A stretch of 47,629 nucleotides of DNA from Prochlorococcus sp. AG-670-O17 (GTDB taxonomy: Bacteria > Cyanobacteriota > Cyanobacteriia > PCC-6307 > Cyanobiaceae). The DNA is taken from positions 1 to 47,629 of the forward strand of contig QCTC01000007.1 of assembly GCA_003211315.1 (NCBI GenBank), given 5' to 3'. This document shows, piece by piece, positions 1 to 47,629 of the stretch (within the stretch, counting starts at the first letter, position 1; each line of letters begins with the position of its first letter). The notes under the pieces were generated by a model that was not told the origin of the DNA, made no database searches, and worked only from the letters and a program-made list of their open reading frames with translations. Made by a program: the position numbers and the translations under genes.

Positions 1-794
1 ATGGTGAATTATTAGTCTGGGATTTTAAGCAAAATCTTCCTCTTAATTTCTCTTTGCTTCAAAAAAGAATTAATAGAAAGGCGCCATCAAGATCAATTCA
101 AAAAAGTTTACCTATTATATTTATTGCCTATGATCTTTTAGAAATCAATGGAGAAGATCAAAGAGACTCAAATTTAGAAATTAGAAGAAAAAGTTTAGAA
201 AAACATTTATTTAATTGGTTAAATGAAAGTAAAAAAGAATTATCTAATATTTTTAAAATAAGTGATCTATTACATCCAAAAAATTGGGAAGAGGTAGAAA
301 CTTTTAAAAACAACTCTAGAGATAATGGAACAGAGGGATTAGTTATTAAAAATAAAAAATCAATCTACACTCCAGGCAGAAAGAAAGGTCTCTGGTGGAA
401 ATATAAAGTTGATCCAATGCAACTTGATGCAGTCCTCATTTATGCCAAAGGCGGGAGTGGGATAAGAGCAGGTTTATATACTGACTATAGTTTTGCTCTT
501 TGGAAAGATGGAGAATTAATCAAATTTGCTAGTGCCTATTCTGGATTAAACAACACTGAAATTAAAGAGTTAGATAGATGGATTAGACAAAATACTATTG
601 ATAGATTTGGACCTGTTAGATCAGTAAGACCAGAAATGGTCTTCGAAATTTCCTTCGAAAATATTCAAATTTCAAAACGTCATAAATCTGGAATTGCTGT
701 AAGATTTCCAAGAATAACAAAATGGAGGAAAGATAAGCTGATTAAAGATGCTGATACCTTAGAAAACGCTGAAAAATTAATGCTGAATAAATAA
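1..794 (+). CDS. ATP-dependent DNA ligase, C-terminal part (5' truncated)
   Basis: The reading frame is open from base 3 with no start of its own, so the gene begins before the window. Visible are the late nucleotidyltransferase motifs EGLVIK (motif IV) and WWKYK (motif V), then an OB-fold-like C-terminus (AVLIYAKGGSG, VFEISFENIQ, IAVRFPRI). The catalytic KxDG motif should lie upstream. ATP-dependent ligases of this type in bacteria usually travel with a helicase, a metallophosphoesterase and a beta-lactamase-fold exonuclease. The first two follow here, and the stop overlaps the helicase ATG by one base (TAATG), so the genes are co-transcribed. Role in DNA repair is inferred from the family. 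Confidence 0.9.
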   Translation, partial: GELLVWDFKQNLPLNFSLLQKRINRKAPSRSIQKSLPIIFIAYDLLEINGEDQRDSNLEIRRKSLEKHLFNWLNESKKELSNIFKISDLLHPKNWEEVETFKNNSRDNGTEGLVIKNKKSIYTPGRKKGLWWKYKVDPMQLDAVLIYAKGGSGIRAGLYTDYSFALWKDGELIKFASAYSGLNNTEIKELDRWIRQNTIDRFGPVRSVRPEMVFEISFENIQISKRHKSGIAVRFPRITKWRKDKLIKDADTLENAEKLMLNK

Positions 795-3271
795 TGGAAA
801 GTATCTTAACTAAAAATTCAATCACTTATATAAAAGAGTTTTTTAATAAAAATGGATGGGAACCTCTGCCATATCAAATTGAATCATGGAAAGCATATTT
901 GAATGGAGAAAACGGAATCATTCAGGTTCCTACAGGATGCGGTAAAACTTATGCAGCTTTAATGGGACCTCTTTCGAAATTAAAAGATTCCACAAAGACA
1001 ACCGAATTAAACATTTTAATAATAACTCCATTAAAAGCATTAAGTAGAGATTTAAAAAATGCAGTACATTTAGCAGCTCAATTTTTTAATCAAGAAATAA
1101 CCGTTGGAATCAGAAATGGTGATACAAGCCCATATGAAAAGAAGAAGCAAATACTTAAACCACCAAATATTCTAATAACAACTCCAGAATCACTTTCTCT
1201 CCTCTTATCTAATAAAGAATCTAAAAAAATATTTAGTAATATATTTTCAATAATTATTGATGAGTGGCACGAGTTAATGGGTAGTAAAAGAGGTAATCAA
1301 TGTGAATTATCACTAAGTTGGCTGAGAGGAAATAAAAAAGATTTACAAATTTGGGGAATGTCCGCCACTATCGGTAATATTAAAGAAGCAGCAAGGGCTA
1401 TTGTTGGAACAAAAGGGGAAATACCAACAGTAATAAGTACTAATATTCAAAAAGAAATTGAAATCCTTAGTGTTTTACCTGAAGAAGAAACAACTTTTCC
1501 ATGGAGTGGACATCTAGGTATTAGGAGTTATTCTTTACTTCTCAAAGTATTAGATAAAAACAAAAGTACACTACTATTCACTAACACTAGGAATCAGTCT
1601 GAGAGATGGTATCAATGCTTAAGATTCTGTCTACCAGAAATGGAAGATAAGATTTCTTTACATCATGGGTCATTGGATAAAGATGATAGAAAGATAGTTG
1701 AGGATGGGGTTAAAAACGGATCTATAAAATGGGTTGTTTGTACAAGCTCATTAGATTTAGGGATTGACTTTCAACCTGTTGATCAAATTGTACAAATAGG
1801 AAGTGCTAAGAACTTAGCTCGACTTATTCAAAGGGCAGGGAGAAGTGCTCATAGACCTGGAGGAAAGTCAAAAATAATTTTTATGCCCACTAACTCATTA
1901 GAATTACTCGAAATTAGTGCCATGAGGAGAATAATAAAAAGTGGGGTATCAGAAAAAATTAAGCTTCCTGAATTATCTTTTGATGTACTTCTTCAGCATC
2001 TAGTTAGTTTAGCTTGTGGGCCAGGTTTTAATCCCATTACTGAGAAAGAAAGAATTAAAGATTGCTGGAGTTACAGAAATCTTAATGACAAGGATTGGGA
2101 TTGGTGTATTGATTTTTTGGAGTATGGAGGAAAGTGTTTGAAAGCTTATCCAAAATATAAAAAGCTTGAAAGAGAAAAAATAAAAGGAGACGAAAAAAAC
2201 TTCAAATATTTTGTAAAAGATAAATCTTTAATAAGGATGCATAAGTTTAATATTGGAACGATAACAAGCGATAAATATATAAATGTAAAATATTTAAAGG
2301 GGAAATCATTAGGCAATTTAGAAGAAAACTTTGCTAGTAAATTAAAAGCAGGTGATACTTTTTACTTCGCGGGCAAAATGCTCCAGTTTATAAAAATTAG
2401 AGATATGACTTTGTACGTAAAAAAATCTTCCAAAAAAAGTTCCTTAATTCCAGCATGGGTGGGAGGACAAATGGCTATCTCTAATCTTTTAAGTGATAAA
2501 TTAAGAAGTGAAATAGATATTTGCAATAACTTAGAAAATGATGATCAATATATTAATAATGAATTAAATTCACTACTTCCAATTTTAAATAAACAGAGAG
2601 ATCTTTCAGATATTCCACAAAGGAGTCAACTTCTTATTGAAATCTATAAAGCTAAAGAATTAACAAGTCTTTTTGTTTTTACGCTTGATGGAAAATTTGT
2701 TAATGAAGGAATTGCCTTTCTTTGGGCATTAAGATTTGCCAATAAAAAGCAATCTACATTCAGTATTTCTGCAAATGATTTTGGATTTAGCTTAACTACT
2801 GCAGAAAATTATGACTTTTCAATTATTGAAAAAGAATTTTCATATTTTATAGAAAATAAAAATTTGGAAGAAGATTTAGAAAATGCTATAAATTTTTCAG
2901 AATTAACAAAAAGAAGATTTAAAAACATTGCTCAAATTAGTGGATTAGTGAACCAAAATAATCCCACCAAAACAAAAAGTTCATCTCAACTACAAATAAG
3001 TTCCAGTCTTTTTTATGATGTTTTTACTAGATATGAAGAAGACCATCTACTTATAAAACAGGCACATGAAGAAGTAAAAGAGTACCAGTTAGAAAATAAA
3101 CGAATTACTAATTCTCTAGAGAGGTTATCTAATTTAGAAATAATATTAAACGAGACTAAAACTCCAAGTCCATTTGCTTTTCCTTTACTAGTTGAAAGAC
3201 TTAAAAATACATTAAGCAATGAATCTATAGAAAAAAGAGTAGAAAAACTTATAAAAAAATATAATACTTAA
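794..3271 (+). CDS. Lhr-like DEXH-box helicase, ligase-associated
   Basis: An 825-aa superfamily 2 helicase. The Walker A motif is VPTGCGKT (about residue 45), motif II is DEWH (about 156), motif III is SATIGN, and the second RecA lobe carries TSSLDLGIDF and the motif VI stretch QRAGRSAH. A long C-terminal extension (about 450-825) fits the Lhr/ligase-associated DEXH helicases. It is translationally coupled to the ligase upstream (1-nt overlap) and followed after 49 nt by the phosphoesterase. The expected job is 3'-5' DNA unwinding in a damage response; the exact substrate is not known from sequence. Confidence 0.9.
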   Translation: MESILTKNSITYIKEFFNKNGWEPLPYQIESWKAYLNGENGIIQVPTGCGKTYAALMGPLSKLKDSTKTTELNILIITPLKALSRDLKNAVHLAAQFFNQEITVGIRNGDTSPYEKKKQILKPPNILITTPESLSLLLSNKESKKIFSNIFSIIIDEWHELMGSKRGNQCELSLSWLRGNKKDLQIWGMSATIGNIKEAARAIVGTKGEIPTVISTNIQKEIEILSVLPEEETTFPWSGHLGIRSYSLLLKVLDKNKSTLLFTNTRNQSERWYQCLRFCLPEMEDKISLHHGSLDKDDRKIVEDGVKNGSIKWVVCTSSLDLGIDFQPVDQIVQIGSAKNLARLIQRAGRSAHRPGGKSKIIFMPTNSLELLEISAMRRIIKSGVSEKIKLPELSFDVLLQHLVSLACGPGFNPITEKERIKDCWSYRNLNDKDWDWCIDFLEYGGKCLKAYPKYKKLEREKIKGDEKNFKYFVKDKSLIRMHKFNIGTITSDKYINVKYLKGKSLGNLEENFASKLKAGDTFYFAGKMLQFIKIRDMTLYVKKSSKKSSLIPAWVGGQMAISNLLSDKLRSEIDICNNLENDDQYINNELNSLLPILNKQRDLSDIPQRSQLLIEIYKAKELTSLFVFTLDGKFVNEGIAFLWALRFANKKQSTFSISANDFGFSLTTAENYDFSIIEKEFSYFIENKNLEEDLENAINFSELTKRRFKNIAQISGLVNQNNPTKTKSSSQLQISSSLFYDVFTRYEEDHLLIKQAHEEVKEYQLENKRITNSLERLSNLEIILNETKTPSPFAFPLLVERLKNTLSNESIEKRVEKLIKKYNT

Positions 3272-3320
3272 ATGCAAAAAAAAGTCTTTTTCAATAAGTT
3301 GGGGGAATTCGTCATTAGAA

Positions 3321-3917
3321 ATGCTCCCTTCAAAAGCATTACTTTTGCCTCAAACAAATGAACTATTAATATGTGACGTTCATCTAGGTAAAGCAGAATA
3401 TTTTCAGCAGAATGGAATTCCTCTTACAAATAATTCAGATGAACAAAATTTATTAAGCATAAAAAAAATTGTAGAAAACTATAAACCTTATAAATTAATC
3501 ATTTTAGGAGATTTATTTCATAGTAAATATTCAATAAGTGAATCTTTAAAAAGTAAAGTTGAAAATCTTTCAGAGTCATTAAATATTAAAATTGAACTAA
3601 TAGTTGGCAATCATGATAACGGTTGCAAAGTCAAAAATATAAGCTTACTTGAATATAAAAGATCTAGTAATTTTATATTTAGTCACGAACCAATAGGAAA
3701 ATTTGAAAATAACATTTTAAATATTTGCGGACACTATCATCCAAAAATATCTTTAAAAAATTCAAAAGATAAATTATCCTTTAAATGTTTTGCAATGGAT
3801 GAAAAAAATAATACATTATACCTTCCAGCATTTGGAGATCTCACTGGAGGATATCCTTGTAAGAATGCATTTAGAAAATGGGCAATTATTTCTGAAAAAG
3901 AAATTATTGCAGTATAG
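3321..3917 (+). CDS. pdeM: Ligase-associated metallophosphoesterase (PdeM-like)
   Basis: A 198-aa calcineurin-like phosphoesterase. Metal-binding motifs are visible in order: DVHLGK (about 19-24), GDLFHSK (about 63), GNHD (about 96), FSHEP (about 125) and CGHYHP (about 139). Its length and position after an ATP-dependent ligase and Lhr-like helicase match the 'ligase-associated DNA damage response endonuclease PdeM' family. The ATG at 3321 puts the family's N-terminal LPxxALLLP segment at the start. A second ATG at 3272 opens only a 29-codon frame out of phase and was not chosen. Confidence 0.85.
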   Translation: MLPSKALLLPQTNELLICDVHLGKAEYFQQNGIPLTNNSDEQNLLSIKKIVENYKPYKLIILGDLFHSKYSISESLKSKVENLSESLNIKIELIVGNHDNGCKVKNISLLEYKRSSNFIFSHEPIGKFENNILNICGHYHPKISLKNSKDKLSFKCFAMDEKNNTLYLPAFGDLTGGYPCKNAFRKWAIISEKEIIAV

Positions 3918-4134
3918 AATCTACAAAATTATTAAAAATAAAAATTAAATTCCTCTTTTGGGAGTACTAATTTATACATGTAAATCGCATTATTATTTCT
4001 CATTTATTAGGTTAGATTTAAAAATTTAAATAGTTAATGATAAAAATAAGCTCCCAAAAAAATAATATAAATCCATTTACCCTTTCCTTAACTTAATAAT
4101 TACGTTATAAAAAAAATAAACTTAACTTTTAATA

Positions 4135-4443
4135 ATGAAAAAATTAATAACTATTCTTATATTTCAAGTTCTGTTTGTGCCCTTTGGACTAAATGCTAAT
4201 GAAAATTTTTCTGTAGAGATTGAAGCCCTTACACTAGTAATGGAGCAATATGAAAAAGATATTAATCTTGAACCCGAAACTGAGATAGAACTAAATAATA
4301 AAAAACCTAGCTATATGGCTCTAAAACAAGATGAATGCAATGCTACTGTAAAAGTCACTGAGAAAACAGGCCTAGAAATTGTTGGGACTGAATCTTTCGA
4401 TGTAAATGTATGCAAGAAAGAAGTAAGTAAGGTTATAAATTAA
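4135..4443 (+). CDS. Small secreted hypothetical protein
   Basis: A 102-aa protein with a clear signal peptide (MKKLITILIFQVLFVPFGLNA), probably cleaved after LNA or ANE. The mature part is acidic and holds two cysteines (DECNATVKV and VNVCKKEV) that could form a disulfide in the periplasm. No family is recognised. It stands alone: 217 bp of non-coding sequence precede it and a hairpin-rich region follows. Confidence 0.7.
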   Translation: MKKLITILIFQVLFVPFGLNANENFSVEIEALTLVMEQYEKDINLEPETEIELNNKKPSYMALKQDECNATVKVTEKTGLEIVGTESFDVNVCKKEVSKVIN

Positions 4444-4493
4444 TTCCTTAAATATTTAGTAAAAGTTTATTCTTAAGTAATTTCAAATAAAAA

Positions 4494-4557
4494 GAGGTCT
4501 TTTACTTAAAGAAGGTAAGACCTCGAGACCTGACAGAAACTTTGGAACGGGTTCTGT
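4494..4557. terminator. Two adjacent hairpins; bidirectional terminator or small RNA
   Basis: GAGGTCTT (4494-4501) pairs with AAGACCTC (4517-4524), extended by an AC/GT pair. ACAGAA (4533-4538) pairs with TTCTGT (4552-4557). The pair lies between convergent genes (the secreted protein and the 49-aa ORF at 4632). There is no strong T-tract on either strand, so a structured RNA remains possible. Confidence 0.4.
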
Positions 4558-4581
4558 TAATTAATTGATAACGAATTTTAT

Positions 4582-4609
4582 ATTGTACGGATGTAATAAA
4601 AAGTACAAT
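4582..4609. repeat. Inverted repeat ATTGTAC/GTACAAT
   Basis: ATTGTAC at 4582-4588 is repeated inverted as GTACAAT at 4603-4609, with a 14-nt loop. It sits just downstream of the 3' end of the minus-strand 49-aa ORF and could be its terminator. Confidence 0.35.
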
Positions 4610-4631
4610 TTAAATATTTATTCTTAATCTC

Positions 4632-4781
4632 CTATTTATTTTTTTTGGATACTTTTTGCATTTCTTCTCTAGACATAAGAGCTTCTATTTGAGCTAAAAC
4701 TTTATGCAGTTCTTCTGTCTTTGTTAGAGAAGCCTCAGCGACTTCTCTTAGTTTTTCCAATTGTTCTTGAGTTTTATTCAT
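4632..4781 (-). CDS. Small coiled-coil hypothetical protein (49 aa)
   Basis: ATG to TAG, 49 aa, starting MNKTQEQLEKLREVAE. It is highly charged and lacks a membrane segment. The regular spacing of Leu, Val and Ile (LEKLREVAEASL, LHKVLAQIEALM) suggests a single amphipathic or coiled-coil helix. No SD is visible, which is usual here. No known family is recognised; it is called on its coding-like composition. Confidence 0.5.
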   Translation of the reverse strand: MNKTQEQLEKLREVAEASLTKTEELHKVLAQIEALMSREEMQKVSKKNK

Positions 4782-4820
4782 AGTTAATTAGTTAGAAATA
4801 CATCAGTTGAAATGATGGTT

Positions 4821-4937
4821 TTAAAACAAATTTTCACTCACACATAAACCTATCTTCACTCTGTTTTTTATAAAGTCAAATAAATCTCTATCTATTGATG
4901 TTATATGAGGACTTGCAGTTAAATCTTCTTTTTTCAT
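4821..4937 (-). CDS. Possible small ORF (38 aa)
   Basis: ATG to TAA on the minus strand, starting MKKEDLTASPHITSIDRDLF. Composition is protein-like (mixed charged and hydrophobic residues), and it lies in line with the next small ORF and the pst genes. There is no SD and no recognisable family. It could equally be a chance ORF. Confidence 0.3.
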   Translation of the reverse strand: MKKEDLTASPHITSIDRDLFDFIKNRVKIGLCVSENLF

Positions 4938-4976
4938 AATCACAATAAGATCAGAGATTAAAAAAGAGTTCCAAAT

Positions 4977-5066
4977 TTATGATGTGAATACTGGTAAGCC
5001 TATAGTAGCTGTTGTTATTAATGCACCTGCAAAGATTAAAAAAGGAAGATAAGGAAAGTTTTTCAA
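4977..5066 (-). CDS. Possible single-span membrane peptide (29 aa, TTG start)
   Basis: The frame reads (TTG)KNFPYLPFLIFAGALITT and ends GLPVFTS before TAA. It is almost entirely one hydrophobic helix, the size of small photosystem or cytochrome subunits, but does not match any that I know by sequence. No ATG is available: the frame is closed by TAA at 5088-5090, leaving TTG (5066) or ATT as starts. It lies downstream of pstB on the same strand. Confidence 0.35.
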   Translation of the reverse strand: MKNFPYLPFLIFAGALITTATIGLPVFTS

Positions 5067-5172
5067 ATTTACTTTGGTAATTCGAAATTACTATATAGGT
5101 ATTTATACTGTTTGTCTAGTGCTAATTCTTTCAAATAGTTTAAATTCGTCTTTTATGGGTAAGAAATAAAAG

Positions 5173-5982
5173 TTATCCGAATTTCCCTGAGATATATTCT
5201 TGAGTTGTTTTTTCCTTAGGAGAGCTAAAAATTTTCTTTGTAGAATTGAATTCCGCAAGATATCCAACCTTACCTCCATCACCATCTTCATATTCGATTG
5301 CATTAAAGAAAGCAGTCATATCACTAACTCTTAGAGCTTGCTGCATATTGTGAGTAACTATTATAATTGTGTAATTCTTCTTAAGTTCATGCATTGTTTC
5401 TTCTATTTTTAAAGTTGAAATAGGATCTAATGCTGAACAAGGTTCATCCATAAGTATTATTTCAGGTTCAATTGCTATTGTTCTTGCTATACATAGTCTT
5501 TGTTGTTGCCCTCCGGATAAGGAATAACCACTATCATTTAATTTATCCTTACATTCACTCCATAAAGCAGCCTTTTTAAGCGAAAGTTCCACTAAATCGT
5601 CCATATCTCCAACATATCCATTAATTCTTGCTCCAAATGCAATATTCTCGTAAATAGATTTAGGAAAAGGATTAGGTTGCTGAAAAACCATCCCGATTCT
5701 TCTTCTAACTTCTACAGGATCTACTCTCTTATCATAAATATTCGTCCCATCAAAAAGGACCGTACCTTTTAAAGAACAATTAGGAATAAGATCATTCATC
5801 CTATTTAAAGACCTTAAAACAGTCGATTTACCACAACCAGAAGGTCCAATCAGAGAAGTTATATCTCCTTTCTTGAAATTACAAAAAATATTTTTTACAG
5901 CTTCAAATTTTCCATAACTAATAGAAACATCCTCAAGGGATAAAATATTATTCTTTTGTGCCTTTTTAGTATTTTTTATCAT
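5173..5982 (-). CDS. pstB: Phosphate ABC transporter, ATP-binding protein
   Basis: A 269-aa ABC ATPase. Walker A is GPSGCGKST (about residue 43), the Q-loop is VFQQPNPFP, the signature is LSGGQQQRL, Walker B is IILMDEP, and the H-loop is VTHN. The VFQQPNPFP stretch is typical of PstB. It powers the PstSCAB high-affinity phosphate importer at the inner membrane. It is the last of pstC-pstA-pstB (1 nt between pstA and pstB), which follow arsR on the same strand. The first 12 or so residues precede the conserved core, so the true start could be slightly downstream. Confidence 0.97.
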
Positions 5983-5983
5983 T

Positions 5984-6877
5984 TCATACCCTCTTTGTCT
6001 TCTCAGTTAATGCGGCTAAGATCCTTGAAAATATATTTACAGAAAGAATAGACAAAACAAGGATAAAAGATGCAGCCCATGCGAGTTTATTTTGAGCATC
6101 ATATGGTTCCAAAGCAAAATTATAAATTAAAACTGCAAGAGATCCCATTTCATAAAACAAATCACCAAATCCCGTTATGTAATAGTAAGAAAATAAAGCA
6201 GTAAAAATTAATGGAGCTGTTTCCCCCGCAGCCCTAGCTATACCAAGTACAACACCAGTTGCAATAGACCTAAAAGCAGAGGGTAAAGTTATTTTTAATA
6301 TTGTTGTATACATACTCGCTCCAACTCCAAGAGAGGCATACCTTAATTCGTTTGGTACTAACTTTAAACCCTCATCAGTTGTTTTTATTACAGTAGGCAA
6401 CATCAATATTGAGAGTGCCATCCCTCCAGCCAAGCCACTATACATACTTCCAAATAAGATCTTTGTAGAAACGATTAAGGCATATATAAATACACCCGCA
6501 ATTATTGAAGGAACACCAGCTAAAACATTAACTCCAAATCTAATAAACCTTGAAAAAGGTCCTCCTTTTGAATATTCAGCTAGATAAATACCACCACCAA
6601 CACCTACTGGTATCGCAATAATTGAAGCAATGGTAGTGATTATTAATGTCCCGATTAATGCAGGGTTAATTCCACCTGCATCTAAATCATCTCCAGGAGG
6701 GTTGGGCTCTAAGGTAAATAGCTCAGGAGTTATCTGAGCTCCACCTTTGATTAGAATATAAGTTACCAAGAATATCAAAGGAAGTATAGATATAACTACA
6801 CAAATTAAAGACAAAGAAGTAAAAACTTTATCTCCTATATTTCGGGATGAATTTTTCTGGTAAAAAAGTGAATTCAT
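5984..6877 (-). CDS. pstA: Phosphate ABC transporter, permease PstA
   Basis: A 297-aa inner-membrane permease with about six hydrophobic segments. The EAA-type cytoplasmic loop is visible as [20 protein letters not shown] followed by [18 protein letters not shown], the usual PstA signature. It lies 5 nt downstream of pstC and 1 nt upstream of pstB, forming the channel half-pair with PstC. There are no odd features. Confidence 0.96.
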
Positions 6878-6882
6878 AATAT

Positions 6883-7830
6883 CTAATATTTGAGACTAAA
6901 TTTCTTAACTAGCCATTGAGCAAAGATATTTACCACCAAAGACAAAATCATCAGAACAAATGCTGCATAAAACAATGAGGAAACTTGACTTCCATCAGCT
7001 TCTCCAAATTGATTTGCGAGCATGGAGGAAATAGTATATCCAGGAGATAATAAAGACCAACTAAATGCATTGGAATTACCAATAATCATTGTGACAGCCA
7101 TAGTTTCTCCCATGGCTCTACCTAAAGCTAATAAAACTCCAGCCATAATTCCTGATAATGCAGCTGGCAAAATTACTGAAAAAATTGTTTTCCACCTACT
7201 AGCTCCAATTCCATAAGAAGCATTTCTAAGTTTTTTAGGGACTTGATTAAGCGAATCTCTAGCAATAGAGGTCACGATTGGTAAAAGCATTACAACTAAA
7301 ATCAATATCGCCAGCAAGGAATTCCTGCCAGTAGGTTCTGAACTAAATAAAGGAACCCAGCCAAAGAAATTATGTAAAAAGACAAAAAATGCTCTAAAAA
7401 AAGGTTCCATCACAAATATTGCCCATAATCCCAATACGACTGAAGGTATAGCAGCTAGAAGTTCAACAAAAGATCCAATTATTTCTCTAAAGACTTTAGG
7501 AACGAAATCTTCAGTAATAAATATTGCTGTTCCTACTCCCAATGGAATAGTTATCAATAATGAAAGAAAAGAAGTTATTAATGTTCCATATATTGCAGTA
7601 AATGCTCCATATTCATCTTTAACTGGATTCCATTCAGAGGTCACAAGAAACTTTAAACCATACCTTGAGAATGATTCAAATGACTGAAAAAAGACTACTA
7701 AAACAATTCCTAAAAGTATGATTGCTACAAAACTAGACAAAACTAGAGCAGTATTCTTAAAAATAATATCTATATTTTTTTCAATTCCGAATCTTTTTCG
7801 ATTCTTGAAAAGAGCTAATTTCTCTTCCAT
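6883..7830 (-). CDS. pstC: Phosphate ABC transporter, permease PstC
   Basis: A 315-aa permease with about six transmembrane segments. The family motifs LRNASYGIGASRWKTIFSVI and LGRAMGETMAVTMIIGNS are present. It starts the pstCAB run and lies 79 nt downstream of the arsR stop on the same strand. No ATCAA-N6-TTGAT operator or obvious terminator is seen in that 79-nt gap, so pstCAB may be read from the arsR promoter; this is an inference. Confidence 0.96.
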   Translation of the reverse strand: MEEKLALFKNRKRFGIEKNIDIIFKNTALVLSSFVAIILLGIVLVVFFQSFESFSRYGLKFLVTSEWNPVKDEYGAFTAIYGTLITSFLSLLITIPLGVGTAIFITEDFVPKVFREIIGSFVELLAAIPSVVLGLWAIFVMEPFFRAFFVFLHNFFGWVPLFSSEPTGRNSLLAILILVVMLLPIVTSIARDSLNQVPKKLRNASYGIGASRWKTIFSVILPAALSGIMAGVLLALGRAMGETMAVTMIIGNSNAFSWSLLSPGYTISSMLANQFGEADGSQVSSLFYAAFVLMILSLVVNIFAQWLVKKFSLKY

Positions 7831-7909
7831 TAAAAAAAGAACATCTTTATAAATCTACTACTAAATGAGCAAAAAGACTTCCAGAAAAGTTAAAAATTTG
7901 GATATTTGA

Positions 7910-8233
7910 TTATTTACAAGTTCTCTTATTCGATGATGATTGAATTAAATTGCCCATCCAGTTCTTAATATCTGATAAAACTTCCAAATCCAATTTGTAG
8001 TATACCCATCTACCCTCTTGTCTATCAGAGATAAGACCTGAATCCTTTAGGATCTTTATGTGATAGGAAATTTTAGATTGAGATAATCCAGTTACTTTAA
8101 CTATGTCGCAAACACAGATCTCTCCACCCATCATTAATTCAAGAATATTTATTCTAATCGGATCAGAAAGAGACTCCATTATCCCAATAAATTGCTCACT
8201 ATTAATCTTTTTAAGTTGTTCTAACAAAATCAA
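7910..8233 (-). CDS. arsR: ArsR/SmtB-family transcriptional regulator
   Basis: A 107-aa winged-helix repressor. The recognition helix region is GLSQSKISYHIKILKDSGL (about residues 49-67) and the wing is RQEGRWVYYKL. Helix 3 contains EICVCDIV, giving Cys40 and Cys42; Cys106 lies at the C-terminus. The start is TTG at 8231-8233; no in-frame ATG or GTG exists before the upstream TAA. It is divergent from the GAPDH gene and upstream of pstCAB. Members sense arsenite or related ligands and leave the operator on binding. The paired palindromes at 8282-8315 are the likely operator, implying autoregulation. Confidence 0.88.
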   Translation of the reverse strand: MILLEQLKKINSEQFIGIMESLSDPIRINILELMMGGEICVCDIVKVTGLSQSKISYHIKILKDSGLISDRQEGRWVYYKLDLEVLSDIKNWMGNLIQSSSNKRTCK

Positions 8234-8281
8234 AAGATCACTAACTTCTTAAATATTAACCTAAAAAAATTAATTACACAT

Positions 8282-8315
8282 ATCAAGAATTATTGATGTA
8301 TCAATTATTTTTGAT
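8282..8315. promoter_or_regulatory. Tandem ArsR-type operator boxes between arsR and gap
   Basis: Two 16-bp sites of the form ATCAA-N6-TTGAT: ATCAAGAATTATTGAT (8282-8297) and ATCAATTATTTTTGAT (8300-8315), spaced 18 bp start to start. They overlap a plausible -35 (TTGATG, 8293-8298) and abut a -10 (TATAAT, 8317-8322) for gap, which fits repression. The same form recurs upstream of pstS at 11638-11672. Confidence 0.75.
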
Positions 8316-8322
8316 ATATAAT
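8293..8322 (+). promoter_or_regulatory. Likely sigma70 promoter of gap-arsJ
   Basis: The -35 TTGATG (8293-8298) and -10 TATAAT (8317-8322) are separated by 18 bp, with the gap start codon 22 bp beyond the -10. The elements interleave with the ArsR-type palindromes. Predicted from sequence only. Confidence 0.55.
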
Positions 8323-8344
8323 AAAATAGGTTTCGATATTTGTT

Positions 8345-9373
8345 ATGAAAATTGGAATTAACGGCTTTGGAAGAATTGGTAGATTAGTTTTAAGAATTTT
8401 ATGGGAAAGAAAAGATATAGAAATAACTCATATAAATGAATTAAGTGGGGATTCTTTAACTGCATCTCATCTACTAGAGTTTGATTCTATTCATGGTAGA
8501 TGGAATAAAAATATAACTTCGAACGACAACGAAATAATAATTGAAGATAAAAAAATTTCCTTTACATCAACAAAGAACTATCTTGATGTTCCATGGGATA
8601 AATCTTCGGTTGATCTTGTTTTGGAATGTACAGGTAAAAACAAAGCTCCTAAAGAATTAAATCCATATTTTGATTCTCTTGGAATAAAAAAAGTAATAGT
8701 TGCCTGTCCTGTAAAAGGAATTGTGGGAGGGGAACAAGCACTTAATATTGTTTATGGAATTAATCAAGCACTTTATAAACCTGAAAAACATAAATTAATT
8801 ACAGCAGCATCCTGTACTACAAATTGCTTGGCTCCCATCGTAAAAGTTGTTAATGAAAATTTCTCAATTAAACATGGAGTTATTACAACTATTCATGACG
8901 TTACAAATACACAAGTTCCAGTAGATTTTTACAAGAGTGACTTAAGAAGAGCAAGAGGATGCATGCAAAGCTTGATACCAACTACAACTGGATCAGCTAA
9001 AGCGATTGCTGAAATTTTCCCTGAATTAGAAGGAAAACTAAATGGTCAGGCAGTAAGGGTTCCACTTCTAAATGCCTCATTAACCGATGCAGTTTTTGAA
9101 TTAAATAAGGAAGTAACTGAAGAGCAAGTTAATAATGAATTTAAAAAAGCATCTGAAACATATTTAAAAGGTATTCTTGGATACGAGGAAAGACCTTTAG
9201 TATCCGCTGATTACTTAAATGACTGTAGAAGTTCAATAATTGATGGACTTTCAACGATGGTTGTAAATTCAAATTTATTAAAGGTTTATGCTTGGTATGA
9301 CAATGAGTGGGGTTATAGTTGCAGGCTTGCAGATCTAACTTCTTATGTAATTGAGAAAGAAAATAAATTTTAG
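8345..9373 (+). CDS. gap1: Arsenic-associated glyceraldehyde-3-phosphate dehydrogenase
   Basis: A 342-aa type I GAPDH. The N-terminal NAD-binding motif is INGFGRIGR, the catalytic cysteine is in ASCTTNC (Cys157), the paired His is in IHDVTNTQ (His184), and the C-terminal YDNEWGYS is intact. Position between arsR and arsJ points to the arsenate version: it joins arsenate to glyceraldehyde 3-phosphate, giving 1-arseno-3-phosphoglycerate for export by ArsJ. It could also serve glycolysis; sequence alone does not separate the roles. arsJ follows 5 nt downstream. Confidence 0.92.
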
Positions 9374-9378
9374 TTTTT

Positions 9379-10635
9379 ATGAAGTTATCTAGTCTTCAAC
9401 AATATAGTGTCGTTACCGCAAACTATTGGGCATTTACTCTTACTGACGGTGCATTGAGAATACTAGTTGTTGGACATTTTCATGAACTTGGTTATTCAAC
9501 TCTGCAAATTGCTTTACTTTTTCTTTTCTATGAATTTTTTGGAATAATTACAAATCTTTTTGGAGGGTGGATAGGAGCAAGATATGGCTTAAGGCTTACT
9601 TTATGGATAGGAACGATTCTTCAAATTCTTGCTCTTTTCATGCTGATTCCAGTCAAAGAGAATTGGTCAGTAATCTTTAGCGTCTCATACGTTATGTTAG
9701 CCCAAGCGCTTAGTGGGGTAGCAAAAGATTTAAATAAAATGAGTGCAAAAAGTGCAGTTAAATCAATAGTTCCAGATTCAGAAGAGAATAATCAAAATAG
9801 TCAAAAACAATTATTTAAATGGGTTTCAATTTTAACAGGATCTAAAAATGCACTTAAGGGTGTTGGTTTTTTCCTAGGGGGTCTTTTATATAAGCTATTG
9901 GGCTTTAATAATGCAGTTGGAATAATGGGTTTAGGTCTATGCTTCGCATTCTTTTTAACTTTATGTCTTCCAAAAGATTCAGGGAAAATGAAAAGAAAGC
10001 CAATTTTTAAAGATCTTTATTCAAAGTCCCAAGGAATAAATATTCTTTCAAGTGCAAGGTTTTTCTTATTTGGAGCTAGAGATGTCTGGTTTGTAGTAGC
10101 TCTTCCAGTATTTTTAGACATTTCTTTTGGATGGGATTATTTAAAAATAGGACTATTCTTGGGTGGATGGATAATAATCTATGGTTTCTTTCAAGTATTA
10201 GCTCCATTACTTAGAAAAGTATGGGGGAAAAATAATAGCCCAACAAAAACTACCGTTCAATTTTGGGGACTTATCTTGACGGTTATTCCTTTATTTATTG
10301 CTGGAGCTTTAAACGGTGATAAATCATTAGGTCCTGTAATTGTTATTGGATTAATAATATTCGGCTTTATTTTTGCAATGAATTCAACTACTCATTCGTA
10401 CTTGATTTTGGCTTATTCAGATAATGAGAAAGTAAGTTTAAATGTTGGTTATTACTATATGGCTAATGCAGCGGGAAGATTATTTGGAACCTTACTCTCT
10501 GGCTTATTATTTATGCTAGGTAAAAATGCCACTATAGGTATGCAGTATTGTTTATATACTTCATCTATTTTGATTTTTATTGCTTGGCTTACTAGTTCTA
10601 AATTACCTACCTATTCTTCCAACAGCCTCAATTGA
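9379..10635 (+). CDS. arsJ: Organoarsenical efflux MFS transporter ArsJ
   Basis: A 418-aa major facilitator with about 11-12 hydrophobic segments. The N-terminal YWAFTLTDGALRILVVGHFH and the linked pattern GVAKDLNKMSAKSAVK are characteristic of ArsJ as I recall it. It is paired with a GAPDH gene under an ArsR repressor, the standard context. It should export 1-arseno-3-phosphoglycerate, which hydrolyses to arsenate outside the cell. Its last 33 nt overlap the 3' end of convergent pstS. Confidence 0.88.
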   Translation: MKLSSLQQYSVVTANYWAFTLTDGALRILVVGHFHELGYSTLQIALLFLFYEFFGIITNLFGGWIGARYGLRLTLWIGTILQILALFMLIPVKENWSVIFSVSYVMLAQALSGVAKDLNKMSAKSAVKSIVPDSEENNQNSQKQLFKWVSILTGSKNALKGVGFFLGGLLYKLLGFNNAVGIMGLGLCFAFFLTLCLPKDSGKMKRKPIFKDLYSKSQGINILSSARFFLFGARDVWFVVALPVFLDISFGWDYLKIGLFLGGWIIIYGFFQVLAPLLRKVWGKNNSPTKTTVQFWGLILTVIPLFIAGALNGDKSLGPVIVIGLIIFGFIFAMNSTTHSYLILAYSDNEKVSLNVGYYYMANAAGRLFGTLLSGLLFMLGKNATIGMQYCLYTSSILIFIAWLTSSKLPTYSSNSLN

Positions 10636-11568
10636 TTTTTTTAGAATTACCCCTTTCAAAGGAACGAAACCAAGGTCTGGAGCTTTGGATTGATATTCAT
10701 CACTGAGTAATTTATAGAATGTATCTTGAATTGCCTTAGTATTCCTCCCATTACCTTTTTCATAAGCAAGTATCCAAGTTAAAGTTGCTATTGGATAAGC
10801 TCCTTTAGCAGTGGGGTTTGGATTTTTACCAGCCAAGTTTTTATCAAGATTTATTCCATTTAAAGCTATTGCACCTGATTCAGTATTTGGAGTAACAAAT
10901 TCACCTGATAAATTCTGAAGTGCAGCAGCCTTAACATTACCTTTAATGTATGACTGGTTTACATAACCAATTGCGCCTGGAGTATTTTGAATAACACCTG
11001 CCACACCTGAATTGCCTTTAGCACCAACACCTGAAGGCCATTTAACAGATTTACCAGTACCTAAACTCCAAGTTTTAGAGAAAGCCTCCATAGAATTTGT
11101 AAAAGCTTTAGTTGTGCCTGAGCCATCAGAACGATGTGCCCAAGTTAACTTACCTGACTTACATCCTAATTCCTTCCAATTTTTTATCATTCCCATTGCT
11201 ACTTGAACAGCCTGCTCTTGAGTTAATTTCAAATCGCAATCATAGTTATATCCAAAAGCAATTGTTCCGCCTACCATCGGTATTTGAACAAGTCCTCTTT
11301 TAACTTTCTCTATATCAGAATCTTTCATAGGATCATCTGATGCACCAAAATTAACAGTTTCATCAATGAATGCCTTGCGTCCTGAACCTGACCCTACTGC
11401 CTGATAATTAACTTTTGTCCCTCCAGATTTTGCATAATCAGAAAACCATCTTGTATAGATTTTTGAAGGGAATGAAGCTCCTGCACCACTTAATCTAACG
11501 GAGGGTGTACCACAAGCTGTTATAGCAAGCAGAGAAGATCCAACGAGAACTTTCTTAAAAATGCTCAT
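10603..11568 (-). CDS. pstS: Phosphate ABC transporter, substrate-binding protein
   Basis: A 321-aa periplasmic phosphate-binding protein, probably a lipoprotein: the signal peptide ends in a lipobox (LLAITAC, Cys19). PstS motifs are GAGASFPSKIYTRWF (about residues 28-42), VGSGSGRKAFID, FGASDDPM, HRSDGSGTTKAF and PGAIGYVNQSY. It is separated from pstCAB by the arsR-gap-arsJ genes and is convergent with arsJ, overlapping it by 33 nt. Upstream (11638-11672) lie two palindromes identical in form to the arsR-gap operator. Confidence 0.96.
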   Translation of the reverse strand: MSIFKKVLVGSSLLAITACGTPSVRLSGAGASFPSKIYTRWFSDYAKSGGTKVNYQAVGSGSGRKAFIDETVNFGASDDPMKDSDIEKVKRGLVQIPMVGGTIAFGYNYDCDLKLTQEQAVQVAMGMIKNWKELGCKSGKLTWAHRSDGSGTTKAFTNSMEAFSKTWSLGTGKSVKWPSGVGAKGNSGVAGVIQNTPGAIGYVNQSYIKGNVKAAALQNLSGEFVTPNTESGAIALNGINLDKNLAGKNPNPTAKGAYPIATLTWILAYEKGNGRNTKAIQDTFYKLLSDEYQSKAPDLGFVPLKGVILKKSIEAVGRIGR

Positions 11569-11637
11569 GAAATAAGTAGGATATATATCTCATTTATATC
11601 ATCCGACTAAGGAAGAAAAACAAAGATTAAGAAATGC

Positions 11638-11672
11638 ATCAAAATATTTTGATATAATCAAGTTTTCTTGAT
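11638..11672. promoter_or_regulatory. Tandem ArsR-type operator boxes upstream of pstS
   Basis: ATCAAAATATTTTGAT (11638-11653, a perfect 16-bp palindrome) and ATCAAGTTTTCTTGAT (11657-11672), 19 bp start to start, lie about 70-104 bp upstream of the pstS ATG. They share the ATCAA-N6-TTGAT form and tandem layout of the arsR-gap sites. The gene on the other side (K+ channel) ends here, so only pstS is placed to be controlled. Confidence 0.7.
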
Positions 11673-11676
11673 ATAT

Positions 11677-12732
11677 CTATTTCAAGAGCTCAACTGAAAC
11701 TACAAGATTTCCTAAAAGACTATTAAGGGTACTTAGTTGTTCCTTACTTCCAAAAGCAATTAATACCTGACCAGGCTGAAGTAAAAAATCACCCCCAGGA
11801 TTAGTTATTAACTTTTCATCTTCTTTTATTGCCAATATTTTAGCTCCACTCTTTTTGCCTATACCAAGTTCTAAAAGAGTTATCTTTTCTGCAGTTTCAA
11901 AAAGGCTAATATCATTACTCAATTCAAATTCTTCAATTTCACATTCACTTCCTGCCAATAAATCTAAGAAGTCAATCGCTATTGGTCGAAGAGCCATTGA
12001 AGCCATAGCTCTTCCTGCTGCTATATAAGGACTAACAACAATACTTGCTCCAGCTAATCTCAATTTACTGGCTGCTTCTTCCGTTCCAGCTCTAGCAATT
12101 ACTCTTATTGAACTTCTTATCCCTTTAGCACTTAAAACAACATATAAATTAGCAGCATCATTAGGCAAAGTAACAACCAAACTTTTACATTTATCTAATC
12201 CAGCTAACTTTAAAGTTTCATCAAGTGTTGCATCGGCACAAAGTACTTCTAAGCCATTATCTTCAGCAATCTTTTTTCTATCTTCATCGCTCTCTACAAC
12301 TATTATTGGAATATTTTGTGTTTTTATTTGATTAGATATTTCCTGACCTACCCTCCCATATCCGCACAAAATTACATGATTTTCCATTTTTCTTAAAAGT
12401 CTTTTAAAGCGTAATTCATTTACTCTTTGAAAATAGCCGGATTCAAATAATCTAACAGCTTTTTGAAAGGTAAATTGAATAAAAATTAATCCACCAACGA
12501 TTATTAGAACAGTGATGATTCTTCCTTCGGGACTTAAAGTTTGAACTTCTCCAAAACCAATTGTGGTTATTGTGATTAGAACCATCCATAAGCAATCACC
12601 CCAATCCCATCCCTCTGTAATTCGATACCCAATAGCACCTAAAAAAAACAGAAAGAATAAAGAATAAATTAGACCAAACCAAGGCCTTAAGTAGTCTTTA
12701 ATAAAATAGAACTCAAATAATCTAAGCTTCAT
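11677..12732 (-). CDS. Two-TM potassium channel with RCK (TrkA-N/TrkA-C) domain
   Basis: A 351-aa protein. TM1 (about 20-37), a pore loop with the K+ filter TTIGFG (56-61) and TM2 (about 70-88) are followed by an RCK domain opening with VILCGYGRVGQ (about 115), a NAD-binding Rossmann motif, and a TrkA-C-like end (LLQPGQVLIAFGS). The architecture matches MthK/Kch-type ligand-gated channels. It lies upstream of pstS on the same strand; the pstS operators lie just past its stop. Start ATG is followed at once by the conserved N-terminus. Confidence 0.9.
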   Translation of the reverse strand: MKLRLFEFYFIKDYLRPWFGLIYSLFFLFFLGAIGYRITEGWDWGDCLWMVLITITTIGFGEVQTLSPEGRIITVLIIVGGLIFIQFTFQKAVRLFESGYFQRVNELRFKRLLRKMENHVILCGYGRVGQEISNQIKTQNIPIIVVESDEDRKKIAEDNGLEVLCADATLDETLKLAGLDKCKSLVVTLPNDAANLYVVLSAKGIRSSIRVIARAGTEEAASKLRLAGASIVVSPYIAAGRAMASMALRPIAIDFLDLLAGSECEIEEFELSNDISLFETAEKITLLELGIGKKSGAKILAIKEDEKLITNPGGDFLLQPGQVLIAFGSKEQLSTLNSLLGNLVVSVELLK

Positions 12733-12781
12733 ATCTCTTATTATCGTTAACTATTCAAAAATTTCAAAATATTTTTCTATT

Positions 12782-12895
12782 ATGTATCTAAAAGAATTTA
12801 TTAATTTTGTGAAATACATATTTAGTCGGATATTAATATTTATTTTTGTCGCTTTATGCATTAAACAAATGCTTTCTGTTTCAGGTGTAATTTAA
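12782..12895 (+). CDS. Possible small membrane peptide (37 aa)
   Basis: ATG to TAA, starting MYLKEFINFVKYIFSRILIF, with one hydrophobic helix after a short amphipathic lead. It lies in the gap between the K+ channel gene and the next minus-strand ORF. No SD and no family are recognised. The hydrophobic content may partly reflect AT-rich sequence. Confidence 0.35.
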   Translation: MYLKEFINFVKYIFSRILIFIFVALCIKQMLSVSGVI

Positions 12896-12913
12896 ATCTC
12901 TCAAAACAACTTT

Positions 12914-13045
12914 TTATTGTTTTACTTTTACTGACTCAATTAAAAAATCAGAAGCTGATCTCAACCAATCGGCTACAGTCAAACGTAGATCAGGTTGTGA
13001 ATATACTAATGCGACAATAATCGCAACTAAAATTATTTTCACCAT
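12914..13045 (-). CDS. Small membrane-associated protein (43 aa)
   Basis: ATG to TAA, 43 aa. An N-terminal hydrophobic helix (MVKIILVAIIVALVYS) is followed by an amphipathic region containing LTVADWLRSASDFLIESV. Composition is strongly protein-like and the ORF fills a gap between the K+ channel and DUF1499 genes on the same strand. No named family is recognised. Confidence 0.55.
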   Translation of the reverse strand: MVKIILVAIIVALVYSQPDLRLTVADWLRSASDFLIESVKVKQ

Positions 13046-13130
13046 GGCTGTTCAAATATTCTTTCGAATTAAAGCACATCTATAAAGTAAAAAGAACCTT
13101 AACTAAATAAAAATCAGACTAATTACCTAA

Positions 13131-13484
13131 TTAAAATTTCTCTAATTGATTAAATAAATATTCTACTCTTCTTAAATTAACACCTAAGTCTGATTGACCT
13201 AATCTTGCCGCTGATCTTATTTGAATTATCCCTTGGGACCTATCAACATAACTCCTTGCATCGAGTTTCAAAATCTCAAGATCATCTGGAAATCTGAATA
13301 TGGCACTTCTGCAAACACCTCTCCAGTAATTTTTACCACTTTCTAGGACTTCAGTTCTAGGTAAACCCTCAGCTAAGGAAACGAGTTGAGTAAATTTTTG
13401 ATCAACATTTATTAGTTTCTTTTCCACTAAAACACTATTTAATGGGTTTGTTATAGGAGCAAGGCCTTGTGCTGTAAAAGTCAT
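13131..13484 (-). CDS. DUF1499-family protein
   Basis: A 117-aa soluble protein. The C-terminal half has the DUF1499 pattern: CRSAIFRFPDDLEIL, then IIQIRSAARLGQSDLGVNLRRVE. It is short for the family but has no obvious internal loss. Function is unknown; members occur widely in cyanobacteria and plastids. It is a single gene with 86-118 nt gaps on either side. Confidence 0.8.
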   Translation of the reverse strand: MTFTAQGLAPITNPLNSVLVEKKLINVDQKFTQLVSLAEGLPRTEVLESGKNYWRGVCRSAIFRFPDDLEILKLDARSYVDRSQGIIQIRSAARLGQSDLGVNLRRVEYLFNQLEKF

Positions 13485-13601
13485 CTTATTAAAAACTATC
13501 CCAATGTTCTAACTGATTTTTTATGCAAAGTGAGAGCAAAAAGAAAACTAATTTTCTTTAACCAATTGATCTTTCTGAAACAAATTATTATTTAAAATTT
13601 T

Positions 13602-13739
13602 TTAAAACTTTAGGTTTTTTATAATCTTTTTTGATAAGGAGGGTTGTCTACTCTGATTAGTTTTCAAATTTCTTATCCAAAACACAACTCCAATTAACAA
13701 AAAAAGTTCAATAATTATTCCTAAACCAACCGCATTCAT
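13602..13739 (-). CDS. Small single-span membrane protein (45 aa)
   Basis: ATG to TAA. MNAVGLGIIIELFLLIGVVF forms one transmembrane helix, followed by a basic tail (WIRNLKTN, SKKIIKNLKF), so the C-terminus is probably cytoplasmic. AAAGGAGAAAAAATAATA before the ATG gives a reasonable SD. The start is 2 nt after the stop of the 29-aa ORF upstream, so it is the last gene of a three-gene run. Family unknown. Confidence 0.6.
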   Translation of the reverse strand: MNAVGLGIIIELFLLIGVVFWIRNLKTNQSRQPSLSKKIIKNLKF

Positions 13740-13741
13740 TA

Positions 13742-13831
13742 TTATTTTTTCTCCTTTTTCTTTTTAGATCCCTCAATATAAGGAACAAGAATATTTAATA
13801 ACCACTTTTTAAAAGAATTAATTGGATTCAT
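13742..13831 (-). CDS. Very small basic peptide (29 aa)
   Basis: ATG to TAA: a helix (MNPINSFKKWLLNILVPYIE) followed by a lysine-rich tail. It sits 3 nt after the stop of the 127-aa ORF and 2 nt before the 45-aa ORF; this spacing is the main reason to accept it. It may act as a small membrane-surface peptide or simply as a coupling ORF. Confidence 0.5.
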   Translation of the reverse strand: MNPINSFKKWLLNILVPYIEGSKKKKEKK

Positions 13832-13834
13832 TAT

Positions 13835-14218
13835 TTACTTATCCTTTCTCCACAAGCTTCTTCCTTTAATAAGATCTTCAATGTTAGGCCAGGCTGCTAT
13901 TAATTCCTTAAGGGCTTTTCTATTTGGAGTATAAAAAATACATGAGAATGCACTAATTAAATAAATAATGAACCAGACTTTATTTTCTGAATAAGCTAAA
14001 AAGAATGAGAAGATAAAACTTCCAACAAAGAAAAAGAAAAATAATCTATTTATTACTTCAAGAGGCGTTCTTTTAAGTCTGTAAAATCTTTTGTTTTTAT
14101 TATTGATATCAGAATTAGCTTCAAACTTATTTTCATATGAATTAATTATTTCCTCCTCAAGAATCTCCTCATAATCTAGTTTTCCAGTTGGATTAGAATT
14201 ATTTGACTTACTACTCAT
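13835..14218 (-). CDS. Hypothetical two-TM protein (127 aa)
   Basis: The N-terminal half is polar and acidic (about 1-50). It is followed by two hydrophobic segments (about 58-76 and 81-97) and a soluble tail that includes the short segment TPNRKALKELIAAWPNIEDL. No family is recognised. It begins a tight three-gene operon with the 29- and 45-aa ORFs at 3- and 2-nt spacing. Confidence 0.65.
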   Translation of the reverse strand: MSSKSNNSNPTGKLDYEEILEEEIINSYENKFEANSDINNKNKRFYRLKRTPLEVINRLFFFFFVGSFIFSFFLAYSENKVWFIIYLISAFSCIFYTPNRKALKELIAAWPNIEDLIKGRSLWRKDK

Positions 14219-14343
14219 GTACTTTTTATCAACTATAAAAATTCTCTAAATATTATAGATCTTAGTCAGAAAAAATTTAAGTCAAAATTTTACATGCTTC
14301 AAATTAGACAAAAAGGTCATGTTTTTGAAAATACTCAAAAATG

Positions 14344-14363
14344 GTTTTATTTATAAATAAAAC
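14344..14363. repeat. 20-bp perfect palindrome
   Basis: GTTTTATTTATAAATAAAAC reads the same on both strands. It lies in the 284-bp gap between divergent genes (13835-14218 minus, 14503-14814 plus). It could bind a dimeric regulator or form a cruciform or stem, but AT-rich sequence makes chance palindromes more likely. The rest of the gap (14219-14502) shows no other gene. Confidence 0.35.
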
Positions 14364-14502
14364 ATTACTTAAAATATTCTTTTTGATTTTTTCAATCCTT
14401 AGGATCATAGATAAGACTGGATTCTTTTAGATTTTTAGCAATCAAATAATTGAAAGGCAATACTGTATTATCAAGTTAAAATATTAAAAAATCTCAAGTT
14501 AC

Positions 14503-14814
14503 ATGCAAAGATATTTAATTTCTTATGAATTTGCAGACGGTGAAGATCAAGAAGAAGGAGGAGAAATGCTTATTAATTGGTATGAATCGGGAGGGCCTCA
14601 AAATAGACCTGAGAACTACGAAGTTCATTCATGGATTTTTATGATACAAAATGGCATTGGTCATTCCGTTGTTAGTGCAGATTCTTTAGAAACAATTTGG
14701 AAACAATGGCACCCATGGAGAAGACTTATGGATATTAATATTCAACCTTGTTTAGATCTTGATGAAACTGTGTCTTTATTTAAGAAGGAAAAAATGAATA
14801 CTCGCATTGATTAA
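14503..14814 (+). CDS. Hypothetical protein, possibly DUF3303-like
   Basis: A 103-aa soluble protein, rich in Trp (six) and acidic residues. The opening MQRYLISYEFADGEDQEEG and the middle HSWIFMIQNGIGHSVVSADS recall the small ferredoxin-like-fold DUF3303 proteins, but the match is from memory. No membrane segment is seen. It is a monocistronic gene with 96 bp before the next ORF. Confidence 0.6.
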   Translation: MQRYLISYEFADGEDQEEGGEMLINWYESGGPQNRPENYEVHSWIFMIQNGIGHSVVSADSLETIWKQWHPWRRLMDINIQPCLDLDETVSLFKKEKMNTRID

Positions 14815-14910
14815 AAAAGCATTTAGAAGTTTTTTCTAAATTTTCTTTTAGTAGCCATCAATACTTCAGACATATCTAACTGCGTTAAAAAAGGTTAGAA
14901 AAAATTTTCC

Positions 14911-15105
14911 ATGATGTTTGATTCTTATCACATTTATTTTAAAGGAGAAATTCTTTTTAAAAACCTTAGTAAGGACGAGTTTGAATTCGTTTGGGGCAAA
15001 CTCTATACTTCCTACATTAATGCCTTAAATGAGGAACTTACATTTGAGATAATTAGTGAAAAGAGTGTCAAAGAGTCAGCTTATAATTTAGAACCATCCT
15101 ATTGA
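14911..15105 (+). CDS. Hypothetical small protein (64 aa)
   Basis: A soluble, aromatic-rich 64-aa protein (MMFDSYHIYFKGEILFKNLS, then FVWGKLYTSYINAL). Two adjacent ATGs exist (14911 and 14914). No family is recognised; it resembles the many short conserved proteins of picocyanobacteria. It is convergent with the next ORF, with a 14-nt gap. Confidence 0.55.
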   Translation: MMFDSYHIYFKGEILFKNLSKDEFEFVWGKLYTSYINALNEELTFEIISEKSVKESAYNLEPSY

Positions 15106-15119
15106 TCTAACTAATTACT

Positions 15120-15362
15120 TCAGGAATAAAAGATAAAAAGTTTTTTATCCTCAATTTCACAATATTCTTTCTCTTCCTTACTGATATCAAGACTTATATT
15201 TTTTGCCTCTTTTTCAACATTCATGCTATAAGTCTTGAGAATTTCATTTCCCTTGAAAAGAGCAGCTATACCAATATCCGTTATGTACCAAACAAAATGA
15301 ACTGTCTCACCAATTGGTTCATCTTTTAAAGAGTCAAGTAGAAAACCATGAGTAGAGTTCAT
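15120..15362 (-). CDS. Hypothetical small protein (80 aa)
   Basis: A soluble 80-aa protein starting MNSTHGFLLDSLKDEPIGET, with an aromatic centre (HFVWYITDIG) and acidic C-terminus. It lies 14 nt downstream of the 78-aa Cys-containing membrane ORF on the same strand, so the two are probably co-transcribed. Family not recognised. Confidence 0.55.
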   Translation of the reverse strand: MNSTHGFLLDSLKDEPIGETVHFVWYITDIGIAALFKGNEILKTYSMNVEKEAKNISLDISKEEKEYCEIEDKKLFIFYS

Positions 15363-15376
15363 TTAATTAAACTAAT

Positions 15377-15613
15377 TCAATTACCACCGTTGCAGTATCT
15401 AACTGCCTCTGCATTAGAACTACCATTTTCTACAATTTCAGTTACACAACTATTAAATACTTTAGATTCTTTTTTTATAGAGCAAAATCCAAAAGCAATT
15501 GCCGCTAAAGCTACTGCAGATACGAAACTAGAACCAAGTTGAATAAATCCATAAGCAAACATGATTTTTTTCTTTCCACCGCATTTCTTAGAATCTGTTT
15601 TTTCTTCTGACAT
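15377..15613 (-). CDS. Small membrane protein with conserved-looking cysteines (78 aa)
   Basis: A basic, polar N-terminus (MSEEKTDSKKCGGKKK) is followed by a hydrophobic segment (about 19-47). The outer tail carries three Cys (FGFCSI, NSCVTE, RYCNGGN). The spacing suggests disulfides in the periplasm. No family is named. It is probably the first gene of a two-gene run with the 80-aa ORF. Confidence 0.6.
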   Translation of the reverse strand: MSEEKTDSKKCGGKKKIMFAYGFIQLGSSFVSAVALAAIAFGFCSIKKESKVFNSCVTEIVENGSSNAEAVRYCNGGN

Positions 15614-16149
15614 TTTTTAATTTTTGAACAGAATTCAATCTATTCGATTGATTTTCAATGTGAGAAATTTAAATCAGAGAGAAAACCGAATTAACATATT
15701 TTTTTTGCAAATTTATAAAGAGTATTTGTAAAAAAATTAAAAGTTGTAAAATTTTCCTTTAATAAAATTTTCATTTTGAAACATGTTGCAAATAAAAAAA
15801 GTATTTGATTTACTACAAAAAAATTTTATTTATAAAAATATCTTTTTCATAGAAAAGGAATGATCCCATTGTTGTTTCAGTAAGTTTTATTGATTATTAA
15901 ACTACATTTAATATTTTATTGATGCAGTATTAATACTCAGAAAATAAGCCAACAAACCCTGTTTTTATCTTGATCCCCGTGAGTTATCCACTTTTTAACC
16001 ATTTTTCAACAGGTTTTTCCACAAGTTGTAGATTTAATTCACTTTTCTATGTGCGAAATAAAATATAAGGTTTTTTTTGTAAAAAATGTCACGCGGAATT
16101 TTTTTGGGAACGATAAGATCAAAATTGGTTTAATAGATTTACAAATTCA
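15614..16149 (+). other. 536-bp non-coding stretch
   Basis: Very AT-rich, with many A and T runs and no ORF that I would support. The only distinctive part is the cluster of DnaA-box-like 9-mers at 15984-16023. The last bases may hold the promoter of the 46-aa ORF at 16150. Confidence 0.6.
15984..16023 (+). promoter_or_regulatory. Cluster of DnaA-box-like 9-mers
   Basis: TTATCCACT (15984-15992), TTTTCAACA (16003-16011) and TTTTCCACA (16015-16023) lie in the same orientation. TTTTCCACA is the cyanobacterial DnaA-box form and the other two are one or two bases off. No dnaA, dnaN or other origin gene is in the window, so a secondary DnaA-binding site is more likely than oriC. Confidence 0.45.
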
Positions 16150-16290
16150 ATGATTGAAAAAATAATTAAAAAACAATCATCTGAGATGCAAAAAGATTTT
16201 AAAAAATCAAATCTTGATATTCTTACTGAAGAAAATGATCGCTTATTAAAAAGTCTTAAAAGGCCAAGCGGTTCTTATAGAGCTGCTTAA
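16150..16290 (+). CDS. Small charged protein, paralogue of the ORF at 21231 (46 aa)
   Basis: ATG to TAA, starting MIEKIIKKQSSEMQKDF. The core LDILTEENDRLLKSLKR aligns with LENLKTENERIVNSLKE of the 53-aa ORF at 21231, suggesting a small paralogous family with one helix. There is no membrane segment or SD. Function unknown. Confidence 0.6.
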   Translation: MIEKIIKKQSSEMQKDFKKSNLDILTEENDRLLKSLKRPSGSYRAA

Positions 16291-16607
16291 TAATTTTATT
16301 ATTTTTAAACTCAAGATATTCACTTAATGATCGTTTATTAAATAAAGTCCAAAAATAACTTTTCCCAAATTCAAACTAAATTAAATTTATCTTTAGGGAA
16401 ATCTAAGTAACTTGTAAATTGAGAATATAAATTTTCTGTTAAATCCAATAATATCTAGGTTTAATAGTAACGGTAGTAATTAATAGTAGTTATATTTAAT
16501 AAATCTCATGTTGAGATTAAGTATATATTCATTGTGAATTTTTCTAGAAAATACTTAATATTTTCTATCCAATCAATCCCTAATGTAATCAATCCACTTT
16601 TGAACCC
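16291..16607 (+). other. 317-bp non-coding stretch with an inverted repeat
   Basis: No supportable ORF. AATCTCA-TGT-TGAGATT (16502-16518) is a perfect 7-bp inverted repeat with a 3-bp centre, about 90 bp upstream of the 83-aa gene, and could be an operator. The rest is AT-rich sequence without clear signals. Confidence 0.45.
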
Positions 16608-16859
16608 ATGACCATAAAAGAATTAAAATTAAATTACAAAAAGCTTTTAAATAAAGCAGATAAAGCCAATGGCCGCAAAGAAACTGTTTCTTTTTTGAAT
16701 AGAGCTGCTAAACTCAACTCCAAGATCTACTCTAAAACCAAGACTAATTGCATCAAATGCAATGGTGTGGGTTACTTAAGAATCTCATTAGACGAAGCCA
16801 GAACTTGTCTTTGCTGTTACGGAAAAGGTTTTTTGATGGAAGAGATCCAAAGATTTTAA
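16608..16859 (+). CDS. Small DnaJ-type zinc-finger protein (83 aa)
   Basis: The N-terminal half is a basic helix (about 1-45). The C-terminal half holds two CxxCxGxG-like units, CIKCNGVGY and CLCCYGKGF, which together could bind one zinc ion as in half of the DnaJ cysteine-rich domain. There is no J domain. Such stand-alone zinc modules occur in cyanobacteria and plastids; the role here is unknown. The gene has no SD and no operon partner closer than 22 nt. Confidence 0.7.
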   Translation: MTIKELKLNYKKLLNKADKANGRKETVSFLNRAAKLNSKIYSKTKTNCIKCNGVGYLRISLDEARTCLCCYGKGFLMEEIQRF

Positions 16860-16881
16860 CTCTTTAAATATTTAATTAGAA

Positions 16882-17037
16882 ATGAAAGATCTCATTCAAG
16901 CTCATAAAAAGTTAATAAGTACGGTTAAAGAGCAGATGGGGTTTTCAGATTATGGAATGTATTGGTTAGCTTTTATTGAAGGTGGATTAACCATATGGTT
17001 GTTAGAAAGGATATTCTTTCACTGGTTAAAATTTTAA
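16882..17037 (+). CDS. Small membrane-associated protein (51 aa)
   Basis: ATG to TAA, starting MKDLIQAHKKLISTVKEQMG. A charged helix is followed by a hydrophobic, Trp-containing C-terminus (MYWLAFIEGG, LTIWLLERIFFHWL). It lies 22 nt after the zinc-finger gene on the same strand. No family is recognised. Confidence 0.55.
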   Translation: MKDLIQAHKKLISTVKEQMGFSDYGMYWLAFIEGGLTIWLLERIFFHWLKF

Positions 17038-17137
17038 AGAAAAATTTTAATTATTTGAAAAATAAATTCTAATTTTTTTTCAGCTTAAGATTATCGTTTC
17101 TATATAAATAGTTGTAGGATGATAAAAAACTAATCAT

Positions 17138-17365
17138 ATGCAATTATTAGGTTTAATTTTACTCGCTGCTAGTAGCTGGTATCTCTGGAAATTAACTTCA
17201 AAATTTCTTGATGAGCCAACAAAAAAAGAGCTTTCGAATAGTTTTAATGGGTTAAAAAATAAATTGAAAGAAAGTAAAGAAAGTTTTTCAAAAGCAAAAA
17301 TAAGTGAAGCTTGGGACAAGTATAAAGAGGAAGGCGGCGCTCTTTCTAATAAAGATAAAAAATAG
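17138..17365 (+). CDS. Small N-terminally anchored protein (75 aa)
   Basis: One N-terminal membrane helix (MQLLGLILLAASSWYLWKL) is followed by a lysine-rich amphipathic region (about 28-62). It starts a tight run of four tiny membrane-protein genes; its TAG overlaps the GTG start of the next gene by one base. Function unknown. Confidence 0.6.
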   Translation: MQLLGLILLAASSWYLWKLTSKFLDEPTKKELSNSFNGLKNKLKESKESFSKAKISEAWDKYKEEGGALSNKDKK

Positions 17366-17619
17366 TGGAAATTTTTAGTATCACAAGCTTTACTAAAGAA
17401 ATATCTCGTATTGACCTAATTGGTATTTTGGTTGGGCATTTAGTATTTGCTATAGCTTTAACTCAAATTTTGGACTGGACATGGCTTAAGAATTTAATGA
17501 GTGAGGAGGATAAATTAAAAATGCTAAATAGCTACACATGGAAAGACTTATTGGTTGACGGAGCAATCGTTGCTGTAGTTATTGGAATTATTTTTCTCAT
17601 CGTAAGTATATTTCTATAA
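17365..17619 (+). CDS. Small two-TM protein (84 aa, GTG start)
   Basis: Two hydrophobic helices (about 18-36 and 65-84) are separated by a charged loop with MSEEDKLKMLNSYTWKDLLV. The GTG start overlaps the upstream stop (TAGTG), indicating translational coupling, and is the only start that fits. No family is recognised. Confidence 0.6.
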   Translation: MEIFSITSFTKEISRIDLIGILVGHLVFAIALTQILDWTWLKNLMSEEDKLKMLNSYTWKDLLVDGAIVAVVIGIIFLIVSIFL

Positions 17620-17709
17620 ATGAACATCACATATATACTTTTGATATTTTTATTAGCCTCATTACTAATTTTTTCTCAAATAGTAAAGTCTTCAGAAAAA
17701 TCCCCATAA
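17620..17709 (+). CDS. Single-span peptide (29 aa)
   Basis: ATG immediately follows the stop of the 84-aa gene. The sequence begins MNITYILLIFLLASLLIFSQ, one membrane helix with a short polar tail. Its position in a run with 0-3 nt gaps is the main support. Confidence 0.5.
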   Translation: MNITYILLIFLLASLLIFSQIVKSSEKSP

Positions 17710-17712
17710 TAA

Positions 17713-17814
17713 ATGTCAGAAATTTCTAGCAACTCATCGTCAGGTTGGTATTTAATAGCAATCGTAAGTACAATTTCTTTTTTAGCTTTGATATATTTTG
17801 GGAAAACAAAATAA
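17713..17814 (+). CDS. Single-span peptide (33 aa)
   Basis: ATG to TAA. A polar serine-rich lead (MSEISSNSSSGW) is followed by one hydrophobic helix (YLIAIVSTISFLALIYFG) and a basic end. It starts 3 nt after the preceding stop and closes the four-gene run. Size and layout recall small photosynthetic-complex subunits, but no match is known to me. Confidence 0.5.
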   Translation: MSEISSNSSSGWYLIAIVSTISFLALIYFGKTK

Positions 17815-17885
17815 ACAGCATTAATTAATTTTTTAATTATGTCATAAATAAAATTTGTTAATTGACTTCTGATTAAAAATTACAA

Positions 17886-18614
17886 ATGAAAAGGCTAATA
17901 GTTTTACAACATTTAGAAATAGAAGGACCAGGGCTTTTTTATCAGATAGCTAAGGAGAGGGAGATGAATATAGAAATCATCCGTCTGGACCTAGGTGATG
18001 GCCTACCTAAAACTATTAAAGACGATTTACTTTTAATAATGGGTGGACCAATGGGAGTCAAAGATATTGGGAGCACAAAATATCCATGGCTAAAAAAAGA
18101 AAGTGATTTTATAAAGTCAGAATTAAAAAAAAAGACAAGTATTATCGGAGTTTGCTTAGGAGCTCAGTTATTAGCAAACGCAGCAGGAGGAGATGTCGAA
18201 ATTTTAAAACAAGGATCTCCTCCTAAACCCTTACCAGAAATTGGATGGTCTCAAGTTTTTTTTAATCAATCAAATAATGACTTAAAGAAATTTTGTGAAA
18301 CTCCTTTTCATGTCCTGCATTGGCATGGCGATAGAATTTTATTACCAAAAAATGCCGAACTCATAGCCAGTAGTATGCGTTGTAAAGAGCAATTTTTTAA
18401 GATTGGGGATTTAGCTTACGGTTTACAATTCCACGTCGAGTTAAGTAAAGAAATGACAGAAAGATGGATAAATGAGGATAAATTATTTATAACCAAAGGA
18501 TTAGGTCCAAAAGGTCAATCCATTCTAAGGGAGGAAGATAAACAGTACGGAGAGAAAACAATCTTAAAAAGAAAGCAATTAATAAATAAACTTTTTAATT
18601 TACTAGGCAAATAA
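17886..18614 (+). CDS. Class I glutamine amidotransferase
   Basis: A 242-aa GATase1 domain like that of GMP synthase but free-standing. Motifs are MGGPMGVKD (52-60), the nucleophile elbow GVCLGAQ with Cys90, and the catalytic pair in LQFHVELS (His183, Glu185). The acceptor substrate is unknown; similar proteins are annotated simply as GMP-synthase-like amidotransferases. It is monocistronic and closed by a terminator hairpin just past the stop. Confidence 0.85.
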   Translation: MKRLIVLQHLEIEGPGLFYQIAKEREMNIEIIRLDLGDGLPKTIKDDLLLIMGGPMGVKDIGSTKYPWLKKESDFIKSELKKKTSIIGVCLGAQLLANAAGGDVEILKQGSPPKPLPEIGWSQVFFNQSNNDLKKFCETPFHVLHWHGDRILLPKNAELIASSMRCKEQFFKIGDLAYGLQFHVELSKEMTERWINEDKLFITKGLGPKGQSILREEDKQYGEKTILKRKQLINKLFNLLGK

Positions 18615-18650
18615 AAAAGCCCTGTCACTTCATGAGAAACAGAGCTTTTA
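18615..18650 (+). terminator. Terminator hairpin after the amidotransferase gene
   Basis: AAAAGCCCTGT pairs with ACAGAGCTTTT across a loop of about 13 nt, with one mismatch, and ends in a short T run. It directly follows the stop at 18614. Confidence 0.65.
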
Positions 18651-18665
18651 ATATTTATTTAATTT

Positions 18666-18788
18666 TTATATAAATCTATTAATAATAAATCCTTTCTTCT
18701 TTATTAAAGAATAAGAGACCAATGAAAAGGTTGTAGATACTGATTTCACGGTCTCTTTTGTAACCGTAATTTTCGGTAGATACGACAA
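18666..18788 (-). CDS. Possible 40-aa peptide with a strong SD, or a structured RNA
   Basis: AAAGGAGGTGA lies 7 nt before a TTG, an ideal SD in a genome where SDs are rare. The frame from TTG starts MSYLPKITVTKETVKS and runs 40 codons. Another frame gives the short basic stretch HCRIYRKLRLQKRP. The sequence also contains an 8-bp inverted repeat (AAGAGACC 18713-18720, GGTCTCTT 18750-18757). It is unclear whether this is a peptide gene or an RNA. Confidence 0.4.
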   Translation of the reverse strand: MSYLPKITVTKETVKSVSTTFSLVSYSLIKKKGFIINRFI

Positions 18789-18923
18789 TGAATCACCTCC
18801 TTTACTAATATTTCTCTTAAGATAACCAAAATCATTAAATAAAGGAACTAAACATATTAAAATTTAAAGCTTTTTTTAACAAATCATTTTTTATAAGCCA
18901 GAGTTCAAGAAAATAAATTAAAT

Positions 18924-19607
18924 CTACCAAGGCAAAATCTCTCCATTAGTATGCCAAAATGTCCCAGTATTATTTTTATTAAGAGAGTCGATACGTTTTA
19001 AAAGTCCATTTGCGGATTCTAATGTAGATATACCATTTTTTGTAAATCCAGTCATACGAGTACTTACTAAACCTGGATGCAAAATAGCAACATAAATATC
19101 GTCTTTTAACAAATCTCTTGAAAGTGATTTCGCTGCCATGGATAAAGCCACTTTAGACATCCTATAACCATAGGAACTACCGGATGAATTATCACCAATG
19201 GATCCCATTCTGCTCGTGATAAAACCAATCTTTGAAAACTTTTTTAAAAGACCTTTCAGTGATTTAGTCATAGAAAGAGGACTTAAAGCATTTACTACAA
19301 ATTGACGAATAATACTTTCATGATCAAAATTATCAATCGAATTAAATTCATAAATACCTGCATTATGAATTAAACAATCTAATTCGACTCCTGATAATGC
19401 TTGCCTTAAATTATTGATTGAAACCTCTGAAGAAATATCAATACCTTCTTCAATTCTTACCCCTAAGTTTTTTAAATCTGAAGAAGCCTCTCTACAGGTA
19501 GCTATTACCTTATCTCCTCTCTCAATAATTTGTTTACATAATTCCAATCCAATTCCTCTGTTTGAGCCAGTTATGAGGTAAGTAGACATATTTTTAGATA
19601 ATTTCAA
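18924..19607 (-). CDS. Short-chain dehydrogenase/reductase
   Basis: A 227-aa classical SDR. The cofactor motif is TGSNRGIG (about 13-20), then HNAG (about 85), the catalytic Ser in ITSRMGS, and YxxxK as YRMSK. Substrate is not predictable; the closest flavour is the C-factor-like SDRs. Translation may start at the second Met (MSTYLITGS, residue 7), since the family begins just before TGSNRG. Single gene, divergent from the 87-aa ORF. Confidence 0.85.
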   Translation of the reverse strand: MKLSKNMSTYLITGSNRGIGLELCKQIIERGDKVIATCREASSDLKNLGVRIEEGIDISSEVSINNLRQALSGVELDCLIHNAGIYEFNSIDNFDHESIIRQFVVNALSPLSMTKSLKGLLKKFSKIGFITSRMGSIGDNSSGSSYGYRMSKVALSMAAKSLSRDLLKDDIYVAILHPGLVSTRMTGFTKNGISTLESANGLLKRIDSLNKNNTGTFWHTNGEILPW

Positions 19608-19691
19608 ATATTATAATTTCTGAAGCCTTAAAAAAAAATTAATTACTAATTCATTCAGTTTAATGGAAAGAATTTTGGTTATAATCCAAAA

Positions 19692-19955
19692 ATGTCAGAA
19701 AGCAAAAGTCCATTAGACAGAATTTATAGATTAATAGCATCACATGCTTGGATGACTGAGAACGAAGCAAAAGTATTATTAGTAATGATGTATGCATCCG
19801 GAACAAAGTCTTTAGGATTGGAGGGTAAAGGTTTAAACAAATTTATGGAAAGGTCATTAGAAAAAATGTGTTCTGATAACAAAGAAAATTTACAAGAATA
19901 TCTTTTAAAAATTAAAGATAAATTTCCCAACAATGAATTAATTTCAGAAGATTAA
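19692..19955 (+). CDS. Hypothetical soluble protein (87 aa)
   Basis: An 87-aa helical protein starting MSESKSPLDRIYRLIASHAW. No membrane segment; one Cys. It lies 3 nt before the next ORF, so the two are probably one operon. No family is recognised. Confidence 0.55.
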   Translation: MSESKSPLDRIYRLIASHAWMTENEAKVLLVMMYASGTKSLGLEGKGLNKFMERSLEKMCSDNKENLQEYLLKIKDKFPNNELISED

Positions 19956-19958
19956 TTT

Positions 19959-20162
19959 ATGGAGATCTTAAATCAAGAATTTACTCAAGAAATAATTAGA
20001 CTTACTTGGAGAAATCCTGTTTTTATGGCTGTCGCAATAGCATTGATATGGCTAATCCCACAATTATTAATTAGAAGAATTTTGTCAGAAAATTATAAGA
20101 AAAAGAAATTAGAAAAACAAAAAGACAAGATTGGAAAACTATACCCTAAAACTCTAAAATAA
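19959..20162 (+). CDS. Small single-TM protein (67 aa)
   Basis: One hydrophobic helix (about 20-38, FMAVAIALIWLIPQLLI) is followed by a strongly basic tail (KKKKLEKQKDKIGKLYPK). It is positioned 3 nt after the 87-aa ORF. Function unknown. Confidence 0.55.
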   Translation: MEILNQEFTQEIIRLTWRNPVFMAVAIALIWLIPQLLIRRILSENYKKKKLEKQKDKIGKLYPKTLK

Positions 20163-20211
20163 AAAATTAAGCTTAATAGTAAATTTAGATTAGTTTGAGA
20201 GAATTTTTTTT

Positions 20212-20415
20212 ATGGATTATAAAATTGTAAGAATTGATGGAAAAGAAGATGATGTTACATCGCAATCTTTTTCAAACTTTGCAGATGCTTATGATTTATT
20301 AGATGAAATATATGGAGATCTATGTTGTTCAGATGTTGATTATGGAGATACTATTTCTTACGATATTGTAGAAGATAAGAAAAAAGAAAAAAAAATTCAT
20401 GAAAAAGGAATTTGA
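20212..20415 (+). CDS. Small acidic protein (67 aa)
   Basis: A soluble, acidic 67-aa protein (SFSNFADAYDLLDEIYGDLC, then basic KKKEKKIHEK). Its 3' end overlaps the next ORF by 17 nt in another frame. Similar short acidic proteins are frequent in Prochlorococcus islands; no function is known. Confidence 0.55.
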   Translation: MDYKIVRIDGKEDDVTSQSFSNFADAYDLLDEIYGDLCCSDVDYGDTISYDIVEDKKKEKKIHEKGI

Positions 20416-20617
20416 AACTTGGGAACCTACTTATGAACAAAATATTGGGATAGTTTCAAGTGTTTATGAATTTATTAAAGAGGAGCTTTCTGAGCTTCAA
20501 GAAATAACGGAATGTCCTGATTCTTTTATTTATGATTTCATTGCAAGAATCCAACATGAGTGGCATCCAAAATCATGTCACTCATTGGCTAGGAATCACC
20601 ATAAGAATGAGAAATGA
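20399..20617 (+). CDS. Hypothetical small protein (72 aa)
   Basis: A 72-aa soluble protein starting MKKEFETWEPTYEQNIGIVS, ending rich in His (HEWHPKSCHSLARNHHKNEK), which might bind metal. It overlaps the preceding ORF by 17 nt. The downstream start does not offer a better ATG, so the overlap is kept. Confidence 0.5.
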   Translation: MKKEFETWEPTYEQNIGIVSSVYEFIKEELSELQEITECPDSFIYDFIARIQHEWHPKSCHSLARNHHKNEK

Positions 20618-20717
20618 GACAATAAATTTTTAACAATTCATAAGATTAAAAAATAATACAATTGTTTTACTCATTGATTTATTTTTAATATTATTCAAAA
20701 TTAAATATTATTAAAAA

Positions 20718-20804
20718 ATGATTATTCGAGTATTGGGTATAGTTTTGATTCTTGGAACTATTGCTTATTATGGTTTAGTTTTAACAGGTAATAGCACGTT
20801 ATAA
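20718..20804 (+). CDS. Single-span peptide (28 aa)
   Basis: ATG to TAA: MIIRVLGIVLILGTIAYYGL and a short polar end, one membrane helix. It resembles in size the tiny photosystem/cytochrome subunits, but no match is recognised. It precedes the Trp-rich gene by 27 nt. Confidence 0.45.
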   Translation: MIIRVLGIVLILGTIAYYGLVLTGNSTL

Positions 20805-20831
20805 AATTCTTTTTTTTATTTGAAATAATAT

Positions 20832-21038
20832 ATGAAATGGCCTCCCACAAATTGCTGGACAGCACCAAAAACAATAGAAGGAAATCGTCATTATCAAGTA
20901 AAGGCTTATGGTGGTAAAAACGAAAAAAGATGGGTAGATCTTTTTCCAACAAAAAACAAACAAGATATTAAGAGGATTTCTTGGTTAACTCTAAAATCAA
21001 AATGGACTAGCGGTTGGTTGAGGCTTCCAAAAGATTGA
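20832..21038 (+). CDS. TIGR02450-type small Trp-rich protein
   Basis: A 68-aa protein with the family pattern of a Trp/Pro start (MKWPPTNCWTAP), RHYQVKAYGG, RWVDLFP and the closing ISWLTLKSKWTSGW. It has five or more Trp in 68 residues. The family occurs in cyanobacteria and marine bacteria; function unknown. Confidence 0.75.
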   Translation: MKWPPTNCWTAPKTIEGNRHYQVKAYGGKNEKRWVDLFPTKNKQDIKRISWLTLKSKWTSGWLRLPKD

Positions 21039-21230
21039 GAAATTTAAATTATTCCAAAAGACCCTAAGATAAATTTTAGTGATATTTTAAACATAAGATT
21101 TTTGATTAAAATCGTTAGTTAAATTATTTAAGAAAGTTTATGAATAATTATTATTAACTAATTTTTTGTAAAGATTCATACTTTAATAAAAAACTCTTTC
21201 TTTTAATATCCAAAAAGAAATAAATTTAAA

Positions 21231-21392
21231 ATGAAGAAAGAGCAAAAAAAGAAATTTCCTAATAAAAAAATAATCAGCTCAGCAAAATTTGAAGCTAAAG
21301 AACAATTTACTAAATCAGCATTAGAAAATTTAAAAACTGAAAATGAGAGGATTGTTAATTCATTAAAAGAATCTGGTGAAATAGATTATTAA
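21231..21392 (+). CDS. Small charged protein, paralogue of the ORF at 16150 (53 aa)
   Basis: ATG to TAA. A lysine-rich N-terminus (MKKEQKKKFPNKKIISSAKF) is followed by LENLKTENERIVNSLKE, which aligns with LDILTEENDRLLKSLKR of the 46-aa ORF 5 kb upstream. A terminator hairpin follows. Function unknown. Confidence 0.6.
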   Translation: MKKEQKKKFPNKKIISSAKFEAKEQFTKSALENLKTENERIVNSLKESGEIDY

Positions 21393-21417
21393 ACTTTCCA
21401 ATCTTCATAAATTTAAT

Positions 21418-21460
21418 AAAAGACTACAGAACAAATAATTATTAACTAATATAGTCTTTT
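21418..21460 (+). terminator. Terminator hairpin (AAAAGACTA / TAGTCTTTT)
   Basis: A 9-bp inverted repeat with a loop of about 25 nt ends in TCTTTT, about 25 nt after the stop of the 53-aa ORF. Confidence 0.5.
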
Positions 21461-21474
21461 AACTATATTAAATA

Positions 21475-21594
21475 ATGGATAAAATTTCTTTAGCAAATTC
21501 ACATCTACCTCAACTTATAGGTTTAGTATTAATGTCAATTGGCTACACTCTTGGAAACAAGTTTTACCTACCTCAAGTAAACAAAAATAACTAA
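21475..21594 (+). CDS. Small membrane peptide (39 aa)
   Basis: ATG to TAA: MDKISLANSHLPQLIGLVLM then SIGYTLGNKFYLPQVNKNN, one moderately hydrophobic helix in the middle. It precedes the hli pair by about 170 nt. Family not recognised. Confidence 0.45.
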   Translation: MDKISLANSHLPQLIGLVLMSIGYTLGNKFYLPQVNKNN

Positions 21595-21650
21595 CAAATA
21601 AATATATTTAGAGAAAAACTTTTTTAATTTATAAATTCAATAGACTTAAT

Positions 21651-21681
21651 CTAGGCAGTTATGTGACAATAGTGTGCCTAG
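21651..21681. repeat. Inverted repeat upstream of hli genes
   Basis: CTAGGCA (21651-21657) and TGCCTAG (21675-21681) form a perfect 7-bp inverted repeat about 85-115 nt before the hli ATG. It is followed by GCGCAAAAATACC and a T-run. It could be a terminator for the 39-aa ORF or an operator for light-responsive hli expression. Confidence 0.4.
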
Positions 21682-21765
21682 TTGCGCAAAAATACCTTTT
21701 TTTCCCTTTTTTTATTACAATACGTAAATTTTGTGTTACATTAATTAATAATTATTTTTTTAGTA

Positions 21766-21900
21766 ATGTCAAAAATTAAATCTGTTGAAAAAGAAAAAAT
21801 TGTTGCTGAAAGACTCAATGGGAGATTTGCGATGATTGGGTTTATTGCGGCGGTTGGAGCTTATTTAACAACTGGTCAAATCATACCTGGATTCGTTTAA
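21766..21900 (+). CDS. hli: High-light-inducible protein (44 aa)
   Basis: A one-helix Hli/Scp protein. The chlorophyll-binding motif is complete: AERLNGRFAMIGFIAAVGAY, with the Glu and Asn/Arg ligand residues. The end GQIIPGF is typical. Hlis bind chlorophyll and carotenoid, protecting photosystem II assembly and repair under high light. The next hli gene begins 4 nt later, so the two are co-transcribed. Confidence 0.92.
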   Translation: MSKIKSVEKEKIVAERLNGRFAMIGFIAAVGAYLTTGQIIPGFV

Positions 21901-21904
21901 TCTA

Positions 21905-22159
21905 ATGAGCCCACTTACTGGTTTTATAATCATCGTTATAGCTATAACATTGCAATTTACTCTTTACACCATAAAGAGATTACAAGAGCCTTTAGAGCCC
22001 AATTTATTTGATACCCAAAAATCCCCCAAAATGAACAACAAGACAACAAGCTATTGGAAGAATGCCGAAATAACAAATGGAAGGTTAGCTATGGTTGGTT
22101 TATTGGCCTTGGTTGTTAATTATGGTTTTTTTGGATGGATAATTCCTGGATTTATTTAA
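21905..22159 (+). CDS. hli: High-light-inducible protein with an extra N-terminal helix (84 aa)
   Basis: The C-terminal half is a standard Hli domain (NAEITNGRLAMVGLLALVVN, then GWIIPGF). The first 23 residues (GFIIIVIAITLQFTLYTI) form a second membrane helix absent from most short Hlis. A soluble linker (about 25-50) joins the two helices. It lies 4 nt after the 44-aa hli. If the start at 21905 were wrong the extra helix would vanish, but no internal Met precedes the Hli domain except Met44. Confidence 0.88.
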   Translation: MSPLTGFIIIVIAITLQFTLYTIKRLQEPLEPNLFDTQKSPKMNNKTTSYWKNAEITNGRLAMVGLLALVVNYGFFGWIIPGFI

Positions 22160-22289
22160 ATAGTTATGATTGCAAATATTGTTTGAACAAACCATAAAAC
22201 TTGTTATGAATTCTAATAAATTTCCTCAATAATAAAATCAACATTTTAACTTTACGTCCAATAATAGCGTTCCACTTATAATTGATTAG

Positions 22290-22312
22290 GGTAACTTTTT
22301 ATAAGTTACCTA
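22290..22312 (+). terminator. Terminator hairpin GGTAACTT-TTTAT-AAGTTACC
   Basis: A perfect 8-bp stem with a 5-nt loop, followed by TATTTTGTCT, about 130 nt beyond the second hli stop. It probably ends the hli transcript. Confidence 0.65.
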
Positions 22313-22331
22313 TTTTGTCTTAATATTTAAA

Positions 22332-22412
22332 AGCTTAATTTATTCAAATCCGTTAGCAAGTTCTTCTTAACAGACTAAAGATGTGGAAGAATTAACTTGT
22401 AATCAATAAGCT
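22332..22412. ncRNA. Candidate structured RNA or nested hairpin
   Basis: AGCTTA (22332-22337) pairs with TAAGCT (22407-22412), enclosing CAAGTTCTTCTT (22357-22368) that pairs with GGAAGAATTAACTTG (22385-22399, one bulge). The long nested stem lies between the hli terminator and the minus-strand three-gene operon. It could end the minus-strand transcript or be a small RNA. Confidence 0.35.
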
Positions 22413-22438
22413 ATTTGGGATAGGAAGATTTAAAAAAG

Positions 22439-22657
22439 TTAATCACAATAAAATAAACAATGCTGATTAGTAGGATGACTTGAACATTCCTTATTCCAAT
22501 AATTTTTGATTAAAGATTCTAAATTTTTTTCATTATTTTTTCTTAGGTATTCAGGAATATAAGTATATGAAACTAATTCTTCGTTAGCGTTATTAAAGTA
22601 GTTTTGGAAGTCATTAAAGTACTTTGGCAGAACTGTAAATTGCGTTTGAATCTTCAT
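22439..22657 (-). CDS. Small Cys-containing protein (72 aa), third of three
   Basis: 72 aa starting MKIQTQFTVLPKYFNDFQNY and ending KECSSHPTNQHCLFYCD with three cysteines in 14 residues. The SD is AGGAG, 6 nt before the ATG. It follows the 60-aa ORF by 13 nt. No signal peptide is obvious. Family unknown; the Cys cluster suggests metal binding or disulfides. Confidence 0.65.
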   Translation of the reverse strand: MKIQTQFTVLPKYFNDFQNYFNNANEELVSYTYIPEYLRKNNEKNLESLIKNYWNKECSSHPTNQHCLFYCD

Positions 22658-22670
22658 GTTTTTCTCCTAG

Positions 22671-22853
22671 TTAGTAATGAAAATAAGGAATTTCTTCTAA
22701 TGGCTTTCGAACAAAAGAACAGATCCCAAATTGCATGCATTCCATTTGTTCATCAGTTAAAGTTTTTGATTTTGACTCAATAGCATTAAAATTATTTAGA
22801 AAAGAATTGACTGCATTTTGGAGCATATGTTTATATGGATTCCTGCAAGACAT
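22671..22853 (-). CDS. Small Cys-containing protein (60 aa), second of three
   Basis: 60 aa, starting MSCRNPYKHMLQNAVNSFLN, with Cys at 3, 39 and 45 (MECMQFGICSF). The SD is AAAGGAGG, 6 nt before the ATG. It is the middle gene of the minus-strand operon. No family is recognised. Confidence 0.65.
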   Translation of the reverse strand: MSCRNPYKHMLQNAVNSFLNNFNAIESKSKTLTDEQMECMQFGICSFVRKPLEEIPYFHY

Positions 22854-22889
22854 GATTAACCTCCTTTTTTAGAAATGTTTCAAACCCTA

Positions 22890-23051
22890 TTATTCAATAG
22901 TGCAATAAGGATCACTTTGTGATTTGCTGCAAAAAATTGTTTTGCGTAGATAAGCTTTTTCATATTGATTATAAATATTTTGAGTCATAAAAACTCCAAA
23001 ATAAATAAGTAACATAGTCAGTATTAGTAGCTCTAATCCTAAGTTGGTCAC
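22890..23051 (-). CDS. Small membrane-anchored Cys protein (53 aa, GTG start), first of three
   Basis: GTG to TAA. It opens (M)TNLGLELLILTMLLIYFGVF, one membrane helix, then a polar part ending FCSKSQSDPYC-TIE, two Cys spaced ten residues apart. AAAGGAGG lies 8 nt before the GTG; the GTG overlaps a TGA in another frame. The shared Cys-x9-Cys style of ending with the 72-aa ORF hints at related function. Confidence 0.6.
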   Translation of the reverse strand: MTNLGLELLILTMLLIYFGVFMTQNIYNQYEKAYLRKTIFCSKSQSDPYCTIE

Positions 23052-23083
23052 ACTGATAACCTCCTTTAATTTAGTTGTTATTT

Positions 23084-23093
23084 AGTACGTACT
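23084..23093. repeat. Palindrome AGTACGTACT upstream of the Cys-protein operon
   Basis: A perfect 10-bp palindrome about 33-42 nt before the GTG at 23051, in the expected promoter region of the three-gene operon. It could be an operator. Confidence 0.35.
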
Positions 23094-23258
23094 GCATATA
23101 AAAATCAAGCGTAAGAATACCTAACAAAATTATCAAGCATTATCTGAAATGACCTTGGGAACCAAAATTAATAAGTTTATTTATACTTAGTTTTAAATAA
23201 ATCAGCATATCTACGCATATACAAAAAAAATTATTCGTACTAAATTTCAATTAACAAA

Positions 23259-23315
23259 ATGGAGGGATTAGAAATGATCGATAGTCCACCAAAGAAGTTA
23301 GTTAGATTGGTTTAA
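23259..23315 (+). CDS. Possible micro-ORF (18 or 13 aa)
   Basis: ATG-GAG... to TAA encodes MEGLEMIDSPPKKLVRLV. The internal ATG at 23274 has GGAGG 8 nt before it, so a 13-aa peptide MIDSPPKKLVRLV may be the real product. A strong terminator follows at 23354-23392. It could be a leader peptide or part of a small RNA. Confidence 0.3.
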   Translation: MEGLEMIDSPPKKLVRLV

Positions 23316-23353
23316 CAAGCCAGTTGTTTTCTACTACACATAACTAAGTTGAG

Positions 23354-23392
23354 AGATTGATTACAAAAGTCAGTAGTCAATCTTTTTTTTTT
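23354..23392 (+). terminator. Rho-independent terminator
   Basis: AGATTGA (23354-23360) and TCAATCT (23377-23383) form a stem with additional pairing in the loop, followed by nine or more T. This is one of the clearest terminators in the window, on the plus strand after the micro-ORF. Confidence 0.75.
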
Positions 23393-23601
23393 AGTGGAGG
23401 TTAAATAATAAAAACATAATTATAAACTTATAAGAAATCTACACGAAAGTTGATTTTAAGAATTTATGTTTGCATTGCTCCCTCTCACAAAGTAATTTCA
23501 TCTATTTCTGTAAAGCAAATCCAAATAAAAGATTAAATTTCCGGGGGTTCCTATAAAAACATTTTATAAATAAAATCGATTTTAATAATTTTAGAGAAAC
23601 T

Positions 23602-23775
23602 ATGGAAAATGAAAAAGTAGTAAAAGTAGAGCCATTAAATTTCTTTTCAAACGATATGACGGTCGCTAAAGATCAGCTAGCTCATAATCACTTGAAGTTA
23701 ACATATCAAAGGGATTCAGTTACAGACCTAGAACAAAAACATAAAGAATGGGCTCAAGAAGATACAGCAATTTAA
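23602..23775 (+). CDS. Hypothetical small soluble protein (57 aa)
   Basis: ATG to TAA, starting MENEKVVKVEPLNFFSNDMT, continuing with a charged helical part that ends KHKEWAQEDTAI. Coding-like composition; no membrane segment. It resembles many short accessory proteins of Prochlorococcus, but no named family. About 290 nt of AT-rich sequence with the terminator precede it. Confidence 0.6.
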   Translation: MENEKVVKVEPLNFFSNDMTVAKDQLAHNHLKLTYQRDSVTDLEQKHKEWAQEDTAI

Positions 23776-23878
23776 TACTTAATACCTAAATAATTAATTT
23801 GTTTGAAAAAAATATTTATATTCAGAAAAAACTAAATAGATTATTAACAGTCGATTTAAAATAAAAGTAATTTTTTTT

Positions 23879-24155
23879 ATGTCTTGCTTATTTACCTCTG
23901 TTTTCACTTTTAAAATTGAAAGCACTCGTTGAATGGGCAGCAATATTTGATAGTGCGGAGGCCACTTTTTAGAGGAGTAAGTAAGGAAGATCCTCAAAAA
24001 GTTATTGTTATTCATCAAGCTCCTGAAGGTAATGTTCAAAAGTTTGTTGAAGCTAATGGTGAATGGATGGCACCCATAGAGTAGACCTTTTAACGATTGC
24101 AGAGTCTTCTTGGACCTCTTCAGTAACAACGGAAGGTTTTGTGATTAAGAAATGA
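23879..24155 (+). pseudogene. Decayed DUF3764-like gene
   Basis: Pieces of one protein lie in successive frames: MSCLFTSVFTFKIEST from ATG 23879; ALVEWAAIFDSAEATF then stop at 23970-23972; RGVSKEDPQKVIVIHQAPEG to stop at 24082-24084; and THRVDLLTIAESSW to the TGA at 24153-24155. Together they read like a DUF3764 protein (FDSAE..., RGV.KEDP.KVIV..QAPEG, W) with several frame shifts and a missing stretch between AEATF and RGV. Intact members are about 90-100 aa. Confidence 0.7.
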
Positions 24156-24386
24156 AAAACGCATTGTTCTAGATCCCACTTATGATTTTTTTGAGGTTTT
24201 TCTAATAAATCGAATAAATTAGATACTCTTGAGATTTCTGAAACCCAAAAACACAGAAAAGTTTATCTAGATTGGTATGGCTATAGAATTCATAAAACAA
24301 AAGCAACTAAAGCTTTAAATCTTAAGACACAAACAGAATCAGAATTAATGGCTTATTGAGAATCCTTCAAGAATGTGGCTAACTAG
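24152..24386 (+). pseudogene. Second decayed small gene
   Basis: ATG (24152) overlaps the stop of the preceding remnant. The frames MKNALF, LDPTYDFFEVFLINRIN, and then KLDTLEISETQKHRKVYLDW with HKTKATKALN join into one small protein with two frame shifts. An in-frame TGA near the end (AY-stop-ESFKNVAN) probably replaced TGG. The family is not recognised. Confidence 0.5.
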
Positions 24387-24397
24387 GTTATGAGTTT

Positions 24398-25981
24398 TTA
24401 TAGTTGCCAATCTTTGATTCTTATATTAGGAAATATTTTATCTTCTTCTTCAATATTTTTGAGAAATTTATAATCAATAAAAGATTCATTTTCTAACATC
24501 TCAATTAATTTCCAGAATCTAAAAAGATGCCTATCAATCCTTTCTTTAGCTAGTTCAGTTGTAGTTCCCGCCTTTAATATGAAACTCCAATCAGAGGATT
24601 CAGAAAGAAGTAACTCTCTTGCGGCTTGCTTTAATAATCTTATAGAAAAATCATCCTTAAATTTCCTTCTAGATAATTCAACAAAAACAGCCCCCGCCTT
24701 TGTGATTTCTGGAACAATCCATGCATTTTTATCATTAAGCCAATAATTATGAAATCCCCCCTGCCCCCAGCTTGAAGGAGAAGGATCACAAATTTGAAGG
24801 TTAGGATTTTGAAGGAGAATTTCCTTAAGGTTTGTAAGCTTAATGAAATATTTTGAAGATTTTTTAAGTATGTTTTCAATAAACACTGGTCCTTCATACC
24901 ACCAATGTCCAAATAGTTCTGCATCAAATGGAGCAATTAGCAAAGGTTCAAATGATTCTGATAAAGAAAGTTTTTTTAATTGTTTAGATCTTGATAAAAG
25001 ATAATTATCAGCATGTTCTTCAACTTTTTTTATAGCTTCATCTTCTACATAAAATTCTTTTTTGCCTAATGAACATTTATTATTTGTAATTCTATGAAAT
25101 TTCAATCCTAAAGGTCTGCTAGTTGGAATGCCTTTTTTTTGTAGTTCTGAGGAAGATAATTCCCATCCTAAGTCTTTATGAAATTCTCTATAAACTGGAT
25201 TTCCTGGGTATCCTTCTCTTGAGGACCAAACTGGCAATGTTGATTCACTATCTCTCCCAAAAAATGCCACCCCTTTTTTTGAACAAATAGGGGCATATAC
25301 ACCATACCTTGGCCTTGGTGATCCATTCAAAATCCCATGACCATCTAAAACTGCATATCTAATTCCGCAATTAAATAATATGTCATCAAGATTTTCATAA
25401 TAAGCGCACTCAGGCAACCAAATGCCTAGGGGTCTTGTTCCGAAAAAAACTTCATGACTTCTTATCGCAGTATTTATTTGACCTATTACTGTTTCAGGGT
25501 TTTCTCTAAGGATTGGTAAATATCCATGAGTTGCAGCACAAGTAAGAATATCTAAATTTCCAGTCAAATTTAAATTTTTAAATCTTTCTATTAAATTTCC
25601 AGAACATTTTTCCCAATATGAAAAATTATTTTTAATATTTCTCAGAAGAAATTCAGATGCAGCTTGTTCTCTTTTAGATAAATCACTTAAAAAGTCTATT
25701 CTTGTTTTAATCCAAGATGTGTATTTCTTTTGAATTTGTATATTTTGAAGAAGAGATAATAAGGTTGGAGATAAACTGAGGGTTAATTTTGTATTTGTAA
25801 TATCTTGCTTTTTGCTTGATTCCATTACTTGAAGCAATGGAATATAACATTCAAGTATTGCTTGGAATAACCAATCCTCTTCCAAGGAATTTTCTTCATT
25901 TTTTCTAACATATGGGAGATGGGCATGTAGAACAATTGCCAATTTACCTAAGTAATTTTTATTAGGGAGAGGCCCATTCAT
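24398..25981 (-). CDS. Glycoside hydrolase family 57 protein (likely 1,4-alpha-glucan branching enzyme)
   Basis: A 527-aa GH57 enzyme. N-terminal KLAIVLHAHLPYVR, the nucleophile Glu in GIWLPECAYY, the catalytic Asp in APFDAELFGHWWYEGP and the DUF1957-type C-terminus (SSDWSFILKAGTTTELAKERI) are all visible. This architecture matches AmgP/TK1436-like branching enzymes, which make alpha-1,6 branches in glycogen. The enzyme is single-copy here, downstream of the pseudogenes and convergent with them. Confidence 0.88.
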   Translation of the reverse strand: MNGPLPNKNYLGKLAIVLHAHLPYVRKNEENSLEEDWLFQAILECYIPLLQVMESSKKQDITNTKLTLSLSPTLLSLLQNIQIQKKYTSWIKTRIDFLSDLSKREQAASEFLLRNIKNNFSYWEKCSGNLIERFKNLNLTGNLDILTCAATHGYLPILRENPETVIGQINTAIRSHEVFFGTRPLGIWLPECAYYENLDDILFNCGIRYAVLDGHGILNGSPRPRYGVYAPICSKKGVAFFGRDSESTLPVWSSREGYPGNPVYREFHKDLGWELSSSELQKKGIPTSRPLGLKFHRITNNKCSLGKKEFYVEDEAIKKVEEHADNYLLSRSKQLKKLSLSESFEPLLIAPFDAELFGHWWYEGPVFIENILKKSSKYFIKLTNLKEILLQNPNLQICDPSPSSWGQGGFHNYWLNDKNAWIVPEITKAGAVFVELSRRKFKDDFSIRLLKQAARELLLSESSDWSFILKAGTTTELAKERIDRHLFRFWKLIEMLENESFIDYKFLKNIEEEDKIFPNIRIKDWQL

Positions 25982-26215
25982 AATTTTTTAAAGTTTATGA
26001 TTAAAGTGCGTTTAGAATATAAAAATTCACCTTTAGGCAAATATTTAATTATTTATTTTTTTTAAAGAATACTTTATTTAATAGATATAAATATTTTTAT
26101 TCATAATACTTTAACCTAAAATTATTAAGAATTGATTCCTAAAGACTTACTTAATTTATCCGTATCTAGTAATTTTTTTTAATTAGATTAATATATAAGT
26201 AATCGTATTTAACTA

Positions 26216-27856
26216 ATGTCCAAAGATCCAGGCAGAATATTGATCTTTGATACAACACTGAGAGACGGTGAACAATCTCCTGGTGCAAGTTTAAATCTTG
26301 AGGAGAAGCTTGCAATTGCTCATCAACTTGCAAGATTAGGGGTAGATGTCATTGAAGCAGGATTTCCATATGCTAGTCCTGGAGATTTTAAGGCAGTAAA
26401 TAAAATATCGGAAGTTGTTGGTGGAGAAAATGGTCCAATAATTTGTGGTTTAGCTAGGGCCTCTACAAATGACATAAAAGCTTGTTACGAAGCCATAAGC
26501 CCAGCCCCAAAAAAAAGGATTCATACGTTTATAGCTACAAGCGATATACACCTAAAACATAAACTTAGAAAAACAAGAGAAGATGTTCTTTGTTTAGTTC
26601 CAGAAATGGTTAGTTATGCTAAATCATTAGTTGATGATGTTGAGTTCTCTTGTGAGGATGCCTCTAGGAGTGATCCTGAATTTCTTTATGAAGTGATTCA
26701 ACTAGCAATAAAATCAGGAGCTACAACTATCAATATTCCTGATACAGTTGGGTTCACAACTCCAAGTGAATTTGGAAAGCTTATTTTTGATATTAATAAA
26801 AATGTTCCAAATATTGATGAAGCTATTATTTCGGTACATGGTCATAATGATTTAGGTTTAGCCGTCGCTAATTTTCTAGAAGCAGCAAAGAACGGAGCAA
26901 GGCAATTAGAGTGCACAATAAACGGCATAGGTGAAAGAGCAGGGAATGCATCCCTAGAAGAATTAGTAATGGCATTACATGTGAGGAAAAGTTTTTTTAA
27001 CAGTTTCTTTGGAAGAAGTTCAGATTCGCCTACTCCACTAACAGCCATTAGAACAGAAGAAATTACAAAAACTTCGCGATTAGTATCTAACTTAACTGGG
27101 ATGAATGTTCAGCCTAATAAGGCAATTGTTGGGGCAAATGCTTTTGCTCATGAATCAGGTATTCATCAGGATGGTGTACTAAAAAATAGACTCACATATG
27201 AAATTATTGATGCAAAAACTGTTGGTTTGAATGATAATAAAATTTCATTAGGGAAACTTAGCGGAAGAAGTGCAGTAAGAGCAAGATTAGAAGAGATGGG
27301 ATACGATTTAAGTAGAGAAGACCTAAATGATGCTTTTGCGCGTTTCAAAGATCTAGCTGATAGAAAACGAGAAATTACTGATAGAGATTTAGAAGCTATA
27401 GTCAGTGAACAGGTTCAACTTCCGGAATCTAAATTTCAAATAAGTCATGTTCAAGTTAGTTGCGGAAGTACATCCAAGCCTACCGCGACAGTAACTCTTA
27501 TAAATACAGAAGAACATACAGAAGATACAGCTGTAGCAATAGGTACTGGACCTGTAGATGCTGTTTGCGAAGCACTAAATGCATTAGCTAAAGTACCCAA
27601 TGAATTAATAGAATTTTCAGTAAAGTCTGTAACGGAAGGAATAGATGCATTGGGAGAAGTTACTATAAGAATTCGGAACAAGAATAAAATATATTCAGGA
27701 CATTCTGCGGATACAGACGTAGTAGTTGCTGCTGCGAATGCTTTTGTAAATGCTTTAAACAGGCTGGTATTTTCAGAGAAGAAAAACTCTATTCACCCCC
27801 AATTTGATAATTTAGAAAATCCCAAAAATAAGATGTTATCAAATCCCAAAAAATAA
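26216..27856 (+). CDS. leuA: 2-isopropylmalate synthase
   Basis: A 546-aa enzyme of leucine synthesis, joining acetyl-CoA and 2-oxoisovalerate. The N-terminal motif [18 protein letters not shown], the metal-binding [12 protein letters not shown] and [10 protein letters not shown], and HESGIHQDG are present, followed by a C-terminal regulatory LeuA dimer domain (about 390-520) expected to bind leucine. The start at 26216 gives the family's usual N-terminus. Single gene, with 234 bp upstream carrying its promoter. Confidence 0.97.
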
Positions 27857-27946
27857 TTTAATTCTGGGATTATTAAGCTTAGCCAAAAACCAGTAACTAA
27901 ATAATGTAGATTAAAGCATTAATTTCATATTCAATCAAACAAAATA

Positions 27947-28339
27947 ATGAGAGAAAGGATATTAGGATATTGGACTCTTGCATGGGTTGGTTTGATAAGT
28001 AATATCATTGCTTTACCCATAATCGCTTTAATAGTAAGTTATGGCCCTCCATTGAAAGTAGCTAATATCACTCTCGCTATAAGCCTTGGCTGGCCTGCAG
28101 CAATAGTTGGAATAGTCTCTTCTTCCGCTCTTTTAGCGGAGAAGAAATGGGGTATTACCTTAACTCTAGTATCTCTTTCAATGATAATTTCAGGAGCGGC
28201 TCCTTATTCTATTTTTCGATTAGTCACCCTTAAAGATATTTTTGGAATTGGAGGTTTTACACTTTTATCTGCTTTATTAAGCATCTTGACTTTAATATAT
28301 TGGTGCAATCCGAAACATCGAAGAAATATTAGATTATAA
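27947..28339 (+). CDS. Hypothetical four-TM protein (130 aa)
   Basis: About four hydrophobic segments (about 12-33, 42-62, 70-90, 98-118) in a small integral membrane protein with few charged residues outside the ends (MRERILGYWT, PKHRRNIRL). It lies convergent with the HD-domain gene, 9 nt apart. No functional family is recognised. Confidence 0.6.
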   Translation: MRERILGYWTLAWVGLISNIIALPIIALIVSYGPPLKVANITLAISLGWPAAIVGIVSSSALLAEKKWGITLTLVSLSMIISGAAPYSIFRLVTLKDIFGIGGFTLLSALLSILTLIYWCNPKHRRNIRL

Positions 28340-28348
28340 AATATTAAA

Positions 28349-29821
28349 CTAAGAAAAAGTGTTATTTTTGGTTGTTGGATATTGAATTCGTCTATGTCTA
28401 ATTCTTTTCCAAACATTTAAAAAAGATTTTTTTATTAGAAAAATTTCCCCCTTTGAAAGATTACAATCATTTAACTGGCCATCAACTTGCCTTGAATTAA
28501 ATATCTTGGATATTGTTTCTAGTGCTTCATAATCAGAAGCATTAATGTCCATTGCTCTTAATGCCGCTTCACAACCATCTGCTAGCATCAAGATAGCAGT
28601 TTCTTTAGATTGAGGGATAGGACCTTTATATCTAAAATCGTTCTCACTAAAATCTAGTTTTTTCTCTTCGGCTTTATTAAGAAAATATCCCATTTTTAAA
28701 GTACCTTGATGTTCTGGGATGAAATTAGCTATTGGTTTTGGTAATCTATTTTTTCTTGCAAATTTAAGACCTTCATCAACGTGGGCTTGTAAAACCTCTG
28801 CACTTTTTAAAGGATCATCAATTTCATCATGTGGATTCACTCCCCCATCTTGATTCTCAATAAACCAATTTGGAGCATGTAATTTCCCAACATCATGATA
28901 TAGAGAACCAGTTTTGATAAGATCAATATCACCCCCTATCATTCTAGTCGCCTCTTCAGCTAGACCACATATCAATAAAGTATGTTCAAAAGTACCTGGA
29001 GCTTCAATAGAGAGTCTTCTAATAAGAGGTTTTTCTTTATCAGCTAATTCTAATAATCTTGCCTTTGTTAACAATCCAAATATTGACTCAAAAATAGGAA
29101 TAAATAATATTGTTATAAGCATTATTATTGCCAATAGCAAAGAATCAGAAAATATTTTGTTATTTGATGTAAATATTTCTTGGTTATCTATTAATGAATA
29201 TTCCTCATTTCCAATTAGTAACCATTGAAAAATCAATGCCCCAATTGGAACAAATATTGAAAGTTGAAGTAACTGAGCTCGACTTCTTATTCGTCCTCCT
29301 AGAACTGAAACCACACATGCGCAAATCAATGTTATGAGTAGCAGATTACCATTAATATTTCTCAGAGAATCTGGCCAACTTAAACTTGCTATTGAGACCC
29401 AAGCTAAAGCAGTTATGGTTCCCATACCTTGAGAAATAATTAAAGCAGGGGGTACTATAATTGATAAAGGACTAAATCCTGCTCCAAATATATTCTTGAC
29501 CATCTGAACGATTAACAGCAGTGAAATAATTAAGAGGATCTGTCTCGAATTAATGTTTGGATTTTCTTTTCTAGAAACTAGTATTAAAAATCCACAAGTG
29601 AATAAGACCTCAGTAAAAATTAAGCCCCAAGAAAAAACATCAGAACCTTCTAAAGTTGGAACAAGAAGAATTTCATAAGAAGATATTATTGAGATAACAA
29701 TACATATTAGGAAGATAATTAATTTATCTATTGTTGAAATTTGAATAGGTTTCTTTACAGGAAATTGACTTCTTTTCCACAAGTTATTTAATTTTTTTAT
29801 AATTCTTGTAGGTTTTTGCAC
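28349..29821 (-). CDS. 7TM-HD membrane phosphodiesterase (PgpH-like)
   Basis: A 490-aa protein with about 6-7 TM segments (about 32-58, 66-82, 95-145, 160-203, 226-252) and a C-terminal HD domain. The HDIG-type residues are visible: FEHTLLICGL with His280, SLYHDVGKL with His309-Asp310, and a later HQGT. PgpH relatives hydrolyse cyclic di-AMP; cyanobacteria use c-di-AMP, but the substrate here is inferred. The extracellular 7TMR-HDED domain of Firmicutes PgpH is missing, as is usual in cyanobacteria. Confidence 0.85.
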   Translation of the reverse strand: MQKPTRIIKKLNNLWKRSQFPVKKPIQISTIDKLIIFLICIVISIISSYEILLVPTLEGSDVFSWGLIFTEVLFTCGFLILVSRKENPNINSRQILLIISLLLIVQMVKNIFGAGFSPLSIIVPPALIISQGMGTITALAWVSIASLSWPDSLRNINGNLLLITLICACVVSVLGGRIRSRAQLLQLSIFVPIGALIFQWLLIGNEEYSLIDNQEIFTSNNKIFSDSLLLAIIMLITILFIPIFESIFGLLTKARLLELADKEKPLIRRLSIEAPGTFEHTLLICGLAEEATRMIGGDIDLIKTGSLYHDVGKLHAPNWFIENQDGGVNPHDEIDDPLKSAEVLQAHVDEGLKFARKNRLPKPIANFIPEHQGTLKMGYFLNKAEEKKLDFSENDFRYKGPIPQSKETAILMLADGCEAALRAMDINASDYEALETISKIFNSRQVDGQLNDCNLSKGEIFLIKKSFLNVWKRIRHRRIQYPTTKNNTFS

Positions 29822-29895
29822 AGAATACGATTAAATCTAATTGATTAATTTAAAATTATAGGCATGCTAGGTATAAAAAGGAAAAGTTTTTCAAA

Positions 29896-30792
29896 ATGTC
29901 ATTAAAATTGGATGGTAAAAAATTATCTTTAGAAATCGAAGAAAGATTAAAAAACTATATTCATGTTAATAAAACAATTGCAAAAAGAAATCCTGGGTTG
30001 GCTGTAATCAGAATTGGTGAAGATCCAGCAAGCGGAGTTTATGTAGCGAACAAAGAAAAAGCTTGTTCAAGAATTGGAATAACAAGTCATATTTTTCATC
30101 TAAAAGATACGGTAGAGCAAAAAGAAGTTGAAAAATTATTAAATAAATTAAACCTTGATAATGATATTGATGGAATGTTATTACAACTACCAATATCAAA
30201 GAAATTTGATGAGCAAAGATTGATCAGTTACATCAATCCAGAAAAAGATGTAGATGGATTAAATGAACAAAATATTGGGAAGTTAGTAAAAAATGAACCT
30301 GCCATGAGATCTTGCACTCCAGCTGGGATCATTAATTTACTAAGATCCCAAAATATCAAGATTGAAGGTAAGAAAATTGTTGTTATTGGAAGAAGTTTGT
30401 TGGTTGGAAAACCAGTATCTCTTATGTTGTTGAATCTTAATGGGACCGTAACAATGACTCATTCAAAAACTATAAATTTAAATAAAATATGTAAGGAAGC
30501 GGATATATTAATTGCTGCTGCAGGAAAACCTAACCTCATAGACTCAAGTTTTGTTAAAGAAGGTGCTGTAATTATTGATGTTGGAATACATAGATTAACA
30601 AGTTCAGATAAAAGCAAAACCAGATTATGTGGAGATGTATTATTAGAAGATGTCATTCCTAAAGTATTTGCATACACTCCCGTCCCTGGGGGTGTAGGAC
30701 CAATGACAGTAACAATGTTACTAGTAAATACTATTTTCAGCTGGCAAAAACAATTTGGTTTATCATCAACTCTTAATGACCTGCTGCCATAA
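29896..30792 (+). CDS. folD: Methylenetetrahydrofolate dehydrogenase/cyclohydrolase
   Basis: A 298-aa bifunctional enzyme of one-carbon metabolism. Catalytic motif [14 protein letters not shown] with its Lys, [11 protein letters not shown], the Rossmann motif [17 protein letters not shown], and the C-terminal [12 protein letters not shown] are all present. It lies 37 nt before crtE and is probably read with it. There are no odd features. Confidence 0.97.
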
Positions 30793-30829
30793 AGCCAACG
30801 ATGAAGAAAAACATTACTCAACGTAAAAT

Positions 30830-31732
30830 ATGATAGAAGTTATAGATGATATTTCAGATTTTGAAAAATATCTAAAAGATACAAAAAAAGTTGTCGAAGA
30901 AGCTCTTGATTTCTCTTTAGGCCCAGAGAATCCAGAAATTCTCAGGGAATCAATGAGATATTCTCTCTTGGCTGGAGGTAAAAGGATACGTCCAATCCTT
31001 TGCCTAGCGTCCTGTTCCCTAGCAGGAGGTGAGCCCTCTCTAGCTGTTCCTACAGCAGTTGCCATAGAAATGATTCATACTATGTCATTAATTCATGATG
31101 ATTTACCTTCGATGGATAATGACGACTTAAGGAGAGGAAGACCTACTAATCATAAAGTTTATGGAGATGCATTAGCTATTCTGGCTGGTGATGCATTACT
31201 AACGAGAGCATTTGAAATGGTCTCATTAAGAAGCCCCGGCGTTGATCCCAATAGATTATTAAATGTAGTTGGAGAACTTTCCCTAGTAGCAGGAGCACCC
31301 GGATTAGTTGGCGGTCAAGTTGTTGATTTGGAATGTGAAGGTAAAGAAGTTGACCTTGAAACCCTTGAGTATATACATCTTCATAAGACCGGTGCATTAT
31401 TAAAAGCTTGTGTAAGAACTGGGGCAATGATTGCCGGAGCTAATGAAGAATTATTAAATGCCCTAACTACATATGCAGAAGGAATTGGTTTAGCATTCCA
31501 AATAATAGATGACATTCTTGATCTAACTTCAAGCAGTGAGAAACTTGGTAAAACCGCAGGTAAAGATCTTTTAGCTGATAAAACTACATATCCCAAGTTA
31601 CTTGGGATGGAAGAATCAAAGAAAAAAGCTTTCGATTTAGTGGACAAAGCTAAAAAAGCAATTGAGCCATGGGGTTTAAATGCAAAATATTTAATCTCCT
31701 TAGCTGATTTCATCACAAATAGAGATAGGTAA
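30830..31732 (+). CDS. crtE: Geranylgeranyl diphosphate synthase
   Basis: A 300-aa polyprenyl synthase. The first Asp-rich motif is [13 protein letters not shown] (about 84-96), the second is QIIDDILD (about 223), and GGKRIRP and HKTGAL bind the diphosphate. In cyanobacteria this enzyme makes the C20 precursor of carotenoids, phytol and plastoquinone tails. Chain length is inferred from context. The PAP2-like gene follows 14 nt downstream. Confidence 0.93.
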
Positions 31733-31746
31733 AAAATATTTAACTT

Positions 31747-32226
31747 ATGTCAGAATTTTCAGCTTTCTTCAATAATTCAGTTCTTTTCTGGAGTTTATTA
31801 TCTTGTTTAATAGCTCAATTTTTTAAAATTATATTTAATTTCTTTTCAACAGGAAAAATTAGATTTGGAATTATGTTTGAAACAGGGGGAATGCCTTCAA
31901 GTCATTCTGCATTAATAACTGGTGCTACATCAGGAATAGGTTTTCAATTAGGCTTTGACAACCCCATATTTGCATTAGCGATTGCACTTTCACTAATTGT
32001 TATGTATGACGCCAGTGGGGTTAGAAAATCAGCAGGTATTCAGGCTGCAGAAATTAACAAACTATCAAAAAAATTAGATCCTAAATCTCAAATAGCTTTA
32101 AAAGAAACTCTTGGTCATACAAAATTTGAGGTTTTTGTTGGAAGTCTATTAGGGCCACTAATTACATTACCCGGAATTATATTTATAGGTTCCCCTATTA
32201 ACATAATTGATTTGATAATAAATTAA
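31747..32226 (+). CDS. Divergent PAP2-family (DUF212) membrane protein
   Basis: A 159-aa protein with about four TM segments. Motifs GGMPSSHSALITGATSGIG and VMYDASGVRKSAGIQA are those of the DUF212/acid-phosphatase-like 'divergent PAP2' family. The SSHS and the later GHTKFEVF keep the phosphatase-like histidines. A lipid or isoprenoid phosphate substrate is possible next to crtE. Its stop overlaps the convergent cobB end by four bases. Confidence 0.87.
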   Translation: MSEFSAFFNNSVLFWSLLSCLIAQFFKIIFNFFSTGKIRFGIMFETGGMPSSHSALITGATSGIGFQLGFDNPIFALAIALSLIVMYDASGVRKSAGIQAAEINKLSKKLDPKSQIALKETLGHTKFEVFVGSLLGPLITLPGIIFIGSPINIIDLIIN

Positions 32227-33617
32227 GAATTTTGAGAATAATTAAATTGTGTAGCATTTACGAAGTTTTTTGCGGCTTCTGGGCAACTTGGTAAATGTAA
32301 ATGAATCCAACTTGCATGTAATTTTTTATCTGACCAACCTTCATTTTTAAATTTAGTCTCCCACGATTTAATTTCCCATGCAGAAGATAATTGCCTCTGA
32401 TACTCGATTTTTTTTAAATCAAATTCTGATGAGGCACGTTCAACATCCCAATAATGAAATTCGTGTCCTCTAATTGATTGATTTTGTTTAATTATTGGAG
32501 TATCCTTTAAACCCTTTATATATCTATAACCCACCGACAAATTACTTTTTTTTGATTTAAAAGGTAATATTCCGCTCATTTTATAGTTATTACCATTTTC
32601 ATCTTTTATAAAGTCTCCTAAGATCATCATCCCACCACACTCTGCATAAATAAATCCCTTTTTACGGAATTCTCTTAATGACTTTAAGCTTTTATCTGAA
32701 TCACTTATATGACTAGCATATTTTTCAGGAAAACCTCCCGGAATAATTAAAGATGAGGCTTCATTTGGAATTTCTTCATTATTAAAAATGCTCCATGAAA
32801 TTAATGGAATTCCTATTTCATCAAGAAACTCCTTCGTATCAGGGTATTGGAAGTGAAAGATTTTATCTTCTGCAATTGCGATAGGTTTCTTTTTATCTAT
32901 TTTAAAATCTTTACTACTAGAAATATTTAATTTTTTGTTTTGGAGAGGAGATTTCAGAAATTTGCTTAGAGAAACAACATCAAGATTATTTTCAGCAAAA
33001 CTTGCAAAATAATCAACATCAATTTTTCTCTCACTATCAAATGGAGAAATTAAACCTAAATTAGATTTATTGACAGTTATTTTTGAATCAGAAGGCAAAA
33101 ACCCAAGGATTTCGATATCTTCATTTTTAAAAACTTCTCTAATTAATTTTTTATGTCTATCTGAGTTGACGTTATTAAATATAATTCCTTTTATTGATAA
33201 TTCTTTATCAAAATCTCTAAAACCTCTAACTGTTGGGAGAAGTGAGGCTACTTGCCCTTTAGCATTAACAATAAAAATTATTGGAGTATCAAGAAGTTTG
33301 GCAACATTTGCAGTACTTGAATAAGCAGTTGCACCTAATCCATCAAAAAGGCCCATAGCTCCTTCAATCAATGAGAATTCATATTTCAAAGAATGCTTTA
33401 AGAAATTTTTTTGAACCCATTCTTCACCACTCAAAAAAATATCTAAATTACGACAAATGGGTTGTCCAATAGCACTAAGTTGTTGTTGATCAAGATAATC
33501 TGGACCGACCTTAAAAGTTTGAATTTTTATCCCTTTTGAAAAAGCCCAACAAGAAATCAATAGAGATAATGTAGTTTTCCCACTATCAGTTGAAGGAGAA
33601 GATATAACACAAGGCAT
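32223..33617 (-). CDS. cbiA: Cobyrinate a,c-diamide synthase
   Basis: A 464-aa bifunctional enzyme of cobalamin synthesis. The N-terminal P-loop is PSTDSGKTT with GPDYLDQ following; the C-terminal GATase domain has the nucleophile in YAECGGMMILG. It amidates cobyrinate at positions a and c using glutamine. In anaerobic nomenclature it is CbiA, in aerobic CobB. It lies 10 nt downstream of opcA in a run with zwf. Confidence 0.94.
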   Translation of the reverse strand: MPCVISSPSTDSGKTTLSLLISCWAFSKGIKIQTFKVGPDYLDQQQLSAIGQPICRNLDIFLSGEEWVQKNFLKHSLKYEFSLIEGAMGLFDGLGATAYSSTANVAKLLDTPIIFIVNAKGQVASLLPTVRGFRDFDKELSIKGIIFNNVNSDRHKKLIREVFKNEDIEILGFLPSDSKITVNKSNLGLISPFDSERKIDVDYFASFAENNLDVVSLSKFLKSPLQNKKLNISSSKDFKIDKKKPIAIAEDKIFHFQYPDTKEFLDEIGIPLISWSIFNNEEIPNEASSLIIPGGFPEKYASHISDSDKSLKSLREFRKKGFIYAECGGMMILGDFIKDENGNNYKMSGILPFKSKKSNLSVGYRYIKGLKDTPIIKQNQSIRGHEFHYWDVERASSEFDLKKIEYQRQLSSAWEIKSWETKFKNEGWSDKKLHASWIHLHLPSCPEAAKNFVNATQFNYSQNS

Positions 33618-33627
33618 TTAATTAATT

Positions 33628-34929
33628 TTATTTATTGAAACCATTAAATATTTGAACTGCGACCTTAATAGCGTTTTCAAAAAGTGGGCTAGTATTACCT
33701 CTACTACTTCCCAATAACTTACTTACATCAGATTCTGAGGAAGAAAAAGCGTTTGGAACAACTTGCTCTATTAATTGCATGTCAGCCATACCACCAGCTT
33801 CAAGTCTCATACATTCAACAGATTCACAGCCAAGTATTATACAAGTATTGTTTTTACGAACCTCACTAATTTTGGAAATCAACCTTAATCCAATAACTTG
33901 GCCTAAATGAATACTTGGATTTCCCAAAGGTACAGGATTTATACATGCCAAAATTTTCTGGCCATTACTTCTTTTGAATTCTATTTTTATTAATTCTCCA
34001 TGTTTATCTATTTTTGAAAATACCCATTCTAGTTTGTCACTAATCCACGAAATTAAAAGTAACGCTTGAAGAAAATTACCTTCTGCTATATCTATATCAA
34101 TATCAGAGATATGATCTAATATAGGTCTTCTGGATGGAGGATCAAAAATCATTGCTAATGATTCACGCCAACTTTTAAGTCTTACCCAATTCAAATCATT
34201 AATAGCCTTATTTGATTTTATTGATTGATAAAGGATTTTCAAGCATCTTTTGGGCGACCCATTTGCAGTATCAATAATTAACCTAATACCCTGATTGGTA
34301 AGATAATTAAAAATTTCTTGTGATTCATCAAGATTGCCATTCCACCATAACCATATAGGTAAATCTTTTATAGATAGGTCATCAATAATTTTCAATCCTT
34401 TCTTGTTAATAGAATTAGAGTCACCCCTTATGACAACTAAATCGCCACATATAGGTTGAGATATAGTGTTATCACTAAGTGGGCAATAGGCCGATACAAA
34501 AGTTTTTATACCTTCTTTTTTATTTAACGTTGGCGCTAACGTAATTAATCTTCTAGGATTCAATGTGCTTATTGAAGATTCAAAGAATTGCCCTCTTAAA
34601 TCTTCATAATCTTTATTTGATAAATTTTCCTTCAATAAAGTTAACAGATCTTCACTATGTATAGAAGTAGTATGTGATAACCCTTTCTCTATAATTAATT
34701 TTTTTGCAACTTTTATTATATCTGGACTTAATGTTCCAGTAATTGGTCCACTTATTAAGTCTGATTTAACTAAACATTGTTCAAGCCATGCAGGCTGCCA
34801 GACCATCAAAGTAAAAGTATTTGCTCCAGAACTATCTTCATCTTCAGAAATCCATAATTGATTTAAATAATTAGATATTTCTTGATGAGGTAATTCTAAT
34901 GGGGTTTGAAGTGTTAATTGAGGTTTCAT
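33628..34929 (-). CDS. opcA: Glucose-6-phosphate dehydrogenase assembly protein OpcA
   Basis: A 433-aa cyanobacterial OpcA. Visible are the N-terminal TFTLMVWQPAWLEQCL, the central PIWLWWNGNL, and CIILGCESVECMRLEAGGMA near the C-terminus. OpcA is needed for redox-sensitive activity of G6PDH in the dark. It lies 8 nt downstream of zwf. Confidence 0.93.
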   Translation of the reverse strand: MKPQLTLQTPLELPHQEISNYLNQLWISEDEDSSGANTFTLMVWQPAWLEQCLVKSDLISGPITGTLSPDIIKVAKKLIIEKGLSHTTSIHSEDLLTLLKENLSNKDYEDLRGQFFESSISTLNPRRLITLAPTLNKKEGIKTFVSAYCPLSDNTISQPICGDLVVIRGDSNSINKKGLKIIDDLSIKDLPIWLWWNGNLDESQEIFNYLTNQGIRLIIDTANGSPKRCLKILYQSIKSNKAINDLNWVRLKSWRESLAMIFDPPSRRPILDHISDIDIDIAEGNFLQALLLISWISDKLEWVFSKIDKHGELIKIEFKRSNGQKILACINPVPLGNPSIHLGQVIGLRLISKISEVRKNNTCIILGCESVECMRLEAGGMADMQLIEQVVPNAFSSSESDVSKLLGSSRGNTSPLFENAIKVAVQIFNGFNK

Positions 34930-34936
34930 TATAAAG

Positions 34937-36460
34937 TTAGGGTCTGCGCCAGAAAATATGGTCTTTCGAAAGTAATTGATCTGATTCAGGAGGGCCCCAA
35001 GTCATTGATTCGTATTTGTGAATAGGTAACTTCCAAGGAGCATCTTCCATTAACTCTATTAATGGTGTATAAAGTTTCCAAGCAGCCTCCACTTCATCAC
35101 TTCTTGTGAACAAGGTAGGGTCAGAAAGCATGGCATCAGCCAACAACCTTACATAACCTTCATCAGAAGGTTCTCCAAAAGATTCATCATAAGAAAATTC
35201 CATCTCAACTGGTCTTGATTTCATCCCAGAACCAGGTGATTTGACTTCAAATTTAAAAGTAGCTCCTTCATTAGGCTGAATCCTAAGAATAAGTTGATTT
35301 GGTGCAGGATTAATTATTGTTGATTCAAACAAATGTACTGGGACATCTTTAAATGTTAATACAATTTCTCCAAGTCTTTTAGGTAGTCTTTTTCCTGTTC
35401 TTAAGTAGAAAGGAACTCCTTGCCATCGCCAATTATCAATAAATAATTTTGTAGCAATATAAGTTTCTGTCGTACTGTTCAAATTCACCCCATCTTCATC
35501 TCTATAACCTTTAAGTCTTTTTAGACTATTCCCTCCTTTTGCATACTGTCCTCTTATACAGCAATTCCACGGTTCATTCTCATCGGCAAGTTTTGAAGCT
35601 TGAAGAACTTTTGCTTTTTCATTTCTTATTGCTTCAGGTTCAAATTTACCAGGAGGCTCCATTGCAGTAACAGCAAGCATTTGAGTTAAATGATTTTGAA
35701 GCATATCTCTTAAAGCCCCAGAGCTTTCATAATAACCAGCTCTATCTTCAACCCCAACTGTTTCCGAAGATGTTATTTGAACACTTGAAATATAATTCCT
35801 ATTCCATATAGGTTCAAAAATAGTATTAGCAAACCTCATAACGAGTATGTTTTGAACAGTCTCTTTCCCCAAATAATGATCTATTCGATATATCTGACTC
35901 TCATCTGCACAACTTTGAACGATCTTATTTAATTTTTTGGCACTTGAATAATCTCTCCCAAAGGGTTTTTCAATAACAATTCGACTTTTCTTAGGATCAT
36001 CTAGTAATCCAGCAGACTTTAGAGCCTTACAACCACTTCCATAGAAGTTTGGAGATACTGATAAATAGAAGGTCTTATTTCCATGTGTAGCTTGTAACTT
36101 ATCAATTTCATTTAATCTTTTAGAAAGTCTTACAACGTTATCGCTTTGCTGCAAATCAACTGGTTCATAGAATAGATAATTTGAAAAATTTTCCCATTCC
36201 TTTTCATTGTTAGATATCTGAACAGCTAGCTTAGCTTTCATTTTTTCCTTAAAATCTTTATCACTCCAGGGCCTTCTTGCACAACCAACTATAGCGAATT
36301 CACTAGGGATCCTCCTTTGCAAATAGAGTTCAAATAAGGCAGGTATAAGTTTCCTATGAGTAAGATCTCCACTAGCGCCAAATATTATTAGGCATTGTGG
36401 AGGAATCACTCTTTCTTGTCGCAAACCCAATCTAAGAGGATTACTTAAGGTTGAGGGCAT
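34937..36460 (-). CDS. zwf: Glucose-6-phosphate 1-dehydrogenase
   Basis: A 507-aa enzyme opening the oxidative pentose phosphate pathway. NADP-binding FGASGDLTHRKL (about 28-39) and the active site RIDHYLGKETVQN (about 192) are intact. With OpcA it supplies NADPH at night. The zwf-opcA-cbiA run has 8- and 10-nt gaps. petH lies upstream on the same strand but 113 nt away. Confidence 0.97.
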   Translation of the reverse strand: MPSTLSNPLRLGLRQERVIPPQCLIIFGASGDLTHRKLIPALFELYLQRRIPSEFAIVGCARRPWSDKDFKEKMKAKLAVQISNNEKEWENFSNYLFYEPVDLQQSDNVVRLSKRLNEIDKLQATHGNKTFYLSVSPNFYGSGCKALKSAGLLDDPKKSRIVIEKPFGRDYSSAKKLNKIVQSCADESQIYRIDHYLGKETVQNILVMRFANTIFEPIWNRNYISSVQITSSETVGVEDRAGYYESSGALRDMLQNHLTQMLAVTAMEPPGKFEPEAIRNEKAKVLQASKLADENEPWNCCIRGQYAKGGNSLKRLKGYRDEDGVNLNSTTETYIATKLFIDNWRWQGVPFYLRTGKRLPKRLGEIVLTFKDVPVHLFESTIINPAPNQLILRIQPNEGATFKFEVKSPGSGMKSRPVEMEFSYDESFGEPSDEGYVRLLADAMLSDPTLFTRSDEVEAAWKLYTPLIELMEDAPWKLPIHKYESMTWGPPESDQLLSKDHIFWRRP

Positions 36461-36573
36461 ATCTTTTTTTTAAGTCTTATATAGATAAAATCGTCTTTTT
36501 TTCGCTAATTAGCTACATTTTGTGTCTAAATCAAAAAAGTCTTTTGTTTATTTAAAAAAACTTTATAGAAACT

Positions 36574-37677
<1,104 letters not shown>

Positions 37678-37850
37678 TTATTTATATTAAAAGATTATCA
37701 ATTTGTATATTAAATTGTATGTTATTTATAAAAATGGTTACGTTTTGAGATCGGAATATTTAATTATAAATCTTTCCATTTTTCAAATTTTTTAGATTTT
37801 ATCGGTATAGTTACACAGGAATAATTTTTTATTTAATAAAAAATTCATCT

Positions 37851-38387
37851 ATGAATAATTCTCAAAGATCAGTAACACATTCTCAAAATAATGATTACAG
37901 AACAATTGAGCAGACCATGGAAAAGCTCCCTGGAGGAACAAGGAGGCTTGCCGCTCAATTAACTACTTCTGCAACTTTCGACTCTCTATGGAACGTTTTA
38001 ACTGATTATGACCGCCTAAATCTCTATATCCCAAATTTGTTATCTAGTAGAAAAATTTATAAAAAAAATAATAATGTTCATCTAAAACAAGTTGGCGCTC
38101 AAGATTTTCTTGGAATGAAATTTTCAGCGGAAGTTACTATTGATTTATTCGAAGAGAAAGAACTTGGTTTATTGAAATTTAATTTAATAAAAGGAGATTT
38201 CAGAAGATTTGAAGGGAGCTGGAAAATTCAAACAATAAAAGATACTTCAAAAAACTCATTAATTTATGATCTAACTGTTCAAGGTTGTCAATGGATGCCA
38301 ATTGGAATGATAGAAAAAAGGTTAAAAAAAGATCTTTCTGAAAATTTGATTGCAGTAGATAAGAAAGCAAAAGCTTCAATAAAATAG
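37851..38387 (+). CDS. START-like (SRPBCC) polyketide cyclase/dehydrase family protein
   Basis: A 178-aa protein. After a polar start, the SRPBCC fold shows the pattern FDSLWNVLTDYDRLNLYIPN, then FSAEVTIDLFEE and an amphipathic C-terminal helix (IGMIEKRLKKDLSENLIAVD). The family binds hydrophobic ligands; the ligand here is unknown. It is divergent from petH and precedes tRNA-Glu on the opposite strand. Confidence 0.83.
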   Translation: MNNSQRSVTHSQNNDYRTIEQTMEKLPGGTRRLAAQLTTSATFDSLWNVLTDYDRLNLYIPNLLSSRKIYKKNNNVHLKQVGAQDFLGMKFSAEVTIDLFEEKELGLLKFNLIKGDFRRFEGSWKIQTIKDTSKNSLIYDLTVQGCQWMPIGMIEKRLKKDLSENLIAVDKKAKASIK

Positions 38388-38413
38388 ATAATTAAAATTT
38401 TAAAATTAATTAA

Positions 38414-38486
38414 TAGCCCCAAGGGGATTCGAACCCCTGTCGCCTCCGTGAAAGGGAGGTGTCCTAGGCCTCTAGACGATGGGGCC
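38414..38486 (-). tRNA. trnE: tRNA-Glu (anticodon TTC)
   Basis: Complete 73-nt cloverleaf on the minus strand without encoded CCA. The acceptor is GGCCCCA/TGGGGCT, the D arm CGTCTAGAGGCCTAGGACA, the anticodon arm CCTCC-CTTTCAC-GGAGG with TTC, and the T arm AGGGG-TTCGAAT-CCCCT, discriminator A. In cyanobacteria tRNA-Glu also donates glutamate for tetrapyrrole (chlorophyll) synthesis. Confidence 0.96.
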
Positions 38487-38527
38487 AAGGAAATAGCTTA
38501 ATAGCTTATAAAAAATTAGGAGTAAAG

Positions 38528-39646
38528 CTATCCTTTCGTCAAGTGTTGTTGATCTTTGTCTTGGCCTTGCCACACTGGAACGGTGAAATAAAAGCATGAA
38601 CCTTCCCCAACTTCTGATACAACCCATATTCTTCCTCCATGTACTTCAACAATTCTTCTGCAAACAGATAGGCCAATGCCAAATCCTGATGTCCCCTCAG
38701 ATGTCTGTGGGAGCCTGACTCTATCAAGAAATATTCTTTTTTGCTCACTTACTGGAATTCCAGCACCTTTGTCACAAATCGTTATTTCTACCCATTGATT
38801 TGTTTTATGAATCATTGTAATTTTTATTGTTCCAGAATCTTCTGAAAATTTAAGGGCATTTTCAATTAAATTTAAAAATACCTGTCTCATTCTTCTTTGA
38901 TCTGCATATACACTTGGGAGATCTGTTGGGATATCAGTATCAATTTCTATTTTCCTTGATCTCCAAAACTTTTCTAATTCAAGAATTGTCTCAGCACTTA
39001 TATTTCCTAAATCAATTTTTTGAGGATTAAAAAGGGCTTCCCATTTAGTTGTTCCAACTTCAAGAAGATCTTGAGATAAAAGTTCAATTTCTTCTAAACG
39101 TCTTTTAATAACATCTTGCAATTTTTTTATATCAATTTGTCCAAGTTTTTGACTTTGAATAGCAAGCGTTGCAGCCGTTAGAGGCGTTCTCAATTCATGT
39201 GCAACCATTCTTAGCAGCCTTTCTTGTGATTCGATTCTTTTTGTAAGTGTCTCATTTTCTTGTCTAAGGACCAATAATTCATCCTCGAGGAGAAATTCTT
39301 TTTGTGTTCTAATTGAATCTATTTTAGAAGGTTGAAGATTAATACCTAAATTTTTTGTAACCCCTTCCTGTTTCCATCTAGGCAACCAAGTCTGCAACTG
39401 AAGAAAAATATTACTTCCTGCAAATATTTGCTTTGGCGCTGGTGAAACTTTAATAAGAGCTGGTATAGCAACTAACCTATGTAATTCAAGGAGTTCAGGT
39501 TGTTCCGTTGGTTCGGAAATCTGAAGAGAAATCTCAAACTCGCAATCATCAGACTCTAAATAAGATAGTAATGATTTAAGATCACTTCTAGAAAGATGAT
39601 TTTTGGCAGCTACTAATATAAGTTTTAATTCTTTTTTATCATTCAA
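38528..39646 (-). CDS. sasA: Circadian output histidine kinase SasA
   Basis: A 372-aa kinase. The first ~95 residues are the KaiB-like thioredoxin-fold sensor ([35 protein letters not shown]). A coiled stretch leads to the HisKA domain with His150 in [12 protein letters not shown], then N- (NLIENALKF), G1- (DKGAGIP), and G2-box (GFGIGLSVC) ATP-binding motifs. It reads KaiC state and phosphorylates RpaA. Intact and full length. Confidence 0.95.
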
Positions 39647-39752
39647 ATTATTTGCCCAAAAGTTTTGATTAGCTGTTTTTGATTATAAACACATTAAGAT
39701 ATTTATAATTATTCTACAGTTAAGCTATCAAATAAATAGTTGATATACATAA

Positions 39753-40295
39753 ATGGTTATTAATAATCAAAAAATTAACTTTAATAACGGAGAATATAAT
39801 TCCCCGGAAATTAGCATAGATAGTAATTTAAAAAGATGGTTTACCCGTAACATTGGGCTTTGGAAATCCAATCGGACATATTTTCTCGAAGAAGAAAGGA
39901 AAACTTATAACCTTTGCATGTACATAAATATTGAGTCTCTTGAAAATAAAAAAGAATGGGAATCTCATTATAAATTTACTTGGTATCCAGAAAAAAAATA
40001 TAGTTTTTTTGATGAATATCCTAAATATAAAGAAAAAGGCGAAATGCGAGCATTTATAAAGGATCATCAATTAATAAGAGAAAATTTTTATTTAAGTGAT
40101 ATTGATGGAATATCCAATATTAAACAAGTTGATGAACATGAGATGATTTTCGAATCTGCCTATGAAGACTGGTATATACTTGAGCATACAAGACTTATTG
40201 ACCGAGATAATTATAGATATAGGGTTATATACTCTTGGAATAAAGATAAACTTAAAATTGTAGAGAATCATCATGAAATTAAAATTGTGACATAA
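39753..40295 (+). CDS. CpcS/CpeS-like lipocalin-fold protein
   Basis: A 180-aa protein. WFTRNIGLWKSNRTYF and the later LEHTRLIDRDNYRYRVIYSW recall CpcS/CpeS bilin lyases (family motif GxWxSxRTY). High-light Prochlorococcus lack phycobilisomes but keep traces of phycoerythrin and such lyases. The match is by motif only; a DUF relative with the same fold is possible. Single gene, divergent from sasA. Confidence 0.55.
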   Translation: MVINNQKINFNNGEYNSPEISIDSNLKRWFTRNIGLWKSNRTYFLEEERKTYNLCMYINIESLENKKEWESHYKFTWYPEKKYSFFDEYPKYKEKGEMRAFIKDHQLIRENFYLSDIDGISNIKQVDEHEMIFESAYEDWYILEHTRLIDRDNYRYRVIYSWNKDKLKIVENHHEIKIVT

Positions 40296-40373
40296 GTTCG
40301 AATAAATAATTTTGTTTAAAAATAAAAAATGTTATCTTTAATATGCTTAATAAAAAATAATTAAAAATTAAAT

Positions 40374-40817
40374 ATGAATTTTCAAAAGCTAGTTAAAATA
40401 TTTTCAACTCCATTAATTATCTCGACGGTTTTTTTTAATATTAATCCTGAATTAAATGAAGTTAAATCCAACAATAAGGTAATTCCAGCAGATGCTAATG
40501 ATCTAGCTCTTTATCAGGGTATGGGGATTTCTTACGTTTGTAGTGCTACAAGAAAAGGCATTGATATGGATTTTAGAAAATCATTAAGTGTAGCCTCAAC
40601 AACATTTGTAACCGTTGTGCAACAAAAACATGGGGGGTTGATTATTGAAGGAAAGAAAAAGAAAGAACAAAAAGTTGACCCTAAAACGTTATATCAAAAT
40701 GTTTCTTTCCGTTTAATAGGAGGAGCTCTTGACGTTTGTCCTAATAGCGTTCCGGATAAAATAGAAAATGAATTTAAAACAGAATTAAAAAGAATTCAAA
40801 AATTAAACAAGGAATAA
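40374..40817 (+). CDS. Secreted hypothetical protein (147 aa)
   Basis: 147 aa with a weak signal sequence (MNFQKLVKIFSTPLIISTVF then FNINP). The mature part contains ALYQGMGISYVCSATRKGID and GGALDVCPNSVP, giving two Cys for a likely disulfide. Conserved-looking but not assigned to a known family. Convergent with prs, 7 nt apart. Confidence 0.65.
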   Translation: MNFQKLVKIFSTPLIISTVFFNINPELNEVKSNNKVIPADANDLALYQGMGISYVCSATRKGIDMDFRKSLSVASTTFVTVVQQKHGGLIIEGKKKKEQKVDPKTLYQNVSFRLIGGALDVCPNSVPDKIENEFKTELKRIQKLNKE

Positions 40818-40824
40818 AACAAAA

Positions 40825-41820
40825 TTACCTAAACATAGAGCTAACAGAACTTTCTTCATGAATTCTCCATATTGCCTCTCCTAGCATATTTGCCACTGAG
40901 AGTACTTTTAACTGAGGGAAATTCACATTATCAAGGACTGGGATACTGTTGGTAACAATAACTTGTTCAAATAAATCTTTTGAACTTAATCTTTCATAAG
41001 AAGGTGGAGAAAATACTGCATGTGAAGCACATGCAAAAATCCTCTTTGCCCCTTCTTTTTTTAATAAATTTGCACCAGAGCAAATAGTGCCTCCTGTATC
41101 AATCATGTCGTCGATAAGAATGGCCGTTTTCCCCTTAACTTCTCCAATTACAGTTAAGCTCTCTGCAATATTATGGGCGGATCTTCTCTTGTCAATAATC
41201 GCTAAAGGAGCATCTTTCATTAATTTTGCAAATGCTCTTGCTCTAGCTACTCCCCCTACATCGGGAGATACAACTACAACTTCTTCCAAATTTAAGGATT
41301 CAAGATAATCAATTAAAACGGGTGATCCATAAATATGATCACAAGGGATATCAAAATATCCCTGTATTTGAGCAGAATGTAAATCCATAGCAAGAACTCT
41401 ATCTACTCCTGATTTTTCAAGTAAATTTGCTGTAAGCTTTGCTGTAATTGACTCTCTTCCTGAAGTTTTTCTGTCTGCCCTTGCATATCCGAAATAGGGA
41501 ATAACAGCTGTAATTTGTCTAGCTGAAGCTCTTTTGCAAGCATCCACCATTATCATCAACTCCATTAAACTGTCATTAACAGGAGCGCATGTAGGTTGAA
41601 TAAGAAAAACATCGCAACCTCTTATTGATTGTTGGATTTGAACATAAAGTTCCCCATCCGCAAATCTTTTAGATACCAAGGGAACATTTTCTATACCTAA
41701 ATATGATGCAATTTCTTCTGCCAATTCAGGATTAGAAGTTCCACTAACTAACCTTAGTCGACTATTGGTTAGATTAAAATTTGGATCTTCATTCTCCACT
41801 GCCGTGATAAAACTAGTCAC
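40825..41820 (-). CDS. prs: Ribose-phosphate pyrophosphokinase
   Basis: A 331-aa PRPP synthetase. DLHSAQIQGYFDIPCDHI forms the ATP/ribose-5-P region, VVVSPDVGG the flexible loop, and AILIDDMIDTGGTI the PRPP-binding motif. It makes PRPP for nucleotides, His and Trp. The gene is single, with a 257-bp region shared with divergent malQ. Confidence 0.96.
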   Translation of the reverse strand: MTSFITAVENEDPNFNLTNSRLRLVSGTSNPELAEEIASYLGIENVPLVSKRFADGELYVQIQQSIRGCDVFLIQPTCAPVNDSLMELMIMVDACKRASARQITAVIPYFGYARADRKTSGRESITAKLTANLLEKSGVDRVLAMDLHSAQIQGYFDIPCDHIYGSPVLIDYLESLNLEEVVVVSPDVGGVARARAFAKLMKDAPLAIIDKRRSAHNIAESLTVIGEVKGKTAILIDDMIDTGGTICSGANLLKKEGAKRIFACASHAVFSPPSYERLSSKDLFEQVIVTNSIPVLDNVNFPQLKVLSVANMLGEAIWRIHEESSVSSMFR

Positions 41821-42077
41821 GAAATTAGCTTATAAAAACTCTATTGCTATCGTAGTGCCTAATATCAATTTCGCAAAAATTAATTAACTTAGTTATGTTC
41901 AATAGTCATAAGTTCCCAGTTTAATAATAAAAGTATTATCTCAATATAAAATTAGAAAATTTTTATTAAAATAAGAAATTTTTAAATTTATTTGTTAAAC
42001 CATAAATATTTATCTATTGTAGTTCTAGACAATTATTGAAACACAAATTATAAATTTTAAGATTTACTTAAATATAT

Positions 42078-43598
42078 ATGACTTTAAAATCAGTTTTAAA
42101 AAATAAATCTTTAGGAATACTTGTTCATCCTTCAAGCCTCCCGCGTGGTAGTTATTGCGGCACCTTTGGAGAAGGAGCAAAAGATTGGATTGAAAAACTT
42201 TCTAAGCATAATATTAATTTCTGGCAATTCTTACCTCTTACTCCAACTGACTCTACGGGATCTCCATATAGTTCTCCATCTAGTTTTGCTTTAAATCCTT
42301 GGTTTCTTGATATAAATGAATTAATTAAAAAACGTTATATTTTTTTATCAAATATAAAGGAATTAATCCCAATCAAAAAGAATGAAGATCATTTTGATTT
42401 TGATTTCGCAAATAATTTATCAAAAAAATTGGGGGAATATCTTTTAGTTGCTTGGGAATCTCAATCTGAAGAGAGGAAAACTGATTTTTACATATGGAAT
42501 AAAAATAATAATTGGGTTGAAGATTATTCAATATTTATGGTCATAAGAAAAGAATTCAATATGATGCCTTGGTGGGAGTGGCCGTTGGAGTTTAAACAAA
42601 AAGAAAATGAATTTATAAATTCGTGGATAAAGGACAAAAAAAAAGAAATACTTAAAACAAAATTAATTCAATGGCATCTTGATAAGCAGTGGATGGAAAT
42701 CAAAGTCTTTGCTAAAGCTAAAGGAATTACACTTATAGGTGATTTACCTTTTTATGTTTCAAGAGACAGTGCGGATGTATGGAGTAATAAATCACTTTTT
42801 TCAATATCTCAAAATGGAGATTTACTTTTTCAAAGTGGAGTACCGCCTGATTATTTCTCATCTACAGGACAACTATGGGGTACCCCTACTTACTATTGGG
42901 CTAAGCACATAAGAACAAATTTTAAGTGGTGGAGGAAAAGATTTAAAAGACAATTTGAACTTGTAGACATTTTAAGACTTGATCATTTTAGAGCGTTGGC
43001 TGGATATTGGAGAGTGGATGGTAATGCAAAAAATGCTATAAATGGGACTTGGATTAATTCACCTGGTAAAGAGCTATTAAATTTTTTAAAAAAAGATTTA
43101 AAATCTCAATTTTTACCTATCATTGCTGAGGATTTAGGAGTAATAACTAAAGATGTAGAACGTCTAAGGGATAATTATAATTTACCTGGGATGAAGATTT
43201 TGCAATTCGCATTTGATGGGAATGAAAACAATCCTTACCTACCTAAAAATATCGAAAAAGAAAATTGGGTTGTTTATACAGGAACTCATGATAATAACAC
43301 TTCCACTTCATGGTGGGAATATTTAGATATTCATATTAAAAACCATATTAAAGATCATTACAAATACTCAAATGATCCTTCTTGGAATTTAATAGAAATT
43401 GGCATGAGAACAAAAGCAAACCTTTTCATCTCTCCAATACAAGATATCTTATCTTTAGATGACTCAAGTAGATTAAATACTCCTGGTACAATTACTAACA
43501 ATTGGAGATGGAAATTAACTCACACCCTTGATGAAATAGATTTGAATTTACAAAAATATACTGATCTTGGACATAAATATGGGAGAGTAAGTAATTAG
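42078..43598 (+). CDS. malQ: 4-alpha-glucanotransferase
   Basis: A 506-aa GH77 enzyme (amylomaltase). GDLPFYVSRDSADVW, the nucleophile Asp in ILRLDHFRALAGYW, the acid Glu in IIAEDLGVITKDV and TGTHDNNTSTSWW are present. It rearranges maltodextrins during glycogen turnover; the GH57 enzyme earlier in the window acts on the same polymer. Single gene, convergent with the RodZ-like ORF, 18 nt apart. Confidence 0.95.
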   Translation: MTLKSVLKNKSLGILVHPSSLPRGSYCGTFGEGAKDWIEKLSKHNINFWQFLPLTPTDSTGSPYSSPSSFALNPWFLDINELIKKRYIFLSNIKELIPIKKNEDHFDFDFANNLSKKLGEYLLVAWESQSEERKTDFYIWNKNNNWVEDYSIFMVIRKEFNMMPWWEWPLEFKQKENEFINSWIKDKKKEILKTKLIQWHLDKQWMEIKVFAKAKGITLIGDLPFYVSRDSADVWSNKSLFSISQNGDLLFQSGVPPDYFSSTGQLWGTPTYYWAKHIRTNFKWWRKRFKRQFELVDILRLDHFRALAGYWRVDGNAKNAINGTWINSPGKELLNFLKKDLKSQFLPIIAEDLGVITKDVERLRDNYNLPGMKILQFAFDGNENNPYLPKNIEKENWVVYTGTHDNNTSTSWWEYLDIHIKNHIKDHYKYSNDPSWNLIEIGMRTKANLFISPIQDILSLDDSSRLNTPGTITNNWRWKLTHTLDEIDLNLQKYTDLGHKYGRVSN

Positions 43599-43616
43599 AT
43601 CAAAAAATATAATATA

Positions 43617-44102
43617 TTATCCTTTTTTCTCAATAATTTGAATCTCAATAATTTTAATATTTGAAATAAAGTATCGATTTAGAAAAAATAGTATCGAAAT
43701 TAAAAATAAAAAATAAAAAAGACTTCCTTGCCAGGAATTTAGAAAATCAAACTTTCTTAAAATATAATTTTTTTTATTTTTTTCAATAGTGTTTGTTTCT
43801 TTAATAATTAACCCTACCAAGGTATTATTTTTTAAAGATAAACATTTTTCTAACTTAAATAATATAGACCTTAGAAAAGGATCTTTGGGCCTAAGGTCTT
43901 CAATATTTTTCTCAATTGAATTTATAGAAGATTCTGGAATTTTAGATATATTAGATAATTCTTTAACAGAAAGATTATTTTGAATCCTTGCTTCTTTTAC
44001 TAATTTACCAATTTCACAATATTGATCATATTTTTCACTTTGGTTTAGCTGCTCTAATTTTATTTTTTTATTTTTTGGAAAATTAATATTGAATATTCTC
44101 AT
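43617..44102 (-). CDS. HTH (XRE/RodZ-like) membrane protein (161 aa)
   Basis: A cytoplasmic helix-turn-helix domain (about 27-88, LVKEARIQNNLSVKELSNI then IPESSINSIEKN) is followed by a linker and one TM helix (about 130-150, SLFYFLFLISILFFLNRYF). The layout is that of a short RodZ, the MreB-linked cell-shape factor, but the periplasmic part is only about 15 residues. It lies upstream-adjacent (117 nt) to the ABC1 kinase gene on the same strand. Confidence 0.65.
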   Translation of the reverse strand: MRIFNINFPKNKKIKLEQLNQSEKYDQYCEIGKLVKEARIQNNLSVKELSNISKIPESSINSIEKNIEDLRPKDPFLRSILFKLEKCLSLKNNTLVGLIIKETNTIEKNKKNYILRKFDFLNSWQGSLFYFLFLISILFFLNRYFISNIKIIEIQIIEKKG

Positions 44103-44219
44103 TAGATTTTTTTAATTTTTTTTTTTAATTATTCAATTTATTTATGTGAAAAATTTATTTAATTTTAATCATTTCATAAATCAAAAAGTATAGTTTAATG
44201 AGTTGTTATAAAACAAAAA

Positions 44220-45878
44220 CTAAGCTGTCGATATAATATTTTGAACGGCACTTTTAGCCAATTTCAAAGGGCTAAAAGTATCTCTAAGCAAAAATAAAAG
44301 TTTTTCAGCATCTTTGAATTCTAATCTATCATCCTTGATAAGGCTTAATAAAAGGTTTTTTCTTACTTCAGATCCTTTTTCACTAACAAAAAGTTTCAAC
44401 CCTGCATTCGCAACTGGTATGAGATCTGGATTGATATTTTCGGAATCCTTAAATAAGGTGTTTAATAAACTTTCAAGCTTATCTATCTGAATTCTTCCTT
44501 CATTATCAAATACAACCTTAAGAAGAATATCGACAATTTCATCCGAATTATCTGTTAAAAGTTTTTTAGCAATATATGGATAAGCAATTTTTAAAATCTT
44601 AAATTCAGGATCAAGTCTTAAAGCTAAACCTTCTTGACTTACAACAGCTCTAATTATTAAGGCAAACCTACTTGGGACTCTAAAAGGGTAAGAATACATT
44701 AGTTTTGAAAATTTATCAGTTACATTTTTTAAATTAAAATTACCAACCTCAGCCCCGAAAGATCCTCCAAGAACTTCTTTTAGTGGTTCTACAAGTTGTT
44801 CAAGATCTTGATCTTTGGTTAAAAAACCTAATTTCTGAAAATCTTTAGCCATAAGTAAATATTCTTGATTTATTAAATGCACAATTGCCTTAATAAGTGT
44901 AAGCCTATCTGAATTTGTAATAGTATCCATCATCCCAAAATCAACGTAAGCTAAGTGTCCAGCATCTACAGTTCCTCCTTTAAGAGCAAACATATTTCCA
45001 GGATGAGGATCTGCATGAAAATATCCATATTCGAATAATTGCTGCAGTCCACTTATCACGCAAGTTCTGATATAAGAAGAGGGTATCAAATTATTTTGCT
45101 CTAAAACTTCTCTGTCCCTTAATTTGACTCCATCAATCCAAGATGTTGTAATAACTCTTTTTGAGGAGAAATCTTTTTCTAATTTTGGTATAAAGACATT
45201 AGGATTGGATTTGAAAAAATCTGCAAACTTCAATGCATTTTTGCCTTCTTGCTCGTAATCAATTTCTTCAAAAAGGGATTTACCAAATTCATCTATTATT
45301 TCCCCAATACCAACACCTATATTAAGTGGTAAAAATGATCCAAACGTAGTTGCTAAAATTTTTAGAATTACAATATCTCTCCTGATTAGAAAGTACAAAT
45401 TAGGTCTTTGTACTTTTACCGCACAAAAATTATTGTTTTTCTTTTTTGCTTTGTAAACTACTCCTAAACTTGCTGATGCAATAGGTTTATCTGGAAAATC
45501 ATCAAATAATTGATTAGCAGGAAGTCCAAGTTCTTCTTCAATTATTTTTAGAGCGATTTTATGTTCAAAAGGTGGAAGATTATCTTGTAGATTTGTAAGT
45601 TCTGTTAGCCAATCTTGTCTTACAAGATCTGGCCTCGTTGAAAGTGCTTGTCCTAATTTAATAAAACATGGGCCCAAATCAGTAATTACATCAAAAAGAT
45701 ATTTTGAAAGATTTTTCTGTACATTCTTACTATTACTGTTACCTTGAAAAAGTATTCTTACTAAAAGGAAAATTAAAGTTAAAAGTATATATAAAACTCT
45801 TGGTAATAATATCCATGGCCTTAAGATTAACCAAATCATATCTTTTTTAGGCGAATATTTTGAATAAGAAGTTTCCAT
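44220..45878 (-). CDS. ABC1/ADCK (UbiB) family atypical kinase
   Basis: A 552-aa protein. The family's KxGQ-type motif is FIKLGQALSTRPDL, the Ala/Ser-rich loop is ASASLGVVYKA, and the metal and catalytic parts are YFHADPHPGN and YVDFGMMD. Cyanobacterial members affect plastoquinone, tocopherol or lipid metabolism; the precise substrate is unknown. It ends in a hydrophobic stretch. The start at 45878 gives a polar N-terminus before a membrane-near segment (about 15-45). Confidence 0.9.
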   Translation of the reverse strand: METSYSKYSPKKDMIWLILRPWILLPRVLYILLTLIFLLVRILFQGNSNSKNVQKNLSKYLFDVITDLGPCFIKLGQALSTRPDLVRQDWLTELTNLQDNLPPFEHKIALKIIEEELGLPANQLFDDFPDKPIASASLGVVYKAKKKNNNFCAVKVQRPNLYFLIRRDIVILKILATTFGSFLPLNIGVGIGEIIDEFGKSLFEEIDYEQEGKNALKFADFFKSNPNVFIPKLEKDFSSKRVITTSWIDGVKLRDREVLEQNNLIPSSYIRTCVISGLQQLFEYGYFHADPHPGNMFALKGGTVDAGHLAYVDFGMMDTITNSDRLTLIKAIVHLINQEYLLMAKDFQKLGFLTKDQDLEQLVEPLKEVLGGSFGAEVGNFNLKNVTDKFSKLMYSYPFRVPSRFALIIRAVVSQEGLALRLDPEFKILKIAYPYIAKKLLTDNSDEIVDILLKVVFDNEGRIQIDKLESLLNTLFKDSENINPDLIPVANAGLKLFVSEKGSEVRKNLLLSLIKDDRLEFKDAEKLLFLLRDTFSPLKLAKSAVQNIISTA

Positions 45879-45942
45879 TTACATCTAAAATATTAAGGAA
45901 GAATTTCACTTCAATTCATTCTATATGTGCCAATAATACTTT

Positions 45943-47352
45943 ATGAGTATTTCTTCTTTTCTAACTAAAAAGTTTTTAAAGTCACTTTTTTTCCCTGCTC
46001 ACAACAGAGGGAAAGCTTTACCAAAAGGCTTGATTAGATTATTAAAAAAACAACCAGGGTATTGGGATTTACCAGAACTTCCTGAGATGGGTTCACCATT
46101 ATCTAAAAGTGGATTGATACATGATGCGCAAATATCAATTTCAAAAAAAGTAAATACAAAAAAATGTTTCTTTGGTGTAAACGGAGCCTCTGGTTTAATT
46201 CAATCAGGAATAATCGCTATGGCTAACCCTGGTGAATATATTCTTATGCCAAGGAATGTCCATATTAGTGTTATTAAAGCTTGTGCTTTGCAGAATATTA
46301 TTCCAATATTCTTTGACATTGATTTTTCTCCAGAGACTGGACATTACATTCCAATCACTAAAAAGTGGTTTACAAATGTATTTAATAATTTAGATTTTGA
46401 AAAGAATAAAATTGTAGGAGTAATCCTAGTTAATCCCTACTATCAAGGTTATGCAACGGATCTTGAACCTTTAATTAAAATTTGTCATTTACATCATTTG
46501 CCTGTTTTAGTTGATGAAGCCCATGGTTCGTATTTTCTTTTTTGTGAAAACTATAATCTACCGAAATCAGCCTTGAGATCAAAAGCAGATTTAGTAGTAC
46601 ATTCATTACATAAGTCACTTAATGGACTTACTCAAACAGCAGTAATTTGGCATAATGGAAATATTGTTGATGAAAATAAATTAATCAGAAGCATAAATTT
46701 ACTGCAAACTACTAGTCCTAATTCTCTTTTGCTTTCTTCTTGTGAGGAGTCCATTAAAGACTGGCTTAACAAGGATAGTCTTAATAAATACAAAAAAAGA
46801 ATTTCAGAAGCAAAATCAATCTTCAATGAGTTAATAAAAAAAGAGATCCCTCTTGTTCAAACTCAAGACCCTTTAAAAATAGTATTAAATACCTCTAAAG
46901 TCGGAATTGATGGCTTTACTGCAGATAGATTCTTTTATAAAAACGGACTAATAGCTGAATTACCTGAAATGATGACTCTTACTTTTTGTCTTGGTTTTTC
47001 AAATCAAAAGGATTTTACTTTTTTGTTTAAAAATTTATGGAAAAAGTTACTAACTTATGCTAATAAATCTTATGGTTTAAAAGCTATAAAACCACCTTTT
47101 AAATTAGTTCAATCACCAGAAATACCCATAGGAGTTGCTTGGAAAAGTAAGACTTATAGTGTTCCTCTTGCTCAATCCTTAGGAAAAATTTCTGGAGATA
47201 TTATTTGTCCTTATCCTCCTGGTATACCTTTAATAGTTCCTGGAGAAAGAATAGATAAAGAAAGATTAGATTGGATAGAAGCTCAAGGTATGTATAACGA
47301 AGATCTGTTAAATTCTTATATAAGAGTCATACATAAAGAAAATAAAATATGA
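45943..47352 (+). CDS. Orn/Lys/Arg decarboxylase family protein
   Basis: A 469-aa PLP fold-I decarboxylase (short form). The PLP Asp is in VDEAHG (Asp191) and the Schiff-base Lys in HSLHKSLNG (Lys224). The C-terminus has IICPYPPGIPLIVPGE, typical of the group. It makes a polyamine precursor (cadaverine, putrescine or agmatine); in cyanobacteria arginine is the likeliest substrate. The stop overlaps the cdsA ATG by four bases (ATGA). Confidence 0.9.
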   Translation: MSISSFLTKKFLKSLFFPAHNRGKALPKGLIRLLKKQPGYWDLPELPEMGSPLSKSGLIHDAQISISKKVNTKKCFFGVNGASGLIQSGIIAMANPGEYILMPRNVHISVIKACALQNIIPIFFDIDFSPETGHYIPITKKWFTNVFNNLDFEKNKIVGVILVNPYYQGYATDLEPLIKICHLHHLPVLVDEAHGSYFLFCENYNLPKSALRSKADLVVHSLHKSLNGLTQTAVIWHNGNIVDENKLIRSINLLQTTSPNSLLLSSCEESIKDWLNKDSLNKYKKRISEAKSIFNELIKKEIPLVQTQDPLKIVLNTSKVGIDGFTADRFFYKNGLIAELPEMMTLTFCLGFSNQKDFTFLFKNLWKKLLTYANKSYGLKAIKPPFKLVQSPEIPIGVAWKSKTYSVPLAQSLGKISGDIICPYPPGIPLIVPGERIDKERLDWIEAQGMYNEDLLNSYIRVIHKENKI

Positions 47353-47629
47353 GATTGCGAAGTGGGTTACTTATAGGATTATTTGGTTTAGTAGTTGTTT
47401 TATTAGGTGGATGGTATTTCACAATAGCAATTGCATTACTTACCTATATTGCACTTCTCGAATTTTTTAGAATGGCAGAATTCACTGGAATTAAACCAGC
47501 GACCAAAACTACATTATTTTCATCTTTCATAATTATAATTTCAACCCATCTAGAAGCCATTGGATTCCTTGATAGAGAGATATACCACTCAATTTTACCA
47601 ATATGCTCAGTAGGTATATGTGCGTGGTT
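47349..47629 (+). CDS. cdsA: Phosphatidate cytidylyltransferase, N-terminal part (3' truncated)
   Basis: Opens MRLRSGLLIGLFGLVVVLLG with several TM helices (about 4-20, 22-35, 53-66, 82-94) and runs off the window after 93 codons. The hydrophobic N-terminus with the LEFFRM pattern is that of CdsA, which makes CDP-diacylglycerol. The catalytic C-terminal motif is not in the window. Coupled to the decarboxylase by a 4-nt overlap. Confidence 0.75.
   Translation, partial: MRLRSGLLIGLFGLVVVLLGGWYFTIAIALLTYIALLEFFRMAEFTGIKPATKTTLFSSFIIIISTHLEAIGFLDREIYHSILPICSVGICAW

Follow-up and report, generated by a model that had tools for sequence, protein, structure and literature searches.

A probable micro-protein operon next to the divergent Yfr11 sRNA in Prochlorococcus, with a candidate CP12-like tail on its third product

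CP12 switches off carbon fixation in response to redox state. The protein is defined by a C-terminal cysteine pair, CxxxPxxxxC (PMC9406205). When oxidised, the C-x8-C loop of GapB or CP12 is described as putting the tip of the tail in the cofactor or active site of GAPDH, depressing the use of NADPH by the enzyme, and thioredoxin releases it (PMC4436894, PMC3838966). Tails of this type also occur on unrelated N-termini, in GapB of plants, ADK3 of Chlamydomonas and the CBS-CP12 proteins of cyanobacteria (PMC9406205, PMC3906501), and those on GapB and ADK3 bind GAPDH (PMC9406205). S. elongatus has a second CP12-like protein at low level, Synpcc7942_0252, which AP-MS recovered together with Gap2 and Prk (PMC11804935). 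The diversity of cyanobacterial CP12 and the existence of phage proteins that resemble its C-terminus are already known (PMC3906501), and phages that bring their own CP12 are thought to shut down the Calvin cycle and redirect carbon (PMC5082946). The Calvin-cycle switch described for Prochlorococcus is one CP12 gene, PMM0220 in MED4 (PMC2663038). The mini-proteins considered below were not reported in the literature searched, and the survey of CP12 types by Stanley et al. (2013) may list some of them.

The DNA analysed here is a stretch of 47,629 nt from Prochlorococcus sp. AG-670-O17 (contig QCTC01000007.1), referred to hereafter as the window; the assembly that contains it comprises 1.39 Mb in 75 contigs and is 82% complete. 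Its named relatives and its Yfr RNAs also point to Prochlorococcus. A first-pass annotation had described three small ORFs on the minus strand, and both their coordinates and their spacing were confirmed: P1 (53 aa, 22890-23051) is separated by 36 nt from P2 (60 aa, 22671-22853), which is separated by 13 nt from P3 (72 aa, 22439-22657). P1 starts with GTG in the window and with ATG in 10 of 10 aligned relatives. It has one hydrophobic stretch (Kyte-Doolittle maximum 2.26 in a 19-residue window), in agreement with the membrane helix proposed for the first ORF, and by this measure looks like a single-span membrane protein. The same measure found no such stretch in P2 or P3; with a membrane segment in P1 only, the secreted system also proposed earlier is not supported by hydropathy. 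The expected two or three cysteines per protein were counted as 2, 3 and 3 in P1, P2 and P3, and the two cysteine-bearing tails are those of P1, which has C-x8-C near its C-terminus, and P3. P2 is conserved in its C-terminal half, which includes the motif ECMQFGIC. Two hli-type ORFs lie 3' of the three genes on the plus strand (21766-22159), the second above the Pfam cut-off and the first below it.

All three ORFs are preceded by strong Shine-Dalgarno sequences. P1 and P2 share the site AAAGGAGG (23060-23067 and 22860-22867, minus strand), located 8 nt and 6 nt from the respective start codons, with predicted anti-SD duplex energies of -11.2 and -11.3 kcal/mol; P3 has AGGAG (22664-22668, minus strand) at 6 nt, with -7.3 kcal/mol. 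Among the 41 ORFs of at least 100 aa in the window, whose starts were assigned mechanically, none has a site as strong as that of P1 or P2 and one exceeds that of P3 (-8.4 kcal/mol), so that the rarity of such sites in the window was upheld. The sequence AAAGGAGG occurs seven times in the window, always on the minus strand, and two of these copies are those of P1 and P2. Judged from these sites, P1-P3 may be highly translated. Strong Shine-Dalgarno sites also precede small ORFs at 17521-17619 (plus strand, 32 aa, -11.5 kcal/mol), 18666-18788 (minus strand, 40 aa, -11.2 kcal/mol) and 13602-13739 (minus strand, 45 aa, -8.9 kcal/mol), two of which encode hydrophobic products.

The palindrome noted 5' of P1, AGTACGTACT, was located at 23084-23093 and is present once in the window. 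Of 11 aligned sequences of the locus, 7 have it exactly, 3 have it broken, and the remaining one (L091) has another palindrome, AATACGTATT, in its place; the element is therefore retained in part of the lineage. Elsewhere in the window, an arsenate-detoxification cluster at 7910-10635 consists of an ArsR/SmtB-type regulator, an ArsJ-associated GAPDH and an adjoining ArsJ transporter, and lies next to phosphate-transport-like genes; its GAPDH is not the Calvin-cycle enzyme. The sRNA Yfr17 (15867-16132, minus strand, 278 bits) lies in a region free of large ORFs.

Relatives of P2 were found in 20 of the 37 genus genomes searched and in 0 of 23 other cyanobacteria. A scan of named genomes returned 28 loci, all from Prochlorococcus. 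Together with the window, 27 of these have P1 or P3 adjoining P2 and form the operon-type set; the two outside it are L114, where the model used detected no P2, and L113, from an HNLC1 Prochlorococcus, which has two copies of P2 (5001-5171 and 7414-7584) and neither P1 nor P3 nearby. Within the operon-type set, 26 of 27 loci have P1 immediately 5' of P2 on the same strand (the exception is L108), and 24 of 27 have P3 immediately 3' of P2 (the exceptions are L090, L110 and L112). The pN/pS ratio was 0.28 for P1 (10 sequences), 0.42 for P2 (11 sequences) and 0.27 for P3 (8 tailed copies). These low ratios and the conserved gene order argue that P1-P3 are more than chance ORFs. The genomes surveyed by profile overlap the named loci (contig C29 of genome G021 and the contig of L090, for example, are equal in length), so the two sets are not independent. 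A second set of relatives was also seen, in which P1 and P2 are divergent to each other.

The sRNA Yfr11 (RF02363) is encoded at 23253-23391 on the plus strand, divergent to P1, with a score of 91 bits where the gathering score is 44. Yfr11 lies divergently 5' of the genes in 24 of the 28 named loci, or 25 of 29 with the window, and in 25 of the 27 operon-type loci. When 13 loci of both arrangements were scanned it was present in 4, all of the window type. In MED4, the level of Yfr11 drops when cells are moved from darkness into light and increases under DCMU, and the text available from that study does not mention the P1-P3 genes (PMC2518516). The response of Yfr11 suggests that the neighbouring genes may answer the same redox signal. 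The search for homologues of all three genes together thus recovered the order P1-P2-P3 repeatedly, with coding sequences under purifying selection, and the operon proposed at first pass is supported by gene order and spacing conserved across relatives. From these comparisons, P1-P2-P3 is a conserved set of micro-protein genes in Prochlorococcus, divergent to Yfr11 and probably transcribed together as an operon.

Other RNA elements were seen around the named loci. Of the 7 named loci with a tailed P3, 6 (L087, L091, L092, L094, L095 and L105) have Cyano-1 RNA about 3-4 kb 5' of the operon, against 0 of the 21 other named loci, an association that probably reflects lineage and not function. Glutamine-II riboswitch aptamers lie 3' of the operon in L103 (6321-6380) and L112 (6767-6831).

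Searches of P1-P3 against Pfam and NCBIfam found no family at E 1, matches to PHROGs were weak (best E 0.035), and none of the three proteins passed a curated family cut-off. No P1 or P2 was found in phage records or viral contigs, nothing convincing was found for either among PDB sequences, and the fold model of P2 was poor. Neither P1 nor P2 could be linked to CP12: a profile comparison of P1 with CP12 reached E 0.015 but aligned the wrong region, the same comparison for P2 gave nothing, and a comparison of the tails of P1 and P3 (E 0.021) was not convincing. Among the 40 weak P1 relatives, which are all rows of the P1 search below 35 bits, at least 26 lie within 500 bp of a match to the P3 family on the same strand, suggesting that a membrane partner belongs to the system. 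In genome G004 (contig C2, 318396-318894), and likewise in G064 and G083, two P3-family genes flank a short P1 relative, which makes this another repeated arrangement of the two families.

The tail of P3 resembles that of CP12. The last 21 residues of P3, NYWNKECSSHPTNQHCLFYCD (codons at 22442-22504, minus strand), follow the pattern C-x3-P-x4-C-x2-Y and run flush with the stop codon. The C-terminal cysteine pair of CP12 is present as C58-x3-P62-x4-C67, and the protein ends in CLFYCD, with a tyrosine (Y70) three residues after the second cysteine, a further cysteine (C71) and an acidic last residue (D72); the tyrosine and the acidic end are placed as at the CP12 terminus, where the last residue is acidic or Asn. 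Like CP12, P3 is small. Relatives of P3 end in CLVYCD, CLIYCD, CLVYED, CLEYDD, CLIYED and other variants. The Prochlorococcus CP12 read here ends in ELFCDANPDEPECLVYDD, of which the last six residues are CLVYDD, and three viral loci end in the same six letters.

Against 177,635 distinct PDB sequences, a profile of 20 P3 relatives placed CP12 (3b1j chain C) at the top with E 0.1, and a 21-member profile that included phage sequences placed three CP12 entries first (3b1j, E 0.012; 3zdf, 0.1; 6gfo, 0.12), with one other protein at E 10 or better (E 1.2). All three CP12 alignments extend to the final residue. Comparison with a profile of 25 CP12 sequences from other cyanobacteria gave E 3.4e-4, a score reached by 0 of 200 shuffles of the last 28 columns. 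A scan of 97 cyanobacterial genomes is a more independent test of the likeness than these comparisons. It returned 26 matches outside the picocyanobacterial family at E 0.3, and in genomes where Pfam CP12 was mapped separately, 13 of 16 such outside matches overlap a CP12 gene. We take the P3 tail to be a CP12-type tail, by descent or convergence. For P3, this tail favours the redox system proposed in the first-pass annotation, to which the neighbouring Yfr11 adds circumstantial support.

The likeness is limited to about 21 residues and could be convergence; outside the tail P3 and CP12 have nothing recognisable in common. P3 did not match Pfam CP12 (PF02672) at E 1, and one of eight P3-family members scanned did, with 14.7 bits against a cut-off of 22.7. 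At E 1, canonical CP12 went undetected by the 20-row profile in ten Prochlorococcus genomes, and the 21-row profile found the genome's own CP12 at E 0.178 only. When a model of the canonical CP12 tail was run over 3,248 ORFs, a P3 relative ranked first with 9.2 bits, unrelated ORFs were intermixed, and the tail of the window P3 was not among the ORFs with at least 3 bits. P3 has a PFTIL-type N-terminus and lacks the AWD_VEEL core and the N-terminal cysteine pair, neither of which is present in the Prochlorococcus CP12 read here either. The P3 tail is less acidic and lacks the acidic residues of canonical CP12 tails, its penultimate residue being Cys71 where some relatives have E or D. In Chlamydomonas CP12 the penultimate glutamate contacts an arginine of GAPDH, and by analogy the last residue of P3, an aspartate, could serve like the ultimate glutamate of GapB (PMC4436894). 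The fold model of P3 was poor (mean pLDDT 61) and found no match with Foldseek.

P3 also differs from the described carriers of such tails in setting and number. Whereas GapB, ADK3 and CBS-CP12 carry the tail on enzymes or domains, the carrier in the P3 family is a mini-protein of 45-75 aa; Synpcc7942_0252 is likened to P3 by description only. Canonical CP12 is a separate gene, above the Pfam cut-off in 49 of 61 genus genomes, with which the P3 family coexists in several copies per genome. At E 1, a profile search of ten Prochlorococcus genomes returned 7-16 P3-family matches per genome. In five genomes, where every match was read except one weak match in G015, ORFs ending in the C-x3-P-x4-C tail numbered 6 in the window genome (G000), 5 each in G015, G073 and G022, and 7 in G010, alongside 3-7 tailless members in each. 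In the shared architecture, a recurrent N-terminus (MKLxTPFTIL or similar) is followed by a middle part that varies and then by the tail. The same N-terminus is found without the cysteine tail in many proteins (L204, L210, L214-L216, L222 and others), and the N-terminal part must therefore have its own use. Within the picocyanobacterial family, 54 of the 151 genomes and 32 of the 59 genera had a P3-family match at E 1e-4; the genomes with a match measure about 1.0-2.0 Mb with one of 2.3 Mb, a range that leaves out the sizes of 77 matchless genomes. The rest of the class gave weak matches only, at E 0.007 or more. Of 30 P3-family clusters in eight genomes, at least 6 have an hli match no more than 5 kb away, compared to 1.7 expected (P3-family matches of at least 40 bits, G000 and G010 left out, hli matches to E 0.018), an excess that is modest and on which we do not lean.

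Members of the P3 family are also carried by cyanophages. P-TIM68 encodes a 51-aa member with a strong Shine-Dalgarno site in addition to an annotated CP12 gene, and was the sole match, listed twice, that covered at least 80% of the phage protein among 50,697 phage records. The P-TIM68 mini-protein matched 52 viral contigs, 38 of which carry the full tailed form by the motif used; Hsp20 is encoded directly upstream in all 36 of these 38 that have at least 300 bp of upstream sequence. P-SSM2 has only a tailless N-terminal version, encoded by an ORF that overlaps the end of hsp20. This ORF is separate from hsp20, which rules out a fusion of phage Hsp20 to the N-terminus of P3.

Our preferred reading of the operon and its mechanism, held tentatively and with slightly less than even confidence, is that P3 is a pared-down, CP12-like redox tail whose target is GAPDH. 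Under oxidising conditions, such as darkness, electron-transport stress or infection, the two outer cysteines of the tail would form a disulfide, and the oxidised tail would dock into the cofactor and active-site cleft of the Calvin-cycle GAPDH (Gap2) and lower its NADPH-dependent activity until thioredoxin reversed the reaction. P3 lacks the parts that CP12 uses for phosphoribulokinase, suggesting that it would act on GAPDH only, either as a brake or as a decoy that competes with CP12. We infer the disulfide, the binding and inhibition of GAPDH, the expression of P3 and any joint action with P1 and P2.

Part of the data would also be explained if P3 and its relatives were short-lived, decaying copies that sit in variable regions and have no definite function, P1-P2 being the working part of a locus from which P3 is being lost. 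Of the 24 operon copies of P3, 16 have lost the tail, which must therefore be dispensable at the operon locus in sister lineages, and 3 of the 27 operon loci have no P3 or a broken one; both observations also count against our preferred reading. P3 is split in genomes G015 and G021, and tailless and broken relatives are common. Decaying copies would not be expected to show the low pN/pS of the 8 tailed copies, strong Shine-Dalgarno sites, the 5-7 tailed members counted per genome in five genomes and a relative kept by phages at a fixed place, and we consider decay unlikely. It is more doubtful still that P1, P2 and P3 belong to a membrane complex as its small subunits, with the tail of P3 docking some partner that is not GAPDH. 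The single span of P1 fits such a complex, as does the second type of locus, where relatives of P1 and P3 adjoin, but none of the searches indicated a partner or a complex, and the tail matches that of CP12.

Two further readings turn on the tail itself. The metal system proposed at first pass would make it a small metal site (Cys-x2-His-x5-Cys-x3-Cys) in an operon for metal handling, its likeness to CP12 being convergence on a C-x8-C loop. Three cysteines and one histidine are suitably spaced in P3 and many relatives, which fits the proposal; the histidine, however, is replaced by N or Y in other members, the third cysteine is missing in those ending YED, YDD, YDG or KVY, and the flush C-terminus, the proline and the tyrosine are features of CP12. 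We give this reading a little less weight than the membrane complex. P3 could also be the precursor of a modified peptide, with a conserved leader and a cysteine-bearing core, as its conserved N-terminus, variable middle and conserved cysteine tail might suggest. This is highly improbable, as the supposed core is conserved and not variable, the N-terminus also occurs without any tail, and no modification enzyme or exporter was recognised beside the operon in a non-systematic look at the window ORFs.

If P3 is a CP12-like tail acting on GAPDH, the scheme can be extended to the whole family, in a form that we think unlikely. Some 5-7 interchangeable mini-CP12s per genome, each with its own middle and expression, would tune GAPDH or compete for it. 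The third cysteine, at the penultimate place in most members, sits where the CP12 tip enters GAPDH and could thus trap the enzyme covalently through a mixed disulfide. The cyanophage copy, which P-TIM68 carries besides CP12, would be a second lever on host carbon flow. Since weaker P1 relatives adjoin P3 relatives, P1 may tether the CP12-like tails to the membrane.

Prochlorococcus is a very abundant photosynthetic microbe of the ocean and a leading marine carbon fixer, and it has few regulators. If the proposal is true, the control of GAPDH in this organism would be more layered than supposed, involving multi-copy mini-proteins, a redox-responsive sRNA as a neighbour and copies carried by phages. 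The operon may also offer a lead towards the many small unannotated genes of Prochlorococcus.
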